From Stieleria bergensis (lineage in GTDB: Bacteria; Planctomycetota; Planctomycetia; Pirellulales; Pirellulaceae), in assembly GCA_007745635.1 (NCBI GenBank), contig CP036272.1, positions 5,850,816 through 5,914,815 on the forward strand: a DNA stretch of 64,000 nt, in the 5' to 3' direction. The notes below the pieces were generated by a model, which made no database searches, was not told where the DNA came from, and saw nothing but the letters and a program-made list of their open reading frames with translations. The translations under genes were made by a program, and so were the position numbers. How positions within the stretch are numbered: the first letter of the stretch is position 1; every line of letters starts with the position of its first letter. This document shows, in pieces, positions 1 through 64,000 of this stretch.

Positions 1-2
1 TC

Positions 3-1610
3 GCTTTGTCTGGCGGTCAAACCACCGACAGCAAAACCGTGACCTTGGAACCGTTCCAAGTGTCTTCGATTCAGTACACGTTCTACTTCCCCCAAGCGGG
101 CGAGTTCGCTCAGTACCCAGCCACCGTTTCCAGCGAAGATCAACTGCTGGCCATGGCCTCCAGCAAAACCTTCAAGGTCGCTGACCAATGGGAAGACGAC
201 TCGGTGACCTGGCAGTCCATCGCTCGTAGCGGTACCGCCAAGGAAATTAATGAGTTCCTAAAGACTGCCAACCTGAATCAAATTCAGTGGCCAGCAGTGT
301 ACCACCGCCTGCGTGATGCGGATGTCTACCAGGTCATCACCAAAGTGGTTGGCGACGCTCGCTTGCCACTGGCCGATGTGTGGGCTTACGGGTTCTATCA
401 CAAAGATGCCGATGCCATTGGACGCTTCCTGTCACTACGAACGGATTTGATCAGCCGCGTCGGACCTCAACTGGAAAGCAGCTTGCTGACCGTTGATGCA
501 ATCGACCAAACCAGATACGAACACCTGGAGTACGCTCCACTGGTACGAGCACGAATTCACCGCTTGGGTGACGAAGACGAAATCCTGAACCCTAAATTTA
601 TGGGACAGTACAGCGCCTTTGTGACTCGCCTGGGCTACCAAAGCCAGATGAGCCAGGAATCGAAGTTAGCGTTGACCTACTATCTGTTGCTGCAAAACCG
701 GATCGAGGAAGCCATCAATTGGTTCAGCGAAATTGATTCCAAGGAATTGACGACCGACCTGCAGTACAACTACATGGCGGGCTACCTGGCCTTGCATGAA
801 GGCCGCTACGAAGATGCCCTGGAGATCGCTCAGCCCTACCTCAAGCACCCTGTGCCTCGCTGGGCTGGCCGTTTCAATGAAATGCGACTGAACGTCCTGC
901 AGCGTTCTCAGTTAATGGACTCTGGCCAACTGGTCGCTGCTGACGCTGGCAAGGACAACGAAAACGGCATCAGTCAAGAAGCCGCTGACCTGGCCATGGC
1001 AGATCGTGATCGAGCCAACAGCGCAGCCGCTGCCGACGTTCCAGAAGCAATGGTGAAAGTCGAAGACGACCAAGTTCGCATCGACTATCGCAACACCGAT
1101 CAAGTTGAAATCAACCTGTATGGTGTCGATTTGGAACTGTTGTTCAGCAAAGCTCCGTTCGCACGAAACGACTTGCAGCGAATCGCGATGGTTCGTCCAA
1201 CTCAATCGGACACCATTGGCCTGCCGCAAACAACGGGCACCGCTCGCTATGCGATTCCAGACAGCCTGCGTAGCAAGACCTTGCTGGTGGAAAGCCATGT
1301 TGGCGCGTCACGCAACACCACGCTGTATTACGGTGGACAACTGACCACCTATGTCAGCGAAGGTTTCGGACAGTTGCAAACGACGGACGCCACCACGCAT
1401 CAGCCGGTCGCGAAGGCCTACGTCAAAGTGTACGCTCGCTATCCCGATGGCCGAGTGAAGTTCTACAAAGACGGTTACACCGATGGCCGAGGCCGATTCG
1501 ATTACGTCAGCGTGAGTGCTGCGGATGCCGCTGGTGCACAGCGTTACGCCATCTTGGTGCTGAGCGAAAACAAGGGTGCAACCTTGCACGACGTCGCAGC
1601 ACCGAACTGA
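3..1610 (+). CDS. C-terminal part of a large TPR/beta-domain protein (5' truncated)
   Basis: The reading frame is open to the window edge; the TTG at 6 lies inside the gene, so the true start is upstream. About 535 C-terminal residues are visible. The first half is helical, with clear TPR-like pairs near residues 215-290 (motifs YYLLLQNRIEEAINWF and YMAGYLALHEGRYEDALE). After an Ala-rich linker near residue 340 comes a beta-rich part. The last ~100 residues resemble a carboxypeptidase-regulatory/Ig-like fold (QPVAKAYVKVYAR, then YTDGRGRFDYV). No catalytic motif is seen. I infer a very large secreted or envelope scaffold protein of planctomycete type, but the family is not recognised and the function is unknown. 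A strong terminator follows at 1664-1696. Confidence 0.75.
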   Translation, partial: ALSGGQTTDSKTVTLEPFQVSSIQYTFYFPQAGEFAQYPATVSSEDQLLAMASSKTFKVADQWEDDSVTWQSIARSGTAKEINEFLKTANLNQIQWPAVYHRLRDADVYQVITKVVGDARLPLADVWAYGFYHKDADAIGRFLSLRTDLISRVGPQLESSLLTVDAIDQTRYEHLEYAPLVRARIHRLGDEDEILNPKFMGQYSAFVTRLGYQSQMSQESKLALTYYLLLQNRIEEAINWFSEIDSKELTTDLQYNYMAGYLALHEGRYEDALEIAQPYLKHPVPRWAGRFNEMRLNVLQRSQLMDSGQLVAADAGKDNENGISQEAADLAMADRDRANSAAAADVPEAMVKVEDDQVRIDYRNTDQVEINLYGVDLELLFSKAPFARNDLQRIAMVRPTQSDTIGLPQTTGTARYAIPDSLRSKTLLVESHVGASRNTTLYYGGQLTTYVSEGFGQLQTTDATTHQPVAKAYVKVYARYPDGRVKFYKDGYTDGRGRFDYVSVSAADAAGAQRYAILVLSENKGATLHDVAAPN

Positions 1611-1630
1611 TTGGTGAATCCATGATCGAA

Positions 1631-1650
1631 CCTGCGTGCTGGCACGCAGG
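1631..1650. repeat. Perfect inverted repeat downstream of the TPR gene
   Basis: CCTGCGTGC and its exact complement GCACGCAGG are separated by two bases, giving a 9-bp stem. It lies between the stop codon at 1610 and the terminator at 1664, so the transcript would end with two hairpins in tandem. It may protect the 3' end. Confidence 0.6.
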
Positions 1651-1663
1651 ACGAAAACGCCAA

Positions 1664-1696
1664 GGGAGGATGCAAACAAGCGTCCTCCCTTTTTTT
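1664..1696 (+). terminator. Rho-independent terminator of the TPR gene
   Basis: A stem of 10 pairs (one G-T wobble), 1664-1673 with 1680-1689, closes the hexaloop AAACAA and is followed by seven T at 1690-1696. It lies 54 bases after the upstream stop codon and separates that gene from convergent trpE. Confidence 0.9.
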
Positions 1697-1775
1697 AGGT
1701 GCCTCTGGCAACAAGCCTGGGAAGTCACATCAGAGAGGCCAGCGGCAATCTAGCCGCGGCCGAGCTCGCAGAGTG

Positions 1776-1801
1776 GCCGAGCTCACTTGCCGAGCTCACT
1801 T
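1776..1801. repeat. 13-bp tandem duplication spanning the trpE stop codon
   Basis: GCCGAGCTCACTT occurs twice head to tail (1776-1788 and 1789-1801). Read on the minus strand it duplicates the end of trpE including its TGA, so the second copy places another AAG-TGA just past the real stop, 13 bases on and in a different frame. Confidence 0.8.
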
Positions 1802-3358
1802 GCCTTCTGGCTTCATTCGTTGCTCGGTCAATTCGATGGCCGTGATCAGCGCCCGCGCTTTATTGATCGTTTCGTCGTATTCAGAATTGGGATCGCTGTC
1901 GGCCACGACACCGCAACCGGCTTGGACGTAGACCATGCCATCTTTGGCGACCATGGTTCGCAGTGCGATGCAGGTATCCATGTTGCCGCGGTAATCGATC
2001 CAGCCAACGGCTCCAGCATAAGGGCCGCGCCGATGGGGCTCAATTTCGTCAATCACTTCCATGGCCCGCACCTTGGGTGCTCCGGAGACCGTTCCTGCTG
2101 GCAATGCAGCCTTGAGTGCATCAAAGGCATCCAGGCCTTCACGCAACGTGCCTTGCACTTCACTGCTGATGTGCATCACGTGGCTGTAACGTTCGATGAC
2201 CATGATCTCGGTCAGTTCGATGGTACCAAACTGAGCCACGCGCCCGACGTCGTTGCGTCCCAAGTCGACCAGCATCACGTGCTCGGCAACTTCCTTTGGA
2301 TCTGCCAACAGTTCCTTTTCAAGTGCCTTGTCTTCCTTATCGGTTGCCCCGCGGGGGCGAGTCCCAGCCAGCGGCCGAACGGTGACCACGTCCTCGTGCA
2401 CGCGACACATGATTTCGGGCGAACAACCCACCAGCACGCAATCAGGCGTTCGCAAATAGAACATGAAGGGACTGGGATTCACCACGCGTAGTGAGCGATA
2501 GATTTCCAGCGGATCAACGTCCGTTTTTACGCTCAAGCGCTGACTGGGCACAACTTGAAAGATGTCGCCTGCTCGGATGTACTGCACGCAGTGTTCAACG
2601 GCCTGACAGAAAGATTCGCGAGTGAAGTTGGATTCAATCTTTAACGGTTGCTGGCTCGCTTGCTGGCGCCACGCCGATTCATCCCACGCGTTTGCACTGG
2701 GCAACGTTGGTGGCGAGGTTGAGGTTAGCTTGCCGATGGTTGATTCAATCTGATCAACGGCATCTTGATAAACCTGCTGGGCCGATTCCGCATCGGTCAC
2801 GTCACGGCAATCGGCCAGATGGATCACGGTAATGGTTTTGGCAACGTGATCAAACACGCAGAGCGTATGATAGAAGGAGAAGTCCAAGTCAGGTAACTGA
2901 CGATCATCTTCGGGGGCGTTGGGCAAGTGTTCGACATAGCGGACCACGTCATAGCCGGCATAGCCAATGGCTCCACCGACGAACGCTGGCAGTGATTCGA
3001 TGTCGGCAACGGTGGAGTGAAAGTACTTGCGGAACGCATTCAGCGGATCGGGGTCTTCGAAAGACTCGTCGGGCGTCTTGCCGGTCAGATCCGTGACAGT
3101 GACCAAGTTTCGTGTGGCTGAAAACCGCAGGATTGGATTGGCGGCCAAAATGCTATGCCGGCCCACTTTTTCACCGCCGATGACGCTTTCGAACAAGCAA
3201 GCGCCGGTGGCGGATTTCCCTTGCTGCTGATCACATTGATCCAACCTGGCAAATGCCGTCACAGGCGTCAGCGTATCGCTTAGTAATTGGCGATAAACTG
3301 GAACAAAGTCATGGGACTGGGCAAGTTCACTAAAAGAATCGACAGCGGGATGATGCAT
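1796..3358 (-). CDS. trpE: Anthranilate synthase component I
   Basis: The predicted enzyme makes anthranilate from chorismate and an amino group supplied by TrpG, the first committed step of tryptophan synthesis. It has 520 aa, normal for TrpE. The N-terminal domain has LFESVIGGEKVGRHS, matching the LLES region that binds feedback tryptophan. The chorismate-binding C-terminal half has GTRPRG, DLGRNDVGRV, LPAGTVSGAPK and a final GCGVVADSDPNSEY block, all hallmarks of the family. The frame stays open to 3490, but the ATG at 3358 fits the family start (MHHPAVDSF); no Shine-Dalgarno is visible. No trpG or other trp gene is adjacent. Two AACCGGT boxes lie 37-58 bp upstream. PabB is the alternative, but the LFES region and length favour TrpE. 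Confidence 0.93.
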   Translation of the reverse strand: MHHPAVDSFSELAQSHDFVPVYRQLLSDTLTPVTAFARLDQCDQQQGKSATGACLFESVIGGEKVGRHSILAANPILRFSATRNLVTVTDLTGKTPDESFEDPDPLNAFRKYFHSTVADIESLPAFVGGAIGYAGYDVVRYVEHLPNAPEDDRQLPDLDFSFYHTLCVFDHVAKTITVIHLADCRDVTDAESAQQVYQDAVDQIESTIGKLTSTSPPTLPSANAWDESAWRQQASQQPLKIESNFTRESFCQAVEHCVQYIRAGDIFQVVPSQRLSVKTDVDPLEIYRSLRVVNPSPFMFYLRTPDCVLVGCSPEIMCRVHEDVVTVRPLAGTRPRGATDKEDKALEKELLADPKEVAEHVMLVDLGRNDVGRVAQFGTIELTEIMVIERYSHVMHISSEVQGTLREGLDAFDALKAALPAGTVSGAPKVRAMEVIDEIEPHRRGPYAGAVGWIDYRGNMDTCIALRTMVAKDGMVYVQAGCGVVADSDPNSEYDETINKARALITAIELTEQRMKPEGK

Positions 3359-3394
3359 CGGTAGTGCTTGGTCAAAGACGCAAATGTCAGGATC

Positions 3395-3416
3395 AACCGG
3401 TGAGTAACAACCGGTT
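3395..3416. promoter_or_regulatory. Two palindromic AACCGGT boxes upstream of trpE
   Basis: AACCGGT at 3395-3401 and the full palindrome AACCGGTT at 3409-3416 are 14 bp apart, on one helix face give or take, directly upstream of the trpE start. The arrangement suggests an operator for a dimeric repressor, but no regulator is known from the sequence. Confidence 0.35.
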
Positions 3417-3774
3417 CGCGAAAACCAGTTGATTGGACGACGAAACGATTCGCCAGCCGCCCGCACAGCATAGACTCCAACGCCAATCAAAGGTTCAGCA
3501 GCGGAAACTTTTGCACCGTTGCCGTGTGAGCTTCCAGTGCAGTGTCAGCGTTCGGTGCCGCGCGAGCTTTCGGTGCCGTGTCGGTGCCTCATGCAAGACC
3601 CGCCCTCAGTTGGGCTGATCCGGTGCAACTGGCCGCTCCAGATCGCAGCGTCACCTACCGGACCGACGGCGTTTTTGACCGGGGGGTTGCAGTGATTAAA
3701 CTCAACGAATCATTGAATGAGGGCATGCTTCGTTAAGTGTCGTCTGTCCTCTGCCGATCGTGTAGGGGGTCCGG

Positions 3775-3803
3775 TTGGTTTTAACGGATCAAAGAGATAG
3801 AAT
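3775..3803 (+). promoter_or_regulatory. Candidate sigma70-type promoter of mcsAB
   Basis: TTGGTT (3775-3780) and TAGAAT (3798-3803) are separated by 17 bases, a good match in spacing and a fair match in sequence. Transcription would start near 3810, about 130 bases before mcsA. Confidence 0.4.
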
Positions 3804-3939
3804 TTGGAGGCTTAAAACGCCCCCGATAGAGTTTGATTCCCCCTCTCGGTACTCAATTTCTGTCCTCCACTCGGCGAATTGCGGTTCGCTTTCCCGCCAA
3901 CATCGCGTTAGGACCGGCAGACTACAGGTCGGATTGCCA

Positions 3940-4467
3940 ATGAAGTGCCAATTCTGTGAAAAACCAGCGACATTCCATATCACCGAGCTCTCCGAAGAGA
4001 GCGGCACGCAGGAAATGCACCTTTGCGAGGAACATGCCAAGGGCTTTCTGAACAAGCAAGCCTCCTCGCCGGTTTCAGCGATCTCCTCGGCTTTGGCCGA
4101 CAAATTGGGGCAATCTGCTGAAAACCTGGAAGAGCTGGATCAGAAAGAGTGTCCAGTGTGCGGGATCAGTTTTTTTGAGTTTCGCAACAGCGGGCGATTA
4201 GGCTGCCCCTACGATTACACCTTCTTTGAATCCGACCTACGGCCACTGCTGATCAACGTTCACGGAAACACCGAACACACCGGCAAGTGCCCCACGCGTT
4301 CCACCGGAACTGCGGACTCACTGGCAAAAATGATTGGGCTGCGGCGTGAAATGGAAGAGGCAATTGAACGAGAGGACTACGAGCGAGCCTCTGAGATCCG
4401 CGACGAGATCAAAGCGTTGGAAGATCCCTTCGCTGCCAAGTCTGTTAAAAAGGAAGGCCAATCGTGA
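3940..4467 (+). CDS. mcsA: McsA-like zinc-finger/UVR protein
   Basis: This 175-aa protein is the expected activator of the arginine kinase McsB. The N-terminus has C3, C6 and then LCEEH, a treble-clef-like zinc site. A second Cys set follows (ECPVCG, LGCPYDY, TGKCP). The C-terminus carries a UvrB/UvrC (UVR) motif, EAIEREDYERASEIRDEI. That order is the classical McsA architecture. ATG 3940 is chosen because MKCQFC starts the family; the longer frame to 3775 is non-conserved. The stop overlaps the GTG of mcsB by four bases (GTGA), implying translational coupling. In Firmicutes the gene sits in ctsR-mcsA-mcsB-clpC; here neither ctsR nor clpC is adjacent. Confidence 0.9.
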   Translation: MKCQFCEKPATFHITELSEESGTQEMHLCEEHAKGFLNKQASSPVSAISSALADKLGQSAENLEELDQKECPVCGISFFEFRNSGRLGCPYDYTFFESDLRPLLINVHGNTEHTGKCPTRSTGTADSLAKMIGLRREMEEAIEREDYERASEIRDEIKALEDPFAAKSVKKEGQS

Positions 4468-5555
4468 AACGCGACGCAGACTTTAAAGCGCTGGCACAGT
4501 TCATGGGCGAATGGATGCGTGGTGAAGGCCCCGAATCCGACATCGCCATCAGTACGCGAATTCGTCTCGCCAGAAACCTCGCTGACTTTCCGTTCATTCG
4601 ACGCTGCAGTGATGAAGATCGACTGAGCATTGAACGGTCGGTTCGCGCTCGCATGGAAAGCCTAACCGACCCGCAGTTCCAAGCCGCCAACTACATTGAC
4701 TTGGAACCGCTTTCGGAACTCGACCGACAACTATTGGTCGAACGGCAATTGATCAGTCGCGAGATCGCCGAATCAGATGGCTCACGAGCCGTTGCCTTTG
4801 ATCCCAACGAAGGCTATAGCGTCATGATCAATGAAGAAGATCACTTGCGCATCCAAGTCATGAAAAGCGGCCTGGACATCAAGAGCACCTGGGAACAAGT
4901 CAACCGCCTGGACAACTTGCTGGAGGAAGTCATCCTGTACGCCTTCCACCAACAGTATGGCTACCTGACCGCCTGCCCAACCAACGTGGGCAGCGGCCTC
5001 CGCGTCAGCGTGATGTTGCACTTGCCCGCGTTAGTCATCACCGAACAGATGGATCGCGTGTTCCGCAGCATGCAAAAAATCAACGTGACGGTTCGCGGTT
5101 TGTACGGCGAAGGATCACAGTACAGCGGAGACTTTTACCAAGTCAGCAACCAAGTCACCTTGGGGCATAGCGAAGCGGAATTGCTGTCGTTGGTCGCCGA
5201 TGAAGTCGCACCGCAAATCATTGCCTATGAACGCAAGGCACGCGAATCACTGCTGAACAACAACCGCGATGATCTGCATGACGAAGTCAGCCGCGCGATG
5301 GGCATCTTAAGCACCGCGCGGAAAATCAGCAGTGAAGAAACCATGCACCATCTGTCCAAGATTCGTCTTGGCGTCAGCATGGGCTTGGTCGAACATCTGG
5401 ACGTCAAAGCAATCAATCAAATGTTCCTACAATCGCAAGCGGCACACTTGCAAACCTTGCAAGGCGGCGTGTTAGGAACCGCAGAGCGGCATGCGCGTCG
5501 AGCCAGCTTCTTGCAAAAACAGCTCACCGGCAAGTCTGACAACTCTTGGAATTAA
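4464..5555 (+). CDS. mcsB: Protein-arginine kinase McsB
   Basis: The protein phosphorylates arginine side chains, which in Firmicutes marks proteins for ClpCP degradation. It has 363 aa, the same length as Bacillus McsB, and belongs to the ATP:guanido phosphotransferases. Seen motifs: ISTRIRLARN near the N-terminus (nucleotide-binding), CPTNVGSG with the catalytic-loop Cys at 171, and GSQYSGDFYQVSNQ. The C-terminal allosteric motif RDxxRA of Bacillus McsB reads RHARRA here (342-347), so the Asp is His. The GTG start overlaps the mcsA stop and has AAGGAAGG upstream. A free-arginine or creatine kinase is unlikely because of the McsA partner. Confidence 0.92.
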   Translation: MKRDADFKALAQFMGEWMRGEGPESDIAISTRIRLARNLADFPFIRRCSDEDRLSIERSVRARMESLTDPQFQAANYIDLEPLSELDRQLLVERQLISREIAESDGSRAVAFDPNEGYSVMINEEDHLRIQVMKSGLDIKSTWEQVNRLDNLLEEVILYAFHQQYGYLTACPTNVGSGLRVSVMLHLPALVITEQMDRVFRSMQKINVTVRGLYGEGSQYSGDFYQVSNQVTLGHSEAELLSLVADEVAPQIIAYERKARESLLNNNRDDLHDEVSRAMGILSTARKISSEETMHHLSKIRLGVSMGLVEHLDVKAINQMFLQSQAAHLQTLQGGVLGTAERHARRASFLQKQLTGKSDNSWN

Positions 5556-5568
5556 TCTCTCAGCCAAC

Positions 5569-8500
5569 ATGAAATCCCTCCCCACACTCGCATTGCAACT
5601 GGTATCGGTTGCAGTGTTTTTTGCGTTTCCCACCTCTTCGGCGCTGGCCCAAAAAAAGCCTCGAAACCCGGATGCCAAGAATCGGCCCTCTGGCATTCCC
5701 ACCCCGGCTGAAGACGCCAATCTTCAGCGCTATGGCATCTATGCAAAGACCGCTCCTCGGCCCGCCAAAGCTCAGCCTGTCAACACCTCCCTGCCGCTGC
5801 AACTGGAATCCGGTGATCGCATTGTCCTGATTGGTAACTCGCTGCTCGAAGGCAACGCAGACTTCGGTCATCTTGAAGCGATGATCCAGCAGGCGCATCC
5901 CGCGCATCACGTCACCGTTCGCCACCTGGCTTGGCAGGCCGATGAAGTCGGTGTCCAGCCGAGACCAGCGAACTTTGCCGACACACTTCAGCACCTCACC
6001 CATGAACAAGCCGATGTCATTCTTGTTGCCTATGGGTTCAACGAATCATTCGCCGGCGAGCAAGGCGTTGCAGCGTTTCAGCAACAACTGGACAGTTACG
6101 TCAACACCTTGCGCAGCAGCGCTTTCAACGGTGAATCCGCGCCGCGAGTCATCCTGCTGTCCCCGATTGCCAATGAAAACATCTACAGCATCGCCGCGGC
6201 GGATCGAAACAACGGCAACATCCATGCTTATGCAACGACTATCCAGCAAGTCGCCCAAGACCAGCAGGTAGGCTTTGTCGATCTGTTTGCGCCCACTGCC
6301 AAGGCTTTCCAAAGCATGGGTGAAGACCTGACGATCAATGGCATTCACTTAAACGAACAAGGTGACAAACTGGTCAGCAGCGAGATCTTTCGGCAACTGT
6401 TCGGCCAAGAGCCGCAACCGATCAACGACGATTTACGGGCGGTGATTGTCGACAAGAACCGCCAGTTCTTCCGCCGCTTTCGCCCTCTGAACACGTTCTA
6501 CTACACCGGCGGACGCAACAAGAGCTATGGCTACCTGGACTTCCTGCCCGCGATGCGGAACTTCCAGTGGATGGCAGCCAACCGTGATCAGCGAATTTGG
6601 AACCTCGCAGCTGGCAAGCCCGTCAGTGGCCCCGTTGATGACAGCCAAATGCCAGCGATGCCGGCAACCAAGCAAAGCCGTGGTGCCAACCAATGGATGA
6701 CGGCTGCCGACGAACTAAAAGCCTTTCAAGTCGATCCGCGATTTGAAGTCAACCTGTTTGCAGGCGAAGAACAATTCCCCGACATCGCCAACCCCATTCA
6801 AATGCGTTGGGATTCGCGGGGAAGACTCTGGGTCAGCTGCTCGACGACGTACCCGCACGTGTATCCCGGCAAGGAACCCAACGACAAGCTGGTCATCCTG
6901 GAAGACACCGATGGCGACGGTAAAGCCGACAAGTCCACGGTGTTTGCCGACGACCTGCATGTGCCTCTGTCGTTCGAATTTGGAAACGGTGGTGTTTACG
7001 TTAGCGAACAACCCGCGCTAACGTTTCTAAAAGACACCAATGGTGACGACAAAGCTGACGTGCACCGCACCGTCCTGACCGGCTTTGGGACCGAAGACTC
7101 TCACCACTCGTTGCACGACATCATGTGGACTCCTGATGGAGACATGATTTTCCGTGAGTCGATTTTCCACCACACCCAAGTCGAAACGCCTTATGGCCCG
7201 GTTCGTCAACAGAACAGTGGCTGGTTCCGGTATCAACCACGTGATCATCGACTGGTCGGATTTGGGTCCTATCATAGCACCAACCCCTGGGGCGTGACCT
7301 TTGACGACTGGGGCCAACACATGGCCAGTCACCCGGTCTATGCCGAAGCCTTTCATGCGATTGACCCTGGATACCCCAATCAACATCCCAAACCCACCGG
7401 CCTGCAAGCGTATTCCGGAGTTTGTGGACATCAGTTCATCGATACCGCGACCTTCCCCCAGGACTTGCAGGGCCACTTCGTCAAAGTGCGTTACAAACCA
7501 ACCAACCGAGTTGAATTGCTGAAGTGGAAACAAACTGAGTTTGGTTACCAAGAAGAGTACATCAGTGACTTGATCTTTAGCACCAACCTGAGCTTCATCC
7601 CCGTCGACTTGCAGTGGGGCCCACGCGGAGCACTGTATGTCTGTGACTGGTACAACCCCATCAAGGGTCATGCACAGTATTCACTGCGCGATCCACGACG
7701 TGATCGTGACTCCGGTCGAATCTGGCGGATCGTGGCAAAAGATCACTCGTTGCAAGAACCACCCAAGATTGCAGAAGCCTCGATCGAACAGCTTCTGGAC
7801 TTGCTCAAACGCCCTGAAACGCGCATCCGCTACTGGGCCAAACAGGAGCTAAAAGAGCGCCATGCTGAAGCGGTTCTGGCCGCACTGGATCAATGGGTTG
7901 CCAACCTGGACGCATCAGATCCAAGGTTTCGCCACCACCAACTGGAAGCGGTCTGGACGTATCGCAGCGTCGGTTTGATCGGCATGCCAGACAGTATCAA
8001 TCCCGACGCCACGCTCAACCGTGCGCCGCCACAGACCGCCGCGAACACTCGCCTTAGCGAGCAAGAAGCCAACAGCAAAGAAGTCGCTATCAAGACGCTG
8101 CAAGCACTGCTAACCTGTGACCATGCAAACGCCAGAGCAGCTGCGACGAAACAGTTGCGATACTTTCATCCGCACCTGTCGAATCGGTACGCGGCTTTGA
8201 AAAATGCCGCTCAGGACAAACATGCCATTGTACGGATGCAAGCGGTGATCGCGGCGAGCTACATCGGCACCGAAGCTGCATTGGAAGCAATCCTGCCTGT
8301 GTTTCGCTTTCCTGCCGATGGGCATTTGCAATACGCCATCACCTGTGCCCTAGGCTCACGCACCCTGCGTCGCCACTGGGAACACGACGACCGCTGGGGC
8401 ATTGCGGCACGTCTGAAACAGTCAGCCAAGAGTCGGCAAATCAAAGAGCCGACACCCAGCGCCAGCCAAGCTCAATTCGACAACCAAAAAGACTTGGCAT

Positions 8501-9462
8501 TGTCCAAGATCTTCTGCATCCCCGAAAAGATGCTGTTCTCCAAAGACAGTCTGACCGTCAAACCGGGCCAGCCGGTGAAGATTGTGTTTACGAACCCTGA
8601 CGCCACCGATCACAACTTGGTGATTGTCAAACCGGGTGCCCTGGCCGAAGTGGGCATGGCGGCCAATGAAATGGCCAAGGACCCACGCAATGCCAAAGGC
8701 GACTTTATACCTCGTGAAAAATCTGATCTCATTTTGCACGCTTCACCGATGATCGGCCCGACACGCAGCTCACTGATTCACGTCATGCGGTTCAACGCCC
8801 CCACAGAGCCAGGCATTTATCCCTACGTGTGCACCTTCCCCGGACACTGGGTGGTGATGAACGGCAATCTGATTGTGGCCAAAGATCAGCAGCAAGCGCA
8901 ATCTTTATTGGCGACCACCAAACCAGCCATCGTCAAAAAATGGACCATGGAGGACTTCAAGGATCTAAAGTCCATCAGTCATCAGAACGACCCGATGGCC
9001 AAGACGCGTGGCATGATGGCGCTGGCAAAGGCAAACTGTATTCAGTGCCACCAACTCGCTGGCCATGGCGCCAACCTGGGACCTGATCTTGCCAAGTCGA
9101 CGCAAAAGTTGCAGGGCGCTGACTTGCTGCAACAAATCATTGCTCCCTCGTCACAAATCCATCCGGAATACCAAAGCTATCGCTTCTTAATGGACAGTGG
9201 ACGGATCATCCAAGGGGTGATCGTGGAAGAGACCGACAAGGCGTTCAAGATCGCCGAGAACCTGCTGACCCCGAACTCGTTCACCAACGTGCCAAAGGAT
9301 CAAATTGAGTTTCAAAGCAAGTCAACAACGTCACCAATGCCCAATGGATTGCTTGACATCCTGACGAAGGAAGAGATCCTTGATTTGTTGGTCTATCTGG
9401 AAGCCGGTGGTTACGAACTGCCCGATCACCTCAAAGGCCGACATGGGCACGGCTCCAAGTAA
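5569..9462 (+). CDS. SGNH hydrolase - PVC propeller - blue copper - cytochrome c multidomain protein
   Basis: This 1297-aa exported protein has a signal peptide at 1-28 (cleavage near ALAQ). Domains in order: an SGNH/GDSL hydrolase at about 83-290 (IGNS with Ser91, GFNES, and NGIHLNEQG where the usual Asp is Asn); a PVC-type dehydrogenase-like propeller at about 386-724 with EDTDGDGKAD and KDTNGDDKAD calcium loops; HEAT-like helices at about 730-945; a cupredoxin at about 985-1105 with DHNLVIV and YVCTFPGHW...MNG as copper ligands; and a cytochrome c with ANCIQCHQ near 1157 ending in EEILDLLVYLEAGG. I infer periplasmic oxidation of a sugar-like substrate with electron flow through copper and haem. 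ATG 5569 sits 13 bases after mcsB. The longer frame from 5491 would overlap mcsB. Confidence 0.88.
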   Translation: MKSLPTLALQLVSVAVFFAFPTSSALAQKKPRNPDAKNRPSGIPTPAEDANLQRYGIYAKTAPRPAKAQPVNTSLPLQLESGDRIVLIGNSLLEGNADFGHLEAMIQQAHPAHHVTVRHLAWQADEVGVQPRPANFADTLQHLTHEQADVILVAYGFNESFAGEQGVAAFQQQLDSYVNTLRSSAFNGESAPRVILLSPIANENIYSIAAADRNNGNIHAYATTIQQVAQDQQVGFVDLFAPTAKAFQSMGEDLTINGIHLNEQGDKLVSSEIFRQLFGQEPQPINDDLRAVIVDKNRQFFRRFRPLNTFYYTGGRNKSYGYLDFLPAMRNFQWMAANRDQRIWNLAAGKPVSGPVDDSQMPAMPATKQSRGANQWMTAADELKAFQVDPRFEVNLFAGEEQFPDIANPIQMRWDSRGRLWVSCSTTYPHVYPGKEPNDKLVILEDTDGDGKADKSTVFADDLHVPLSFEFGNGGVYVSEQPALTFLKDTNGDDKADVHRTVLTGFGTEDSHHSLHDIMWTPDGDMIFRESIFHHTQVETPYGPVRQQNSGWFRYQPRDHRLVGFGSYHSTNPWGVTFDDWGQHMASHPVYAEAFHAIDPGYPNQHPKPTGLQAYSGVCGHQFIDTATFPQDLQGHFVKVRYKPTNRVELLKWKQTEFGYQEEYISDLIFSTNLSFIPVDLQWGPRGALYVCDWYNPIKGHAQYSLRDPRRDRDSGRIWRIVAKDHSLQEPPKIAEASIEQLLDLLKRPETRIRYWAKQELKERHAEAVLAALDQWVANLDASDPRFRHHQLEAVWTYRSVGLIGMPDSINPDATLNRAPPQTAANTRLSEQEANSKEVAIKTLQALLTCDHANARAAATKQLRYFHPHLSNRYAALKNAAQDKHAIVRMQAVIAASYIGTEAALEAILPVFRFPADGHLQYAITCALGSRTLRRHWEHDDRWGIAARLKQSAKSRQIKEPTPSASQAQFDNQKDLALSKIFCIPEKMLFSKDSLTVKPGQPVKIVFTNPDATDHNLVIVKPGALAEVGMAANEMAKDPRNAKGDFIPREKSDLILHASPMIGPTRSSLIHVMRFNAPTEPGIYPYVCTFPGHWVVMNGNLIVAKDQQQAQSLLATTKPAIVKKWTMEDFKDLKSISHQNDPMAKTRGMMALAKANCIQCHQLAGHGANLGPDLAKSTQKLQGADLLQQIIAPSSQIHPEYQSYRFLMDSGRIIQGVIVEETDKAFKIAENLLTPNSFTNVPKDQIEFQSKSTTSPMPNGLLDILTKEEILDLLVYLEAGGYELPDHLKGRHGHGSK

Positions 9463-9479
9463 GCACGGGTCCAAGTAAG
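9448..9479. repeat. 16-bp tandem duplication spanning a stop codon
   Basis: CACGGCTCCAAGTAAG (9448-9463) and CACGGGTCCAAGTAAG (9464-9479) differ at one base. The first copy contains the TAA of the multidomain gene, so the stop context AAG-TAA is repeated 16 bases downstream. Confidence 0.8.
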
Positions 9480-9834
9480 CCGTGGGAAGCAAGGCGTGCT
9501 CAAGAGACAGCGGTTGAATCGATCGCCTGGCAAGCCCCAGGCGAGCTCAGATTGCACGGACTCCATTGTCATGCAAGCGCATCCCGCAAAGGCAGTGCCC
9601 GTGCAGACCGTGCATTGCAACGGCAACAGATCTCGCGGGAGCACCTTTCAGCGGCGGCTTTGCAACAGACATCGGTTTGAAATCTGATGGTTTGCGAGCC
9701 AGAGTAGGCAACCGAGAATCACTTCCAGCGCCGCCGGCACGGGTGCACGCCCATCGGTGGCGGCTGACGAAGTATACTGGGGCTTTCTGCCTCGTCTCAT
9801 CGACGGCCCTCTTTTCTCGCTTAGGTTGATCTTC
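9463..9834. other. Intergenic region, no gene seen
   Basis: Apart from the tandem duplication at its left edge I see no conserved feature or terminator in these 372 bases. A 292-codon antisense frame (9547-10425) runs through it but mirrors the next gene and is not coding. Confidence 0.5.
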
Positions 9835-10902
9835 ATGAGTGCCTCCATTCGTCGTCGCCGATTCATCGCGACTGCCGCTGCGACCGCGGCCTGTGCCCCA
9901 GCTCTTATCACCGCAAAACGAACCGCAGCACAAGACGTGACCGGGCAAGGGGACTTTCAGTACAAGGTCAAACACGCCTGGCCAGAACTGCCTAGCAAGT
10001 TCACTTGGCAGACCACTCATAATGTCGCGGTCGACAAAGCCAATCGCCTGTACGTGATTCACGAAGGCGTTGCCGGCACTGAGCATCCATCGATTTTTGT
10101 CTTTGATGATGAAGGCCGTTACATCCGCTCGTTTGGCAAACAATTCCAAGGCGGCGGACATGGCATCGAAGTACGTGAGGAGAACGGCGAAGAGTTCCTG
10201 TACGTGGCCGCTTACCAGCAAGTGAAATCCTTCGCCAAGCTTAGCCTGACCGGTGAAACCGTCTGGCAGAAGTACGCTCCGATGGAAAGCGGAAAGTACG
10301 CTGAAGGTGAAGCCAACAATCCTCAGAAAATTTGGGGACGCGATCGATTCATGCCGACCAATTTTGCCTTTCTGGATGACGGTGGCTTCTTGCTGGCCGA
10401 CGGTTACGGCGCGTTTTACATCCATCGATACGACAAAGATGCCAACTGGGTTTCATGCTTCGGTGGTCCCGGCAAAGGCCCTGGCACCTTTCAAACCGCG
10501 CATGGTGTTTGGATTGACCGACGCGGTGACCAGCCAACCATTGTGGTGACCGATCGAGCACGAAACACACTGCAACGGTTTACCTTAGCTGGCAAATACA
10601 TCGACACGCTGCCTGGCTATGGATTGCCAGCCAACCTGGACACCTATGAAGACTTGATGATCGTTCCGGAATTGGTTGCTCGGTTAACGATTCTCGATAA
10701 AGACTGCAACATCCTGGCACATCTCGGTTCGGACGTTGATCGTCTTACAGCCGATCGATCCAAAAGCATTCGTCGCGACGAAAGCAAGTGGCAAGACGGC
10801 AAGTTTGTCCACCCGCACGACGCCTGCTTTGATCGCCAGGGTGACATCTTCGTCGCCGAATGGGTCTCGACCGGACGAATCACCAAACTGACTCGCGTTT
10901 AA
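9835..10902 (+). CDS. Tat-exported NHL-repeat/six-bladed beta-propeller protein
   Basis: This 355-aa protein begins with a twin-arginine signal (IRRRRFIATAAATAAC, predicted cleavage near residue 35). The rest is a beta-propeller of NHL/peptidylamidoglycolate-lyase type with recurring blade strands such as NRLYVIHEG, EFLYVAAYQQ, GGFLLADGYG, TIVVTDRARNTLQRF and GDIFVAEWVSTGRI. Planctomycetes carry many such exported propellers, usually beside sugar-metabolism genes; substrate unknown. ATG 9835 is chosen because the twin Arg then falls at residues 6-9. The sugar-isomerase-like gene starts 33 bases downstream, so both are probably cotranscribed. Confidence 0.82.
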   Translation: MSASIRRRRFIATAAATAACAPALITAKRTAAQDVTGQGDFQYKVKHAWPELPSKFTWQTTHNVAVDKANRLYVIHEGVAGTEHPSIFVFDDEGRYIRSFGKQFQGGGHGIEVREENGEEFLYVAAYQQVKSFAKLSLTGETVWQKYAPMESGKYAEGEANNPQKIWGRDRFMPTNFAFLDDGGFLLADGYGAFYIHRYDKDANWVSCFGGPGKGPGTFQTAHGVWIDRRGDQPTIVVTDRARNTLQRFTLAGKYIDTLPGYGLPANLDTYEDLMIVPELVARLTILDKDCNILAHLGSDVDRLTADRSKSIRRDESKWQDGKFVHPHDACFDRQGDIFVAEWVSTGRITKLTRV

Positions 10903-10935
10903 AGCAATCCGCAACACCTTGCAGGGACATCAGCG

Positions 10936-11976
10936 ATGAGCGATCACACTCCGTTGGGCAACAACCGAAAAAACCCCAATCGACTTGGACGACGTGAGAT
11001 GCTGGCTTATGCAGCGTTTGGCGGCACCGCGTTTGCCGCAGCGACTGGAGATGCCGCAGCGCAATCAGCCCCCGCGGCGCAATCGGCCCCTCAGGCGGCC
11101 CCCAAACGCAAGTATTCGATGAAAAAGTCGATCAACTTGTGGGCGTTCCCGTACCCCGACAAGATGTCTCTTCGGGAGTGCTTGCAACTGGCAAAGGACG
11201 CCGGCTTTGATGGGATCGAACTGAACTACGATCTCGACAGCGAACTGTCCCCAAAATCTGGGACCAAAGAGTTCACGGCGATCCGCCGCGCTGCGGAAGA
11301 GATTGGCATTGCAATCAGCGGTTTGTGCTCGTTTCTGTTCTGGCCTTATCCACTGACGAGCAATGATCCAGCAGAACGCGCCCAAGGCATGGAGCTGGCC
11401 GGCAAAATGACTCAGGCGGCCCATGACTTGGGCACGGAGAATTTACTGGTCGTTCCGGGCGCGGTTCACATGCCCTGGCGTGAAGATCATGATCCAACTC
11501 CCAACGACGTTTGTGACCGGCGGGCGCGAGAGGCGATCGGCAAATTACTGCCTCAGGCCGAGAAGCTAGGTGTCTACTTAAACATGGAGAACATCTTCTT
11601 CAATGGATTCCTGATGAGTCCCATGGAGATGGTAGAGTTCGTTGACAGTTTCTCAAGCGAGCATGTTAAGGTTCACTTTGATACTGGCAACATCATGGAG
11701 TACCAGTTCCCCGAACACTGGATCCCCATTTTAGGTGACCGCATCAAGAACGTTCACCTGAAAGAATACACAAAGAAAGGCACAGACCATTCGCTGGAAG
11801 CCTTTCGCCCCTTGTTAGATGGAACCACCAATTGGCCAGCTGTTCTGCAGGCGTTTGACACGGTTGGCTACGATGGCTACCTAACGTTTGAATACTTCCA
11901 TCCCTATCAGCATCACCCCGAAGCCTTGATTTATCAAACGGCGGATTCGTTAGATCGCATGCTGGGACTGAAGTAG
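10936..11976 (+). CDS. Exported sugar phosphate isomerase/epimerase-like TIM barrel
   Basis: This 346-aa protein belongs to the xylose-isomerase-like TIM-barrel family (hydroxypyruvate isomerase/UxaE-like). An N-terminal Tat-type signal (LGRREMLAYAAFGGTAFAA) is followed by an Ala/Gln linker with repeated AQSAP. The barrel starts near residue 65 (SINLWAFPYPDKMSLRECL). Metal-site regions are visible: NMENIFFNGF (Glu), VHFDTGNI (Asp), IKNVHLKEY (His) and YLTFEYFHPY (Glu). It probably isomerises or epimerises a keto sugar in the periplasm together with the upstream propeller. Its stop lies two bases from the stop of the convergent DUF885 gene, leaving no room for an intergenic terminator. Confidence 0.85.
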   Translation: MSDHTPLGNNRKNPNRLGRREMLAYAAFGGTAFAAATGDAAAQSAPAAQSAPQAAPKRKYSMKKSINLWAFPYPDKMSLRECLQLAKDAGFDGIELNYDLDSELSPKSGTKEFTAIRRAAEEIGIAISGLCSFLFWPYPLTSNDPAERAQGMELAGKMTQAAHDLGTENLLVVPGAVHMPWREDHDPTPNDVCDRRAREAIGKLLPQAEKLGVYLNMENIFFNGFLMSPMEMVEFVDSFSSEHVKVHFDTGNIMEYQFPEHWIPILGDRIKNVHLKEYTKKGTDHSLEAFRPLLDGTTNWPAVLQAFDTVGYDGYLTFEYFHPYQHHPEALIYQTADSLDRMLGLK

Positions 11977-11978
11977 GA

Positions 11979-13799
11979 TCACTGGCTATCGATGTACTGA
12001 TCGATTTGTGCTTGCAGCAAGGGCAGAGGAATCGAGCCATTTTGCAAGACCACATCATGGAACTTGCGAACATCGAATCGCTCGCCCAATGCTTCTTCCG
12101 CACGCTGACGTTGCTTGCGGATAAAGATCTCGCCGGTCTTGTAAGCCAACGCTTGACCGGGCCAACCGATATAGCGATCAACTTCGGCGACAATATTGTG
12201 GCGTGAAAGCGCGGTGTTTTCCGCCATGTAATCAATGGCTTGTTGCCGCGTCCAACCAAGCGCATGAATCCCCGTGTCCACAACCAAACGACTGGCCCGC
12301 CAGGCTTCCATGCTCAGCCGACCAAAGTCCTGGTAGGGATCGGTGTAGAACCCCATCTCTTTGCCCAGTCGCTCGCTGTACAACGCCCAGCCTTCAATGA
12401 ACGCAGAGAAGTAACTCTGACGACGCAACGGATGCAACCCTTTTAATTCAGCTTGAATCGCCAGTTGCAAGTGGTGACCGGGGACGGCCTCGTGAAACGA
12501 TAACGCTTCCAACTGATACAGCGGACGCGAAGACAGATTGTACGTATTGATGTAATAGAACCCCGCTCGCGTTCCATCCGTTGACGGCGGCCAGTAATAC
12601 GCCGATGTGGTTTGTGGCGCCACGTAATCTGGAATCTTGCGAATCCCATAAGGCGTGCTGGGGAGCTTGCCAAACAAAGTTGGCAAGCGACCATCCACTT
12701 GCTTGCAAATGTAGGAGACCTCACGCATCAACTGTTCAGCAGTCTTGGGATAAAACGTTGGATCGGTGCGGAGGTGTTGAATGAACGCTGGCAAGTCGCC
12801 TTCAAATCCGACCGTTTCGCGAATCTGTTCCATCTCGCGGCGAATTCGTGCGTTTTCACGAATCCCGGTTTGATGCAACTCTTCGGGTGACAAATCCAGT
12901 GTCGTGAACTTGCGAATCTGAGACTGGTAAAATGCCTTGCCACCGGGCAGAGTGCGGGCGGCAATGTTCTGACGACAAGCCGGCACATAAGTGTCCGCTA
13001 GGTACGTTTGAAACTTGGCGTACGAAGGGATCGCGCTGTGTTTGATTGCCGACAACAAGTCCGGTTCGATCTGCTGCCAATCGGCTTTGTCAAGTTTGTC
13101 AATCGATTCCAAATTCTTATAGAACAGCGATTGCTTGGGATCGGCAACCACGTGTGCGCCAGCTTGTTCGGCGCTGTCGCGCATGATGATCGCAGGTTGC
13201 ACCAAACCAGCTTCAATGCCAGCATCCATCAAGGCGATTTGCTCGTCGACAAATCGAGGCAACTCATTCAAGCGACTGATGTAATTCCGCATGTCCTGAA
13301 CGGTGTCAGGATTCATCACCCGCGGAAGCTCCGGCAAACCGATGTGAAACCCTTCGCGATTGTTGATCGGCATCAAGTGTAACTTCAATCGATAGTCTTC
13401 CCGTTCGGACTTTAGCTTGCGAACGACCAAGTCCCAATCGATCCGATCGGAGACCGGCAATGTCAATGGATCGATTTGCAACAGACGCTCGAGAAAGGCA
13501 GCGCGCATCTGATCACGACGCTGATAGTCAGCCAGGGACTGCTTGGCCAAACGATCCTGGCCTCGAGGGTCGCCGACATCGGTGGCCAGCTGAGGATATT
13601 CGGTCAGCTCAAAGTCCCAGACTTGATCCAAAATCTGCTTCAGCGGCGCGGCAGCGGTTGCACCATCCTGTGCGTTAGCAGTCTGGCCCCCATCAAGCAG
13701 ACTGTGCAAGACAAGCAAACCAACCAGTATCATCGGTAACAAGAAAACACGCGATCGCAGGGAACGCTGGACAGGTTGAAACCCAATGAAGAAAGACAA
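11979..13799 (-). CDS. DUF885 family metallopeptidase-like lipoprotein/secreted protein
   Basis: The DUF885 family contains bacterial gluzincin-like proteins. Decisive motifs are FHEAVPGHHLQ (HExxxGHH) followed by FIEGWALYSERLG, with Glu as third ligand, and the family C-terminus YIGWPGQALAYKTGE. TTG 13799 is preferred: GGGAGAG lies just upstream, and it gives a signal peptide with basic residues before the hydrophobic core (VFLLPMILVGLLVLHSLL), total 606 aa. ATG 13733 is an alternative with no charged n-region. The open frame to 14036 is low-complexity and unlikely to be translated. The protein probably acts in the periplasm on peptides; substrate unknown. Confidence 0.85.
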   Translation of the reverse strand: MSFFIGFQPVQRSLRSRVFLLPMILVGLLVLHSLLDGGQTANAQDGATAAAPLKQILDQVWDFELTEYPQLATDVGDPRGQDRLAKQSLADYQRRDQMRAAFLERLLQIDPLTLPVSDRIDWDLVVRKLKSEREDYRLKLHLMPINNREGFHIGLPELPRVMNPDTVQDMRNYISRLNELPRFVDEQIALMDAGIEAGLVQPAIIMRDSAEQAGAHVVADPKQSLFYKNLESIDKLDKADWQQIEPDLLSAIKHSAIPSYAKFQTYLADTYVPACRQNIAARTLPGGKAFYQSQIRKFTTLDLSPEELHQTGIRENARIRREMEQIRETVGFEGDLPAFIQHLRTDPTFYPKTAEQLMREVSYICKQVDGRLPTLFGKLPSTPYGIRKIPDYVAPQTTSAYYWPPSTDGTRAGFYYINTYNLSSRPLYQLEALSFHEAVPGHHLQLAIQAELKGLHPLRRQSYFSAFIEGWALYSERLGKEMGFYTDPYQDFGRLSMEAWRASRLVVDTGIHALGWTRQQAIDYMAENTALSRHNIVAEVDRYIGWPGQALAYKTGEIFIRKQRQRAEEALGERFDVRKFHDVVLQNGSIPLPLLQAQIDQYIDSQ

Positions 13800-14113
13800 A
13801 GAACTCTCCCGGCTCGAATGATGCGGTCTGGGCAGTTGACAGAAAATCAACCGCCGTTGGTCTGGTACGCCGTGACGAAATCTTACGTCCCTGCTTTCAA
13901 GGCGTGAATATGAGCGGGCGGATTTTCTGATCACCGCCAGAAGAAAGCGGCGCGTTGACCCAACTCCATCAGACGATCGGCAAGCGGCAAGCAGCAAGCG
14001 GCAAGCAGTTGGGCGCCGCTGCGGGGGTGACCGCAAAGGTCATGACTTGTGCTCGCAGCCAGCAGAGCAACAATCGAGACAGAGCAGGGGACGGGTTCAG
14101 CGTCCTGGTGGGT
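13800..14113. other. Intergenic region with GGCAAGC heptamer array
   Basis: Both flanking genes are on the minus strand. The only notable structure is four heptamers in tandem at 13979-14006 (GGCAAGC, GGCAAGC, AGCAAGC, GGCAAGC). No terminator hairpin with a T tract is visible. Confidence 0.55.
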
Positions 14114-15091
14114 TCAGCGTCCTGGCGGCGGCCCAAACCCAAAGGGTGGGAATCCTGGTGGAGGCGGACGACGGCCGGGGCGAAAACCTCCCGGCGGCCC
14201 ACCTCGACGACGCTGAAAGCTTCGATCTGGCTGGCCCTTGAACAGCCGGGGCACGTAGGGAAAGTCTGCCGTCATGACATAGTAGAACGTTCCCTCAGGA
14301 TACTCGGGGGTCTTTCCTGTCCGCCCATTGAACTCATCCAAGTCGCCGCTGCCAGCCTTGTACTCCCAATCAGCGATGAAGGTACCATCGTATTTGCCTC
14401 CGGGTCCGCGATTGCCGGCCGGACGCGTCCCCGCCTTCAGTTCATAACTCGCCTGCAAACGCTTCTTCTGGCCGTCTTCTTCAAGGAGCTCGCAGTCGTA
14501 AAGCGGATAACCATCGGCGGCGTAGCCGATCAACGTCATGTTCTTGCCCGCCTTACGAGCATGCTCGCGCAGCGATTCAATCAGCTCAACCGGTCGTCCG
14601 TGGTAGTGATAGGCGCCGGTGGGTTGCACGTGAGCGTTGTTGTGATCGAGCCCCAAGTCGATCTTGCCATCAATGACGGCATATTGCCACTGGCTGCCGC
14701 GCTGTCCGCGCCAGAACTCTGCCGCCCCCGGGTCGATCGGAATCCCATTGACAGCCACACCAAAGTTCCCCAGCTGCAAAGCCGTTGGTTTTGCTGCGGG
14801 CTCCGGTCTCAGCGGCATGCGAAAACGATGCTGCTGGGCGCTGATCCGGTTCGGATTGCCAGGGCCAGGAAACTTCCCCGTCGCATGTGCCGGCAGCCCA
14901 TTGGAGGTGATGACACGATAGCCATCCATTTCCTGTATGCTCACTTGTGGATCGAATGAGCCGGCTGGATTGCCGATGACAACCTTGTCACTCTGCTGTG
15001 GATGTTGATGGCCCTCATGAGCCAGCACGCCGGTGGGCAGCAATAGCAAGCAAACGGCAAAAACAGTGGCAACAAATGGTTTCATGATCAT
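14114..15091 (-). CDS. YHYH domain protein with Pro/Gly/Arg-rich tail
   Basis: This 325-aa secreted protein has a signal peptide (MIMKPFVATVFAVCLLLLPTGVLA), then a short HEGHQH stretch. The YHYH-protein domain occupies about residues 45-290, with the name-giving motif GAYHYHGRP and neighbours GLDHNNAHVQ and GYAADGYPLYD. The domain is often found in secreted proteins of planctomycetes and marine bacteria; histidines suggest metal binding but the activity is not established. The last ~35 residues are almost only Arg, Pro, Gly and Phe, a possible disordered or surface-binding tail. M1 or M3 (six bases later) may be the start. Confidence 0.82.
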   Translation of the reverse strand: MIMKPFVATVFAVCLLLLPTGVLAHEGHQHPQQSDKVVIGNPAGSFDPQVSIQEMDGYRVITSNGLPAHATGKFPGPGNPNRISAQQHRFRMPLRPEPAAKPTALQLGNFGVAVNGIPIDPGAAEFWRGQRGSQWQYAVIDGKIDLGLDHNNAHVQPTGAYHYHGRPVELIESLREHARKAGKNMTLIGYAADGYPLYDCELLEEDGQKKRLQASYELKAGTRPAGNRGPGGKYDGTFIADWEYKAGSGDLDEFNGRTGKTPEYPEGTFYYVMTADFPYVPRLFKGQPDRSFQRRRGGPPGGFRPGRRPPPPGFPPFGFGPPPGR

Positions 15092-15297
15092 TCAAATGCA
15101 AGAGAAAACGTTGATCGACCTCTTCGGTTAGGACGATTCCCTAGACAAGAAGTCACGGACCGAGCGCTGAATCGGCAATCGGATTCAATGCCGCGAACAT
15201 TCGTTGCCACGAACCTAGTTTACAAAACGAGGCCACGCTTGGTGACACGACACAACCTGACATTGTCAACTGGCGAGTTACCAACTGGACCCCAACC

Positions 15298-16383
15298 ATG
15301 AAAGCAATTGTCTACCAAGGTGATGGAAAACTAAGCTGTCAATCAGGGGTTCCTGATCCTGAAATACTCTTTCCCACCGATGTGATTCTAAAAGTGGAAA
15401 AGGCCGGGATCTGTGGCTCCGACTTACACCAGCTGCAAGGGCGCGATCCGCTTCGAATCGGCGCGACCTTCGGCCATGAAGTCGCCGGCACGGTCTGTGA
15501 TGTGGGATCCGAAGTGGCTGATTTCAAGGTCGGTGATCGTGTGTTCAGCCCGTTCTCGGTGAGTTGCGGCAGGTGTTTTTTTTGCCAGCATGGACTGACC
15601 GCACGGTGCAACCACTGGCAGGTCTTTGGACATGACGATGGCCGGCCCGGGGGAGACCCACGAGCACTTGGAGGCGCCCAAGCAGAATTTGCTCGTGTTC
15701 CCCACGCTGATCACAGCTTGATCGCCGTGCCTGATGAAATGGGGTTCGCCGAAGCCATCTTTCTGGCCGATAACTTCAGCACCGGTTGGAGCGGCGTGCA
15801 GCAAGCGCGACAGCTTTGCCAGGGACCGCTGGAGACACTTGTCGTGATGGGTTGTGGCGTCGTTGGCTTGTCCGCCGTTTGTGCGGCAACGTACCTCAAC
15901 ATTCCGCATGTGATCGCCATTGATCCGGTTCAATATCGACGCGAGATGGCACCGTCCGTGCGGTCTGGAACTGGCCAGCTGACCCACCTCAGTTTGCCGG
16001 AAGCCCAGTCACTGATCGCCGATCAGTGCGGCGATCGCCACGGGGTTGATGCAGTGGTCGAAGCGGTCGGCAGACAAACGGCGCTTCAGCAAGCGTTTGA
16101 GTTGATCCGGCCCTTCGGAACGATCTGCTCGATCGGGATGCATACCGAGCCGAGTCCCATCAGTCCGGGGGACGAATACGGCAAAAATGCGATTCGAGCC
16201 ACCGGCCGCGCGTCCGTCCGCACCACGGTTCAGGAAATTCTTGGGCTTCGCGAACAGGGTTTTGAACTGCCCGTCGAGACCCTGACCAGCGACGACGCGA
16301 TCCCCTTCGAAGAAGTCCAGTCAGCCTATGAGCGATTTGGGTCCCGCCAACAAGGTTGCTTCAAACTCATGCTGGAACCATGA
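15298..16383 (+). CDS. Zinc-dependent alcohol dehydrogenase (MDR family)
   Basis: This 361-aa protein is a medium-chain dehydrogenase. It has the catalytic zinc region AGICGSDLH and GHEVAGTV, the structural-zinc cysteines CGRCFFCQHGLTARC, and a Rossmann segment (LVVMGCGVVGLSAV), although GCGVVG is followed by a less typical nucleotide-binding region. It resembles threonine dehydrogenase/sorbitol dehydrogenase-like enzymes and the formaldehyde-dehydrogenase subgroup (long FGHDDGRPGGDPRALGGAQAEF loop), so the substrate cannot be named. It stands alone, divergent from the YHYH gene by about 200 bases. Confidence 0.88.
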   Translation: MKAIVYQGDGKLSCQSGVPDPEILFPTDVILKVEKAGICGSDLHQLQGRDPLRIGATFGHEVAGTVCDVGSEVADFKVGDRVFSPFSVSCGRCFFCQHGLTARCNHWQVFGHDDGRPGGDPRALGGAQAEFARVPHADHSLIAVPDEMGFAEAIFLADNFSTGWSGVQQARQLCQGPLETLVVMGCGVVGLSAVCAATYLNIPHVIAIDPVQYRREMAPSVRSGTGQLTHLSLPEAQSLIADQCGDRHGVDAVVEAVGRQTALQQAFELIRPFGTICSIGMHTEPSPISPGDEYGKNAIRATGRASVRTTVQEILGLREQGFELPVETLTSDDAIPFEEVQSAYERFGSRQQGCFKLMLEP

Positions 16384-16629
16384 CTGGAACACTGCACCCG
16401 GGACCGAAGGTTCCCCGTACCAGCGAGGCAATCCGATCAAGTCAATCAGGGGTCCAAACACAGGGCCACCCACCTACTTGGCGACTCGAAACCCTGCCGA
16501 TTGGCGATCAGTTTTAGCCCTGAACTGTCGCAACATCGACATTGGCAGAGTAGTGATTCAACGATTATGACAGATCCGCTAATCCCGATTAGTTAAATTA
16601 GGCGATTGAGGCTTTTCGGGCTGTTTTCA

Positions 16630-16659
16630 TTGACAGCAGCAAAAATTGGTAATTATACT
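16630..16659 (+). promoter_or_regulatory. Sigma70-type promoter
   Basis: A perfect -35 TTGACA (16630-16635) and a near-consensus -10 TATACT (16654-16659) are separated by 18 bases. Transcription would start near 16667, reading into the coiled-coil membrane gene. Confidence 0.65.
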
Positions 16660-16870
16660 CCCGACAGCAGCGACGAGTGGACGATGAGGGCGGAACCCGC
16701 GTCTTAGCGAAATGAACCTCGATCGCGTGCCCCAACTATTCACATTTTGCCGAAGTTTTTGTGGACCCCAGGCGTTTCTTTACACACAAAATTTGGACAT
16801 TCCGACATCTTTTTGAATAAGATAGAAGACCTCATCTTTTTCAACCTGTCGGGACGATCTCCGAATCAAT

Positions 16871-16908
16871 GGTAATGAACCGTGTTACCACAAATTTTGG
16901 GTAACGTG
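16871..16908 (+). promoter_or_regulatory. Mutually exclusive hairpins in the 5' leader
   Basis: GGTAA (16871-16875) can pair with TTACC (16885-16889), or that same TTACC, extended to 16881-16889, can pair with 16900-16908 in a nine-pair stem with two wobbles. Only one of the two can form. They end 37 bases before the start codon. Confidence 0.35.
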
Positions 16909-16945
16909 ACCCCACTTGGACTTCAGCCAGAGGAATGCTCCAACA

Positions 16946-17782
16946 ATGACCTTACTTGGTAAGTCGTTCACCGTTGTCATTTTCCTGCTTAGCGTTGCAT
17001 TCATGTTGCTCGCGCTGGCGGCGAATGCTACCCATCGCAATTGGCGCGATTTGGTTTTAGGCCCACAGGGCTATAAATCAAAGATCACCGAGCTGTCGGA
17101 ACTGAACCAACAGTTAACCTCCGAGAAAGAAGCGATCACACAATTACTGAATCGTGAACGGATGGCTCGTCGGTCCGCACTTTCAGCGTTGGAAACTCAG
17201 CGTCAGGCAGACACGGCTCGCTTGAAAGATCAGCAAACATCTTTAGAGACCTACATCGCTGCCAACACGGAGTTGATTCAGACCAACGAGATTAACGCAC
17301 GTGACTTGGAACAGAAGGGTACTCAGGTCGAAGAATTGGGCAAACGCCTTCGTACTGAACAAGGTAACCGTGACGCTCAGTTTCAAGTGTTGCTGACCGT
17401 TCAAGACGATCTTCAGAAAGCTCGCGGCTGGGTTGCGGAATTGAAGAACCGCAACGAAAGCCTGCTGAAGCAAGTTGCCGCCTGGACCGAGATTGCTGAC
17501 CACTACAACCTGCAATTCAACGATCCATTGGATGGTGCTCCACCCGAACTCGAAGGCAAAGTCGTCTTGGTCGATCGCGGAACCGGCTTGGTCTCTCTAT
17601 CGATCGGCAGTGACGATGGAATCAAAGCGGACCACGAGCTCTATGTCAGCCGTGACCAGCGTTACATCACAAAGCTCAAAATTGTAAAGACCTCTCCCAA
17701 CCGAGCGGTTGCTGAGATTGTGAAAAGTTCATCCAACGGTTTCGTTCAGGAAGGTGACAATGTCAACACTACCCTCCACTGA
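16946..17782 (+). CDS. Membrane-anchored coiled-coil protein
   Basis: This 278-aa protein has one N-terminal membrane helix (FTVVIFLLSVAFMLLALAANA), then a long charged coiled coil at about 45-185 rich in Glu, Gln and Arg (ELNQQLTSEKEAITQLL and similar). The last ~80 residues form a small beta domain (GKVVLVDRGTGLVSLSIGSDDGIK ... DNVN) resembling the S1/OB-like C-terminal domains of some envelope proteins; this match is only by appearance. ATG 16946 is chosen because TTG 16916 would only add ten non-hydrophobic residues. The next gene starts inside its 3' end. Function unknown; it probably spans the inner membrane into the periplasm. Confidence 0.75.
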   Translation: MTLLGKSFTVVIFLLSVAFMLLALAANATHRNWRDLVLGPQGYKSKITELSELNQQLTSEKEAITQLLNRERMARRSALSALETQRQADTARLKDQQTSLETYIAANTELIQTNEINARDLEQKGTQVEELGKRLRTEQGNRDAQFQVLLTVQDDLQKARGWVAELKNRNESLLKQVAAWTEIADHYNLQFNDPLDGAPPELEGKVVLVDRGTGLVSLSIGSDDGIKADHELYVSRDQRYITKLKIVKTSPNRAVAEIVKSSSNGFVQEGDNVNTTLH

Positions 17783-17963
17783 GAACCGCAAGCGATCGCC
17801 AAGCGTGTACTTGGTCATGTTGATTCTGGCAATGATCTTTCTGTTGATTGCTGTTGTTGCCATGGTCATGGAAATGAACCGCTGGGCTGACGACTACTGG
17901 AGCACTAAGCAGCACATGCCAACGGTTCAGGTTGTCGACCAGCCGTCACAGCACTACGCCTAA
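17760..17963 (+). CDS. Small single-span membrane protein
   Basis: This 67-aa protein starts at ATG 17760, 23 bases inside the preceding gene in another frame, with GGAAGG about six bases upstream. GTG 17754 is a weaker start. A charged N-terminus (TENRKRSPSV) leads into one strong membrane helix (YLVMLILAMIFLLIAVVAMVM) and a short polar tail. Overlap, ribosome site and shared terminator at 18015 imply coupled expression and possibly a complex with the coiled-coil protein. No family is recognised. Confidence 0.7.
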   Translation: MSTLPSTENRKRSPSVYLVMLILAMIFLLIAVVAMVMEMNRWADDYWSTKQHMPTVQVVDQPSQHYA

Positions 17964-18014
17964 GTGAATCATTTCGCGTTTGAACGGACACGTTCTTCGC
18001 GACAAATCAACGCC

Positions 18015-18048
18015 AAAGCCATGCTCGGTCATTCGAGCATGGCTTTTT
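18015..18048 (+). terminator. Rho-independent terminator
   Basis: A 13-bp perfect stem (18015-18027 with 18034-18046) including AAAGCCATGCTCG, with a six-base loop and a run of five T. It ends the coiled-coil/small membrane protein operon. Confidence 0.9.
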
Positions 18049-18235
18049 GCATGGTAGGCTTCTCCGCTAGCCGCTAAGTTGCTGGAGCACCACGGTGTGC
18101 CGAGCTTCTCAGGTTGAATCATCAGCCAACCGGGCGGCGTCCAACGCTGGCAGTGCCAGCTTCATCATCCCATCAAGACGCCTCAAGCGACCGGTTCCTC
18201 CAGGGCTGTGGGGCCGCGCGGGGTCGCGACTCGTT

Positions 18236-19279
18236 ATGCAGTTCAAACGAAAACACTGGATCACATTGGTCAAAATCTTGGTTCCGACCGTGATCTTGAT
18301 CTTGTTGATCTCGTGGATCACTCCCGAACAGCGCCAGGCTCTTTACGAGCAACCGAAGGACTACGGCCTGCTGCTGGCGGCACTGTTGCTGTCTCTGGTT
18401 GCCCTGAGCGTCTCGATCACACGTTGGTGCTGCTTGGTACGCTGTCAAGGCATCAAGCTGTCGCTGATCGAAGCGCATCGCCTGGGCATGATTGGCTACC
18501 TGCTGAATTTTGTCTCCGCAGGCACGGTGGGTGGAGACTTTTTCAAAGCCATCTTTTTGGCTCGCCAGTGTCCAGGGCATCGTGTGCAAGCGATCACATC
18601 GGTGGTCGTTGATCGTGCGCTGGGGCTTTACGGATTGCTGCTACTGGCTTTAGCGGCATTCACGTTTGGAGGCGACATTGGAGCGGGCCAGGTATCCGAT
18701 GAACTCAGGCAACTGAGAATCATGACTGCGGTGCTGGCTGGAGTGGGCGCGGTGGGACTGGCCGTTTTAGTGTTTGGCGGTCGCTTGGTGGATCGATTGC
18801 TTGACTCCTTGGCCAAGCTCCCCGTGATCGGCTCGCTGACCGTCAAGGCAGTCTCTCCGGTGCGTCAATACAGTGAACACCCCTGGACGCTTAGCCTTTC
18901 GCTGATCTTGAGCCTGGGAGTCCATAGTTTGCTAAGCGCCAGCCTCTTTCTGATCGCGATCAGCCTGTACGACGATGCGCCGACACTCGTCCAACATATG
19001 ATCATCGTCCCCATTTCGATGCTAGCCGGAGCGTTGCCCATCTCGCCCGCTGGCTTAGGCGTTTTCGAAGCGACCTTCAATGCCATGTACGAAGTCGTTC
19101 CCAGTGAACCGACGCTGGCATCAGGCACCATCATCGCCTTGTTCTATCTGCTGATTCGCATCCTGATCGCCTTCCTTGGCACGGTGTTTTACTGGACCGC
19201 TGGCGATGATGTTCGAGAGTCCATCCAGGAAGCGGAGACAGACGCGGATTCGACCGCAGAAGCACCGACTGGCAACTGA
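18236..19279 (+). CDS. Lysylphosphatidylglycerol synthase TM region/UPF0104 flippase-like protein
   Basis: This 347-aa integral membrane protein shows about eight hydrophobic helices. Family signatures are NFVSAGTVGGDFFKAIFL followed by VVVDRALGLYGLLLLA, and PAGLGVFEATFNAMY near the C-terminus, typical of the TIGR00374/UPF0104 group that includes the flippase half of MprF. It lacks the C-terminal lysyl-transferase domain of MprF, so lipid or polyprenyl-linked substrate transport is more likely than lipid lysylation. The start ATG 18236 gives the expected MQFKRKHW basic n-region. It ends just before a hairpin shared with the convergent coiled-coil gene. Confidence 0.83.
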   Translation: MQFKRKHWITLVKILVPTVILILLISWITPEQRQALYEQPKDYGLLLAALLLSLVALSVSITRWCCLVRCQGIKLSLIEAHRLGMIGYLLNFVSAGTVGGDFFKAIFLARQCPGHRVQAITSVVVDRALGLYGLLLLALAAFTFGGDIGAGQVSDELRQLRIMTAVLAGVGAVGLAVLVFGGRLVDRLLDSLAKLPVIGSLTVKAVSPVRQYSEHPWTLSLSLILSLGVHSLLSASLFLIAISLYDDAPTLVQHMIIVPISMLAGALPISPAGLGVFEATFNAMYEVVPSEPTLASGTIIALFYLLIRILIAFLGTVFYWTAGDDVRESIQEAETDADSTAEAPTGN

Positions 19280-19302
19280 CAACGTACAGCGCTGGCAAAG
19301 AA

Positions 19303-19338
19303 AAAGCGGCCGCTGGAAATCAATCCATCAGCCGCTTT
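19303..19338 (-). terminator. Terminator between convergent genes
   Basis: AAAGCGGC (19303-19310) pairs with GCCGCTTT (19331-19338), and an inner TGGA/TCCA stem narrows the loop. On the minus strand the stem is followed by a T-rich tail, so it mainly serves the 776-aa coiled-coil gene. It may weakly terminate the plus-strand gene as well. Confidence 0.7.
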
Positions 19339-19373
19339 CGGTCTGTAAGTTGTTGGTGTTTCGCCGCCAGTCG

Positions 19374-21704
19374 TCAAGCTGCCGCATGACGGGGATACTG
19401 CAGCTGCAGGAGCTGATCGATGCGTTCCTGATAAGCTTGCCGCTCGGCTTGATAGTTTGCGGTCTGCTTTGCCAAGGCATCGCTCAAGCGGCGTGCCTCA
19501 GCGGCATGGTCGTCCTGATCATCCTCGGCCAGCTGTAGTTGCAATTGCTGGATCAGCTCATTGGCTTCATCAAGCTGAAGCTTCAGAGTCACATTCTCTG
19601 CTTCCGCCTGCTGTTGCAACGCGGCTGAATCGGCAGCGGAGATTGTCGAATGAGCTGCCAACTGCTCGCGTTCGCGGCTTTGCAGCAACTGCACCTGCAA
19701 CTCGTTCACCTGCCGTTGCCACTGCTGAGCGACTTCTGCGTGAACAGCCTCTCGGATCGATCCGTCATCATCCCGGTTGATTTCGTCGGCCTCGTTGGAC
19801 TGTTCCGCGAGCTGGCTGACGTAAGCTTCCAACTCTTCGACTCGGCTCTGCGCTTCGGCCCATCGATCATCGGTATGACTGAGATCGGACTTCAACTTAC
19901 CGATCAGTTCCGACTTGGTTTGCTGATCCTGGTACTGTTTGGCAAGCTCAGAATCCTGCTGATCGGTTTTTTGTTTTAGACCGTCCGTCAAAGCCTGCAA
20001 CGCGTCGATCTGTTGCTGTGCGTCCGTCATTCTGTGCTGCAGCTGATCATTTTGTTCGGCCGCTTGCAAGGCAATCAGACCACTGGAAACGAGCTCTGCC
20101 TGCAACTCTTGCATCGCATCGGCGTTCTTCTGTAACTCAGACTGCGCCGCCTTGTTCTGGTGTTCCAGTTCGGCGACTTTGCCTTGATGAGCTTCTGACT
20201 GGTGGTCAATCAGAGCCTCCAGCTGCTGCTTTGTCCGTGCAGCCTGCTCTTGGTGTTCGTCAAAATCAGCTTTCAGCGCCTGGAGGTGGCTGTCTTGTGA
20301 TTCGATCTGCAACTGTTGTTCAGCGGTCCGTTCGCTAGCCTCGGCCAACAAAGCTTGTAGGGATCGATTTTCGTGAACCGATTCCGCAATCTCAGTTCGC
20401 GCCCGATCGGAATACACGGTTTGCAACTCCAACTCCCGTTGGGCTTTGATGGCCAGTGCCACTTGATCTGCCAATTGTGATTCAGCCAAATCGCGTTGCT
20501 GCTTCAATTGCTCGTTGGATTGCCTGAGTTGGCGTTCGCTAACGGTTGTCAAAGCGAGCGAACGCATGAGCGAAACCTTTTCCTCCGATTCCGCGCCCAA
20601 CCGAATGCGACAATCACTTAACTCCTGGTCGGTCACGGCCACCAACTGCCGAAGCTCTTGATGTTCCAGGGAGTACTGGCGACACACGGACTCCAATTCT
20701 TGCTGCAAGGATTGCTGCTGACTGTTGAGATCATCAATCAGGTGATCCAAGTCATCGATCTGTAGCAGTTGTCGCTGATCTTGAACTTGCAGCGCGACGA
20801 CCTTGGCCTGCAGTTGTCGCAGTTGTTGGTGCCAAGCAGTCTGCTCTTCGGTGAACGATTGATAGACCGAATCGAGTTCGCTTTGCAGGCTGTCGATCTG
20901 TTGCTGGTCGTTACCACGCACGTCTTGGAGATGTTCGCATAGCGAGACGGCTTGATCATGCGCGACCTGCCAATTCAGGTGCACACTCAGTGATTCCTTG
21001 GCTTGTCGTTGCAGGGGATCAATTTTTGCTTTTAAACGATCCAGTTTCTCCTGCATGGTTTGCAGCGTTTGCTTTTGGCAATCGATCAACTGCTCTCGAT
21101 CCGCCACTGCACTGGCCTGGGCGTGCTCGAGTTCGCTGCGCAGATACTCGCTGCGCGCCGCGGCTTGATCTTCTTTTTGCTTGGCTGCTTGCAATTGGAT
21201 TTCGAGGTCAGCGAGGCGTTGCTGGAGTGATCGCAACAACTCAGGATCCGATGCCGGGACTTCGTTCAATTGTTGTCGCAAGCCGCGCAACTGGGCGGCC
21301 ATGGTTTCCATGGCCTGCTGGTAGTACCTTGCATAGTGCTGATGCGTTTGCTGGCGATACTGCTCCATTTGCCAGAGCCAGTGTTCCCGCAGAGCCAGAT
21401 CATGGTTGATCGAACTAGCAATGTTGCCGTTGGCCGTGATCTGCGATGCAACCGAGTCCGGCCACGGATCGCGGGCCGTCGGTCGTGGGACCGGCCGCGG
21501 CGCCAGTTGATGACCAGGCATCGGAACTGAAGCGGGCGAATCCATGTCGCCATCGGTATACCATCGAGAATCCATCGTTTGATCCCATCCCTGGGCAAAA
21601 GAGGTTACTGACTCACGCCACACCGCAAATTGCCTGCGCGCATGGTCGCTTGAGTCATCGCTATTGGAGTCGACTGGGCTGAAAAACCAACCACGACGAG
21701 CCAT
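19374..21704 (-). CDS. Large cytoplasmic coiled-coil protein
   Basis: This 776-aa protein has no signal peptide or membrane helix. Residues 1-110 are Pro/Asp/Ser-rich and probably disordered (APRPVPRPTARDPWP). From about 115 to the end it is almost continuous heptad coiled coil, very rich in Gln, Leu, Glu and Ala (for example LRSLQQRLADLEIQLQAAKQ and ELVSSGLIALQAAEQNDQLQ). Such SMC/filament-like proteins without ATPase heads can act as scaffolds or cytoskeletal filaments. I recognise no family. It is preceded by a strong hairpin in its leader (21716-21766). Confidence 0.75.
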   Translation of the reverse strand: MARRGWFFSPVDSNSDDSSDHARRQFAVWRESVTSFAQGWDQTMDSRWYTDGDMDSPASVPMPGHQLAPRPVPRPTARDPWPDSVASQITANGNIASSINHDLALREHWLWQMEQYRQQTHQHYARYYQQAMETMAAQLRGLRQQLNEVPASDPELLRSLQQRLADLEIQLQAAKQKEDQAAARSEYLRSELEHAQASAVADREQLIDCQKQTLQTMQEKLDRLKAKIDPLQRQAKESLSVHLNWQVAHDQAVSLCEHLQDVRGNDQQQIDSLQSELDSVYQSFTEEQTAWHQQLRQLQAKVVALQVQDQRQLLQIDDLDHLIDDLNSQQQSLQQELESVCRQYSLEHQELRQLVAVTDQELSDCRIRLGAESEEKVSLMRSLALTTVSERQLRQSNEQLKQQRDLAESQLADQVALAIKAQRELELQTVYSDRARTEIAESVHENRSLQALLAEASERTAEQQLQIESQDSHLQALKADFDEHQEQAARTKQQLEALIDHQSEAHQGKVAELEHQNKAAQSELQKNADAMQELQAELVSSGLIALQAAEQNDQLQHRMTDAQQQIDALQALTDGLKQKTDQQDSELAKQYQDQQTKSELIGKLKSDLSHTDDRWAEAQSRVEELEAYVSQLAEQSNEADEINRDDDGSIREAVHAEVAQQWQRQVNELQVQLLQSREREQLAAHSTISAADSAALQQQAEAENVTLKLQLDEANELIQQLQLQLAEDDQDDHAAEARRLSDALAKQTANYQAERQAYQERIDQLLQLQYPRHAAA

Positions 21705-21715
21705 TGCGTCTCAAT

Positions 21716-21766
21716 CCGTTGACACCGGCCCGCTGCCGTTGATGCGCAGGGGGACTGCGTCAACGG
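21716..21766. repeat. Strong imperfect hairpin upstream of the coiled-coil gene
   Basis: CCGTTGAT-GCGCAG (21736-21749) folds back on CTGCGT-CAACGG (21755-21766) with a five-base loop and a two-base bulge. A second CCGTTGAC at 21716-21723 could compete for the same GTCAACGG arm. There is no T tract, so a regulatory or mRNA-stability role is more likely than termination. Confidence 0.55.
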
Positions 21767-21841
21767 GTTAGCTGATTCTGCCACCATAGAAAAGAGCCAC
21801 GTCGACCGCGAGCCCAGTTTAGGATCGCCGACGCGAACAGC

Positions 21842-22546
21842 CTAAATCGAAAATCCGCCGCTAGTGGCCCAGAAGATGCCCAGCATGATCAGCCAGACCA
21901 GATCCAAGAAATGCCAATAGGTGGCCGAGAAATCGATCGGCCAGTGTCGCTCATGATCGTATCGGCCCAAAGTGTTCAGTGCCCCGACGATCCCCAGAGC
22001 GATCACGCCGCCAAGAACGTGCAAGGCGTGCAGGACAACCAAGGAAATCACCATGCCAAAGATGCCCACGCCCGTGCCGCGACCATCAGCCATGGCCAAC
22101 AACATCTCATGAATCGCCTGGCACTGTAGCACGGTGAACAAGATCGCCAGCAACACACTGGAGAGCAACAACACTGACGTTGCAGCGATTCGGTCGCGCC
22201 GCACCGAACGGGTCGCCAGATGCGTCATCAAACTGATGACCAACAATAAAGCCGTGCTGATGAGCAGCGATCCCGGCAAGGGAGTCTGCCGCTGGATGGT
22301 GTCCCAACGCGTGAACGCGTACAGACCATAGAGCACCATTCCCGCCATGAAAAAGACTGCCAAGGCGACCAGAAACAACCAGCCCCCCTGACGAGCACGG
22401 TTATCCACGGGCAGTTGATTCACGGCCCGTGAGCGTCGCTTGACGCGGCGCTGCTTGGCCAGCGGCGATGAATCACCCACCGGCAAAGACGACTGGTCGC
22501 GATCGTCAGACGTTGCGTCGTTAGGATCGGAGTCAGAACCAAACAT
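21842..22546 (-). CDS. Cytochrome c oxidase subunit III-like protein
   Basis: This 234-aa membrane protein has five hydrophobic helices after a ~50-residue polar N-terminus rich in Ser, Asp and Arg. Subunit III features are GWLFLVALAVFFMAGMVLYG, LHVLGGVIALGIV (the conserved H-GG helix) and the C-terminal ATYWHFLDLVWLIMLGIFW, matching the family YWHFVDxVW signature. In a cytochrome or quinol oxidase this subunit stabilises the proton-pumping core. No coxA, coxB or haem-assembly gene is near, so it is an orphan in this window. ATG 22546 is preferred over TTG 22609, which adds a poorly fitting hydrophobic stretch. Confidence 0.82.
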   Translation of the reverse strand: MFGSDSDPNDATSDDRDQSSLPVGDSSPLAKQRRVKRRSRAVNQLPVDNRARQGGWLFLVALAVFFMAGMVLYGLYAFTRWDTIQRQTPLPGSLLISTALLLVISLMTHLATRSVRRDRIAATSVLLLSSVLLAILFTVLQCQAIHEMLLAMADGRGTGVGIFGMVISLVVLHALHVLGGVIALGIVGALNTLGRYDHERHWPIDFSATYWHFLDLVWLIMLGIFWATSGGFSI

Positions 22547-23063
22547 GCAGGCCCAGCGATAGAAACCAGAGAAAGAAAACGGAACCACCAACACAGCGCC
22601 CAATATCAAACCGTAAGGTTAAAGCCTAATCAACCGAGAGACCAACGCCTTAGGTGTGACAACCTGTCGCCCCCGACAATCAAGCCGCAAACAAGCTCAT
22701 GCCGGGCTCCGCCTAGCCACCTGGAGGGTCGCCACCAAACGCTGTGGTCAGGGGACGGTTTTCCCACGGCAGCTCGATCAACGACCCGCCAAACCAGGCA
22801 GTGTTTACCGGTATTTTCAGGGGATGCGCCCTAGTGTGAGAATCGTTAGCCAGCTAAAACGATACTCTGTCAGGGCTGGCTCCACGCAACGAGCTGCCTG
22901 TGACAAGTCATTTGATGCCCCAGTCGGCAGGACACCAGTCTTCAGGGCCCGGATCGGCACATCCGGATCGGCAACAACCGGATCTGCAACGCTCTGATGG
23001 CTGACGCGTTGATCGCCTGTTCAAATGATGTTGGCCCACCATGTTTGTTCGAAGCGACGATCG
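22547..23063. other. Divergent intergenic region with CCGGATCGGCA repeats
   Basis: 517 bases between coxIII and the acetyltransferase. CCGGATCGGCA occurs at 22949-22959 and 22963-22973, and CCGGATCTGCA at 22978-22988, with 14-15-base spacing, about 80-115 bp upstream of the acetyltransferase start. Open frames here look like background. Confidence 0.5.
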
Positions 23064-24020
23064 ATGAGAAGCATCCGTGAATTTTGCAATGCCGACCTCC
23101 CAGGGCTGACCCGGGTCTGGAGCGAGCACTGGGAGAGCGTCGGGATGCCGCCTGCGGTCAGTGCCGCGATCATTGATCGAGCGATCTTATCACGGACGTT
23201 CTTTCATCCCCACGATTTGATTGTGGCCGAAGATAACGGGCACCTGCAAGCCTGGGCGTACCTCAGTCGACCTAGCATTTCCGAAGACCCTCGACTGCAA
23301 GACAACGACGATCATCTGGCGGTCGTCTCGGCCATTTGCTTTACACAAGAAGGCCTTCGTTTTAGCGATCAGATCCTGGCCGCCGCTGAACAGCGAGCCC
23401 GTGATCTTGGCTGCACTCGTTTACAGGTTGGACTGGCCCGAGACCAGATGTGTGGTTTTGCAGGCCTGCCACCGGTGGGGCACGGAATTGGAGTGCCTGA
23501 AGATGACATGCGTGTCGCTTCGCTGCTGAGCCGCCAAGGCTATTCACCGGAAAACCAATACTTGCGAATGGCGGTGACCACCGCGCCTTATCGTCCGCCC
23601 ACCAATCGCACCATGATCCAGTTTCGTCGCACCACGCGCGCCGAACGATCAGCGGTGGTTCCCCAAGGTGGCCGCTATGCCAGCGCCATGAGCCACTTGG
23701 ACATCGAACATTACCAACTGATCAACCACCGCACGGGCGAACACTTGGCGAACGCTCGTCTGTGGCTCAGCGATCCAGAGGCACAAGTGATGAGCTGCAG
23801 CGAAGCGATCCTTGACCTGACCGTCACCGAGACGCCTGGAGAGTTGACCGATGCAGAACGTTTCCTGGTCAGTGCGCTGGTCCAGTCGCTGGCCACCCGC
23901 TGTGTGTTCAAAGTCGAAACAGCGATCGACGCCAGTCATCGCACGCTGGAGACACAGCTGACCGAATTAGTGTTTTCAGCCGCCGGACGCGGACAGCGTT
24001 GGGTGAAACCGTTGACCTAG
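23064..24020 (+). CDS. GNAT-family acetyltransferase
   Basis: This 318-aa protein begins with a GNAT-type fold: IREFCNADLPGLTRVWSEHW, then IVAEDNGHLQAWAYLS as core strands and FSDQILAAAEQRARDLGCTRLQVGL as the acetyl-CoA-binding helix region, though the canonical R/QxxGxG/A loop is not obvious. The C-terminal ~110 residues may be a second, degenerate GNAT unit (HRTGEHLANARLWLS ... LVSALVQSL). ATG 23064 is used because the family start falls there. Substrate unknown. It lies 51 bases before the TPR-recO operon and may be its first gene. Confidence 0.7.
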   Translation: MRSIREFCNADLPGLTRVWSEHWESVGMPPAVSAAIIDRAILSRTFFHPHDLIVAEDNGHLQAWAYLSRPSISEDPRLQDNDDHLAVVSAICFTQEGLRFSDQILAAAEQRARDLGCTRLQVGLARDQMCGFAGLPPVGHGIGVPEDDMRVASLLSRQGYSPENQYLRMAVTTAPYRPPTNRTMIQFRRTTRAERSAVVPQGGRYASAMSHLDIEHYQLINHRTGEHLANARLWLSDPEAQVMSCSEAILDLTVTETPGELTDAERFLVSALVQSLATRCVFKVETAIDASHRTLETQLTELVFSAAGRGQRWVKPLT

Positions 24021-24071
24021 TCGCTGCCAGCTCCCGTTCATCCATCCACCACTCCTGCCCACCACGCTTGC

Positions 24072-24416
24072 ATGTCTCGCAAAGAAAAGATCCTCGCCAT
24101 GTTGGCGGATTCCCCTGAAGATACGTTCCTGCGTTACAGTTTGGCCATGGAACTACGCAGCGAAGCGGATCATGAAGCCAGCCTCAGCAAGCTGGCCGAA
24201 CTGATCGCTGAGAAGCCGCCATTCGTCGCGGCCTTCTTCATGTCAGCCCAGCAACTGGTCCAATTGGGGCGAATCGACGAGGCCCGCACACTGCTTCGAG
24301 ACGGAATCGACCAGGCACGCCAACAAGACGACGCCCACGCTGCCGCTGAAATGGGTGAATTGCTGACTTCGCTCGGTGCGTTAGGCGAAGCCGATGACGA
24401 TGACGACGAACTGTAA
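24072..24416 (+). CDS. Small TPR-like protein
   Basis: This 114-aa protein consists of two or three helical repeats (TFLRYSLAMELRSEADHEASLSKLAELI and FFMSAQQLVQLGRIDEARTLLRDGI) and an acidic tail of Asp and Glu. The repeats match the TPR pattern, so it is probably a cytoplasmic adaptor. Its TAA stop abuts the recO start (no gap), so the two are translated from one message. No specific family is recognised. Confidence 0.72.
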   Translation: MSRKEKILAMLADSPEDTFLRYSLAMELRSEADHEASLSKLAELIAEKPPFVAAFFMSAQQLVQLGRIDEARTLLRDGIDQARQQDDAHAAAEMGELLTSLGALGEADDDDDEL

Positions 24417-25190
24417 ATGGCTGCCGAATCTTCTGTCGCCGTTGTGCTGAAAACGATTGAGTTCAGCGAGACAAGCTTGATCGTCACTCTGTTCACCAGA
24501 GACTTTGGGCAAGTGACGGCAATTGCCAAAGGAGCACGCCGGCCGAAAAGTTCTTTTGAAGGTTCGCTTGACCTGCTTGCCGTCTGTCGTGTAGTCCTTA
24601 TCCGTAAAGCCTCCGATGCGCTGGATCTGTTAACCGAAGCAAAGCTCAATCGCCGATTCCGTGGTGCTGACAAGTCACTGACCCGTCTGCACGGTGGATA
24701 CTATTTGGCGGAAATGTTGCGATTGCTGACCGAAACACATGATCCCCAGCCGATGCTTTATGACCTGACGTTGGATGCACTGAGTCAAATCGATGGCACC
24801 GGTAATGCCGCTCTGGCGCTACTGGGCTTTGATGCGATTGCCTTGCGTTTGCTCGGTCACACCCCCACCACTCGAACCTGTGCCGATTGCGGCGTCGCGA
24901 CCCAACTGGATCGCTCCGTCCCATTTAGCCCAGCCGCCGGCGGTGTGGTTTGTGGCTCCTGTCGAATCAGCCAACCGAGCGTCTTCATCGTGCGACCTAA
25001 AACGTTGCAGTGTTTGGAGCGATTACTGGACAATCAAACTCGCTTGCCACTCGCGACGGCCAGCGCCAATAAGATTGACGCGAACTATCGCGACGTACGC
25101 GTGTTACTCAATCGATACATTGAAGTGATTTTGGGCAAGACTCCGAGGATGCAATCCTTCTTGCCCGCCCGGATGGAACCGAGCGAATGA
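24417..25190 (+). CDS. recO: DNA repair protein RecO
   Basis: RecO mediates loading of RecA onto SSB-coated single strands in the RecFOR pathway and anneals strands. This 257-aa protein shows the family order: OB-fold N-terminus (VVLKTIEFSETSLIVTLFTRDFGQVTAIAKGARR), a helical middle with LHGGYYLAEMLRLLTE, and the zinc site CADCG ... CGSC. Length matches the usual 240-260. It directly follows the TPR gene and overlaps the next gene by ATGA, so it sits mid-operon. recF and recR are not in the window. Confidence 0.93.
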   Translation: MAAESSVAVVLKTIEFSETSLIVTLFTRDFGQVTAIAKGARRPKSSFEGSLDLLAVCRVVLIRKASDALDLLTEAKLNRRFRGADKSLTRLHGGYYLAEMLRLLTETHDPQPMLYDLTLDALSQIDGTGNAALALLGFDAIALRLLGHTPTTRTCADCGVATQLDRSVPFSPAAGGVVCGSCRISQPSVFIVRPKTLQCLERLLDNQTRLPLATASANKIDANYRDVRVLLNRYIEVILGKTPRMQSFLPARMEPSE

Positions 25191-26503
25191 CGACATTGAC
25201 AAAACCAATCCAGACTGTTGTGCATCCCAAACAGAAAACCACCTTCGCCTCGTCGGTGACAAGGGTTGCCTTGCTCCTGGCGACCTGCAGTTTCTTGTTG
25301 ACAGCATCCACCGCCGAAGCACAGTTGAAGCTGCCCAAGTTTCCTTCGTTCGGGTCCTCGGATTCTGATCAGGAAACCAGGCCAGAAACAGAAACGCCGC
25401 AGGACCTGACCGAATCCGCCTTGCGATTGATTGGCAAGGATGAACGTTCACGACTTGAGCGTGCCAAGACTGACTACGTCAAAGCCGATGAACTGTTTCG
25501 CCAAGCGACCACCCTGCCCAAAGAGGAACGCGGCAAGCTCTTCAAGAAAGCGGGCCAGCTGTTCGACGATGCCGCAGAAGAAGCTCGCGGCATGGCGTTG
25601 GAACAAGACGCTTTGTTCATGCAGGGCGAATCTTACTTCTTTGCGAACGATTTGATTCGCTCGCGTGATGCCTTTCAACAGCTGCAAAAAGAATACCCAC
25701 GTAACCGTCACACCGATCGTGCGGCAGCGAGACTGTTTTCGATCAGTCAGTACTGGCTCGATTACGCTCAAGCAGCCGGTGATGGCTGGTACAAAGCCAA
25801 CCTCTTCGACAAGAGTCGCCCGCTAAGCAACCTGGACGCCAACGCGATTCGCGTCTTGGATCAAATTCGCTATGACGATCCAACCGGCAAGCTAGCCGAT
25901 GATGCAACCATGGCGGCGGCGGTGCAACACATTCGCAACGGCAACTTCCAATCAGCCGACGAATTCCTGACCGACCTACGCACGACCTTTACCGACAGCG
26001 AGCACCAGTTCTTGGCACACATGCTAGGTATCCGCTGCAAACTATCTCTTTACAGTGGTCCCAAGTATGGCGACCTGCTGCTGCAGGAAGCTGACGAGTT
26101 GGTTCAGCAAACACGGAAACGATTCCCCTTGGAATTGCGTGAACCAAAGTATGCCGAAGAGCTAGCCAAATCAGCAGCAGAAGTTGAGTTTCGCAAAGCC
26201 GAGAAACTGGCTTATCGAGCACGCTTTCGCGCAAAGCAAAGCCAGTATGGCTCAGCGGCCAACTTGTACCAAGAACTCCTGACCTTGCATCCCAATGTTC
26301 CACAAGCGGATGAGGCTCGTGAAGCCCTGGCTCGCATCGGCCCCTTGCCTGCCTCACCAGGCCGTCCGCTGATGTTTATGACCAAGGTCTTTCCATCATC
26401 CAAACAATCGCCACCGCTGATCATGGTTCCAACGGGATCCGTCGCCGGCGAATCCGATGGCGATCCAGCCGAACCCGAAACGGCCGCTCCATTGCTGCGT
26501 TAG
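25187..26503 (+). CDS. BamD-like TPR outer-membrane assembly protein
   Basis: This 438-aa exported protein has a signal peptide (VALLLATCSFLLTASTAEAQ; C at 34 is not in a clean lipobox) and TPR units resembling BamD/YbgF: DALFMQGESYFFANDLIRSRDAFQQLQKEYPRNRHTDRA and a C-terminal YGSAANLYQELLTLHPNVPQADEA. BamD receives beta-barrel proteins at the Bam complex. The ATGA overlap with recO and the lptE-like gene 19 bases downstream support a role in outer-membrane biogenesis. It is longer than BamD (about 250 aa) because of an inserted middle region, so identity as true BamD is inferred. Confidence 0.72.
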   Translation: MTTLTKPIQTVVHPKQKTTFASSVTRVALLLATCSFLLTASTAEAQLKLPKFPSFGSSDSDQETRPETETPQDLTESALRLIGKDERSRLERAKTDYVKADELFRQATTLPKEERGKLFKKAGQLFDDAAEEARGMALEQDALFMQGESYFFANDLIRSRDAFQQLQKEYPRNRHTDRAAARLFSISQYWLDYAQAAGDGWYKANLFDKSRPLSNLDANAIRVLDQIRYDDPTGKLADDATMAAAVQHIRNGNFQSADEFLTDLRTTFTDSEHQFLAHMLGIRCKLSLYSGPKYGDLLLQEADELVQQTRKRFPLELREPKYAEELAKSAAEVEFRKAEKLAYRARFRAKQSQYGSAANLYQELLTLHPNVPQADEAREALARIGPLPASPGRPLMFMTKVFPSSKQSPPLIMVPTGSVAGESDGDPAEPETAAPLLR

Positions 26504-26522
26504 ACAGGAGCCACATCTGCCG

Positions 26523-27056
26523 ATGTTCATGCGTTTCGAATCATTGATCTGTATCGCCCTGGGAATCCTTTGGTTGCCTGGCTGCGCCGCGTACCAATTC
26601 GGCACTGATCATTTGTATCCGGCCAACATTCGGACCATTTATGTCCCCGTGGCCCAGAATCAAACGGCTCGGCATCAACTCGGCCCTCAATTGACCGAGG
26701 CCGTGATTGACGAAATCCAACGGCGGACCCCGTTCATCGTGGTGGATCACGCCGGAGCGGATTCAGTGCTGCAGTGCACGATCGGCAGTGAAGGCAAAGT
26801 CGTGCTCACCGAAGCCAGTTCGGACGATCCACGCGCACTCGATACAGCCATCGCAGTGTCCGCCAACTGGACCGGTCGCGGAGGCATGCCGTTGTTTACC
26901 AACGCCATCACCAAGCAAAACCCCAACGAGCCTACGGTGTTCACCCAAAGCGCTCGATTCGTTCCCGAAGCGGGCCAAAGCGTGGGGGCTGCCAATCGTG
27001 AAGCGATCAAAAAACTTGCCCAACGCATCGTTTCACAGATGGAAAACCGCTGGTAA
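26523..27056 (+). CDS. lptE: LptE-like LPS-assembly lipoprotein
   Basis: This 177-aa lipoprotein has a signal ending in the lipobox LPGC (Cys near residue 21). The mature part starts AYQFG ... LYPANIRTIYVPVAQNQTARHQLGPQLTEAVIDEIQRRTPFIVV, which matches the LptE/RlpB fold: strand, turn, then a helix before the second strand. LptE plugs LptD and helps insert LPS in the outer membrane. It follows the BamD-like gene, fitting an outer-membrane biogenesis operon. ATG 26523 is used; ATG 26529 is also possible. The LptE name rests on topology and context, not on a long conserved motif. Confidence 0.78.
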   Translation: MFMRFESLICIALGILWLPGCAAYQFGTDHLYPANIRTIYVPVAQNQTARHQLGPQLTEAVIDEIQRRTPFIVVDHAGADSVLQCTIGSEGKVVLTEASSDDPRALDTAIAVSANWTGRGGMPLFTNAITKQNPNEPTVFTQSARFVPEAGQSVGAANREAIKKLAQRIVSQMENRW

Positions 27057-27273
27057 AGCGCCGCCGCGCACCAGCCACAACCCGTCATTCACAACGCGCC
27101 AGCCATGGGTTGAAACAGGTTCCCCGTTGCGTCCGACCCGCCCGTCGCCCCAAAACCGCCAAACCGCCAAACCCGGCGACTGGCGCTGAAAAATGCCGTG
27201 GTAACATCGGCTGCTGCATCGATTAAACTATCGGCTCCCACTCCCTGCCGATCTCGTCACTCGTTGCTCGCCC

Positions 27274-29610
27274 ATGAAGATTCTCACCGGTTTCGCTAAA
27301 TTCGTTTTATTTGCTTGGTGCTTTGCGAGCATCGCCCTGAACCCAACCGCTGTGGCGGCTGAACCAGTCACCACCAATCAACTCCTCAGCGCGTGGTCGT
27401 TCCAGCTTCCCGATGGTAACCCGGCTTGGTTACGTGTTCATCAAGGCGAGGATGGACAGACGCTTTCAGCTGACCTGCTATGGAGCGTCGGCAGTGCTCG
27501 GCCGACCAGTGAGGTCACATTGAACGAGGGGCGACTGTCGTTCAAACGCAAAGTGCGCTGGCAACCCGGCGGTGCCGGGACGTTCAAATTGATCAGCGAA
27601 CCCTTCGTTGCCGAATTGGACCCCAATGACTCCGATCAACTTCAACTGACGTTCAGTCAGGTCAATCTGGTTGACGGCAAACCGGTCCCCAACAGTCAGC
27701 AGACCCTCTCGCTGAGCGGCAAGCGGATTCCTGATTTGCCAGCCCAACCTGACCTCAGCAAAGTCCGGTTCGGGGCCCCGATCGAGCTTTTCAATGGCAA
27801 AGACCTCTCGGGCTGGAAACTCTCGCGGGACAACAAGCTGAACGGCTGGCGAGCGGAGAATGGACTCCTGATCAATGAGACTCCGAAAACCGACTTTGGT
27901 GCCTACGGACAATACGGCAACTTGATCACCGAAGACCACTTCAGCGATTTCGAACTGACCATTGAATACAACGTGCCAGCGGGCGGCAACAGCGGCATCT
28001 ACTTGCGTGGCATGTACGAAGCCCAGGTGGTCGACAAAAACAGCAAGATGCAAGGCATCGCTGGGCCCGGCGCCATCTTCGGCCGTATCCTCCCCAGCCA
28101 GAACGCGGCTCAACCGGGCGGACATTGGAATCGTTATGTGCTGACCTTGGTCGACCGCCACATCACTGTCGAACTGAACGGACACAAAGTGATCGACAAC
28201 GAGCCCCTGATTGGCTGCACCGGTGGCGGCAACAGCAGTGACGACACTGCACCTGGCCCAATTTTCCTGCAAGGCGATCATACCTCCGTTCGCTACCGCA
28301 ACATTGTGCTGCGTCCCGTGGTTTCCAAAGCGGTGACAGCAAAAACCAAACGCCCCAACGTGCTGGTGATTTACGGTGATGATCAGGGTTCAATCGACAT
28401 GAGTTGCTTCGGTGTCAAAGACCTGAAAACGCCTCATATGGATCGCTTGGCCCGGCAAGGCTTGAAGCTCACCCAGATGTATGCCCCCGCCCCCGTTTGC
28501 TCGGCCAGCCGAGTGGGCTTGCTGACCGGTCGCTTTCCCGCACGCGCCGGTCAACCAGGCAACGGCCCATTGGCGGCCGAAGAAATCACCCTGGCGGAAG
28601 CCTTTGCCGCCGGCGGATACAGCACCGGTCATGTGGGCAAATGGCATCTTGGCAAGACGCCCGAAAGCATCCCCTCGGGGCAAGGGTTCGCGAATTGGTT
28701 TGGCCACCTCGAAGGCTGCATTGATAACTACTCGCACTTTTTCTATTGGAATGGCCCCAATCGCCATGACCTGTGGGACAACGGGGTCGAGATCCATCGC
28801 GGCGGACAGTACTTCCCTGACCAAATGGTCGATCGCTGTAAACAGTTCATGGATGAACAAGGAGAGCGTCCCTGGATGCTGTACTGGGCCTTCAATGCAC
28901 CCCACTATCCCTATCAGGGCAGTGCCCAGTGGTTAGAACACTATCAGGATTTACCCACACCAAGACGCGAATACTGTGCCTTTGTCTCCACCATGGATCA
29001 GCACATCGGTGAAGTCCTGGACCATTTAGACAAGACCGGTCAGGCTGACAACACGATCGTGATCTATCAACCCGACCACGGGCATAGCACGGAAGTTCGC
29101 GCCTTTGGCGGCGGCGGCAATGCCGGGCCTTATCGAGGGGCGAAGTTCAGCTTATTCGAGGGTGGAATTCGAGTCCCCAGCGTCGTCCGCTATCCAGGCC
29201 AGCTTCCTGCTGGCCAAGTGCGAGATCAATTTTTGACCGGCTGTGATTGGCTGCCAACGCTTTGCGATTGGTGCGACGTGCCATTGCCTAAGACAACGCT
29301 GGACGGAATCAGCGCCCGCCAAATCCTTGAGAAAAACGCCGAGTCTTCGCGGCAACAGTTTTACTGGCAAATGGGTGCTGGCAAGTCTCCGCAATGGGCC
29401 ATTCGTCGCGGCAAGTGGAAACTGATCGGCAACCCACGTGACACCACTCTGCCGCAAACCCAACAGGTCAACGGCGGCAAGCTGAAAGACTCTGTGTTCC
29501 TGGTTGACCTGGGCACGGACCCCAGCGAAACCAAGAATGTCGCCACAGAGTATCCCGAGGTGGTCAAGGAACTAACTGAGGCCAAAGACAAATTGGTCGA
29601 ACAGTGGTAG
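27274..29610 (+). CDS. DUF1080-sulfatase fusion protein
   Basis: This 778-aa exported enzyme joins two domains usually coded separately. A signal peptide (about 1-29) is followed by a beta domain to ~160. A DUF1080/3-keto-disaccharide hydrolase domain covers about 168-350 (IELFNGKDLSGWKL, GNSGIYLRG, HWNRYVLTLVDRHITVELNG). From about 361 it is a formylglycine sulfatase: NVLVIYGDDQ, the modification motif CSASR at Cys409, TGHVGKWHLG and GGIRVPSVVRYP. It probably removes sulfate from a polysaccharide and acts on the sugar in the periplasm. Activation needs a formylglycine-generating enzyme, which is not in this window. Confidence 0.9.
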   Translation: MKILTGFAKFVLFAWCFASIALNPTAVAAEPVTTNQLLSAWSFQLPDGNPAWLRVHQGEDGQTLSADLLWSVGSARPTSEVTLNEGRLSFKRKVRWQPGGAGTFKLISEPFVAELDPNDSDQLQLTFSQVNLVDGKPVPNSQQTLSLSGKRIPDLPAQPDLSKVRFGAPIELFNGKDLSGWKLSRDNKLNGWRAENGLLINETPKTDFGAYGQYGNLITEDHFSDFELTIEYNVPAGGNSGIYLRGMYEAQVVDKNSKMQGIAGPGAIFGRILPSQNAAQPGGHWNRYVLTLVDRHITVELNGHKVIDNEPLIGCTGGGNSSDDTAPGPIFLQGDHTSVRYRNIVLRPVVSKAVTAKTKRPNVLVIYGDDQGSIDMSCFGVKDLKTPHMDRLARQGLKLTQMYAPAPVCSASRVGLLTGRFPARAGQPGNGPLAAEEITLAEAFAAGGYSTGHVGKWHLGKTPESIPSGQGFANWFGHLEGCIDNYSHFFYWNGPNRHDLWDNGVEIHRGGQYFPDQMVDRCKQFMDEQGERPWMLYWAFNAPHYPYQGSAQWLEHYQDLPTPRREYCAFVSTMDQHIGEVLDHLDKTGQADNTIVIYQPDHGHSTEVRAFGGGGNAGPYRGAKFSLFEGGIRVPSVVRYPGQLPAGQVRDQFLTGCDWLPTLCDWCDVPLPKTTLDGISARQILEKNAESSRQQFYWQMGAGKSPQWAIRRGKWKLIGNPRDTTLPQTQQVNGGKLKDSVFLVDLGTDPSETKNVATEYPEVVKELTEAKDKLVEQW

Positions 29611-29658
29611 GCTACCGAATGCGTCTCGATTCAAGTTCATTTTTTCTAGAGTTCTCCC

Positions 29659-30504
29659 ATGTCCCTGTGTCGCATCCTGAATTCCGACGGTCGCCCTGAG
29701 TATGCGTTGTCTGATCAAGGCAAGGTTTGCCCGCTGCATGCGTTGATGGATTCACCACCGGTCGGTCCACAGCTGTTCGAAACCGATGGATCGAAGCTGC
29801 CAACAACGGAGAATGTTCCGGCAAACCTGTGGCAGCCGGCCCCGGAAACACTGCTGCCACCGGTACCGATGCCAGAGAAGCTTTTCTGCATTGGCTTGAA
29901 TTATCGCGATCACGCCTTGGAAACCGGCGCCGAGATCCCCAGTGAACCGGTTGTGTTTAGCAAGTTCAATACGGCGATCGTTGGGCATGGAGAGGCCATC
30001 GAACTGCCATCGATTTCTAGCCGAGTGGATTACGAAGCCGAACTGGTTGTCGTCATCGGCAAGGAAGCAAAAAACATCTCCGCCGACGAAGCCATGGACG
30101 CCGTCTTTGGCTACACCTGCGGGCATGATGTGTCGGCGCGTGACTGGCAAAAGGGCCGCCCAGGTGGACAGTGGTTACTGGGGAAAACCTTTGACACCTT
30201 CGCACCGATCGGACCCTGCGTGGTCAGCAAAGCTCAGATCGCTGATCCCGGCAACCTGCGAGTCCAAATGGAACTCAACGGCGAGATCGTTCAAGAGAGC
30301 ACCACAGCGCAATTGATCTTCGATATTCCCACCATCGTTGCTCATCTGTCAAAGTTTGTCACCTTGAAACCCGGTGATCTGATTTTCACTGGCACTCCGC
30401 CTGGAGTTGGTGACGCCAAGGACCCACCGGTTTATTTGCAGCCTGGTGATCGTTGCAGTGTGATTGTCGACGGAATTGGTACGCTAACGAACATTTGTAA
30501 ATAG
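29659..30504 (+). CDS. Fumarylacetoacetate hydrolase-family enzyme
   Basis: This 281-aa protein belongs to the FAH superfamily (2-hydroxyhepta-dienedioate isomerases, acylpyruvases, ureidoglycolate lyase). The fold core starts at [18 protein letters not shown]. Metal ligands lie in [11 protein letters not shown], and further family motifs are [26 protein letters not shown] and TGTPPGVG. Such enzymes hydrolyse or decarboxylate beta-diketone acids; the substrate is open. It follows the sulfatase gene by 48 bases and precedes the DUF1569 gene, which has a strong ribosome site. Confidence 0.88.
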
Positions 30505-30530
30505 CAACGGCTTACCACCAGGAGGGAACC

Positions 30531-30962
30531 ATGGCTAAACCAGAACATCGCACACTGCGGTTTGAATCCTTTGACGAAGCGATGCAGGAAGCGGAAACGC
30601 TTGCTGCCGGTCCACATCACGCGACGGGCAACTTTTCGCTGGGCCAGATTCTAGAGCACCTCGCCCGCACCTTGGAAATCGCCTCTGGCAACCGCGACGC
30701 ACCTCCATCGACTTGGATCATGCGGACGTTCTCTCGCATCATTCGCCCCATGGTTCTGCGAAAAGCAGCGACGGGATTCAAGCTCCCCGGGCCGGCTCAA
30801 ACGGTGCTTTGGCCAAGCGAAGAAGTCTCGGTGAAAGACGGCATCGCACGACTTCGTGAAGCTGCCGAGAAGTTTCGAGCATTTGATGGATCGACCCCAC
30901 ATGTTTTCTTTGGCAAAATGAGTGTCGCTCAGCACCATCAGCTACAATGCCGCCACTTTTGA
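30531..30962 (+). CDS. DUF1569 protein, C-terminus cut by a +1 frameshift
   Basis: DUF1569 proteins are small DinB-like four-helix proteins with metal-type histidines, function unknown. This one has a strong GGAGG ribosome site five bases before ATG and the family features FSLGQILEHLARTLE and HVFFGKMS. It stops after CRHF at TGA 30960-30962. Dropping one T from the run 30957-30960 would continue with EGHLGFIHPE and stop at 30993, restoring the conserved histidine-containing end of the family. So this is a frameshift, a sequencing error, or a programmed +1 shift at TTT-TGA. See findings. Confidence 0.75.
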   Translation: MAKPEHRTLRFESFDEAMQEAETLAAGPHHATGNFSLGQILEHLARTLEIASGNRDAPPSTWIMRTFSRIIRPMVLRKAATGFKLPGPAQTVLWPSEEVSVKDGIARLREAAEKFRAFDGSTPHVFFGKMSVAQHHQLQCRHF

Positions 30963-30995
30963 AGGCCATCTCGGCTTCATCCATCCCGAGTAGCA

Positions 30996-31008
30996 ATCGC
31001 CAGGCGAT
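30996..31008. repeat. Short palindrome ATCGCC-A-GGCGAT
   Basis: A six-base inverted repeat with a single-base centre lies just after the potential extended stop of the DUF1569 frame (30991-30993). No T tract follows, so it is not a clear terminator. Confidence 0.35.
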
Positions 31009-31024
31009 CCACCCGGACTGAAAC

Positions 31025-32239
31025 ATGCTCAAGCGATCGTTTCGATTTCGTCTGGTGGATCTGCTGGCAGTCGGTTTCGCATTGGCATTCATCGTTCCGC
31101 TCTGCGTGCTAGGCATTCACTTTGCCAGGCACTGGAGCAGACAGCGGCAATGCCAGGAAACCCTCAGGCACGCAGGAGTCGCCTTCTGGATGCATGCTGA
31201 AAATGATCCCGGTGGTTATCTGTGTTCTGGGGCAACAGACATTGCTACAGATGGCAGCATTGATACCTATGGCTGGGTCGCTGATCTCCAGAGCCATTTA
31301 GATGGATTACCACTGATCGACCCCGCTAATCCTGCAGTCGGATTAAGCACTCTTAACGATGTCTTGGCAGGTGATGCGACAACGTGGTCCAACAACGGCC
31401 TCCCGGAACGTTACAGCGAACAACCGCTGATAAATTTGATGAACCGGACACAGCCAATGTCCAACGAGCGCGCTCAATGGGTCGCCGAGCATGTCATCAG
31501 TGAAGGCATCAATACAAATTACTGTGCCAGTTGGCTGCTAACACGACAAGGGATAAAGCTCGTCACCCAACCTCCTAACTTCAGCCAGTCCGTCGCCGAC
31601 CCGGCCTATCAGAATTTCCAAGGCTTGCCGTCGACCACCGGCCCGTTGAAGATGTCTGTCATTGACCGCTCAAGAATCTCTTCGAGGACCATGCCGCTGT
31701 TGGGCTGTGGGGCACCAGAGGTTGGAAATCAGGGCAGACTCATGATGGACATTGGGCCGCTGACCGCATCCAGTCAACAACGTGAACGACTGGGAAATCA
31801 CTTACCAGCAGGAACTGCCTTGAGCCGAACCGTAAATCGTGGTCCAGCGTTCTGGCACAGTGTTCAAGGCACAATGCTGTTTATCAAAGGTGGTGACATT
31901 CTGGACACACAAATCGACGGCGAACGAGGCTATGGAACGACAGAGAATTGCCCGCCACCGATTGGCCCGAAAGCAAATCACACCTACCTGCAAGACACCC
32001 GTGGCTGGAAAGCTGTCCACGGCACACAGATCAACATCCTGATGGCCGACGGCAGCATCTACGTCTTCGACGACCTGAATGGTGACGGCTTCTTAAACCC
32101 GGGATTCCCTGTCCCCAATTCTGCAAATCCCACACTCGGGACGGACTACTCCGATGACACGGTTGAACTGCATCCCTCAGGAATGTTCAACGGACTATTT
32201 GTGGAAGAGATTTTCTTCAACGCCAGCTTTGGGGGCTAG
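31025..32239 (+). CDS. H-X9-DG (DUF1559-like) pseudopilin-related protein
   Basis: This 404-aa protein resembles the planctomycete DUF1559/pilin-like family. It has the C-terminal H-X9-DG box (H-GTQINILMA-DG near residue 343) and a calcium-type DDLNGDGF loop. Its N-terminus, FRFRLVDLLAVGFALAFIVPLCVL, is a degenerate version of the family prepilin helix GFTLVELLVVIAI: there is no Gly before the Phe and position 5 is Asp rather than Glu. RQCQETLRHAGVAFWMH matches the segment that normally follows. It is probably membrane-anchored and periplasmic; prepilin processing is doubtful. It stands alone before a convergent gene. Confidence 0.7.
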   Translation: MLKRSFRFRLVDLLAVGFALAFIVPLCVLGIHFARHWSRQRQCQETLRHAGVAFWMHAENDPGGYLCSGATDIATDGSIDTYGWVADLQSHLDGLPLIDPANPAVGLSTLNDVLAGDATTWSNNGLPERYSEQPLINLMNRTQPMSNERAQWVAEHVISEGINTNYCASWLLTRQGIKLVTQPPNFSQSVADPAYQNFQGLPSTTGPLKMSVIDRSRISSRTMPLLGCGAPEVGNQGRLMMDIGPLTASSQQRERLGNHLPAGTALSRTVNRGPAFWHSVQGTMLFIKGGDILDTQIDGERGYGTTENCPPPIGPKANHTYLQDTRGWKAVHGTQINILMADGSIYVFDDLNGDGFLNPGFPVPNSANPTLGTDYSDDTVELHPSGMFNGLFVEEIFFNASFGG

Positions 32240-32327
32240 AACCATCAAGCCTGTCAATCGGCGAAGGCTGCAGAGAGCACGCGGGGCGGTCCCTGCAAGG
32301 CAAGCCACCAAGCGGCAAGACCATCGA

Positions 32328-33254
32328 TTAGAAACGCCCTTGGCGTTGCTGCAGGTACTCCCTCAATGCGGTATCGAAGGGCATGCTGGTATCCAACGGG
32401 ACGTAATCAATTTGCAGTCGATTGCAGCCCTCGCGATAGGCGTCACGAAATTCACTTAGCGCCTGCAAGTAGTCTGCTCGAAAACCGCTGGCATCAACGG
32501 ACACCGTTTCGCCTGTTTCACTGTCGGTGAATTGCACCGGACCATCGTAAGGAAATTCAACCTCCGCAGCATCCAGGACATGAAAGACAATCACGTCGTG
32601 ACCGGCGTGACGAAGACGTGCCAGTGAACTGATGATTTGATCGATTTGTTGCTGCCAAGAATCGTCACCGGCTTTGAGGTTCCCTTGCGGCCACAGATCA
32701 CTGAACAGCATGACCAGCGAGTGCTGTTTCAACATCGCCGCCACCTGAGTCAGTGCGGCAGGCACATTGGTGGTCCCGGTGGGCTGAAGCTTTGACAGGT
32801 GAGCGATCACATCGCCAAGGTGTCCACGCCGACTGCGTGCCGGCAGCGCCGCGTGCAGCTTTTCATCGAAGGTCAACAGGCCAACCGGGTCCTGCTGCAT
32901 CAACATCAGGTAGGTCAGCGCAGCGGCCAAACAGGTCACGTATTCGAACTTGGTCATCGATTGGCTTTCGGTAAAGCCCATCGATTTGGACAAATCGATG
33001 ACCAGGTATCCCATCAAGTTGGTTTCGGCTTCAAAACGCTTGATGAAGTACTTATCCGTCTTCGCATAGGCCAACCAATCAATCAGCTTTGGATCATCGC
33101 CACGGTTATAGCGGCGGTGTTCGCTGAACTGGACGGAAAAGCCATGAAAGGGGCTACTGTGCAGTCCTTGCAAGAAGCCTCGCACGACCATCCGAGCTCG
33201 CAGATCCAGTCGCTGGATCTGCTGCAACGCTTCGGGGGAAAGAGTGTCGCTCAT
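32328..33254 (-). CDS. DUF58 domain protein (vWA-like)
   Basis: This 308-aa protein has the DUF58 core: SVQFSEHRRYNRGDDPKLIDWLAYAKTDKYFIKRFE, followed by a vWA-like fold with a MIDAS-type DLSKSMGF. DUF58 proteins are partners of MoxR ATPases in chaperone-like maturation systems, for example for methanol dehydrogenase. The gene overlaps the moxR stop by four bases (ATGA), so both are made together. In a full MoxR/DUF58/BatA cluster further vWA and membrane genes follow, but here the region ends at the convergent 31025 gene. Confidence 0.9.
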   Translation of the reverse strand: MSDTLSPEALQQIQRLDLRARMVVRGFLQGLHSSPFHGFSVQFSEHRRYNRGDDPKLIDWLAYAKTDKYFIKRFEAETNLMGYLVIDLSKSMGFTESQSMTKFEYVTCLAAALTYLMLMQQDPVGLLTFDEKLHAALPARSRRGHLGDVIAHLSKLQPTGTTNVPAALTQVAAMLKQHSLVMLFSDLWPQGNLKAGDDSWQQQIDQIISSLARLRHAGHDVIVFHVLDAAEVEFPYDGPVQFTDSETGETVSVDASGFRADYLQALSEFRDAYREGCNRLQIDYVPLDTSMPFDTALREYLQQRQGRF

Positions 33255-34351
33255 TTGGCCATCTTTTCCGGCTTGGGCGGCTGAATTTCTTCAACCAGTC
33301 GCGACACCACTGAATCGCTTGTCATGCCTTCAGCGGTCGCTTGGAAGTTGGTCCCGATTCGGTGACGCAGCACGGGCAAAGCCACTCGGCGGACATCGCT
33401 AACGTCCACGCTAAAGCGACCGTCCATCGCTGCGATCGCTTTTGCACCGGCGATCAAGTTTTGTCCCGCCCGCGGGCCAGCACCAAAATCCACCAGGTCA
33501 CGAACGTACTGCGGTGCGGTTTCGTCGCCGGGGCGCGTCGCACGCACCAACTGAGTCACATAGCGAATCACGTAAGGATTCACCGCAACGCTGGTCACCA
33601 ACTGCTGCACATTTAAAATGGCTTTTCCGGACAAGACTTTGTTGACCGTTGGCGTTTCGCCACGAGTGGTTGACGTCAGGATCTGTTCTTCTTCGCTGGC
33701 TGACGGATAATCCAGTTTGATATTGAACATGAACCGGTCCAACTGTGCTTCTGGCAGCGGATAGGTGCCCTCTTGTTCAATGGGGTTTTGGGTGGCGATG
33801 GTGAAGAAGGGCTTGGGCAACTGATACGTGTCGCGGCCCACGGTGACTTGCCGCTCCTGCATGGCTTCCAGTAACGCCGCTTGCGTCTTGGGTGGCGTTC
33901 GGTTGATTTCGTCGGCCAGCAAAATGTTGGTAAAGATTGGCCCTTCGACAAAGCGAAAGCTCCGCTTGCCATGTTCGTCTTCTTCCAAAACCTGGGTGCC
34001 GGTGATGTCAGAAGGCATCAAGTCAGGCGTAAACTGAATCCGCTTGAAAGACACATCCAGGATGCTGGCCAACGTGCTGACGATCAAGGTTTTGGCCAGC
34101 CCCGGCACACCTTCCAGCAGACAATGGCCTCGGGTGTAAATGGCGGCCAGCAGTTGTTCGATGGTATCCGTTTGCCCCACAATGACCTTGCCCAGTTCGG
34201 CTCGAATCGTCGTCTGATGCTCGGCAAACTCGCGCAGCACGTCTCCTAAGTTACGCCCGCCTTGTCCGGAATTGCCCCCACCTTGATTGGCGGTCTGTCC
34301 CGCAACGGGTTGTTTGGATACAGGCGGTTTGGCTTGGTTGGGGTCGTTCAC
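33251..34351 (-). CDS. MoxR-family AAA+ ATPase
   Basis: This 366-aa cytoplasmic ATPase has a Gly/Gln-rich N-terminus (GGGNSGQGGRN), Walker A GVPGLAKT, Walker B LLADEINR and the MoxR core LEAMQERQVTVG ... TIATQNPIEQEGTYPLPEAQLDRFMF, which is diagnostic. MoxR ATPases assist folding or cofactor insertion of partner proteins, usually with a DUF58/vWA protein from the same operon, which is what follows. It may maturate an envelope protein; the divergent toroid/DUF4159 gene is a candidate client by context only. Confidence 0.94.
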   Translation of the reverse strand: MNDPNQAKPPVSKQPVAGQTANQGGGNSGQGGRNLGDVLREFAEHQTTIRAELGKVIVGQTDTIEQLLAAIYTRGHCLLEGVPGLAKTLIVSTLASILDVSFKRIQFTPDLMPSDITGTQVLEEDEHGKRSFRFVEGPIFTNILLADEINRTPPKTQAALLEAMQERQVTVGRDTYQLPKPFFTIATQNPIEQEGTYPLPEAQLDRFMFNIKLDYPSASEEEQILTSTTRGETPTVNKVLSGKAILNVQQLVTSVAVNPYVIRYVTQLVRATRPGDETAPQYVRDLVDFGAGPRAGQNLIAGAKAIAAMDGRFSVDVSDVRRVALPVLRHRIGTNFQATAEGMTSDSVVSRLVEEIQPPKPEKMAK

Positions 34352-34912
34352 GGCTGAGAGTCAACAAGAGAGGGAAAAAATGATTCAAGCGCCAGCTTGG
34401 TCCAGCTAATGCATCAGTGTCAAATCCGAACAAGCCACAAGATGCGTCTGACTGCTTTGACAGGGCCTCGATTTTCTGGGCTTCTCCGTCTGAACGGCAA
34501 GATTTTGTCCTGCGTTAGACCAAAAAGGATAGGTTATCGGAAACCAGCTTGACGGCAAAACGGTAGCACTGGGAATTACCCCTCAAAATCCAGACCCAAC
34601 CAAGCAACATTCACTGCAATTTGCTTAGAAACAATACAATAGGATCAGTGCAAGCCACGTTCGCCCACCGCAGCAAGTGACGATGATCATATCAGGATGG
34701 GCGCTGGCAACAAGCCAGCCCGGAACCGCCCGCTGATCAGCGGGTTGCCAGCGGGTTGTCAGCGTCTGCCGATCAAGCATCCGTGGAGTCCCCGGCCAAG
34801 AAATCGACCCTGATGTGAATCCGATGGTCGACCGACTGCATGGGGACCATGCCTGTGAATACCAACCGCCATCGCTGCTCACTGCCGACGGAAGGTCAGC
34901 CAAAAGAGTTTC
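34352..34912. other. Divergent intergenic region with palindromes
   Basis: 561 bases between moxR (minus) and the DUF4159 gene (plus) hold no convincing gene. Two structured elements sit together: GCTGGC-aacaa-GCCAGC (34703-34719) and a perfect 16-base palindrome (34729-34744). A 92-codon minus-strand frame at 34625-34903 looks spurious. Confidence 0.55.
34729..34744. repeat. Perfect 16-base palindrome CCCGCTGATCAGCGGG
   Basis: The sequence equals its own reverse complement. With the adjacent hairpin GCTGGC-aacaa-GCCAGC (34703-34719) it looks like a cruciform or operator-type element in the divergent promoter region. Confidence 0.6.
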
Positions 34913-37258
34913 ATGAAGCGTTTTGAAATCAAACTACTGTTGCTTGTCGCTCTGATCGTGACAACGTTCCAGCGACCGGCGAGCGCTGAAATCAATGCCA
35001 TCGAGGTGGAGCGTTCCATTCGTCGCGGGATTGCGTACCTACGAAAGACTCAGCTGGACAATGGCGGCTGGGAAGAGTTCAACGGCAATCATCCCTGTGG
35101 CTTAACGGCTCTGTGCACCCTAGCGTTACTGAACGCTGGCGTTCCCAAAGATGATCCGGCGATCGCTCAAGCAATGAAGTACCTGCGAGCGATCACGGTC
35201 AAAGACACATATTCCATCTCGCTACAAACATTGGTCTACTGCCACTATGGCGCCGCTGGCGATCTACCACGGATCCGCGAAAACGCGCAGTGGCTGAGCA
35301 AAAGCCAGACCACCGGTGGAGGCTGGAATTACGGTCGTGGAACCGGTCGCCCCGACCCATCCAACACACAGTTTGCCGTGTTGGCATTAGGCGCCGCACA
35401 AGACATTGGCGTTGCCGTCGATCCGATCGTATTTCAACGCACGGTCGACTACTGGGAAAAAGGCCAGTCAGATGACGGTGGCTGGGGCTATTCGATCGGC
35501 AGTCTCTCCAGCCCACCCACGGGCAGCATGACCTGCGCGGGAATCGGCTCGCTGGTCATTGCCAAAGGAAGACTAGGCGAGAGCACCTCCAGTGTTGGTG
35601 AAAACGGCATCCGCTGCTGTGGCGGTGACAGCGACCAGCGAGATCCAGTCCAAGCGGGCTTGGCATGGCTGGAAGAACGTTTTCAAGTCAACGCGAACAC
35701 CAATGCGGCCCAGCGAACCTACTTTTATTACATGTACGCCTTGGAAAGAACCGGCAGACTGACCGGGAAACGCTTCTTTGGTCAACATGACTGGTATCGC
35801 GAAGGAGCCGAAAAACTGCTCAGCCTCCAAGATCAATTCCAAGGTTATTGGAGCGGTGCAAAGAACTGGGAAGAGCCCACCGTTGCAACCTCGTTCGCCT
35901 TGCTGTTCCTGGCCAAAGGCAAGCGGCAAGTGGTGATCGGCGACCTCGATACAAACGCACCAGCCAATCCGGTTGCTCGCCGAGAATGGAAGCCCCACCC
36001 CGATGCACTGCGTCAACTGATCCGACATGTCGAACGATCATGGGGTCGCGACCTGACATGGCAGAGCGTGCGATTAGAGAACGCCGCGCTGACAGACCTG
36101 CTGCAGACCCCCGTCTTGTTGATCAGCGGACAAGATGCTTTGCAGCTTGCTGACGACCGGTCAGAAATGCTGAAACAATACACCGAACAAGGCGGCACAA
36201 TCCTGTTCGAAGCCTGTGGGGGTGATGGCTGTGGCGACGCATCGGCCTTCAACCAATCCGTGTCCAAACTCTGCAACCAGTGGTACCCCGACGCGCCGCT
36301 AGAACGATTGCCGGCCTCCCATCCGATCTGGACCGCCGATCGCACGGTCAAAGCAGACCTGCTGCCAAAGGACTTTTGGGTGTACGGCGTCCAAGCCTGT
36401 TGCCGGACACCGATTTTCTATGTCCCCAAATCAATCAGCTGTCGCTGGGAACTCGGTGATCACTTGATGAAAGCGGACGATGATGAAGATCCATTTCGAG
36501 GTGAAATCGAACAATGTGTCCGCATCGGCCAAAACCTGGTCTCTTACGCCACCGGACGGGAACTCAAAGACAAACTCGATCAACGTCTTGTCTTACAAGC
36601 CAGCGTGCTCGATCGCACCGAACGAGGCACCACGCGCATTGCCTGGATGGATGTGAACGCCGGCGGGGCAGACGCGCGCCGCGCGCTTCCGAACGTGGCC
36701 TCCATCATTCGCAACCAAGCCGAAGTCGCCATCAGTGTGCCCTCTGAATCGGTCGGCATTGATGATGAATCGCTTTCAGAAGTCTCATTATTGTGGCTGC
36801 ACGGTCGAAAATCGTTTCAGCTCACCGCCCCACAACGTGCGGCACTTCGCAAGTTCATCGACAATGGTGGTGTGATTCTTGGCAATGCAATCTGCGGCAA
36901 TGAAGCCTTCGCCAATTCCTTTCGCACCGAAATCAATGCCATCCTAAAAGACGCTCCGCTACGCAGCCTGCCAGCGGATCACCCAGCACTGTCAACAGAC
37001 TATTTAGGCTACGACCTCAGCAAAGTCACCATTCGGCGCAGCATTCGCGAAGGAGACGGCATCGACGTTCTCAAGCAAGTCGGACCACCGCGTTTGGAAT
37101 ACTCACAGTCTCCCGACGGCTTGGTCAGCGTGGTGTTCTCGCCACTGGATTTGAGCTGTGCACTGGAAAGCACCAACTCGGTGCAATGCCCAGGTTACGA
37201 CACTCAGGATGCAGCCAAGATCGTGACCAATATCGTGCAAATGATTCTGCATCAATAG
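34913..37258 (+). CDS. Terpene-cyclase-toroid protein with two DUF4159-like domains
   Basis: This 781-aa exported protein (signal ~1-25, cleavage after ASA) starts with prenyltransferase/squalene-cyclase-like alpha/alpha-toroid repeats (residues ~35-330): GIAYLRKTQLDNGGWEEF, WLSKSQTTGGGWNYG, YWEKGQSDDGGWGYS. Then come two DUF4159-type regions: about 365-560 (WKPHPDALRQLIRHVE, TWQSVRL, GTILFEACGG) and about 575-780 (RIAWMDVNAGGADARRALPN, ALRKFIDNGGVILGNAICG). The cyclase Asp-rich motif is not seen, so catalysis is doubtful. Proteins of this kind often neighbour MoxR/DUF58 genes in planctomycetes, as here, divergently. Confidence 0.8.
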   Translation: MKRFEIKLLLLVALIVTTFQRPASAEINAIEVERSIRRGIAYLRKTQLDNGGWEEFNGNHPCGLTALCTLALLNAGVPKDDPAIAQAMKYLRAITVKDTYSISLQTLVYCHYGAAGDLPRIRENAQWLSKSQTTGGGWNYGRGTGRPDPSNTQFAVLALGAAQDIGVAVDPIVFQRTVDYWEKGQSDDGGWGYSIGSLSSPPTGSMTCAGIGSLVIAKGRLGESTSSVGENGIRCCGGDSDQRDPVQAGLAWLEERFQVNANTNAAQRTYFYYMYALERTGRLTGKRFFGQHDWYREGAEKLLSLQDQFQGYWSGAKNWEEPTVATSFALLFLAKGKRQVVIGDLDTNAPANPVARREWKPHPDALRQLIRHVERSWGRDLTWQSVRLENAALTDLLQTPVLLISGQDALQLADDRSEMLKQYTEQGGTILFEACGGDGCGDASAFNQSVSKLCNQWYPDAPLERLPASHPIWTADRTVKADLLPKDFWVYGVQACCRTPIFYVPKSISCRWELGDHLMKADDDEDPFRGEIEQCVRIGQNLVSYATGRELKDKLDQRLVLQASVLDRTERGTTRIAWMDVNAGGADARRALPNVASIIRNQAEVAISVPSESVGIDDESLSEVSLLWLHGRKSFQLTAPQRAALRKFIDNGGVILGNAICGNEAFANSFRTEINAILKDAPLRSLPADHPALSTDYLGYDLSKVTIRRSIREGDGIDVLKQVGPPRLEYSQSPDGLVSVVFSPLDLSCALESTNSVQCPGYDTQDAAKIVTNIVQMILHQ

Positions 37259-37334
37259 CAGCGCCGGAATGCGACTCTTGCGAACCCAGCACGACTGCAG
37301 AGTCCTGTTTTAGCGCGCTGCAACCACAGCGGGC

Positions 37335-38453
37335 TCACTGAAACAGGGCCAGGACCTTTTCAGACCAGGAGGGCCAATCCTCGGCTGCTTTTTCGAAATC
37401 AACCTTCATCCACCGCACCGGTGTTTGTGGCAGGACGCGCGGCGTGTACTCGGCTTCTCGGCTGATTTGCAATTGGCTGCTGTCACCCATTGCCAATCGA
37501 TCTTCGATTGCCGGGGAGACCAAGTAATCCGCCAACTTGCCTGCAGCAATCGGATGTGGAGCCTCTTTCAGGACCGCCAAGGTGTTGGGAATTCGCAATG
37601 TTCCCATTTGCTCTGGCTGTTGATCAGGAAAGATGATTCTGACCGGCAAACCGAAATCCTTTTCAATGATTGCATCATCGGTATCCGTGATTCCCCACGC
37701 GACTTGCCCTGTCGAGACAGCTTGTGCGACTTGCTTGTTCCCAGAGAGAATCACCGCGTTGTCACGAATGGATTCTAGAAGCTTCAACGTTTCCGCTTCG
37801 CCGTCAGTGGACCGGAGAACAGCAAAATGAGTCGCCGTGGTGCCAAACAGAGGCCGCGCCATGGCGCACTTGCCTTTCCACTTGGGGTCTGCCAAATCAT
37901 AGAGGCTGCTGGGGAACTGACTTTTGTCTTCAATCAGCTTGGTGTTCACGATCAGGACGCGAGCACGGGCGGCAAAGCCACACCAGGAACCATCGCTGGC
38001 AATCATGTCGGCCGGCCAGCCAGACTGCACGGCCCATTTGCGAGGCTGTAATAGACCCAACTTTTGCAACCGCACGGTGTGCAAAATCTCGTTGTTCCAA
38101 AACACGTCACACTGCGGCGGTTGTCCCTCGTTGATGATCTGATTGACCAGGCCGAGCGTCTTGGTCGATTCGACGTCAAATTTGGCAATCACCCCTGTCT
38201 CGTGATCCCCACTGCGTTCGAAAGCCCCCAGGATCGGCGCCGCAAACTCTTCGTCCAGCGCTGAGTAAATCACCACATCGGACTCGCTTCGTGAAACGCA
38301 GCCCGCAAGCAACGGCAACGCCAAAACGACCAGCCACAGTCGCCGCAAAGGCCTGCGAGCCGTTACCGGTGAAGCTGGATTTTGATGATTCGGGAAAGCG
38401 GCCGCGTGGCAACACAACCTCGCGCAGCTAAACTGGGAGTGTCTCTGATTCAT
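37335..38453 (-). CDS. Iron(III)-type ABC transporter substrate-binding lipoprotein
   Basis: This 372-aa protein has a long N-terminal region and the lipobox PLLAGC with Cys near residue 52, then a type-2 periplasmic binding fold: VVIYSALDEEFAAPIL, FDVESTKTLGLVNQII, CDVFWNNEILHTVRLQKLGLL. Such folds bind ferric ion or small organic solutes (FbpA/AfuA-like). No permease or ATPase gene is adjacent, so it is an orphan or works with a distant transporter. TTG 38348 would give a shorter signal peptide (MRRLWLVVLALPLLAGC) and is a serious alternative start. Confidence 0.85.
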   Translation of the reverse strand: MNQRHSQFSCARLCCHAAAFPNHQNPASPVTARRPLRRLWLVVLALPLLAGCVSRSESDVVIYSALDEEFAAPILGAFERSGDHETGVIAKFDVESTKTLGLVNQIINEGQPPQCDVFWNNEILHTVRLQKLGLLQPRKWAVQSGWPADMIASDGSWCGFAARARVLIVNTKLIEDKSQFPSSLYDLADPKWKGKCAMARPLFGTTATHFAVLRSTDGEAETLKLLESIRDNAVILSGNKQVAQAVSTGQVAWGITDTDDAIIEKDFGLPVRIIFPDQQPEQMGTLRIPNTLAVLKEAPHPIAAGKLADYLVSPAIEDRLAMGDSSQLQISREAEYTPRVLPQTPVRWMKVDFEKAAEDWPSWSEKVLALFQ

Positions 38454-38479
38454 GATGCAGATTAACCGACGTGAACGAA

Positions 38480-39937
38480 ATGAATTCCAATGATCGCTGT
38501 GAGGCTTCAGCCTTGGTCAGTTTAGCAGCGCTCAAGCGTTTTTTAAGTGCTGGATGGCTTCCTGACAGAATGCTGCGATCGGGACGTCAACGAACAACGA
38601 TCCGCAAGGGCGTCCCGCCTTGGACTGGTTGCCGGTTTGGCTGGCCCGCCGCAGGTCCAAAGCTTGCTTGGCGACTGTTTGCCGCTGTGCTGATGGTTTG
38701 CTTCCAACCGGCTGATGGATGGGCTCAGGACAGCCCAGAGGCTGAGTTCCAATCCGTCACCGGCAAGCACATCACGCTGGTCTCTGATTCTGAAGATCAG
38801 CAGGAGCTCAAACAGCTCGTTGCCTCATTCGACGCAGCGGTGCCACAGTGGGCCGAACGATTAAACCGTTCCCAGCCGTTGATCGCAGATTTTCACATCA
38901 AAGCGTATTTAATGGAACAAGCGGATCGCTTTCGGCGCTCGGGCGATCTTCCCAGCACGCTGAATTTCAAGTTTGGGTTTGCTCGCAACCAAACCGTTTG
39001 GCTGTTCAAGCAGCCGAGTGAATACTACACACGTCACCTGCTATTACACGAAGGTGTGCATGCATTTTGCTTGGATCAATTCAACGGCATCGGTCCACAG
39101 TGGTTTGGTGAAGGCGTCGCTGAGTGGCTTGCCCTGCATCGCGGAACTGGAACCGAGCTTGTCATTGACCAGGTGCCGGCAACAAACGCCGACACGCCGT
39201 ACTGGGGTCGTTTCAAAGCCATGTCAGCCGCTCGAAAGCAAGGCAACGTGCCGACACTGGATGCCGTGTTGGCGTATCCGATCGATCGCCAAGGCAATGT
39301 CGAGCGATATGGTTGGAGCTGGCTAGCGGTGTCCATGCTGTACCATTACCCAGACACTCGCCAAGCGTTTCTGGAGTCGTTTTCCAGAGCCTCTGACACG
39401 CCAGCAGTGTTCAACGATCTGCTAAAGCGAGACCTGGCTCGAATGTGGCCGGTCGTTCAAGCCCGTTGGCGGGTTGCAGCCCAACAGGTCGACTATGGGT
39501 TTCAGTGGGAACGGGAAACCATCGACGTTTCCGTCAACGATTCTCCATGGCAAGGTCAACCCATTCAACGCGACATCGCGGCCAATCAAGGCTGGCAAAG
39601 CATCGGTGTGCGTTTACCACCGGGAACAACGGTTCGCATCGACGCGCAGGGACAATGCACCATCAACCAAGATCCCAAACCTTGGATCAGCGAACCCGCA
39701 GGCGTCACGATTCACTATGCCAACGACCGCCCCTTGGGTCAATGCTTGGCATGCGTGATCCCCAACCTGAGTGACGAGAAACAGTGGGTCAAAACGCTAG
39801 TGATCGAGCCAATTGATGCGCCAAAAGAATTAACCATCCAGCAGTACAGTTGGTTGCTATTGCGCATCAATGATCATCTCAACGGCCTAGATGATAACCG
39901 TGGTGGCTACCGAACCACGCTGCAGCAAACCCGTTAA
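38480..39937 (+). CDS. DUF1570-like gluzincin peptidase
   Basis: The zinc site is clear: LLLHEGVHAFCLDQF (HExxH) and, after about 15 residues, WFGEGVAEWLALH (Glu as third ligand). This pair is typical of DUF1570-like gluzincins in planctomycetes. A signal-like hydrophobic stretch, LAWRLFAAVLMVCFQPADGWAQ, lies at residues 60-85, so the true start may be ATG 38570; the upstream frame is also open to GTG 38471. The C-terminal ~130 residues are beta-rich (IGVRLPPGTTVRID). Substrate unknown. The start of the divergent binding-protein gene is only 26 bases away if ATG 38480 is used. Confidence 0.72.
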   Translation: MNSNDRCEASALVSLAALKRFLSAGWLPDRMLRSGRQRTTIRKGVPPWTGCRFGWPAAGPKLAWRLFAAVLMVCFQPADGWAQDSPEAEFQSVTGKHITLVSDSEDQQELKQLVASFDAAVPQWAERLNRSQPLIADFHIKAYLMEQADRFRRSGDLPSTLNFKFGFARNQTVWLFKQPSEYYTRHLLLHEGVHAFCLDQFNGIGPQWFGEGVAEWLALHRGTGTELVIDQVPATNADTPYWGRFKAMSAARKQGNVPTLDAVLAYPIDRQGNVERYGWSWLAVSMLYHYPDTRQAFLESFSRASDTPAVFNDLLKRDLARMWPVVQARWRVAAQQVDYGFQWERETIDVSVNDSPWQGQPIQRDIAANQGWQSIGVRLPPGTTVRIDAQGQCTINQDPKPWISEPAGVTIHYANDRPLGQCLACVIPNLSDEKQWVKTLVIEPIDAPKELTIQQYSWLLLRINDHLNGLDDNRGGYRTTLQQTR

Positions 39938-40230
39938 AGGGCATCGCTGCCAGCCCCAGGGCACCTGGGGATCTTCATTCGGTGTCAGGACTGGGCACCA
40001 GGAATCCAGCCTTGCTTGGTGGTTCTTCGATTCCAGCCAGCGATCCATCGTCCCCCTTCGATAGACGCGGCTCTTCACTGACTGTCCATTGACGATTGCC
40101 AGTCAAGACACGGGCAGATAAGGCCGCGAGTTGCGTGCAAATCTTGTTTTCCAACCAGCGATGAAGGCAATCCTGATCGCCTTTTGATTTGCCTTTCTCT
40201 TTCCAGTGGCAACAGTAGGCGTTGATTGCA
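39938..40230. other. Intergenic region with a hairpin
   Basis: About 290 bases without a gene. CCCCAGG (39954-39960) and CCTGGGG (39964-39970) form a 7-bp hairpin just after the upstream stop, without a T tract. A 114-codon minus-strand frame (39975-40319) is not supported by any motif. Confidence 0.5.
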
Positions 40231-42147
40231 ATGGATTGTTTCCGCTTACACCAGATTCTTATCGTGCGTTCCTCGCAGCCCCCCCAAAAACGTCGCGTTC
40301 CAACCGGGACTCGAACCACCAGTCAACAGGAGCGTTTAGAACCGCGATTGTTGGCCGCCGCCGATGCTGGCGCTCTGAATTGGAACTCACTGTCTGATGA
40401 ACCGGGCGTTGCGATCCCAGACAGCTCGACCGTTTCGGCCTTGCAAGCAGTCAGTCAGGATGCCGCAGGAAACACGCTCGATGACGCCGTTGACTTTGGC
40501 CGAATCGATGGCCTGTTGCAGCGTCACGGCAAGCTAGACGCCAGCGATCAACTGGACTTGGTCCGTTTTGATGTTGCCAACCAATCAGAGGTTCAGATTC
40601 AACTGGATCGCTTAACAGGCAGTGCTGACTTATTTGTCCTTGATCAGCAAGGTCGCTTGCTAACGGCCTCGCGTCGTTCGGGGACACAATCCGATCAAGT
40701 GATGGGCACCTTGCCCGCTGGCACGTACTACCTGGCGATTCTTGCCAATCAGTCACAGGAGATGTTTTACCGGCTGTCCATTGATGTTCAGTCGGTCGCC
40801 ACCACCACCGCCCCGCCGCAACCGCTGCAGTGGGTTGACGACGTCGGTGGAACAAGACAGTGGAACATTGATCGCGTCGCCGCACCGGAGGCCTGGGCGC
40901 AGGGCTACCAGGGGCAGGGCATCACCGTCGCAGTGGTCGATAGCGGTGTGGACCTTGATCATCCAGAGCTACGCAACCAGTTCTATGTCAACCGCGACGA
41001 GATCCCCGGCAATGGGATCGACGATGATGCCAATGGCTGGATCGATGATGTCACGGGCTATGACTTCGTCGACGACGACGCTGATCCTGACGACCCGAAT
41101 GGGCACGGCACACATGTCGCGGGCATCATCGCAGCCAATGGAACAAAAGTGCAGGGCGTGGCGCCGCAAGCGAAGATCTTGCCGGTGCGAGTCCTAGATC
41201 GCGACGGTCAAGGCAGCGATCAGGCCGTCGCTGCCGGGATTCGCTATGCCGCAGACATGGGTGCATCGATCATCAACTTATCCTTGGGTGGCAACTACAG
41301 TCCGGTGATTGCCCAAGCGGTTTACGATGCCGTGGTGGCCGGTTCACTGGTGGTCGCAGCGGCGGGCAATGAGGGTGCCAACTCGCCCACCTCTCCGGCA
41401 ATCCTAAGCTCTCCGAATGAGTTTGTTCAAGCCACCGGCGTGATTTCAGTGGGCGCAATGAATCAGCACGATCAACTCGCTGGTTTTAGCAATCGCGTTG
41501 GTGACACCCATGCGATTCAGGTCGATGCGCCCGGTGTGAATATCTTGAGCACTTACTCCGGTGGGCGTTACGCGCTGCTATCGGGCTCCAGTGCCGCCAG
41601 CCCACACGTCGCTGGCTTGGCAGCACTGATGTTGTCGGCCAATCCCAGACTGACATCCGCGCAGTTAAAATGGCTGCTGGCTTCGTACCCGCATCAACAT
41701 GCCAGCGGCAGTGACTCTCACGGCATCGCAAGTGCACATTATTCGGTCGCCTATGCGATGGCTGGCTATGTCCCCAGCGCGAGCTCGCTGCATCACGTTT
41801 CGCTGTTTGAACCTTCACAGCCACCGTCAACGGCGACCGTTGGAACACAATCGCTAAGCGGTGCTGGGAAGCTCTCGCAGGCCAAGAGCTTCCAGCGGCA
41901 ATCGATCAGCGGGACGGACGAAGTGACACCGGACCTGCTGACCGAACTGCAAACCGATCAGCAATTCAGTCTGTCACCGCTCGCTTCGTTACCGCCGCAC
42001 ACATCAACGGACGCGACCTTGCCAGACCATTGGTCGGATGCACCGTTAGATCCCGATGCTTGGTTTCAGGAACTGGCCAGCGCCGCTCAAGACGAAGTGC
42101 TTTCAGACGCTCAATTGACCAGTAAACGCCCCAACAGGCCTTCGTAG
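40231..42147 (+). CDS. LEPR-XLL subtilisin-like serine protease
   Basis: This 638-aa protein has no classical signal peptide but carries the planctomycete LEPRLLA motif at residues 36-42, a putative export or sorting mark (LEPR-XLL). A pre-peptidase-like beta domain (about 85-200: LDLVRFDVANQSEVQIQL, GTYYLAILA) precedes the S8 peptidase. The triad is Asp in VVDSGVD (about 237), His in GHGTHVAG (about 292) and Ser in GSSAASPHVAG (about 454). The tail after 520 is low-complexity. It probably digests extracellular protein. ATG 40231 is preferred; TTG 40222 is alternative. Confidence 0.87.
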   Translation: MDCFRLHQILIVRSSQPPQKRRVPTGTRTTSQQERLEPRLLAAADAGALNWNSLSDEPGVAIPDSSTVSALQAVSQDAAGNTLDDAVDFGRIDGLLQRHGKLDASDQLDLVRFDVANQSEVQIQLDRLTGSADLFVLDQQGRLLTASRRSGTQSDQVMGTLPAGTYYLAILANQSQEMFYRLSIDVQSVATTTAPPQPLQWVDDVGGTRQWNIDRVAAPEAWAQGYQGQGITVAVVDSGVDLDHPELRNQFYVNRDEIPGNGIDDDANGWIDDVTGYDFVDDDADPDDPNGHGTHVAGIIAANGTKVQGVAPQAKILPVRVLDRDGQGSDQAVAAGIRYAADMGASIINLSLGGNYSPVIAQAVYDAVVAGSLVVAAAGNEGANSPTSPAILSSPNEFVQATGVISVGAMNQHDQLAGFSNRVGDTHAIQVDAPGVNILSTYSGGRYALLSGSSAASPHVAGLAALMLSANPRLTSAQLKWLLASYPHQHASGSDSHGIASAHYSVAYAMAGYVPSASSLHHVSLFEPSQPPSTATVGTQSLSGAGKLSQAKSFQRQSISGTDEVTPDLLTELQTDQQFSLSPLASLPPHTSTDATLPDHWSDAPLDPDAWFQELASAAQDEVLSDAQLTSKRPNRPS

Positions 42148-42320
42148 CAACTCGCGGGGAAAGTCGAACCGCCCCTTCCAGGCGGCAAAACTCACGCCTC
42201 CAGTCAGGAATATCATCTGCGATCCACTCTGGCAACGTGGCCGATTGTTCCGATATAATTGAGACCACGCTTGATCACATCCCTGAGTTTGCCTTTCCAG
42301 TTCGTCACCATCTGATCATC

Positions 42321-43175
42321 ATGCCTCATCGTTCGCGCCAATCGTCCACCCGGTCGCCCGCTGTCAAATCGGCCAGCAAACCAGCGATGGGACGTGATCG
42401 GAAAGCGCTTCAGACGCTGGCCGACGAGGTGACGATTCGTCAGTTCACCGCCGGTGAACAACAGCGACTGCGGCAGGAGATTCGGCAGCAGATCCTGATG
42501 ACCAGTCGCAGCATCACGCGCGGCAATTTTGATCGCATCAGTAGCGACGACGTCGGTCGCATGATTCGGCTGTACGACGACATGTTTGCGGGCGGCAAGA
42601 TTTTACAGCAGGCCAGCAGAGAAGGCATTCGCTTTAAACTTTCCAAACGAATGACCAGCGCAGGCGGCAAACTGGTCACGCAGTACCATGATGGTTCAAG
42701 CAACGGCCGACGCAGTTTCGAACTCGTGCTGTCGTCCACCTTGCTTTTCCAAACCTTTGACGACAATGCGCGACGCCCGATCGAAGTCGGTGGCTGCGTC
42801 TGCCACGATCGCCTGGATGCGATGCAACGCATCGCAGAACACGAGTTCGTGCATCTAACGGAAATCCTGATTTGGAACGATGGGAATTGCAACGAACCTC
42901 GATTTCAGTCCATCGCCCGGCGGTACTTTGGCCACACCGACTATCAGCACAATTTGGTGACCCAGCGCGAACGGGCTGCGGCAAAGTTCAACATCCGCGT
43001 GGGCGATCTTGTCTCGTTTCGCGCTGACGGCAAAGTGCTCCACGGCAAAGTGAACCGTATCACTCGCCGAGCGACCGTGCTGGTTCCAGACGCAAAAGGC
43101 GAACGCTTTAGCGATGGCAATCATTATGTTCGCTATTACGTGCCACTAGAGAGACTCAAGCGGGCCAGCGCTTAA
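42321..43175 (+). CDS. SprT-like zinc metallopeptidase-domain protein
   Basis: This 284-aa protein has the SprT-like domain with HEFVH (in IAEHEFVHLTEILIW) and a further ligand region ARRYFGHTDYQHNL, and ends in a small beta domain (VGDLVSFRADGKVLHGKVNRITRRATVLV) of SH3/KOW appearance. SprT-family proteins include the DNA-protein crosslink protease Spartan; bacterial versions are poorly understood. ATG 42321 is used because the frame upstream to 42237 is non-conserved. It is convergent with the M42 gene. Function inferred from motif only. Confidence 0.72.
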   Translation: MPHRSRQSSTRSPAVKSASKPAMGRDRKALQTLADEVTIRQFTAGEQQRLRQEIRQQILMTSRSITRGNFDRISSDDVGRMIRLYDDMFAGGKILQQASREGIRFKLSKRMTSAGGKLVTQYHDGSSNGRRSFELVLSSTLLFQTFDDNARRPIEVGGCVCHDRLDAMQRIAEHEFVHLTEILIWNDGNCNEPRFQSIARRYFGHTDYQHNLVTQRERAAAKFNIRVGDLVSFRADGKVLHGKVNRITRRATVLVPDAKGERFSDGNHYVRYYVPLERLKRASA

Positions 43176-43196
43176 ACGTTGGGTCTAAAGCCTCCG

Positions 43197-43233
43197 CTTT
43201 GCATTGCTTTGCGTCTTTGCATTGCGTCTTTGC
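43197..43233. repeat. CTTTGCATTGCGT-type short tandem repeats
   Basis: CTTTGCATTGC (43197-43207), CTTTGCATTGCGT (43215-43227) and CTTTGC (43228-43233) form an imperfect repeat between convergent genes. No hairpin or T tract is evident. Confidence 0.5.
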
Positions 43234-43256
43234 TTTGGCACGCTCGGCCCACGCTC

Positions 43257-44333
43257 TCAGACCGATGGTGTGAAGTCATCATCCGCCTTCAACGCAACGG
43301 CAAAGTGTGCCAGCAGTTGAGCGACATGATCAATGTCATCCATTGAAATCGCTTCCACCGCCGAGTGCATGTAGCGATTGGGGACGGCAACCAAGCCCGT
43401 GGCGACACCGGCACCATGCAGCTGCAGCACGTTGGCATCATTCGGCGTCGCGCGCCCAATGGCAGCAACCTGATACGGGATGTCATTGTGCTCTGCCAAA
43501 TCAATCAGGCGGCGAGCGACTTTATGATTGATGTTAGGGCCTCGAAAGATCACCGGACCACCGCCGAGTCGAATGTCACCTTGAGTGTTCTTGTCAATCG
43601 TGGGGCAATCCGAAGCGTGAGTCACATCCACCGCAATCGCGACGTCGGGTTGAATGCCGCCGGCTGCGGTTTTGGCTCCTCGCAAACCGATTTCTTCTTG
43701 CACGGTCGACACGCTATTCAAGTGACAATCCAACGCCTTTGAAGCGTTGATTTCCTTGGCCCGTCGCAGAGCTTCGATGACCGTCCACGTGCCAGTCTTG
43801 TTGTCCATGCCTGGCCCGCTAACGATGTTGTTCAGCAAAGGACGCATCTCTAGGTTCAGGGTGATTGGATCGCCAATCTGAACCTGTTTGCGAGCTTCTG
43901 CACCGTCAGCCGCTCCGATGTCCAACCACAAGTCGGTCAGCTTGACGACCTTGTTGCGTTCATCGGGTGTCAGCAAGTGAATGGGTTTGCGGCTAATCAC
44001 TGCGGGCAGCGGGCCATCCTCGGTCCAGATGGTCATCGACTGTCCGACCAATTGCTGTGGATCCCAACCACCGATCGTCTGTGCATAGACAAAACCAAAC
44101 TCATCAATGTGGGAAACCAACATCCCGATTTGATCACAGTGGCCGGCGTACAACAGCTTGGGACCGGTTGTGTTTCCAGATTCAGCGATCAGGTTGCCAT
44201 GAATATCGATGCGCACACGATCAGCATGTGGCGTGATGTACTGATTGACCACCTGCTGAATGCGTTCTTCAAACCCAGAAGGGCTGGGCGTTTGAATCAG
44301 TTCTTGGAAAAAGGCATACGATGAATCAATCAT
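43257..44333 (-). CDS. M42 family aminopeptidase
   Basis: This 358-aa protein belongs to the M42 glutamyl aminopeptidase/endoglucanase-like family of large metal-dependent shells. Metal ligands sit in YAGHCDQIGMLV (His/Asp), in SGPGMDNKTGTW (bridging Asp), in TVQEEIGLRGAK (the EE pair, catalytic Glu then ligand) and in VDVTHASD. The C-terminal IATCMHSAVE-like region (NRYMHSAVEAIS) gives the last His. It trims N-terminal residues from peptides in the cytoplasm. No neighbour on the same strand; its long upstream region is the gene-free stretch described separately. Confidence 0.93.
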   Translation of the reverse strand: MIDSSYAFFQELIQTPSPSGFEERIQQVVNQYITPHADRVRIDIHGNLIAESGNTTGPKLLYAGHCDQIGMLVSHIDEFGFVYAQTIGGWDPQQLVGQSMTIWTEDGPLPAVISRKPIHLLTPDERNKVVKLTDLWLDIGAADGAEARKQVQIGDPITLNLEMRPLLNNIVSGPGMDNKTGTWTVIEALRRAKEINASKALDCHLNSVSTVQEEIGLRGAKTAAGGIQPDVAIAVDVTHASDCPTIDKNTQGDIRLGGGPVIFRGPNINHKVARRLIDLAEHNDIPYQVAAIGRATPNDANVLQLHGAGVATGLVAVPNRYMHSAVEAISMDDIDHVAQLLAHFAVALKADDDFTPSV

Positions 44334-45370
44334 TTCTCAAGTCGCAGTGAGGGTTCAGTTTGCAGAGGTCACAGTAGATGCAGGGGACAGGGCGCTAAAA
44401 CGCATTTCAACACGGCCGCCCACCGTGTTGGTAAAACCCGGTCAACCTTCGGTATCGCATCAGGCAAGACCATCATACTGATTCTAGACGTCAGGCTAAG
44501 GTGGCTGGTGACCAGCAATGTGCAAGCGATGCTGATTGTCAGGGCTGATCGGTAAGCTGCGCGGCGGTTAGCGAGCCCAACCAAGGGGCGTCTAGGTTGA
44601 ATTGCCAGTGGAACGCAATTTTTCGGAAAAGTTTTTTTGGGTTTGCCGACGGCTAGGCCACAGGGCTTCAAGACCAAGTGCATTGTGAAAGTGCTGAAAA
44701 TCACGTGTTTTTTGTATGGGGCGATTGCAACACAAGGCGCGTGCTAGGCATAGACAGGACCATCAATCCGGCAATGAGGCTTGTTCCCATAGAAACACTC
44801 TAAAGATCTGGACCGGTTTTGCTCGACAATAATTTCGGATCGGACACCTTTGGCTGAGCTTTCACGAGAAAGCTGGTGGCAGTCGGGTTTTGATTCACCC
44901 AGGGGGGATTTCTGGGAACCGCTTGAAAGGATTGTTTGTGGCTTGAGTCCACAAACACGAATGAACGCGTTGGCGATCATAGCCGAACGTTCCTGGCGTT
45001 AGATAGGTTGGTGAAAACACCCATCACCAACCGGTCTCATAACGTCTTTGGAACGTTTGGCGTTGGTCGCCTTACCACTCAGCTTCTCCTCCCACGCAGA
45101 CAAACTTGTCTGCAACCAACGAAGAAACCAAGCAAGTTATCCCGTCCGGCAAATATCACAGGATGTGTGCCGGGTGGCCTGACCCAGCATTGGAATGGAA
45201 TTGTTCACGGTTATCAAACTGACTGACTGCGTCCACTTGGAAGCAACGAACAGGTTGATGTTTAAGAGCCGAGATCAAGGCCAGGAAGATGAAACGGGCT
45301 ATGAGAACATTGGGTACCAACGCACCATTGTTCGAGGGAATAATCAACGAGGCGTTATGGAGAGCCTGAT
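44334..45370. other. 1-kb gene-free region with structured elements
   Basis: This is the longest stretch without a plausible gene. Frames of 60-110 codons exist but show no conserved motif and disagree with the codon use around them. The left half (44334-44930) shows no clear structure, except the T-rich stretch at 44630-44640. The right half carries four hairpins in a row (44933-45173) and leads into the helix-turn-helix/receiver gene at 45371, which has GGAG seven to ten bases upstream. A structured RNA or a long regulated leader is likely here. Confidence 0.55.
44933..45173. other. Array of four hairpins, candidate structured RNA
   Basis: Hairpins: TGTTTGTGG/CCACAAACA (44933-44941 with 44949-44957, 7-base loop); GGTTGGTG/CACCAACC (45006-45013 with 45025-45032); GCAGACAA/TTGTCTGC (45096-45103 with 45106-45113); and CCGGCA...TGCCGG (45146-45151 with 45168-45173) with an inner CACA-GGA-TGTG. 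None has a T tract. Regular spacing within 240 bases in a gene-free zone suggests an RNA or leader with function. I recognise no Rfam family. Confidence 0.45.
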
Positions 45371-45943
45371 ATGAAGGTCTTTACGACTGGACAGGTCGCC
45401 AAGATTTGCAAAGTCGCACCCCGAACCGTTTCAAAATGGTTCGATTCGGGGCGTTTGAAAGGCTACCGAATTCCAGGATCACAAGATCGTCGTATTCCTC
45501 GTGAATACCTGATCAAGTTCCTTAAGGAACACGGTATGCCCTTGGGTGACCTGGAAGACGAAGCGATGGCCAAGTGCCTAATCGTCGCCCAGGACCAAGT
45601 GCTAATCGAGAACCTGAAGCGAGAACTGCTACCGGAAAAATCGTTTAAAGTCGCCGTCGCTGCAAGCGGTTTTGAAGCTGGCATTCAGGCCGAAAGCTTC
45701 ACTCCCGATTGCATTATCGTAGACTTTTCGATTGGAAAGATTGAAGCCGTTCAGATTTGTCAAAACCTGCGAAAGAATCCAGACTTCGCAGACGTCATTC
45801 TGATCGCTCTGCTGCCCAACGATGGTCAGCCGATGAGCTTCGACCGTAGTAGCATCAACGAAACGTTCAAAAACCCGTTCGACGCCCGTCTGCTGGCCGA
45901 ACGATTGCGAACGCTCGTTGGATCAAAGAAAGAGTTGGTTTGA
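45371..45943 (+). CDS. Helix-turn-helix protein with receiver domain
   Basis: This 190-aa protein joins an excisionase/MerR-type helix-turn-helix (FTTGQVAKICKVAPRTVSKWFDSGRLKGYRIPGSQDRRIPREYLIKFLKEHG) to a receiver-like domain (about 65-185). The likely phospho-acceptor Asp is in DCIIVDFSIGK and the conserved Lys in ETFKNPFD. The acidic pair that normally holds Mg near the start is AQD here (LIVAQDQVLIEN), so phosphorylation may be weak or absent. DNA-binding at the N-terminus is the reverse of the usual response-regulator order. A good ribosome site (GGAGAG) precedes ATG. A strong terminator follows at 46003. Target genes unknown. Confidence 0.78.
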   Translation: MKVFTTGQVAKICKVAPRTVSKWFDSGRLKGYRIPGSQDRRIPREYLIKFLKEHGMPLGDLEDEAMAKCLIVAQDQVLIENLKRELLPEKSFKVAVAASGFEAGIQAESFTPDCIIVDFSIGKIEAVQICQNLRKNPDFADVILIALLPNDGQPMSFDRSSINETFKNPFDARLLAERLRTLVGSKKELV

Positions 45944-46002
45944 TAGCTGGTTAACGCACATCCTCGATGTGAATTCCGACTGTCACCGCCAACTGAGCTC
46001 AC

Positions 46003-46041
46003 AAACGTCACGCATTTCCCGCAAATGCGTGACGTTTTTTT
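46003..46041 (+). terminator. Strong rho-independent terminator
   Basis: A 15-bp perfect stem, 46003-46017 with 46023-46037 (AAACGTCACGCATTT), loop CCCGC and seven T at 46035-46041. It ends the helix-turn-helix/receiver transcript before moaC. Confidence 0.95.
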
Positions 46042-46087
46042 ATGCGCTCAACTGCCGTCATTTCTACCTCGTTCCCATTATCAACTC

Positions 46088-46615
46088 ATGGCTTCGTCCC
46101 ATTTTGATCCCTCCGGCAACGCACACATGGTCGATGTCTCTGCCAAAGAGATCACCCGACGCATCGCTGTGGCCTGTGCCGATGTCCAACTCAGCCCTCA
46201 AGCCGCCCAGCAAATCCGGGACGGTTCAGCGGGGAAGGGTGACGTGCTAAATGTCGCTCGCCTCGCCGCCATTCAAGCCTCCAAGTGGACCAGCCACCTG
46301 ATTCCACTGTGCCACGCAATCCCCATCGAAAGCGTTTCAGTGACCTTTCAATGGCTGACCGAACCCAAACCGGCCGCTGGCACCAAAGCCCCCGCCACGC
46401 CCCAAAGTCTGCGCTGTGAGGTGACAGCAGTCACCAGCGGCAAAACTGGGATCGAGATGGAAGCGATGACTGCTGCAAGCACGGCCGCCCTGACCATCTA
46501 TGACATGCTTAAAAGTGTCGACAAAGCGATTCAAATCGGCCCGATCTGGCTGACCAAAAAGTCCGGGGGCCGCAGCGGCGATTACTCCAGCGACCTGCCA
46601 CCCAAATCGGCATGA
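46088..46615 (+). CDS. moaC: Cyclic pyranopterin monophosphate synthase MoaC
   Basis: MoaC converts the MoaA product (3',8-cyclo-GTP) into cPMP in molybdenum cofactor synthesis. The 175-aa protein has the family blocks MVDVSAKEITRRIAVA, GKGDVLNVARLAAIQASKWTSHLIPLCHAIPI, VTSGKTGIEMEAMTAASTAALTIYDMLKSVDK and the C-terminal TKKSGGRSGDY. ATG 46088 is used because the family starts there and the open frame upstream overlaps the terminator. No other moa/moe gene is in the window. Confidence 0.94.
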   Translation: MASSHFDPSGNAHMVDVSAKEITRRIAVACADVQLSPQAAQQIRDGSAGKGDVLNVARLAAIQASKWTSHLIPLCHAIPIESVSVTFQWLTEPKPAAGTKAPATPQSLRCEVTAVTSGKTGIEMEAMTAASTAALTIYDMLKSVDKAIQIGPIWLTKKSGGRSGDYSSDLPPKSA

Positions 46616-47028
46616 CTGCTAATGGAACGGCTTTCCATCGCCGCCTCGCCACTCAGGTTGCCTCTGGCCAAAACAGCGGGCGGGCAACACGGCGGCACGG
46701 CTGCGGCGATTGGTCGCCCCCAAACATTCTGTTATGCACCGCGTCCGATTGCGGTCGATGTGGTGTTACGAGTGGGAAATTGCCCGCTGACCGCGTTTTT
46801 TTCTTCGCGGAGTGATTTCTGGCCTTTGCATTTCGGCCCTGCTTTGCAAGGTTGGGTACACAGAAAACGGTGCCATCTGCAACGCGTGCCGAGGTCCACA
46901 GCAGGGCCCATCAGCAATGGCGGCAGGTTCCCGACAATATCCACGCTGGAGAGAGGCACCTGCATCGCTTGGCGATGCGGGCAACTCTGTTCCCGATCGC
47001 TTTGTCTCATTGCCAATTTCACGCCACA
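46616..47028. other. Intergenic region, no supported gene
   Basis: Overlapping long frames on both strands (46622-47380 plus, 46732-47709 minus) run through this 413-base stretch and into the polyprenyl synthase gene, so they are shadows. I see no promoter, terminator or repeat I can defend. Confidence 0.5.
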
Positions 47029-48213
47029 ATGGAACGCTCCCAAACTCGCTATCCGGTCTCTGAGTCCGCAGATCTTCGGAGCGTTGCGCCTGCGTCCAAC
47101 GAAGTTGGCATCATTGGGGGCGGCACCCAGGCAGATGGGGACGCCATCGCAATCGCCCCGGCAACCCAGAATGCCTCTCCAGAGAGTCACAAACTGCCGT
47201 CGGCGGCCCGCGCGAACCCCGTGCTGCAAATGCTGTACGGCCCAATTATCGATCAGCTTGCTGAGGTTGAAGCTCGCATTCAACACGAAATGCAAAGCCC
47301 CTACGAAGATGTCGCCGCTTTGCTGCGTCACGGCATCCAATTGGGCGGCAAACGGCTGCGGCCAGCGATCCACTTGTTGATGGCCAAGGCTCTTGAACAA
47401 CAATGCGTTGGGAATCAACATCCACCTGAGAGTGACTCTCACGTCGTCATCGGCGTGGTCCTGGAAATGATCCACACCGCGACCTTGGTGCACGACGACG
47501 TGCTCGATCAGGCAGAAACACGTCGCCACGTCCCCACCATCAATGCCCAGTGGAACGAACACACCAGCATTTTGCTGGGCGACTATCTGTTCGCACAGAG
47601 TTATCGCCTGGCGGCAACACTGGAGAACACTCGAACTTGCCGCTGGGTTGGCGAAGCAGCACGACTGGTCTGCCAAGGTGAACTCCGCCAAGTGTTGCAG
47701 CGAGACCAACTTGAGCTCGATCGCGAAACCTACTTTGAGATCATTCGCGGCAAAACCGCTGAACTCTGCCGCGTCGCCTGCTCGCTAGCGGCGGCCGAAG
47801 CAGGCTGCGATGAAAAGATGATTTCCCAAGTGAGCGAATACGGCGACGCCCTGGGAATCGCTTTCCAAATTGCTGACGACTACCTTGATCTATGGGGTCA
47901 GGATGATGCGGTCGGCAAAACGCTGGGCACCGACTTGCAACAAGGAAAGATGACGCTGCCCGTCATCCGACTACTGGAAACGCTTTCGGATACCGATCGC
48001 AACACCGTGATCGAAATCCTGCAAGGACCGGCCGACAAACGCGTGAAAGCCATTTTGCCCTGGCTGAATCAATCCGACGCCAAATCCTTTACACAGCAAG
48101 TCGCCAACGACTTCAAAGAGAAAGCTCTGCAAGCGCTTGAGCCCTTGGTCGATTCACCCGCCAAAGCATCGCTGATTCGCATCGCAGAGTTCTCCGTTGA
48201 GCGGCCTTTCTAA
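47029..48213 (+). CDS. Long-chain polyprenyl diphosphate synthase
   Basis: This 394-aa enzyme elongates allylic diphosphates with IPP to a C30-C45 chain, used for menaquinone side chains. Motifs: GGKRLRPAIHLLMA, the first Asp-rich motif DDVLD (about 156-160) in VHDDVLDQAETRR, GDYLFAQSY, RGKTAELCRVAC and the second Asp-rich motif DDYLD (about 283-287) in QIADDYLD. The length is 60-80 aa longer than IspB owing to a poorly conserved N-terminus; ATG 47029 (MERSQTRYP) already trims it, and the true start could be further in. Chain length cannot be told by eye. Confidence 0.9.
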   Translation: MERSQTRYPVSESADLRSVAPASNEVGIIGGGTQADGDAIAIAPATQNASPESHKLPSAARANPVLQMLYGPIIDQLAEVEARIQHEMQSPYEDVAALLRHGIQLGGKRLRPAIHLLMAKALEQQCVGNQHPPESDSHVVIGVVLEMIHTATLVHDDVLDQAETRRHVPTINAQWNEHTSILLGDYLFAQSYRLAATLENTRTCRWVGEAARLVCQGELRQVLQRDQLELDRETYFEIIRGKTAELCRVACSLAAAEAGCDEKMISQVSEYGDALGIAFQIADDYLDLWGQDDAVGKTLGTDLQQGKMTLPVIRLLETLSDTDRNTVIEILQGPADKRVKAILPWLNQSDAKSFTQQVANDFKEKALQALEPLVDSPAKASLIRIAEFSVERPF

Positions 48214-48259
48214 GGCCGCACGTGAGCCTCTCGCAGCGATCGCACCGATCTGGGTGCGT

Positions 48260-49033
48260 CTAAAAATTTGCCTTGGGCTGATGCGTGACACTGTTCTGAG
48301 GCAAATCAATTGGCAGACTGGACTTGGCCTGATGGCTTCGCGTCTTGTAGTTAGGCGCTGGCACGGGCGTGACGACAGGCGACTGCACGGGCGTGACGAC
48401 AGGCGACTGCACGGCTGGCTGACTCGCTGGCGTGCTCGCTTGATCACTTTCAGATGGGTCATGGGTCACCGAGTGAAACCAGCGCACTTCGCCCTCAGTG
48501 ACCTGCGTCTCCGATGTGACCGCGACCTGCTTGAGATGTCGCAAGCGAATCATGCGCAGGATCGATCGCTGCATCATTGGACTCCCCAACTGTCCGGGGA
48601 ATTGAATGCCGATTGCCTGTAATTGGCTGTGCAACTGGGCAGAGACCGGTTGCCGCACGGTTTCCGCTCGCGCCATGACAACTGTCGGATCTTTGGCAAT
48701 CTGCAAGAGTTGCTTTAGATCATCAATCGAGATCGGACAAAGAGATTCCTGGACAAAGGCAAATTCGCCGCTAGCATGCCGGACACCGGTCTCACCGGCG
48801 ACTTGAATCCCGCGTGGCTGCTGATGAGTGACTAACTTGATGCGATGATCCGTCTCGGCCAGTGACTTGACCACCGCCACCGTTTGGTCCAAGCTTCCGT
48901 CATCGACCACAATGACTTCATACACAATGTTCAGGCTGTCCACCAAGGCGTCGGCAATGACCTTCAAATGTGACTCAACGGCCTGCTGCTGATCACGTAC
49001 TGGGACGACGATAGAAAAGTCGATCGCGCTCAT
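48260..49033 (-). CDS. Atypical glycosyltransferase family 2 protein
   Basis: This 257-aa protein has the GT2 nucleotide-sugar fold start (IDFSIVVPVRDQ, YEVIVVDDGSLDQTV). At the place of the metal-binding DxD motif it reads FAFVQESLCPI, so the acidic pair is missing; activity is therefore doubtful. The last ~45 residues are a Pro/Val/Gln tail with two exact QSPVVTPV repeats, encoded by a 24-base tandem repeat at 48361-48408. ATG 49033 is chosen at the start of the fold. No membrane helix is seen. Its partner and acceptor are unknown. It is convergent with the polyprenyl synthase gene. Confidence 0.7.
   Translation of the reverse strand: MSAIDFSIVVPVRDQQQAVESHLKVIADALVDSLNIVYEVIVVDDGSLDQTVAVVKSLAETDHRIKLVTHQQPRGIQVAGETGVRHASGEFAFVQESLCPISIDDLKQLLQIAKDPTVVMARAETVRQPVSAQLHSQLQAIGIQFPGQLGSPMMQRSILRMIRLRHLKQVAVTSETQVTEGEVRWFHSVTHDPSESDQASTPASQPAVQSPVVTPVQSPVVTPVPAPNYKTRSHQAKSSLPIDLPQNSVTHQPKANF
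48361..48408. repeat. 24-bp coding tandem repeat in the GT2 tail
   Basis: The 24-base unit starting gcacgggcgtgacgac at 48361-48384 is exactly repeated at 48385-48408, with a partial third copy following. It codes for the QSPVVTPV repeats. Confidence 0.85.
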
Positions 49034-49367
49034 GACGTGGGACACCTTGAATGGGAATTGTCGATTGCCTAGCTGATCAACTATCGACTCTGATAAAGAC
49101 AAGAATTCAGCGTCGGGGCAATCGTCGGTCAAACGCCATGAAATTTCTACCGGATGTTCCGAAACATTGGGATGCGCCTATAATCCAGCCCTCCTTTGCC
49201 CGGGGACCAAGCACGCTAGAGGCAGTGCACTGAGCAGCATGGATTGTGGCTAAACACCATTGGCCTGCGTTTCGATGCTGTCGTTGCCCCACCGATCATG
49301 CTGATGATTCAACGGCCGAACACCAAACTTCGCTTTCACCCAACAGCTGCCTGCGGCTTGTAGAGCT
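49034..49367. other. Divergent intergenic region GT2/hisI
   Basis: 334 bases between divergent genes. It contains a good promoter candidate for hisI at 49157-49184 and no gene that I can support. Confidence 0.5.
49157..49184 (+). promoter_or_regulatory. Sigma70-type promoter upstream of hisI
   Basis: Perfect -10 TATAAT (49179-49184) with TTCCGA (49157-49162) 16 bases upstream. Transcription would begin about 175 bases before hisI. Confidence 0.5.
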
Positions 49368-49817
49368 ATGACCGAACCAAAACCCTCAGAGACCGCCGGA
49401 CAAGTTGATGGGCAAGATGCCACGGCGGTCGCCGCCATTGCTGACTTCAGCAAAGCCACTCATGGTCTGCTGCCTGCGATCGCGCAGGATGCTGACTCGG
49501 GGGAGATCCTGATGATGGCCTGGATGAATGCAGCGACACTGCGCGAGACCATCGAGACCGGCCAAGCGACGTACTTTAGCCGTTCACGCAATCAACCTTG
49601 GCGCAAAGGCGAAACCAGTGGCCACCGCCAGCAGGTTGTCGAAGTCCGAGTGGATTGCGATCGGGACACGATTCTGCTGAAGGTGCACCAATCGGGCGCG
49701 GCGTGCCACAAAGGCTATCGCTCGTGCTTCTTCCGCAAAGTCGACACCGCAGGCACGAACCTAGAGGTTGCTGAAACGCGTTTGGTTGACCCCGCCAGCG
49801 TGTATGGGAAAAGATAG
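49368..49817 (+). CDS. hisI: Phosphoribosyl-AMP cyclohydrolase
   Basis: HisI hydrolyses phosphoribosyl-AMP in the third step of histidine synthesis. The 149-aa single-domain protein has all family blocks: [53 protein letters not shown] and the zinc cysteines in [14 protein letters not shown]. No HisE (pyrophosphohydrolase) fusion is present and no other his gene is nearby. ATG 49368 gives a 25-residue lead-in that is not conserved. Confidence 0.95.
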
Positions 49818-49853
49818 GCCTGCGTCCCCTTTTTGCTCAGACTGTCCGATGAC

Positions 49854-49872
49854 GGTCACGATGACCGTGACC
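49854..49872. repeat. Hairpin between convergent hisI and propeller gene
   Basis: GGTCACG (49854-49860) and CGTGACC (49866-49872) form a 7-bp stem with five-base loop ATGAC. No T tract, so it may serve as a weak transcription barrier between the two genes. Confidence 0.5.
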
Positions 49873-49891
49873 TCAACGGGCTTGAGAGTGA

Positions 49892-51139
49892 CTATTTCTT
49901 TCGAAAGCAGCGAACAATGCCGTCGTCATCGGCAATGAACAGTTCGTCACCGGTGACAGCAACGCCGCCGATAAACGAACCACGAACTTCATAGGTCCAT
50001 TTCTCGCGACCATCTTGCAAAGACAATCTTAGCAGGCGCCCATCGGTTGCTGGCACCCACACGTCATCTCCGGCGATCACAGGTGAAGCGTCACTGCGCC
50101 TCCGCAGCGTGTGACGCCACAGTCGCTTGCCAGTCTTGAGATCCAACGCGTCAATGTGTTTCCGTTGACTGCTGACAATGACCACTTCGCCATTGGTGGC
50201 AGCACTGCTGCGATAGTCTTGATCTTGTTCCAGGTCTTGATAGGCCCAGAGCTGTTTCATGGTTTTCAGATCAAACGCAAAGACAATGCCGTCCATCACA
50301 GGAACGATGGCATAGTCACCACAGATCGCCGGCGTGCTCCCGGTGGGCCCGGAGAGTGGCAATGACTTTGCAGCCGACTTGCCGCTTTTTAAATCAACGA
50401 TATGCAGTCGAGCATCACAGCCGCCAAGAAAAGTCCGATCGCCGGAGATGGAGGGCGAACATTGAATCTGATCCTCGGCCTCATAAACCCAGCGTTGCTT
50501 GCCAGTCTGATCGTCCAAGCTATAGAGTTTCCCATCTTGGCTGGCAATCAAAATTGAATCCTTGTAGACCGCAGCGGCGCCACTGATTTCGCCGGCCGTG
50601 CTGTGCTTCCAGAGTTCTTTGCCGTCGCCAACCTGCAAGGCATAAACTTGGCCATCGACATCACCGATGATCAGCTTGCCCTGGTGAACCATAGGAGCCG
50701 CCAGAAAGCCGGTTTCGTAATCCTTCATCCACAACAGCTTGCCAGTTTGTCGAGACAGCGCGTAGACCTTGCCAAAGACATCTGCAACAAACACAGCCTC
50801 TGCGGTCACGATAGGCTCACCTTCAATCGCTTCGTCGGCGGTGAACTCCCAAGCGACCTGCAGTTCAGCAGGCAACGTATTGGTAATCGCGCCGGTGCCC
50901 TGTGCATTTCCGCGTGGCCACAACCATTGTCCCGTGGAGGGCTGGGCGGGCACTGTTTGGGGCTGGGCGTCTTGCGGCGTGCTGGATGCTGGCGTACTGG
51001 ATGCTGGGGGCGGAGCAGCCTGAGAGGTTCCTTGTGCCAAGACGCTCAAGACACAGACGCAAGAGGCTGCCCACGTCCAATGAGCTCCTCGGACCAAACA
51101 GCGGCAAAGAACCGAGGCGGGTTGACGGCAATTTTTCAT
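49892..51139 (-). CDS. PQQ-like/BamB-like beta-propeller protein
   Basis: This 415-aa exported protein has a signal peptide (TWAASCVCVLSVLAQGTSQA) and an Ala/Pro/Ser/Gln linker. The body is an eight-bladed PQQ-type propeller; blade ends recur as GKVYALSRQTGKLLW, GQVYALQVGDGKELW, GKLYSLDDQTGKQRW, GIVFAFDLKTMKQLW, KHIDALDLKTGKRLW and GRLLRLSLQDGREKW. Such proteins bind partners rather than PQQ unless catalytic residues are present; none is visible. ATG 51139 or 51169 are possible starts; the frame up to 51574 is not conserved. It is divergent from aroDE. Confidence 0.8.
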   Translation of the reverse strand: MKNCRQPASVLCRCLVRGAHWTWAASCVCVLSVLAQGTSQAAPPPASSTPASSTPQDAQPQTVPAQPSTGQWLWPRGNAQGTGAITNTLPAELQVAWEFTADEAIEGEPIVTAEAVFVADVFGKVYALSRQTGKLLWMKDYETGFLAAPMVHQGKLIIGDVDGQVYALQVGDGKELWKHSTAGEISGAAAVYKDSILIASQDGKLYSLDDQTGKQRWVYEAEDQIQCSPSISGDRTFLGGCDARLHIVDLKSGKSAAKSLPLSGPTGSTPAICGDYAIVPVMDGIVFAFDLKTMKQLWAYQDLEQDQDYRSSAATNGEVVIVSSQRKHIDALDLKTGKRLWRHTLRRRSDASPVIAGDDVWVPATDGRLLRLSLQDGREKWTYEVRGSFIGGVAVTGDELFIADDDGIVRCFRKK

Positions 51140-51726
51140 GGGTTTGAGTCTGGTGAGGAGAGAAATCATTGAGGAAAACGACCTTTGCGGCGTTAAATCG
51201 CCAGCTCCAAGGTGGCTTCCGGGGATGCCATCCTTGCCGGTCCTGAAGCATGCTTGACGGGGCGTGTGTCCTGGGATCGTTGCCAGAGACGGGCTCAGAT
51301 TGAGGCAACCGTTTCGGGAATCCAATTTCCCCCCTGATACTTCAATAGCCTTCTGCGTATTATAGACGACAGTTGCGAATCGGATGTGTCTACAATTCGA
51401 TACCCTGCCTGGCTGGAGCAGACAGAATGCCCTGCCGGGGCAAAATTTCGGGGTCGAAAACGGGCCGCCGCGGGTGGTTGCGAACGCATTTTCGGCCAGA
51501 ACGTGGCTTTTTGCAGATGACTTTTCCATGGCAATCCTTGTCTTGGCACGGGTTGTCACGGCACGGGTTGTCACGGCACTCTCTGAGGTGGCGTGAGGTC
51601 AGCGTTTGCAGAAACGATTCGCTCAAACAAATAATTTGCATGATCGGTGACGGTTCTGGCAGCCTTTGGGCAGCCGACGAGGAGAGTCTCCAGGCCGTCC
51701 GTCCCTGCCTTGATGAAACATCCAAA
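51140..51726. other. Divergent intergenic region upstream of aroDE
   Basis: 587 bases with frames open on both strands but no conserved start. It holds a 15-base tandem repeat at 51545-51574 (GGCACGGGTTGTCAC twice, then a partial copy). No clear promoter hexamer pair was found. Confidence 0.5.
51545..51574. repeat. 15-bp tandem repeat GGCACGGGTTGTCAC
   Basis: Two identical 15-base copies (51545-51559, 51560-51574) and a partial third copy, in the leader region about 150 bases before aroDE. Confidence 0.75.
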
Positions 51727-53220
51727 ATGATTTGTGTCAGCCTTGGCCGCCGTAGTCACTCCAGAATGATTGGAGAGCACAAGCAGCTTGTTGAAGAAGG
51801 AGCCGAGCTCGTTGAACTGCGACTGGACTTCATCGGCCGTGCGGTCAATTTGGGTCGATTGCTGAACGATCGTCCCAGCCCCGTGGTGATCACCGTCCGC
51901 CGCCGCCAAGACGGTGGCCGCTGGACCAAGAGCGAGCAGGAACGATTGATGTTGCTGCGTTCGGCCATTGTCTCTGGGGCCGAGTATGTTGATATCGAAG
52001 CTGATATCGCGTCCCAGATCCCGCGTTACGGGAACACCAAGCGAATCATCAGCTATCACAACTTTTCGGAAACCCCCGACAACCTCGAAGACTTGCATGC
52101 GGCGATGTCAGAAGAGGACGCGGACATCGTAAAGATCGCCACGATGGCGAATTCGTTCGACGACAACCTGCGAATGTTTCGCCTGATCCGCGATGCCAAA
52201 ATCCCGACCATCGGGATTTGCATGGGTGAAGTCGGCATGATCACGCGCTTGCTCGCGCACCGCTTTGGCGCTCCGTTCACGTATGCTACCTACAGCACTG
52301 ATCGCAAAATGGCTCCCGGTCAGCTGAACTGGAAAGAGATGTCGGGGATGTACGATGTTCGCAACATTGACGACCAAACGCAGCTGTTCGGGGTGATCGC
52401 CGATCCGGTCGGGCATAGCTACAGTCCCTTGATCCACAACACGGCCTTCGCTGACCAGGAACTCAATGCGCGTTACCTGCCGCTACGAGTGGCCAAGGAT
52501 GACTTGCACCGGTTCATGGACGGAGCTCGTGAAGCGGGCCTGAACGGCATTAGCATCACGATCCCTCATAAAGAAACGTCTCTGGACTACTGCACGCATG
52601 CTGAATCGAGCGCCAATGGAATTGGTGCCATCAACACGCTGATCTTTCAAGATGACGAAGCCTTGGGCTACAACACCGATTATCGAGCGGCAATGGACTG
52701 CATCTTGGAAAAGCTTGAGCGGCAAGAACTGGAGCGGGAAAAGTCGCTGCAGGGGGTGCGAGCGATGGTGCTTGGTGCCGGTGGCGTCTCACGCGCGATC
52801 GCGTGGGGCTTGCGACAGCGTGGGGCCGACGTGATCGTCACTTCGCGAACCGTGGAACGCACCATGGTGCTGGCCAACGAATTGGGCTGTTCGTCTTGCC
52901 CTTGGGAAGAACGTCACGAACAGAACGTGCAGCTGTTGATCAACGGAACTCCGGTTGGCATGCACCCCAACTTGGATACATCGCCCTTTAACGCGTCGGC
53001 GTTGAACCAGTACATGGTGGTCTTTGACACCGTTTACAATCCTGAAAACACGCTGCTTGTCAAATATGCCAAACAAGCTCAGTGCCGTGTCATCACCGGC
53101 GTGGACATGTTTGTCCGTCAAGCCGCCTATCAGTACAAGTTGTTCACCGGTAACGAAGCCCCGATCAAACTGATGCGCAAAACCATCAAGGCGGCAACGA
53201 ACCCGGTCCAACTGAACTAA
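51727..53220 (+). CDS. aroDE: Bifunctional 3-dehydroquinate dehydratase/shikimate dehydrogenase
   Basis: This 497-aa fusion carries out steps 3 and 4 of the shikimate pathway. The N-terminal type I dehydroquinase has VELRLDF, ISYHNFSETP and the Schiff-base Lys in VKIATMA (K136). From about residue 220 comes AroE: VIADPVGHSYSPLIHN, the catalytic Lys in TIPHK (K282), AINTL, GYNTD (D318), LGAGGVSRAIAWGL as the NADP site and NGTPVGMHP. The same fused order occurs in plants and chlamydiae. ATG 51727 (MICVSLGR) starts the dehydroquinase fold; the frame upstream to 51373 is not conserved. No ribosome site is obvious. Confidence 0.94.
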   Translation: MICVSLGRRSHSRMIGEHKQLVEEGAELVELRLDFIGRAVNLGRLLNDRPSPVVITVRRRQDGGRWTKSEQERLMLLRSAIVSGAEYVDIEADIASQIPRYGNTKRIISYHNFSETPDNLEDLHAAMSEEDADIVKIATMANSFDDNLRMFRLIRDAKIPTIGICMGEVGMITRLLAHRFGAPFTYATYSTDRKMAPGQLNWKEMSGMYDVRNIDDQTQLFGVIADPVGHSYSPLIHNTAFADQELNARYLPLRVAKDDLHRFMDGAREAGLNGISITIPHKETSLDYCTHAESSANGIGAINTLIFQDDEALGYNTDYRAAMDCILEKLERQELEREKSLQGVRAMVLGAGGVSRAIAWGLRQRGADVIVTSRTVERTMVLANELGCSSCPWEERHEQNVQLLINGTPVGMHPNLDTSPFNASALNQYMVVFDTVYNPENTLLVKYAKQAQCRVITGVDMFVRQAAYQYKLFTGNEAPIKLMRKTIKAATNPVQLN

Positions 53221-53267
53221 GTTCCACCTCCTGCCCGCTCCTGACTGCCGGCTCCGGACTGCCCGCC

Positions 53268-53822
53268 ATGCATTTTGGCTCGGCAGAAACGGTCCGGCCG
53301 CAGCCCCAAAAGCCCGTGAACGACTCCACTGCCTCATCGCCGAGCGACGATCACTGCATCGAGTATCGTCAAGCGTTGCCGTCGGACACGCCAAAGATCC
53401 ATGCCTTGCTGCGTCCCTATGTGTCCCAGCATCTCCTGCTGTCCAGGACCGATGCAGAGATCACGGAACTGACACGACATGGCTTTGTTGCCTGCATCCC
53501 AGCAGAAGGCACAGACGACTTGGAAAGCGATTCCGACCTGCCCAAGAGCACCGTCATCGGATTTGCCGCTGTCGAAGTTTACAGCCCTAAACTGGCTGAA
53601 TTGCAATCGCTGGCAGTTCGTGCGGACTACCAGCGATCAGGCGTTGGCCAAAAACTGGTTGACCTGTGTGTGCAACGGACCGGCGAACTGGGCGTGATGG
53701 AAATCATGGCGATCAGTTCGTCAGAGAAATTTCTCTACTCCTGCGGCTTCGATTACTCGCTGCCAGATCAGAAACGAGCGCTCTTTCGCCAGCTGCGTCC
53801 GCGTCCTTACGAAGCGGACTGA
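53268..53822 (+). CDS. ArgA-like GNAT acetyltransferase
   Basis: This 184-aa GNAT has the acetyl-CoA loop in LAVRADYQRSGVGQKLVDLC and the end EKFLYSCGFDYSLPDQKRALFRQLRP, which resembles the GNAT domain of N-acetylglutamate synthase (ArgA/ArgH-A). It lacks the amino-acid-kinase domain of classical ArgA, so it could be a short-form acetylglutamate synthase; other substrates are possible. It lies 48 bases after aroDE, suggesting a joint amino-acid biosynthesis transcript. Confidence 0.78.
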   Translation: MHFGSAETVRPQPQKPVNDSTASSPSDDHCIEYRQALPSDTPKIHALLRPYVSQHLLLSRTDAEITELTRHGFVACIPAEGTDDLESDSDLPKSTVIGFAAVEVYSPKLAELQSLAVRADYQRSGVGQKLVDLCVQRTGELGVMEIMAISSSEKFLYSCGFDYSLPDQKRALFRQLRPRPYEAD

Positions 53823-53852
53823 TCAACGCGGCACCGTCTTGCCAGGCATCAA

Positions 53853-54953
53853 CTAGGGCAGCTCGATGGTCTTGAGCGCGAGCCCATGGTCGGTTTCCTG
53901 CAACACCACGGCGTGGCCGCCATCGAGCTGATCCATCTGCACGATCCCAGCGAGGGCATCAACGGTTTCAAATGCCTGCCCAGCAGTGCCGCCACCGGAG
54001 ACGCGATCGGTCAAGCCTTCGCGATCCTGAATCCCCGTGGTCGAGATCTTCATCATCCCCCGAGCTGAATTGCTCATCAAGATGAAGGTTGCCCCGTCCT
54101 TTTCATAAACCACCATGTCCAGCGGTGTGTTGCGATTACCAAGCTCAGCAACCGTTGTGCCACGCACTCGCTGAGATCCGTCGAGTTTTCCCAAATCAAA
54201 GCGAACCAGCGGAGTGCAGGTAAACCCAGCCAACAGCGTTGGCTGACCATCGATTTTCATCGGCAGAAAGGTCCGAATCGTTGCCGTTTCATCGCGACCA
54301 TGTGCTGCATGAAAAATCTCGACACCGGTGGCGATGCTGTTCTCGGCAAACGGGACAGGCATTTCCAAGACCTGTGACGGTGAGTCACCAGCCGCCAATC
54401 CCGAGACGATGAGCTTGCCATCAAAGAAAGCCAAGTCAGTGATCGATTGATTGCGAAGGTTATACTTGCGACCACGGCGGCTAAACTCTTTGTCCGCCGG
54501 CGGGCTGGCTAACTGCTTCGAAGCATGATTGATTTTATCTAAGTTCACCTCACTGATGTTGTCACCACTGATCCGCAACAACTGCACCTTGCCGTCAACC
54601 ATCGCAGTCACGAATGTGGACTTGCTTTCGGGATGCACCGCCAACTCACCAAGGCTGATCGCCGAACCAGCGGAGCGTTGCTTGGTGATCGCTGCTGTCA
54701 GATCAGCGAAGTCGCTGGCCGCCGCATCGCCAGCACTCTTTTCGATCTGCATGGCATAAACGGTCGCCGCACTGGGATCTCCGATCAGCAAGGTGCCATC
54801 GGGCGTAAAGGTCATCGGTCCAATGGATTTCAGTGAGACCGGACCAGGCGTCAGCCAGTTTGCGGCCGAAGCGGACGCCAAAAACATTCCTGTCAGGCAA
54901 AGCATCACACTGAAACGCAGCCAACCAACACGTCTTGAAGAACGAATGACCAT
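53853..54953 (-). CDS. Secreted beta-propeller-like protein
   Basis: This 366-aa protein has a signal peptide (VMLCLTGMFLASASAAN) and a beta-rich body with blade-like strands (IGPMTFTPDGTLLIGDPSAATVYAMQI, ITDLAFFDGKLIVSGL, TLLAGFTCTPLVRFDL, ATFILMSNSARGMMKIS). It looks like an SMP-30/NHL-type propeller, but no signature is decisive. GGGAG upstream of ATG 54953 supports that start over the longer frame to 55118. It follows the DUF11 lipoprotein gene on the same strand by 313 bases and may belong to the same envelope-protein cluster. Confidence 0.7.
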   Translation of the reverse strand: MVIRSSRRVGWLRFSVMLCLTGMFLASASAANWLTPGPVSLKSIGPMTFTPDGTLLIGDPSAATVYAMQIEKSAGDAAASDFADLTAAITKQRSAGSAISLGELAVHPESKSTFVTAMVDGKVQLLRISGDNISEVNLDKINHASKQLASPPADKEFSRRGRKYNLRNQSITDLAFFDGKLIVSGLAAGDSPSQVLEMPVPFAENSIATGVEIFHAAHGRDETATIRTFLPMKIDGQPTLLAGFTCTPLVRFDLGKLDGSQRVRGTTVAELGNRNTPLDMVVYEKDGATFILMSNSARGMMKISTTGIQDREGLTDRVSGGGTAGQAFETVDALAGIVQMDQLDGGHAVVLQETDHGLALKTIELP

Positions 54954-55266
54954 CTCGGAGGTCTCCCAATAAGCTGTGGGGTGAAAAAGAATCAGACCGC
55001 GCCGGGGAACGCATGGACAAGCCGAATGCTCGAACCGGCAGCACGCCCAGAACAGCGGATCGCCCAGACAATCGGCCGGGCAACTGATCATTGAACCACA
55101 TCGCCGACAGCGAGTCACGCAGGAAGCGTCAGATTGGCGAGAAACTTGAGAGATTCACCATCGCTGCGGTTCGCAGCAGGTGAAGGTGTTGCAGCCAGCG
55201 GATCAGCCAGCGGATCAGGCCGCCGGCTGGCAAACGAGCCTACGATTCGGCCCACTCGCGGGCCAT
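54954..55266. other. Intergenic region with 12-bp tandem repeat
   Basis: CCAGCGGATCAG is repeated head to tail at 55195-55206 and 55207-55218, followed by a GCCAGC/GCTGGC inverted pair. No T-tract terminator or gene is seen in these 313 bases. Confidence 0.55.
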
Positions 55267-56766
55267 CTAGCGAACCTTGGCCTGGAACTGGATGGTGACT
55301 TGTTCACCAACCTTCAGTGGCTCGGTGAGCGTCCAGCTGATGCGGCTCGAACTGGCCTCGTTGTCGACAATCACGAACTGTGCATCAGCGGTCGCCGACT
55401 GTGAACCTTCGACGTATGCCAGACGCGTCACGAGACTGTCAGCGATTTCAACGTGCTGGAGTGCTGATTCGCCAACGTTGCGAACGTGAATGGCAAAGTT
55501 AACCACTTCACCTTGCAAGGCTTCCTGACGATCGGCGACCTTGACGATTTCCAAGCGTCCATCGTCTGGATATTCATACAACACCACTGCACTGACACTT
55601 TGGTCTCGAACAATTTCACTCGCACGCTGGTCTCGGACAGCCGCTTCGACATAATCACGCTTGAACCACGTCTCGGCCGCAACCGCTCCGCGTTGCAAGA
55701 CAGCAATCTGTGTCCTCTCCAGCCCGCGAGGGCCTCGGACTCGCAAGACTGCCAAGGTTTCCAATGCGTCTTCGATTTGGAACACCGTCAGCAACGATTC
55801 CACTGGCACGACGCGGTTGCGATCTTGCAAACCATCGATGCGTTTGGCGACATCGGCTGTGATCGGACCGTGTTGCTCTTGGACGGCCAAGCTAGGCTGC
55901 ATCGAGCCAAAACCATTGGGACCCACCGGCTGAATCGTATTGTTGGGACCCACGGCATGTTCCCCAGCAATGGCGCCACTGATTTGCCGAACAGCCCCGA
56001 ATCGTGGTGAATACACACACACGCGGTTGCTCGCCTGCACGTCAACGTTTCCATTGACGGTCACATAGCTTGCGGCAGCATCCTGAGGATTCAACCCGCC
56101 AATGTCACCGTTTTTCATCATCCGTACGCTGGCAGGCAAATCGCCACCGTTGCAAAGGTATTCTTGAGGATCGACCGTCAACGCCCCGGCCTGGGTAAAT
56201 TGCACACAAGGACCGCTGACAACACCGGCTGAATCATCCGGACAACTGGGACAATACCCCAGCGGTGCCTGATTCAGCAAACGCCGGTGGCGAAAGCCAA
56301 CCGTTTGAGCATGAACGATGTGCCCCTGTGGCATCACGGCGGGCAGATCACCGACCTGTTGAGTGTTGTAAGACTGAGCACTGGCAAGTGGCAAGTCGCC
56401 CGCCTGACTTGCCGAATTCCCAACCGGCGGCACAGTTGCTGGCGGCAGAGTTGCTGGCTGCACGGCACTCTGTTGGTAGTCGACCGGAGCGACCTGTGAG
56501 TGATTGGACGGGACACCTCGTGCTGCGGCCGACTGCGGGACCTGGGCGGCCGACTGCGGGGACGGTTGATTCATCAGTCCCGCTGTTCTGGCCTCAGAGA
56601 TCGTGACTTGGCGCTGACCGCCAAACTGGCATCCGGAGAGGGCCATGATGGCAGCAACAATCCAAGGAACCGCGATGATCAAGGGGATGCGTGACACCAG
56701 CCGTTCAGCGGGAGACGAGTGCCGGGCGATTTCGTTTGGTGATTTGGTAAACATCATGAGTTGCAT
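55267..56766 (-). CDS. DUF11-repeat lipoprotein with GDLP motifs
   Basis: This ~499-aa lipoprotein has a lipobox MALSGC near the N-terminus. A low-complexity region rich in Gln, Ala, Pro and Val (about 60-160) holds AGDLP, VGDLP and, later, GGDLP. Cys-rich short motifs follow (GYCPSCPDD, YLCNGG). The last ~100 residues are a DUF11 (conserved repeat) domain: VVNFAIHVRNVGESALQHVEIADSL ... ISWTLTEPLKVGEQVTIQFQA, as in chlamydial OmcB. ATG 56766 is chosen; ATG 56754, GTG 56835 (eight bases after the upstream gene) are alternatives. It is likely a surface/envelope protein, with the first half variable. Confidence 0.78.
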   Translation of the reverse strand: MQLMMFTKSPNEIARHSSPAERLVSRIPLIIAVPWIVAAIMALSGCQFGGQRQVTISEARTAGLMNQPSPQSAAQVPQSAAARGVPSNHSQVAPVDYQQSAVQPATLPPATVPPVGNSASQAGDLPLASAQSYNTQQVGDLPAVMPQGHIVHAQTVGFRHRRLLNQAPLGYCPSCPDDSAGVVSGPCVQFTQAGALTVDPQEYLCNGGDLPASVRMMKNGDIGGLNPQDAAASYVTVNGNVDVQASNRVCVYSPRFGAVRQISGAIAGEHAVGPNNTIQPVGPNGFGSMQPSLAVQEQHGPITADVAKRIDGLQDRNRVVPVESLLTVFQIEDALETLAVLRVRGPRGLERTQIAVLQRGAVAAETWFKRDYVEAAVRDQRASEIVRDQSVSAVVLYEYPDDGRLEIVKVADRQEALQGEVVNFAIHVRNVGESALQHVEIADSLVTRLAYVEGSQSATADAQFVIVDNEASSSRISWTLTEPLKVGEQVTIQFQAKVR

Positions 56767-56843
56767 CCCGTTGGGATCGTTTGCATTGACCTGAACTGGC
56801 TCAGGCAACGTCAACGCCTTGGCAAAGGCGAGCACGAATGGGT

Positions 56844-57803
56844 TTATTTCTGATCAGCGAGGCGATAAAGTGGCTCGCTGGCGGCGGGCTGGACGACTGT
56901 CGGTGACCGGCGTCTTGTCACCGGCGCGGTGTAACCGACTTGCACGGCAGTTGGCAAATCGCCAACACGATGGGGCAGAGTGTTTGATGCTGAGACAGGC
57001 TCTGGTTCCGCCCCGGCGGCCCCGGTCGCTGGAGCCTGCAAGGGGATCCAGTTCGGGTAACCAAAGTAAAACTGGCCCATCAACACAGGGCTTGTTGGGG
57101 GCGCCAGCGAGCCAATTCGAATGACTGCAATGGGCCTGCCATAGGTGTCAGCGGTGGCCAGGAGGTCTTGACCGGTTGGAACGTCAATCGGAGTGGCATC
57201 CTTGCGCTCGACAGCCAGCGGAAACGCTGACTGAGGATCTTCCAAGTAAACCACTCGCGTCACCATTAATCCACCCAATGCGTTGGCCAGATCGGTCTCG
57301 CTTAGGTTCAATGGGATCGGATGTCGCAATTCCGCTCCGGCAGGTGGAAAGGTTCGTCCTAAGAGTTCCACCGTTGGATACAGTTCTGCTCCGGGATGAA
57401 ACGGAATGTTGGTGACGCGGAATCGATACACGCGTCCCACATTCAATCCAACCATCAATTCTGGTTGTGACTCTTGAAAACCATCTCCAGTAGGCATCGA
57501 GAACTGGACCTTACCGGGGCCAGAGAATGCAACCGGCTGGAAGTACTCTGGAGTGTGATTCACAGGACCTGGAGGATAATAGATATTCCCAGGTGGCATG
57601 GAAGGGTTGTAGAGCCGATGGCCTTGCTGCATCGGCAGCGGCCGGGCACCTTGGGCGATGACTTGGCTGGCGAGTGAGCCAATAAGCAGTGTCGAAAGCA
57701 AAGCAACCAGGGCTTTGGACCAGCTGGTCATCCGTACGGCTTGATCACCGGCATGCAATGCCTGCAATGTTCGCTTTAATCTGATCATGATGCGACTTGC
57801 CAT
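56844..57803 (-). CDS. Envelope protein, paralogue of the 57966 gene
   Basis: This 319-aa protein has an N-terminal signal (WSKALVALLSTLLIGSLASQVIA, preceded by a ~30-residue basic n-region, so the start may be ATG 57731). The middle (about 115-235) is homologous to the neighbour at 57966: YRFRVTNIPFHPGAELYPTVELLGR here and YRLKLTNIPNREGVELYPTVELA there, then VTRVVYLEDPQSAFPLAV and IAVIRIGSL. The C-terminus carries VGDLPTAVQVG. Probably exported. No function known; the DUF11 gene follows closely, suggesting one operon. Confidence 0.75.
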   Translation of the reverse strand: MASRIMIRLKRTLQALHAGDQAVRMTSWSKALVALLSTLLIGSLASQVIAQGARPLPMQQGHRLYNPSMPPGNIYYPPGPVNHTPEYFQPVAFSGPGKVQFSMPTGDGFQESQPELMVGLNVGRVYRFRVTNIPFHPGAELYPTVELLGRTFPPAGAELRHPIPLNLSETDLANALGGLMVTRVVYLEDPQSAFPLAVERKDATPIDVPTGQDLLATADTYGRPIAVIRIGSLAPPTSPVLMGQFYFGYPNWIPLQAPATGAAGAEPEPVSASNTLPHRVGDLPTAVQVGYTAPVTRRRSPTVVQPAASEPLYRLADQK

Positions 57804-57893
57804 CGGACCTTCAATTCACAGGTGCATTGAACTTCAACGAATCAACCGGCAGCAAGAGCGATATCAAGCGTTGGCGTTGATTCGGAGACGTAT

Positions 57894-57943
57894 AAAAAAA
57901 GGCGTCGGTCATCCGCAGGTCTAACCCTATCGATGCCGACGCC
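57894..57943 (-). terminator. Terminator of the 57966 gene
   Basis: GGCGTCGG (57901-57908) and CCGACGCC (57936-57943) form an 8-bp stem with a long loop; on the minus strand it is followed by seven T (57900 down to 57894). It separates the two paralogous genes. Confidence 0.8.
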
Positions 57944-57965
57944 TGTTCGATTGCTTCGTCAGCGG

Positions 57966-59183
57966 TTACTGACAGGTCTGACAGTTAGCACCGTGCAGAC
58001 ATCCTGCAGGGTTGCGTTGACTGATGTTCACGCGACTTACAGGGTTCGGGTAGCGGTAACCCGGAGACTGCCTGACGTTGATCTTGAACTTGTCAACAGG
58101 TGCTGGCATGTGAACCTTGGTGTGATTGGTCATCACGTGCTTGGTCAGACCGGCGGGTCCGCCCAATGGCAAGTGCGGTGGACCAGGCAGACCGATTGGA
58201 GTGCCAGTCATTGTCATGCCATACTGAGGCATGTTCACACCAGCGATCATCGATGGCCCCGCTGCGCCAGGAGCACCGATCGGGCCGCAACCCTGACTGG
58301 ACGCAACGGCGAATGGTGCAGGCAGACCATTGATCGGTGGTGACATGGCACCCAAGGCACCTGAACCAGCCATTTCAATGTCTTTGTCACCCAAGCGAAT
58401 GATCGCCAGGATCGAACCGCGACGATCGGCTTCAACAATCGGGTCGATGCCTGGATCCAGTCGAGTGCTAACCAGAGTGTCGATACCAGCCAACGCAGGA
58501 CCTTGGAAGTCCGGATCGGGAAGGTACAGAACCTTGGTCACAAAGTTACCAGTGACGACTTGGTCAAAGTCTTCTTGGTCAAACTGAATCGGAATGGAGT
58601 TGTGCGCCAAGTAAGCTCCGGTGCGAGGATTGGCAAATGCCAGCTCGACCGTCGGATACAGCTCCACACCTTCGCGGTTTGGAATGTTGGTCAACTTCAG
58701 ACGGTACAGACCACCTTGCGGAAAGTTCTGCCGAGCGGGGCAGATCAAGGGATCGCTGTCAAAGGTACCGCTACCGGTTTGATCGTAGCGAATCTGCATG
58801 CCTTCGGGACGGCCGAACGTGACTTGGACGCTCTGCATTTGAGGTGCCGCTACCATGGCACCCTCCATGACGCTGCCCTGGGCATAACCTTGGCTACCAG
58901 GTGGGCAGTATGGATCCGCGAATGACGCTGGAACCACACCGCTGCCGCCAGGCAGATCGCCGGTCGATGCAACAGGCATTCCAGCGGGCATTCCCATGGG
59001 AGCGCCCATGGGGGCTCCCATAGCAGCTTGTGGACCAAGCACACCGGGTCCGGGTCCATCGACGCCGGGTCCGGGATGCATCAGGTGTTGAGTTGGTGGC
59101 AAATTGTGGCGGGTCGGCACGCATCCGGTCGCGACCATCGCACCAGCCGCAATTAGCGACAAGTGGTTGACGAAGCGTTTCAT
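57966..59183 (-). CDS. Surface lipoprotein with GDLP motif
   Basis: This 405-aa lipoprotein has lipobox ATGC at about residue 20 (AAGAMVATGCVPT). A Pro/Gly/Met-rich linker (GPGVDGPGPGVLGP, MGAPMGAPMGMPAGMP) and STGDLPGG precede the conserved module shared with the 56844 paralogue: LYRLKLTNIPNREGVELYPTVELA ... FVTKVLYLPDPDFQGPALAG ... ILAIIRLGDKD (about 165-280). The tail is Gly/Pro/Met-rich with a Cys-rich end (GCLHGANCQTCQ). ATG 59183 has GGGGGA upstream; ATG 59195 is an alternative. The terminator at 57894 makes it monocistronic. Probably outer membrane. Confidence 0.78.
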   Translation of the reverse strand: MKRFVNHLSLIAAGAMVATGCVPTRHNLPPTQHLMHPGPGVDGPGPGVLGPQAAMGAPMGAPMGMPAGMPVASTGDLPGGSGVVPASFADPYCPPGSQGYAQGSVMEGAMVAAPQMQSVQVTFGRPEGMQIRYDQTGSGTFDSDPLICPARQNFPQGGLYRLKLTNIPNREGVELYPTVELAFANPRTGAYLAHNSIPIQFDQEDFDQVVTGNFVTKVLYLPDPDFQGPALAGIDTLVSTRLDPGIDPIVEADRRGSILAIIRLGDKDIEMAGSGALGAMSPPINGLPAPFAVASSQGCGPIGAPGAAGPSMIAGVNMPQYGMTMTGTPIGLPGPPHLPLGGPAGLTKHVMTNHTKVHMPAPVDKFKINVRQSPGYRYPNPVSRVNISQRNPAGCLHGANCQTCQ

Positions 59184-59404
59184 CTTTTCCCCCATTCCTT
59201 GGGTTTCACCGCGCTCGAATGCGGTTGCGGGGACAAGCCCGCGTAGGCTGAATTATCAAAGGTGTCTCAGGCGATCACGATCTGGGTGGACTTATGACCC
59301 AGTTCGTCTCTACGATCCAGGCACCTCACCGGCAGACCTGCCTCGTGCTAACAGCATCGGCAGGTTCGCAGGCAATTCTTTGGAAAAATCGCCATAACCC
59401 GACA

Positions 59405-60625
59405 ATGAAGATCGATCGACAACACCGGATTGACTCTGAGAGTCAAAAAAGCATGCAATTATCGGGGGATTTCGCGACATTTCCCGCCAAACACAACGAT
59501 CCGGAAAAAATGCAAACCTGCCCAGGCCCAACAGCCGCCAAACCAGGCCGGCATGTTAACTTAGGCAAAACTGCAAGACTCTACCGCCCAGTGCTGCTAG
59601 GAATCGCCGTTTTTCTTGCCCTGCTGATCCTGTGCAGCGACAGGTTCCTGGCCAACACCACTCAAGCCAATCAACAACCTGCGCAACCGCCAGCAAACAC
59701 GGCTCCGGAAAACACTGCCTCCCAGCAGGCCACAGCAGGCAGCTCGCCCAGCGACCTTCCAGATCCAGACCGCGACAGCAAGCTCTCGGCCGAGCAACTC
59801 CAGCAACGCGCTGAACGACAACTCAGCGAGTTGATCGTGCGAATCGCCAACGGGCCGGGGTTTCGCTGCGACCTCTGGCAACGTGTTCGCACCCAACAGG
59901 AATCCAAAGAACGCGAAATCCTGTGTCTTGGTAGCTATTTACACCAGGGTCAAGGAACCGCGCGATTCGAGATGCACACCCAGATTGCCGGTCGCCGCGA
60001 AGATCTTTTGCGTCAAGTCAGTGATGGGCGTCTGCTGTGGACGAGCCAGATGATCGCTGGCAGGCTAAATCTAAGCCGCGTCGACCTGGGCCTCCTGGAC
60101 GATCGCTATCGCTCGAAAGGCAAGCCAGTGGAGAGCATGCCAAACGTCGGACACCCGGTGGAGATTCGGCCCAGCATGCTCACCGGCGGCCTTTGCGAGA
60201 TCCTGGACACCATGCGACGCGATTACGACCTCTCGCTCGGGACAAGTGACGCCAATGGACAGGACCTGATGGTCATCATTGGCAATTTGAAAAACAGCAA
60301 ACGAGAGGCGATCATCAGTCAGTCTGGCGGAAAGCTGCCCCCAAGCTATCCCACGCGAATCAACGTTGCCGTCGCGCTACAGAACGATCAACCGACGGGT
60401 TTTGGCAAAGGACTGCCGGTTCAGATCGAACACTTTGGCACGCCCCCAGAGGACGACGATCAGGACGCTACCATCAGCCGACGCAACATGATTTCATTGC
60501 TGCAGCTCAACAACCTGCAACCACTGAAAGCAGCCCCGCTAAACGATCGCTTTAAATTTGACAGCGGTGACAACGAATTCATCAGTGAAACGCCGCGCTA
60601 CGAGACGCGTTTCCAACTCCGCTAG
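59405..60625 (+). CDS. Membrane-anchored protein with LolA-like features
   Basis: This 406-aa protein has a charged N-terminus, one membrane helix (YRPVLLGIAVFLALLILC, about 62-80), a Pro/Ala/Gln linker with TNQ repeats and a soluble beta-rich domain from about 120: LVRIANGPGFRCDLWQRVRTQQ ... GSYLHQGQGTARFEMHTQ ... SDGRLLWTSQ, a LolA/outer-membrane-sorting-like pattern. Exact homology is not shown, so LolA-like is a description. ATG 59405 is chosen; 59453 is possible. Its TAG stop overlaps the stop of the convergent permease gene in a shared CTAG. Confidence 0.65.
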   Translation: MKIDRQHRIDSESQKSMQLSGDFATFPAKHNDPEKMQTCPGPTAAKPGRHVNLGKTARLYRPVLLGIAVFLALLILCSDRFLANTTQANQQPAQPPANTAPENTASQQATAGSSPSDLPDPDRDSKLSAEQLQQRAERQLSELIVRIANGPGFRCDLWQRVRTQQESKEREILCLGSYLHQGQGTARFEMHTQIAGRREDLLRQVSDGRLLWTSQMIAGRLNLSRVDLGLLDDRYRSKGKPVESMPNVGHPVEIRPSMLTGGLCEILDTMRRDYDLSLGTSDANGQDLMVIIGNLKNSKREAIISQSGGKLPPSYPTRINVAVALQNDQPTGFGKGLPVQIEHFGTPPEDDDQDATISRRNMISLLQLNNLQPLKAAPLNDRFKFDSGDNEFISETPRYETRFQLR

Positions 60626-61980
60626 CTTGCATCCGGCGGACCGTCGTCGTCACTCTTTGGTTCGGCGGGAATCACCGTTCCGTGCGGATCAAGGCCAGTG
60701 GAAGAGGTCTGATCGACCAAGCGATCACGCAAGGCTTGCCCGGTGAAGTGCTCCCACTGTTCGGCCTTGTCGTGAATCTTCGACCGATCCAGTTCCGCCT
60801 GCTCGACCAAGTAACTCTCCCACAAGCGGTGAGAACGAACCAAGGCTTTACCGAGCTTTTCACCCTGTTTGGTCAGTTCAATCTGCTGGCCGCAATCGCG
60901 AATGCAGTCCTGCCTGACCAAGCGGCGCAGCGCCAGAGACATCGGCACCGCCGAGCTAAACAACTCGGTGATCAGGTCACTGCGTTTTGCAATCGCTTCT
61001 CCGTGACGCTCGCCCGCACGATACAAGTAGGCCACGATATCGTCGCGAAGAATCTGTTGCGAAAGCACGAAGCGGCGAATCGATCGCGACACCAAGCCCT
61101 GCTGGGGAGCAAACAACAACGCCAGGACAAACAAACCGCCAAGGGCCACCGACATCATGCCAGCGGTTGAGGTGCTGGGCATCCCAAACGCACGCGGGAT
61201 GGCAAAGGCGCCCACATGCCCCAAAATCGCCCCCGCAGCTCCGATGACGACCGACAGCACGATCATCAGCCCCAATCGATGCGTCAGCAAGAACGCTGCC
61301 GATGGAGGGACCACCAACATCGCCACGACCAAAATGTTGCCAACGCTTTCAAAACAGGCCACCGTCGTCACTGCCACCAAAACCATCAAAGCATAGTGCA
61401 TCCAGGCGGGACGCACCCCTTGCGAATGCGCAAGCGAGGGATCAAAGGAACTGATCTTTAGCTCCTTGTAACACACCAGAACAAAGGCCGCATTGATCAA
61501 TGTCACCACTGACAACACCACCGCTGCTTGTGGCACCTCATAAGCCCCGATGTTGACGGTGAACATCGGTGTCAAATCGATCGCACCATACAAGACGCAA
61601 TCAGCATCCAGATCAACGTGGTCGGCTTGAACGATCATCACCAAGCCGAGCGCAAACAGCGACGTGAAGACGACGCCCATCGCTGCACTCTCTTCCACAC
61701 GGCCAAAGCGACGAATCCATTCGGTGAACATGGCCGTCAACACGCCCACGATCACAGCGCCAACAAACATTGCCAGACTGCTGCGTGAATGACTGATCAG
61801 AAACGCAGCCACCAAGCCCGGCAAGACAGCGTGACTGACGGCATCACCCAGCATCGACATTCGCCGCAGGACTAAAAAATTGCCCAGCAGTGCTGTCGAC
61901 GTCGCACATAACACGCCGACAACCATGATCCAGCCGTCAAATTGCCAATCCCATCCCTGCAACACTGCCAACATCGCCAT
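60622..61980 (-). CDS. Metal ABC transporter permease fused to DtxR/MntR-like domain (second)
   Basis: This 452-aa protein has seven or eight membrane helices at 1-290 of the ABC-3 permease family (MntB/ZnuB/TroC: LRRMSMLGDAVSHAVLPGLV, LVVAMLVVPPSAAFLLT). The C-terminus (about 310-430) matches iron-dependent repressors: a winged helix (VPMSLALRRLVRQDCI ... QIELTKQGEKLGKALV) then HRLWESYLVEQ, HDKAEQWEHFTG and DPHGTVIP. The metal-site Glu in HDEACxxEH is Lys here. It overlaps the upstream permease stop at one base (TGATG) and ends in a shared CTAG with the convergent gene. It probably exports no DNA-binding role: cytoplasmic sensing of the imported metal is the working idea. Confidence 0.9.
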   Translation of the reverse strand: MAMLAVLQGWDWQFDGWIMVVGVLCATSTALLGNFLVLRRMSMLGDAVSHAVLPGLVAAFLISHSRSSLAMFVGAVIVGVLTAMFTEWIRRFGRVEESAAMGVVFTSLFALGLVMIVQADHVDLDADCVLYGAIDLTPMFTVNIGAYEVPQAAVVLSVVTLINAAFVLVCYKELKISSFDPSLAHSQGVRPAWMHYALMVLVAVTTVACFESVGNILVVAMLVVPPSAAFLLTHRLGLMIVLSVVIGAAGAILGHVGAFAIPRAFGMPSTSTAGMMSVALGGLFVLALLFAPQQGLVSRSIRRFVLSQQILRDDIVAYLYRAGERHGEAIAKRSDLITELFSSAVPMSLALRRLVRQDCIRDCGQQIELTKQGEKLGKALVRSHRLWESYLVEQAELDRSKIHDKAEQWEHFTGQALRDRLVDQTSSTGLDPHGTVIPAEPKSDDDGPPDAS

Positions 61981-63311
61981 CAGGTCGACTCCATCGCATG
62001 TGGACTGGAGGGAACGGCAATCCGAATCGGATCGTGATCCAACAACCGCTCAAGTTTCTCAACGACATCGTGTTCCAACACATGCTCGATGTCATCTGCA
62101 TCGCGATCCACGCGAGCGGTCGCAACGTCGGCATAGTGCACCAGGTACAGTTCCCACAAACGGTGTTGACGGGTCAAGCGAGCAGCCTCGGCATAACCGG
62201 CGCTGGTGAGCGCCACTTGATCGGTTTTGTAACGCACTAATTCGACCAACTCAGCGGTCTCAATCTGGCGGCGCAACTGCTTGGAATTCCAGCTTCGTTT
62301 TTGCAGCAGGTCAATCAAGCTCACCCAGTGCCCTGGATTTGCATCTTGAAACTCAGCTTCGCTCAGCTCGTAAATGCCTCTCAAGAGATGCTGTCGAGCA
62401 ATCTTGGCATTCAACTGCCGCCGTCGCCAAAGCCTGGGGAGCACGCCTCGCTGGGTACCAAAGAACATGCTGACTGCAAACAGCAAGGCGCAGGCTAACA
62501 CGATCATTGCTCCTGAGGGCAGATCGGCCATCACCGCGCTCGCTGTCGCCCCCAGCACGCTGCCAACCAGACCGATCGATGCAGAGACCAACGCCAAGCG
62601 GAAAATCGATTCGGTCCAAAACCGGGCCGCTGCGGCGGGAATGACCAACATTGCGACCATCAACACCAAGCCCACAGCTTGCAGGCCCACCATCGTGACC
62701 ATCACGACCAAGACCATCAAAATGGTGTCCAGCAACCAAACACGCAAACCTCGCGAGCCAGCAAAATCCGCGTCAAAACACAGCAGTTTGAGCTCCTTGA
62801 ACAACACCCCGGTGACCAAAATCGAAATCAACGCCGTGATCGCGATCATGATTCCATCGGCCCGCCGCATGGAGGCCGTTTTGCCAAAGATATAGGTCTC
62901 CAGCCCCGCGCTGTGACCGGCGTCCATCTTCTGAGTGATGCCCAGCAAGACCACGCCCAGCCCAAAGAACACACTGAGAACGATCCCCAACGTGGCGTCC
63001 TGCTTTAACTTGGTAAAACGCTGCAAGAACAAAATGCAAGCCACACCCGCCAGGCCACCCATCGTGGCCCCAGCCAATAACAACGGCATCGACTTTCCAT
63101 CACCGCCTGCGGCCACCGCAATCATAAATGCGATCACCAAACCGGGCAGACTCGCGTGCGCTAACGCATCGCCCATCAAGGATCGCTTCCGCAGCAAAGT
63201 GAAACTGCCGACTAAACCGGATGCCGCTCCTAACAGTGCCACCCCCAACAAAACCACTCGCGTGTTGTAGTCTCGCAGTAACAGCACATCCCACAGATCA
63301 GACCAGATCAC
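61980..63311 (-). CDS. Metal ABC transporter permease fused to DtxR/MntR-like domain (first)
   Basis: This 443-aa protein is the sister of the downstream permease: ABC-3 helices (LLRKRSLMGDALAHASLPGLV, LVLMVAMLVIPAAAARF) at 1-290, then a winged-helix/DtxR part (VSLIDLLQKRSWNSKQLRRQI, VALTSAGYAEAARLTRQHRLWELYLVHYAD) and a metal-site-like stretch DADDIEHVLEHDVV, where the usual Glu-x-x-Glu-His reads with Asp. It starts at GTG, overlapping the ATPase stop by four bases (GTGA), so the three genes are coupled. Two different permeases probably form a heterodimer. The substrate is Mn, Zn or Fe. Confidence 0.9.
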   Translation of the reverse strand: MIWSDLWDVLLLRDYNTRVVLLGVALLGAASGLVGSFTLLRKRSLMGDALAHASLPGLVIAFMIAVAAGGDGKSMPLLLAGATMGGLAGVACILFLQRFTKLKQDATLGIVLSVFFGLGVVLLGITQKMDAGHSAGLETYIFGKTASMRRADGIMIAITALISILVTGVLFKELKLLCFDADFAGSRGLRVWLLDTILMVLVVMVTMVGLQAVGLVLMVAMLVIPAAAARFWTESIFRLALVSASIGLVGSVLGATASAVMADLPSGAMIVLACALLFAVSMFFGTQRGVLPRLWRRRQLNAKIARQHLLRGIYELSEAEFQDANPGHWVSLIDLLQKRSWNSKQLRRQIETAELVELVRYKTDQVALTSAGYAEAARLTRQHRLWELYLVHYADVATARVDRDADDIEHVLEHDVVEKLERLLDHDPIRIAVPSSPHAMEST

Positions 63312-64000
63312 AGTGACCGCTCCCGCCGTCGCATCGCTTCGGTGACTTCATCGAGCAATGTGAGACGTCCACCATAGGTTTTCTGAAGGTTCTCGGGAGT
63401 GAACACTTCCTGCACCGGGCCATGCGCCACGACGCGCATGTTCAATAGAACCACATAATCGAAATAGGCAGGCACGGTTTGCAAGTCATGGTGGATCACC
63501 ACGGCGGTTTTCTTGCGTTGCTTGAGCTCGCGCAGAATCTCGACAATGGCCTTTTCAGTCGCCGCGTCAACCGCCGCAAAGGGCTCATCCATCAGATACA
63601 GATCGGCATCTTGCACCAATGCTCGCGCCAAAAAAGTGCGTTGCTGCTGGCCACCGGAGAGCTGGCTGATTTGCCGTTTAGCAAGGTCGGCAATGCCAAC
63701 ATGCTCCAGTGCTTGCATCGCAAGATCACGATGTTTTTGCCGCACCGGACGGCCCCAACCAACTTGGCCGTACAACCCCATGGTCACAACGTCTAACGCA
63801 TCGACGGGAAAATCCCAGTCCACGCTTTCTCGCTGCGGCACATAGCCAACGTTCCGGCGTGATAGATGATAGGGTTTACCGAACACTTCGACGCGTCCGG
63901 AAGCTCGCGGCACCAACTCCATCACCGCCTTGAGCAACGTGCTTTTGCCAGCACCATTGGGGCCGACGATGCCAACCAACGAGCCCGCTGGCAAATCAAA
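63308..64000 (-). CDS. Metal ABC transporter ATPase (5' truncated)
   Basis: The frame runs off the right edge, so the N-terminus is missing; the TTG at 63994 is not the start. Visible: Walker A GPNGAGKST, GYVPQRESVDWDFPV (a Q-loop typical of MntA/ZnuC-type ATPases), the signature SGGQQQR, Walker B LYLMDEP and the H-loop VIHHD. It powers the two permeases downstream, which overlap it in turn. A substrate-binding protein gene would be expected upstream, outside the window. Confidence 0.95.
   Translation of the reverse strand, partial: FDLPAGSLVGIVGPNGAGKSTLLKAVMELVPRASGRVEVFGKPYHLSRRNVGYVPQRESVDWDFPVDALDVVTMGLYGQVGWGRPVRQKHRDLAMQALEHVGIADLAKRQISQLSGGQQQRTFLARALVQDADLYLMDEPFAAVDAATEKAIVEILRELKQRKKTAVVIHHDLQTVPAYFDYVVLLNMRVVAHGPVQEVFTPENLQKTYGGRLTLLDEVTEAMRRRERSL

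Follow-up and report, generated by a model that had tools for sequence, protein, structure and literature searches.

Both permeases of a manganese/iron-type ABC importer in Stieleria bergensis end in DtxR/MntR-like tails, which may act as metal sensors attached to the transporter

Why would both permeases of a metal ABC importer end in a domain of the kind known from metal-dependent repressors? The question comes from an operon near the end of the window, which is the whole stretch of 64,000 nucleotides of the Stieleria bergensis genome analysed here (Table 1). A preliminary description of this DNA proposed that the transporter may sense metal itself, or that the tails may bind DNA at the membrane. 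Pfam placed an ABC-3 domain (PF00950) at residues 17-284 of permease 1 (E 1.3e-57) and 18-290 of permease 2 (E 1.3e-44). Behind it, the tails match PF02742 with 50.3 bits (E 2.4e-13) in permease 1 and 66.8 bits (E 1.8e-18) in permease 2, against a cut-off of 27. Compared alone with solved DtxR-family chains, tail 1 gave 6o5c_A as best match (E 1e-07) and tail 2 gave DtxR 2qqb (E 2e-11). The Pfam list for the permeases contained no winged helix-turn-helix (HTH) family up to an E of 1, in a scan that had no free-regulator control. Both permeases of this Mn/Fe-type importer thus end in a DtxR/MntR-like tail, as had been claimed, and the profile search that had been proposed for the tails bears this out.

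Table 1. Features of the importer operon and its neighbour (window positions, except where region L004 is named)
Feature	Position	Strand	Details
Permease 1 (YtgC-like half), ABC-3 and DtxR-like tail	61980..63311	-	443 aa, GTG start
Permease 1, predicted helix 290-321	62349..62444	-	begins directly after Gly289
Permease 1 tail, residues 290-443	61983..62444	-	Pfam, DtxR-family chain match, AlphaFold
Tail 1, predicted second HTH helix, residues 343-355	62247..62285	-	poorly conserved in family
Tail 1, PF02742 metal-binding/dimerisation domain, 369-426	62034..62207	-	putative ligands H383, D402, D406, E409, H410
Permease 2 (YtgD-side half), ABC-3 and DtxR-like tail	60622..61980	-	452 aa
Permease 2, predicted helix 296-326	61003..61095	-	begins directly after Gly295; block pLDDT 93-97
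Permease 2 tail, residues 296-452	60625..61095	-	Pfam, DtxR-family chain match, AlphaFold
Tail 2, predicted second HTH helix, residues 344-356	60913..60951	-	poorly conserved in family
Tail 2, PF02742 domain, 370-438	60667..60873	-	putative ligands H384, E388, H403, E407, E410, H411
ATPase subunit	63308..64000, past window end; whole gene L004:5124-5960	-	278 aa
SBP gene	L004:5976-7337, past window end		same operon as ATPase and both permeases
Free MntR gene	L004:7417-7824, past window end		divergent, adjoins operon

The two permease frames overlap by one base. The free MntR beside the operon scored 166.9 bits with NCBIfam PRK11050 (cut-off 153), and the ATPase came nearest to the NCBIfam manganese (MntA) and manganese/iron models, with scores under their cut-offs. 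At E 0.001 the whole genome held three PF02742 matches, namely the two permease tails and one free regulator, and no further ABC-3 match besides the two permeases. The operon is the sole ABC-3 (Mn/Fe-type) importer found in the genome, and judging from sequence likeness its metal would be manganese or iron.

In the predicted structures (AlphaFold models searched with Foldseek), the membrane part of permease 2 matched PsaBC (E 2.1e-14) and its tail matched DtxR-family chains (best E 1.1e-5, target TM-score up to 0.82). Permease 1 also matched PsaBC (E 2.8e-15), and its tail showed a weak match to DtxR folds (best E 0.02); the metal region of tail 1 is modelled with low confidence (block pLDDT 53-75), which weighs against reading the tails as sensors on the transporter. 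The ABC-3 membrane domain is shared with the manganese importers PsaBC, MntB, TroCD and SitCD, and the PsaBC chains 7kyp/7kyo were the best Foldseek matches, but these solved chains (258-290 residues) are too short for such a tail. With free DtxR, IdeR, MntR and TroR the tails share the two-domain fold and most metal ligands; they differ in being fused to the membrane part, in a recognition helix that is not conserved and in the altered ligand set of tail 1.

The permease-DtxR fusion itself is already known from chlamydial YtgCR. In the literature excerpts consulted, YtgR is reportedly cleaved off C. trachomatis YtgCR (CT069, ytgABCD operon) as an iron-dependent repressor and represses promoters. 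The window operon is similar in having an ABC-3 permease with a C-terminal DtxR-like domain within an SBP-ATPase-permease-permease operon, and permease 1 joins a YtgC-type permease to a DtxR-like tail. However, the YtgD-side partner, untailed in 61/61 Chlamydiota loci, is also tailed here, a free MntR is present and the DNA-reading region lacks conservation. In the permease tree, which took in 21 of the 61 Chlamydiota pairs, permease 1 clusters with Chlamydiota tailed permeases (support 100/99) and permease 2 with the YtgD side, that is, the chlamydial tailless partners (support 94/78, below the starred level); the bootstraps of this tree and of the tail tree, which held 22 Chlamydiota tails, are not settled.

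Permease-length frames that contain PF02742 are widely distributed in Planctomycetota, Chlamydiota and Verrucomicrobiota. With this spread and the YtgCR precedent, the earlier view that a fused sensor is unusual was only partly right; titles and abstract openings of the open-licence papers listed yielded no two-tailed permeases and no tailed permeases outside Chlamydia. All 61 Chlamydiota loci, each picked for a PF02742 match, have one tailed and one tailless permease. Two-tailed operons occur in Verrucomicrobiota too, and 7 of the 15 Verrucomicrobiota loci picked for a long PF02742 frame carry the tail on permease 1 only. Such proportions are not frequencies, since the relatives' regions were mostly picked for a PF02742 match. 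Two tails are thus not a requirement, one-tailed systems being common, which also weakens the dimeric regulatory gate that had been suggested for the two halves. The permease-1 tail is absent in L074 and L076. A tailless homologue with equal metal control had been named as evidence against sensing by the transporter, and L090 is partly such a case: both tails are missing, while a free MntR occurs together with a box-like core. The one-tailed systems and L090 show that the tails are dispensable in some species, which weighs against the sensor reading.

The primary metal-site ligands of DtxR/MntR regulators, which we take to be MntR positions 8, 11, 77, 99, 102 and 103, were followed through an alignment of the tails. 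Permease 2 retains D314, H384, E407, E410 and H411, while in permease 1 H308 replaces D8 and D406 replaces E99; neither has a counterpart of MntR E11. Among permease-2 tails (MntR numbering), Asp stands at position 8 in 29/29, H77, H98, E102 and H103 in 28/29 and E99 in 26/29; the 29th is the truncated L066, which was excluded from the tail tree and from H77-based counts. Type-B tails, from operons with one permease, have D8, H77, H98, E102 and H103 in 20/20, and their position 99 is His or Asp. Permease-1 tails keep another set: H8 (21/26), H77 (26/26), D98 (24/26), D99 (22/26), E102 (24/26) and H103 (21/26), and in L081, L084 and L086 the permease-1 tail has lost ligands. Two points weigh against the sensor reading, namely that E11 is not retained in the tails, and that position 8 is Asn in 42/44 environmental Chlamydiota, as likewise in 30/30 free D regulators.

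The length of the linker is fixed. With position 8 taken from the alignment, exactly 18 residues lie between it and a glycine directly behind the last membrane helix in 164/164 aligned proteins (161 permease tails and 3 anchored relatives), the Chlamydiota tails included, though the region that follows spans 44 to 94 residues. VD_L272 has no anchor at position 8; L253, L254 and L260, absent from the tail tree, are in the ligand and spacing alignment, chosen by best tail score. In the window the 18 residues follow Gly289 and lead to His308 in permease 1, and follow Gly295 and lead to Asp314 in permease 2. Both models predict a single unbroken helix through the linker. Between it and the last membrane helix (266-284 in permease 1, 272-290 in permease 2) comes a short turn; as the models interrupt the helix there, at residues 285-289 and 291-295 respectively, rigid coupling to the membrane is a proposal.

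The DNA-reading region behaved differently from the metal domain. In six of the seven tail groups its within-group identity came to 0.31-0.45 of that of the metal domain. The ratio was 0.72 in the seventh, the Chlamydiaceae tails, whose membership we judged from genome size and sequence likeness, and 0.69-0.82 in the three groups of free regulators. At a metal-domain identity of 0.65-0.80, the DNA-reading identity was 0.22-0.30 in the five non-Chlamydiaceae tail groups with such pairs, compared with 0.51 in Chlamydiaceae tails and 0.46-0.57 in free regulators. The recognition helix alone had identities of 0.22-0.30 in tail groups A1, A2 and B versus 0.87 in free DtxR and 0.68 in free MntR, and by this comparison the winged HTH of A1, A2 and B tails has a DNA-reading helix that is not conserved. 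Five genomes hold both tails and MntR; there the recognition-helix identity was 0.36 (A1), 0.29 (A2) and 0.71 (MntR), at metal-domain identities of 0.75, 0.70 and 0.72. In 12 tails the HTH is shortened: position 8 and H77 are 44-57 residues apart, whereas the distance is 68 in 9/9 free MntR. Eight of the 12 are chlamydial and come from genomes where PF02742 matches only once. Type-B tails have an HTH of normal length (64-67 residues), and both window tails are predicted to have one. Outside Chlamydiaceae, the DNA-reading region of the tails is by these identities far less conserved than that of free regulators at equal metal-domain identity, which is a new observation, and the suggestion that the tails bind DNA at the membrane found no support there.

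A changed recognition helix could instead reflect species-specific operators; this and the normal HTH length of the window and type-B tails weigh against the sensor reading. We also considered Chlamydiaceae, with their ratio of 0.72, as a clean positive control. At a membrane-domain identity of 0.60-0.75, however, their HTH identity (0.49) is barely above that of environmental Chlamydiota (0.44), and because this matched contrast is small the control is not leaned on.

The search for MntR boxes gave mixed results. Before the window operon the best site resembling the palindrome TTTAGC-N4-GCTAAA has 4 mismatches. A genome-wide scan allowing 2 mismatches is uninformative, since it found 167 sites, fewer than the 622 of the reversed-pattern control. 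Close to the start of the SBP frame, the core TAGC-N4-GCTA was present at 9 of 24 type-A loci searched (of 33), against an expected 0.04, and at none of the 16 type-B loci searched (of 20). Four of the nine core-bearing loci had suggested the pattern, so the expected value of 0.04 holds for the other five only. The MntR-box-like core was not found before the window operon, which weighs against the sensor reading.

Self-sensing by the transporter, as first proposed, is best supported because the metal ligands are kept, the DNA-reading region is not and the linker length is fixed; the sensing itself is predicted from these sequence features. The free MntR beside the operon and the box-like core near nine type-A operons also count in its favour. 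They suggest that the pump may sense the cell's metal itself rather than switch genes. We lean towards the view that the tails are metal sensors attached to the transporter which would adjust transport, not mainly DNA-reading repressors, and that the adjoining free MntR probably controls transcription of the operon. On this view each permease has a cytosolic module of DtxR origin, which very probably has kept its ability to bind a transition metal but would have given up DNA-reading repression as its main role. The helix bearing position 8 of the putative metal site is predicted to begin directly behind the glycine turn that closes the last membrane helix. In free DtxR/MntR, metal draws the position-8 helix onto the metal/dimerisation domain. 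Cytosolic metal may pull the linker helix in the same way, and the pull would be passed to the permease, lowering or, less likely, raising transport. The excerpted text of PMC10710835 describes a dimerising cytosolic domain in MetNI (C2) and ModC that senses internal substrate and stops transport. The feedback proposed here would resemble this trans-inhibition of MetNI/ModBC in its logic; there, however, the regulatory domain has other folds and sits on the ATPase, whereas the window importer has it on the permeases and an ATPase of 278 aa.

Release of the YtgR type, in which the tails would be freed by proteolysis and act as metal-dependent DNA-binding repressors, is unlikely. It can appeal to C. 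trachomatis YtgCR, for which the literature excerpts report a cleavage product of about 28-30 kDa and Fe-dependent DNA binding, to the clustering of permease 1 with chlamydial tailed permeases, to the normal-length HTH predicted in the window tails and to the constraint on Chlamydiaceae tails, which is like that on free regulators; the small matched contrast with environmental Chlamydiota also blunts the argument from constraint. Yet constraint on the DNA-reading region is much looser in the remaining six tail groups than in free regulators, 12 tails have this region in shortened form, the linker is invariant in length and predicted helical, and a free MntR gene is present. In the window system release is thus indirectly disfavoured by the sequence comparisons.

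It is improbable that the tails are assembly or stability modules which dimerise or dock and hold the permease pair together around a structural metal. Such a role would agree with a kept metal/dimerisation domain and linker beside drifted DNA reading, but one-tailed and tailless importers persist, and the kept residues are those of a sensory site in known regulators. Capture of free MntR (or DtxR) by hetero-dimerisation, tying transcription to the state of the transporter, is very improbable: both sides have the PF02742 dimerisation domain and the free MntR is adjacent, but tails and free regulators form separate groups in the tail tree, nine of the 49 family genomes in which a long PF02742 frame occurs lack any second full-length match to the profile (in one of them a 35-aa fragment also turned up), and a single match is all that 73 of the 82 Chlamydiota genomes with PF02742 contain. 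Incomplete genomes could hide further matches in these counts. That the tails are remnants without present function is hardly credible, for despite the lost ligands in L081, L084 and L086 and the missing tails in L074, L076 and L090, three phyla show next to no variation in ligands and linker.

A wider form of the sensor reading is possible but doubtful. The metal-driven hinge of DtxR may, in Planctomycetota, Verrucomicrobiota and Chlamydiota, have turned into a membrane lever on the last membrane helix of the importer; the movement that spaces the two DNA-reading helices of DtxR would act instead through the 18-residue helix and glycine turn, giving direct feedback control of a metal importer, and the repressor role of YtgR would be a lineage-specific re-use of a module that is in essence a transporter sensor. 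An anchored sensor of the same spacing would belong here: a DtxR-FeoA protein with a hydrophobic N-terminus, encoded beside feoB (L042:7709-8731), has the Gly-18-Asp spacing and the metal ligands. It differs in that a short hydrophobic stretch (judged by eye) stands in place of the permease, that it contains a FeoA domain and that it neighbours FeoB.

Also new here are the kept ligands in the tails, the shortened DNA-reading region of 12 of them, the fixed 18-residue spacing, the free MntR beside the operon and the MntR-box-like core near other type-A operons. If the sensor reading is true, a transcription-factor fold became an allosteric domain of a transporter, and transition-metal ABC importers have a metal sensor built into the permease. 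This would provide a testable case of a DNA-binding protein that lost DNA and retained its ligand switch. The reading of chlamydial YtgR would change, since the sensor may predate the repressor, and the anchored form next to FeoB is a hint that more than one metal transporter may use the module.

Two adjacent ABC-3 permease genes encode products of 443 and 452 amino acids, and the preliminary description, which had both proteins ending in a DtxR/MntR-like domain, is borne out. Pfam profile search identified Fe_dep_repr_C (PF02742) at the C-terminus of each above the Pfam cut-off, and a search of PDB with just the tail sequences matched DtxR, IdeR, ScaR, SloR and MtsR chains. AlphaFold models of both permeases, from alignments of 27 and 23 sequences with the query counted (pLDDT 89.2 and 85.4), predicted membrane helices, then a winged helix-turn-helix (HTH), then a helical metal/dimerisation domain. 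With Foldseek, the permease 2 model matched PsaBC in its membrane part and DtxR-family repressors in its tail, and the permease 1 model gave a weak match for the tail. A frame artefact as the source of the fusion was ruled out, as dozens of other genomes carry this architecture in uninterrupted reading frames. Elsewhere in the window, two putative exported proteins encoded next to each other look alike by eye in one domain (...TNIP...ELYPTVEL...), which points to duplication at this site.

Coordinates of features in the window and in fetched genome stretches (L numbers; G006 is a genome)
Feature	Location	Position	Strand
Permease 1, YtgC-like half	window	61980-63311	-
Permease 2, YtgD-side half	window	60622-61980	-
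Putative exported protein	window	56844-57803	-
Putative exported protein	window	57966-59195	-
Type-B permease	L052	7482-9056	
DtxR-FeoA protein	L042	7709-8731	+
feoB piece	L042	8728-9564	
feoB piece	L042	9644-11089	
Free DtxR gene	L287	4166-4819	
DtxR-FeoA-like gene (by eye)	L287	4840-5856	
Tailed permease 2	G006 (L041/L088)	near 2.398 Mb	
Operon with tailed permease 1	G006	near 0.925 Mb	

PF02742 was found in 59 of 60 same-family genomes, own genome counted. Sixty stretches fetched from such genomes, mostly picked for PF02742 matches, contained two importer types (A and B) and free regulators. Type A has the order substrate-binding protein (SBP)-ATPase-permease 1-permease 2, with tails of at least 60 residues on permease 1 in 26/29 and on permease 2 in 29/30 (own genome counted). 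Permease 1 is tailless in L074 and L076, the permease 2 tail is truncated in L066, and L090 has two tailless permeases and a free MntR gene. In type B there is just one permease, its tail is longer, and none of the 20 loci has another ABC-3 frame. The type-B tails (L052 and 19 other loci) have about 220 residues; their extra C-terminal part is FeoA/SH3-like by eye, with no Pfam match in L052, the one tested, and many of these loci have a gap between SBP and ATPase. On one contig of G006, the tailed permease 2 lies about 1.5 Mb from an SBP-ATPase-tailed permease 1 operon.

Phylum-wide, 90/148 genomes had PF02742, often in long frames, and two loci from other families (L289, L291) are both two-tailed. 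Among Chlamydiota it was found in 21/26 genomes, and in 82/92 of a second, overlapping draw; all 61 loci, each chosen for a PF02742 match, had one tailed and one untailed permease. Verrucomicrobiota had it in 103/115 genomes, and 15 loci selected because they had long PF02742 frames were two-tailed (7), tailed on permease 1 only (7) or type B (1). The chlamydial permease-repressor fusion YtgCR and the Pfam domains are already known. Among the papers listed by our literature searches, we found no account of tails on both permeases, of the spread of tailed permeases in Planctomycetota and Verrucomicrobiota, or of the drift of the DNA-reading part and the fixed linker described below.

In a membrane-domain tree of 121 permeases, including 21 of the 61 Chlamydiota pairs, permease 1 groups with chlamydial tailed permeases (support 100/99) and permease 2 with the untailed ones (94/78, below the starred level); type B is in the same main branch, on the side of the latter two. 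The tailless L090 permeases nest within both the permease 1 and permease 2 groups, which speaks for secondary loss of their tails. The tree of the tails, which was built on 133 columns and has poor resolution, separates permease 1 tails, Chlamydiota tails, type B, group M and free regulators (D + R, 100/97); permease 2 tails, whose own support is weak (54/0), adjoin type B (96/92), and it broadly parallels the membrane-domain tree. The simplest reading of these trees would be an old fusion with later losses.

Past the window end come the remainder of the ATPase, the SBP and a divergent 135-aa free regulator, which exceeds the cut-off of the NCBIfam MntR equivalog model. The closest NCBIfam models, all scoring below cut-off, are manganese (MntA) and manganese/iron for the ATPase, and AztC (zinc) and MntC/EfaA (manganese) for the SBP. 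The substrate is probably a first-row transition metal, Mn or Fe being likelier than Zn. At E 0.001 the whole genome has three PF02742 matches, and permeases 1 and 2 are its only ABC-3 permeases. A TAGC-N4-GCTA core, which we take to match the E. coli MntR box, occurs close to where the operon begins in 9 of 24 type-A loci tested, tailless L090 among them (expected 0.04; the pattern itself was suggested by four of the nine), and in 0/16 type-B loci. The core was not found before the window operon, so that its control by the neighbouring free MntR is an inference.

Environmental Chlamydiota kept H77, H98, E102 and H103 (MntR numbering) in 44/44 tails, and position 8 is Asn in 42/44. In the window the putative ligands are His/Asp in tail 1 and Asp/His/Glu in tail 2; because these sets differ, the sequences suggest unequal metal sites. 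In L081, L084 and L086 several ligands are gone from permease 1 tails and kept in permease 2 tails of the same operons, where one of two sensors may be decaying.

With sequences aligned within each group, mean identity from helix 1 to the wing was 0.20-0.27 in six tail groups, 0.56 in Chlamydiaceae and 0.49-0.58 in free regulators; for the metal domain it was 0.55-0.68, 0.78 and 0.65-0.84. Pairs matched at metal-domain identity 0.65-0.80 gave DNA-reading identities of 0.22-0.30, 0.51 and 0.46-0.57, respectively. In five genomes having both, recognition-helix identity was 0.71 for free MntR and 0.36 and 0.29 for the tails, at nearly equal metal-domain identity. In 12 tails, with ligands still present, the stretch from position 8 to H77 has 44-57 residues versus the normal 68, too few for a normal HTH and wing. 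Eight of the 12 are from Chlamydiota, in genomes (completeness not stated) without a second PF02742 match. With the HTH shortened, ligands kept and no other PF02742, DtxR-type repression can hardly be the kept function in these eight. HTH length is normal in type-B tails (64-67 residues) and in both window tails. Chlamydiaceae tails are as constrained within their group as free regulators, which fits their published repressor role; in pairs matched by membrane-domain identity the values are 0.49 versus 0.44 in environmental Chlamydiota, and most of the contrast is gone.

A Gly just past the last membrane segment lies exactly 18 residues before position 8, as taken from the alignment, in 164/164 proteins (161 permease tails and three anchored relatives); the tailless permeases compared end within about 30 residues of it. 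In both models one helix starts directly after this Gly and runs through linker and position 8 (block pLDDT 83-97), after a turn at residues 285-289 (permease 1) or 291-295 (permease 2). The fixed spacing along a helix favours mechanical coupling over a loose cleavable linker; alternatively, the glycine turn could be a hinge. The L042 protein, directly upstream of feoB, has DtxR-like and FeoA domains and an N-terminus that by eye is short and hydrophobic; it shares the Gly-18-Asp spacing of the permease tails and is possibly a FeoB-linked version of the tail sensor. L044 and L058 have similar proteins, and in an Ignavibacteriae genome (L287) a free DtxR gene immediately precedes one whose product, by eye, resembles the FeoB-linked DtxR-FeoA type.

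PMC5599777 and PMC7755916 describe chlamydial YtgR as cut from YtgC and repressing iron-dependently. Outside Chlamydiaceae, a sensor remaining on the transporter fits better than a cleaved repressor. The dimeric gate of two tails proposed earlier is weakened by one-tailed importers, which show that two tails need not pair within one transporter. For trans-inhibition, MetNI and ModBC serve as precedents (PMC10710835): internal substrate is bound there by a dimerising C-terminal domain, located on the ATPase. In the tailed permeases, bound metal would draw the helix carrying position 8, and this movement may act on the permease and lower transport.
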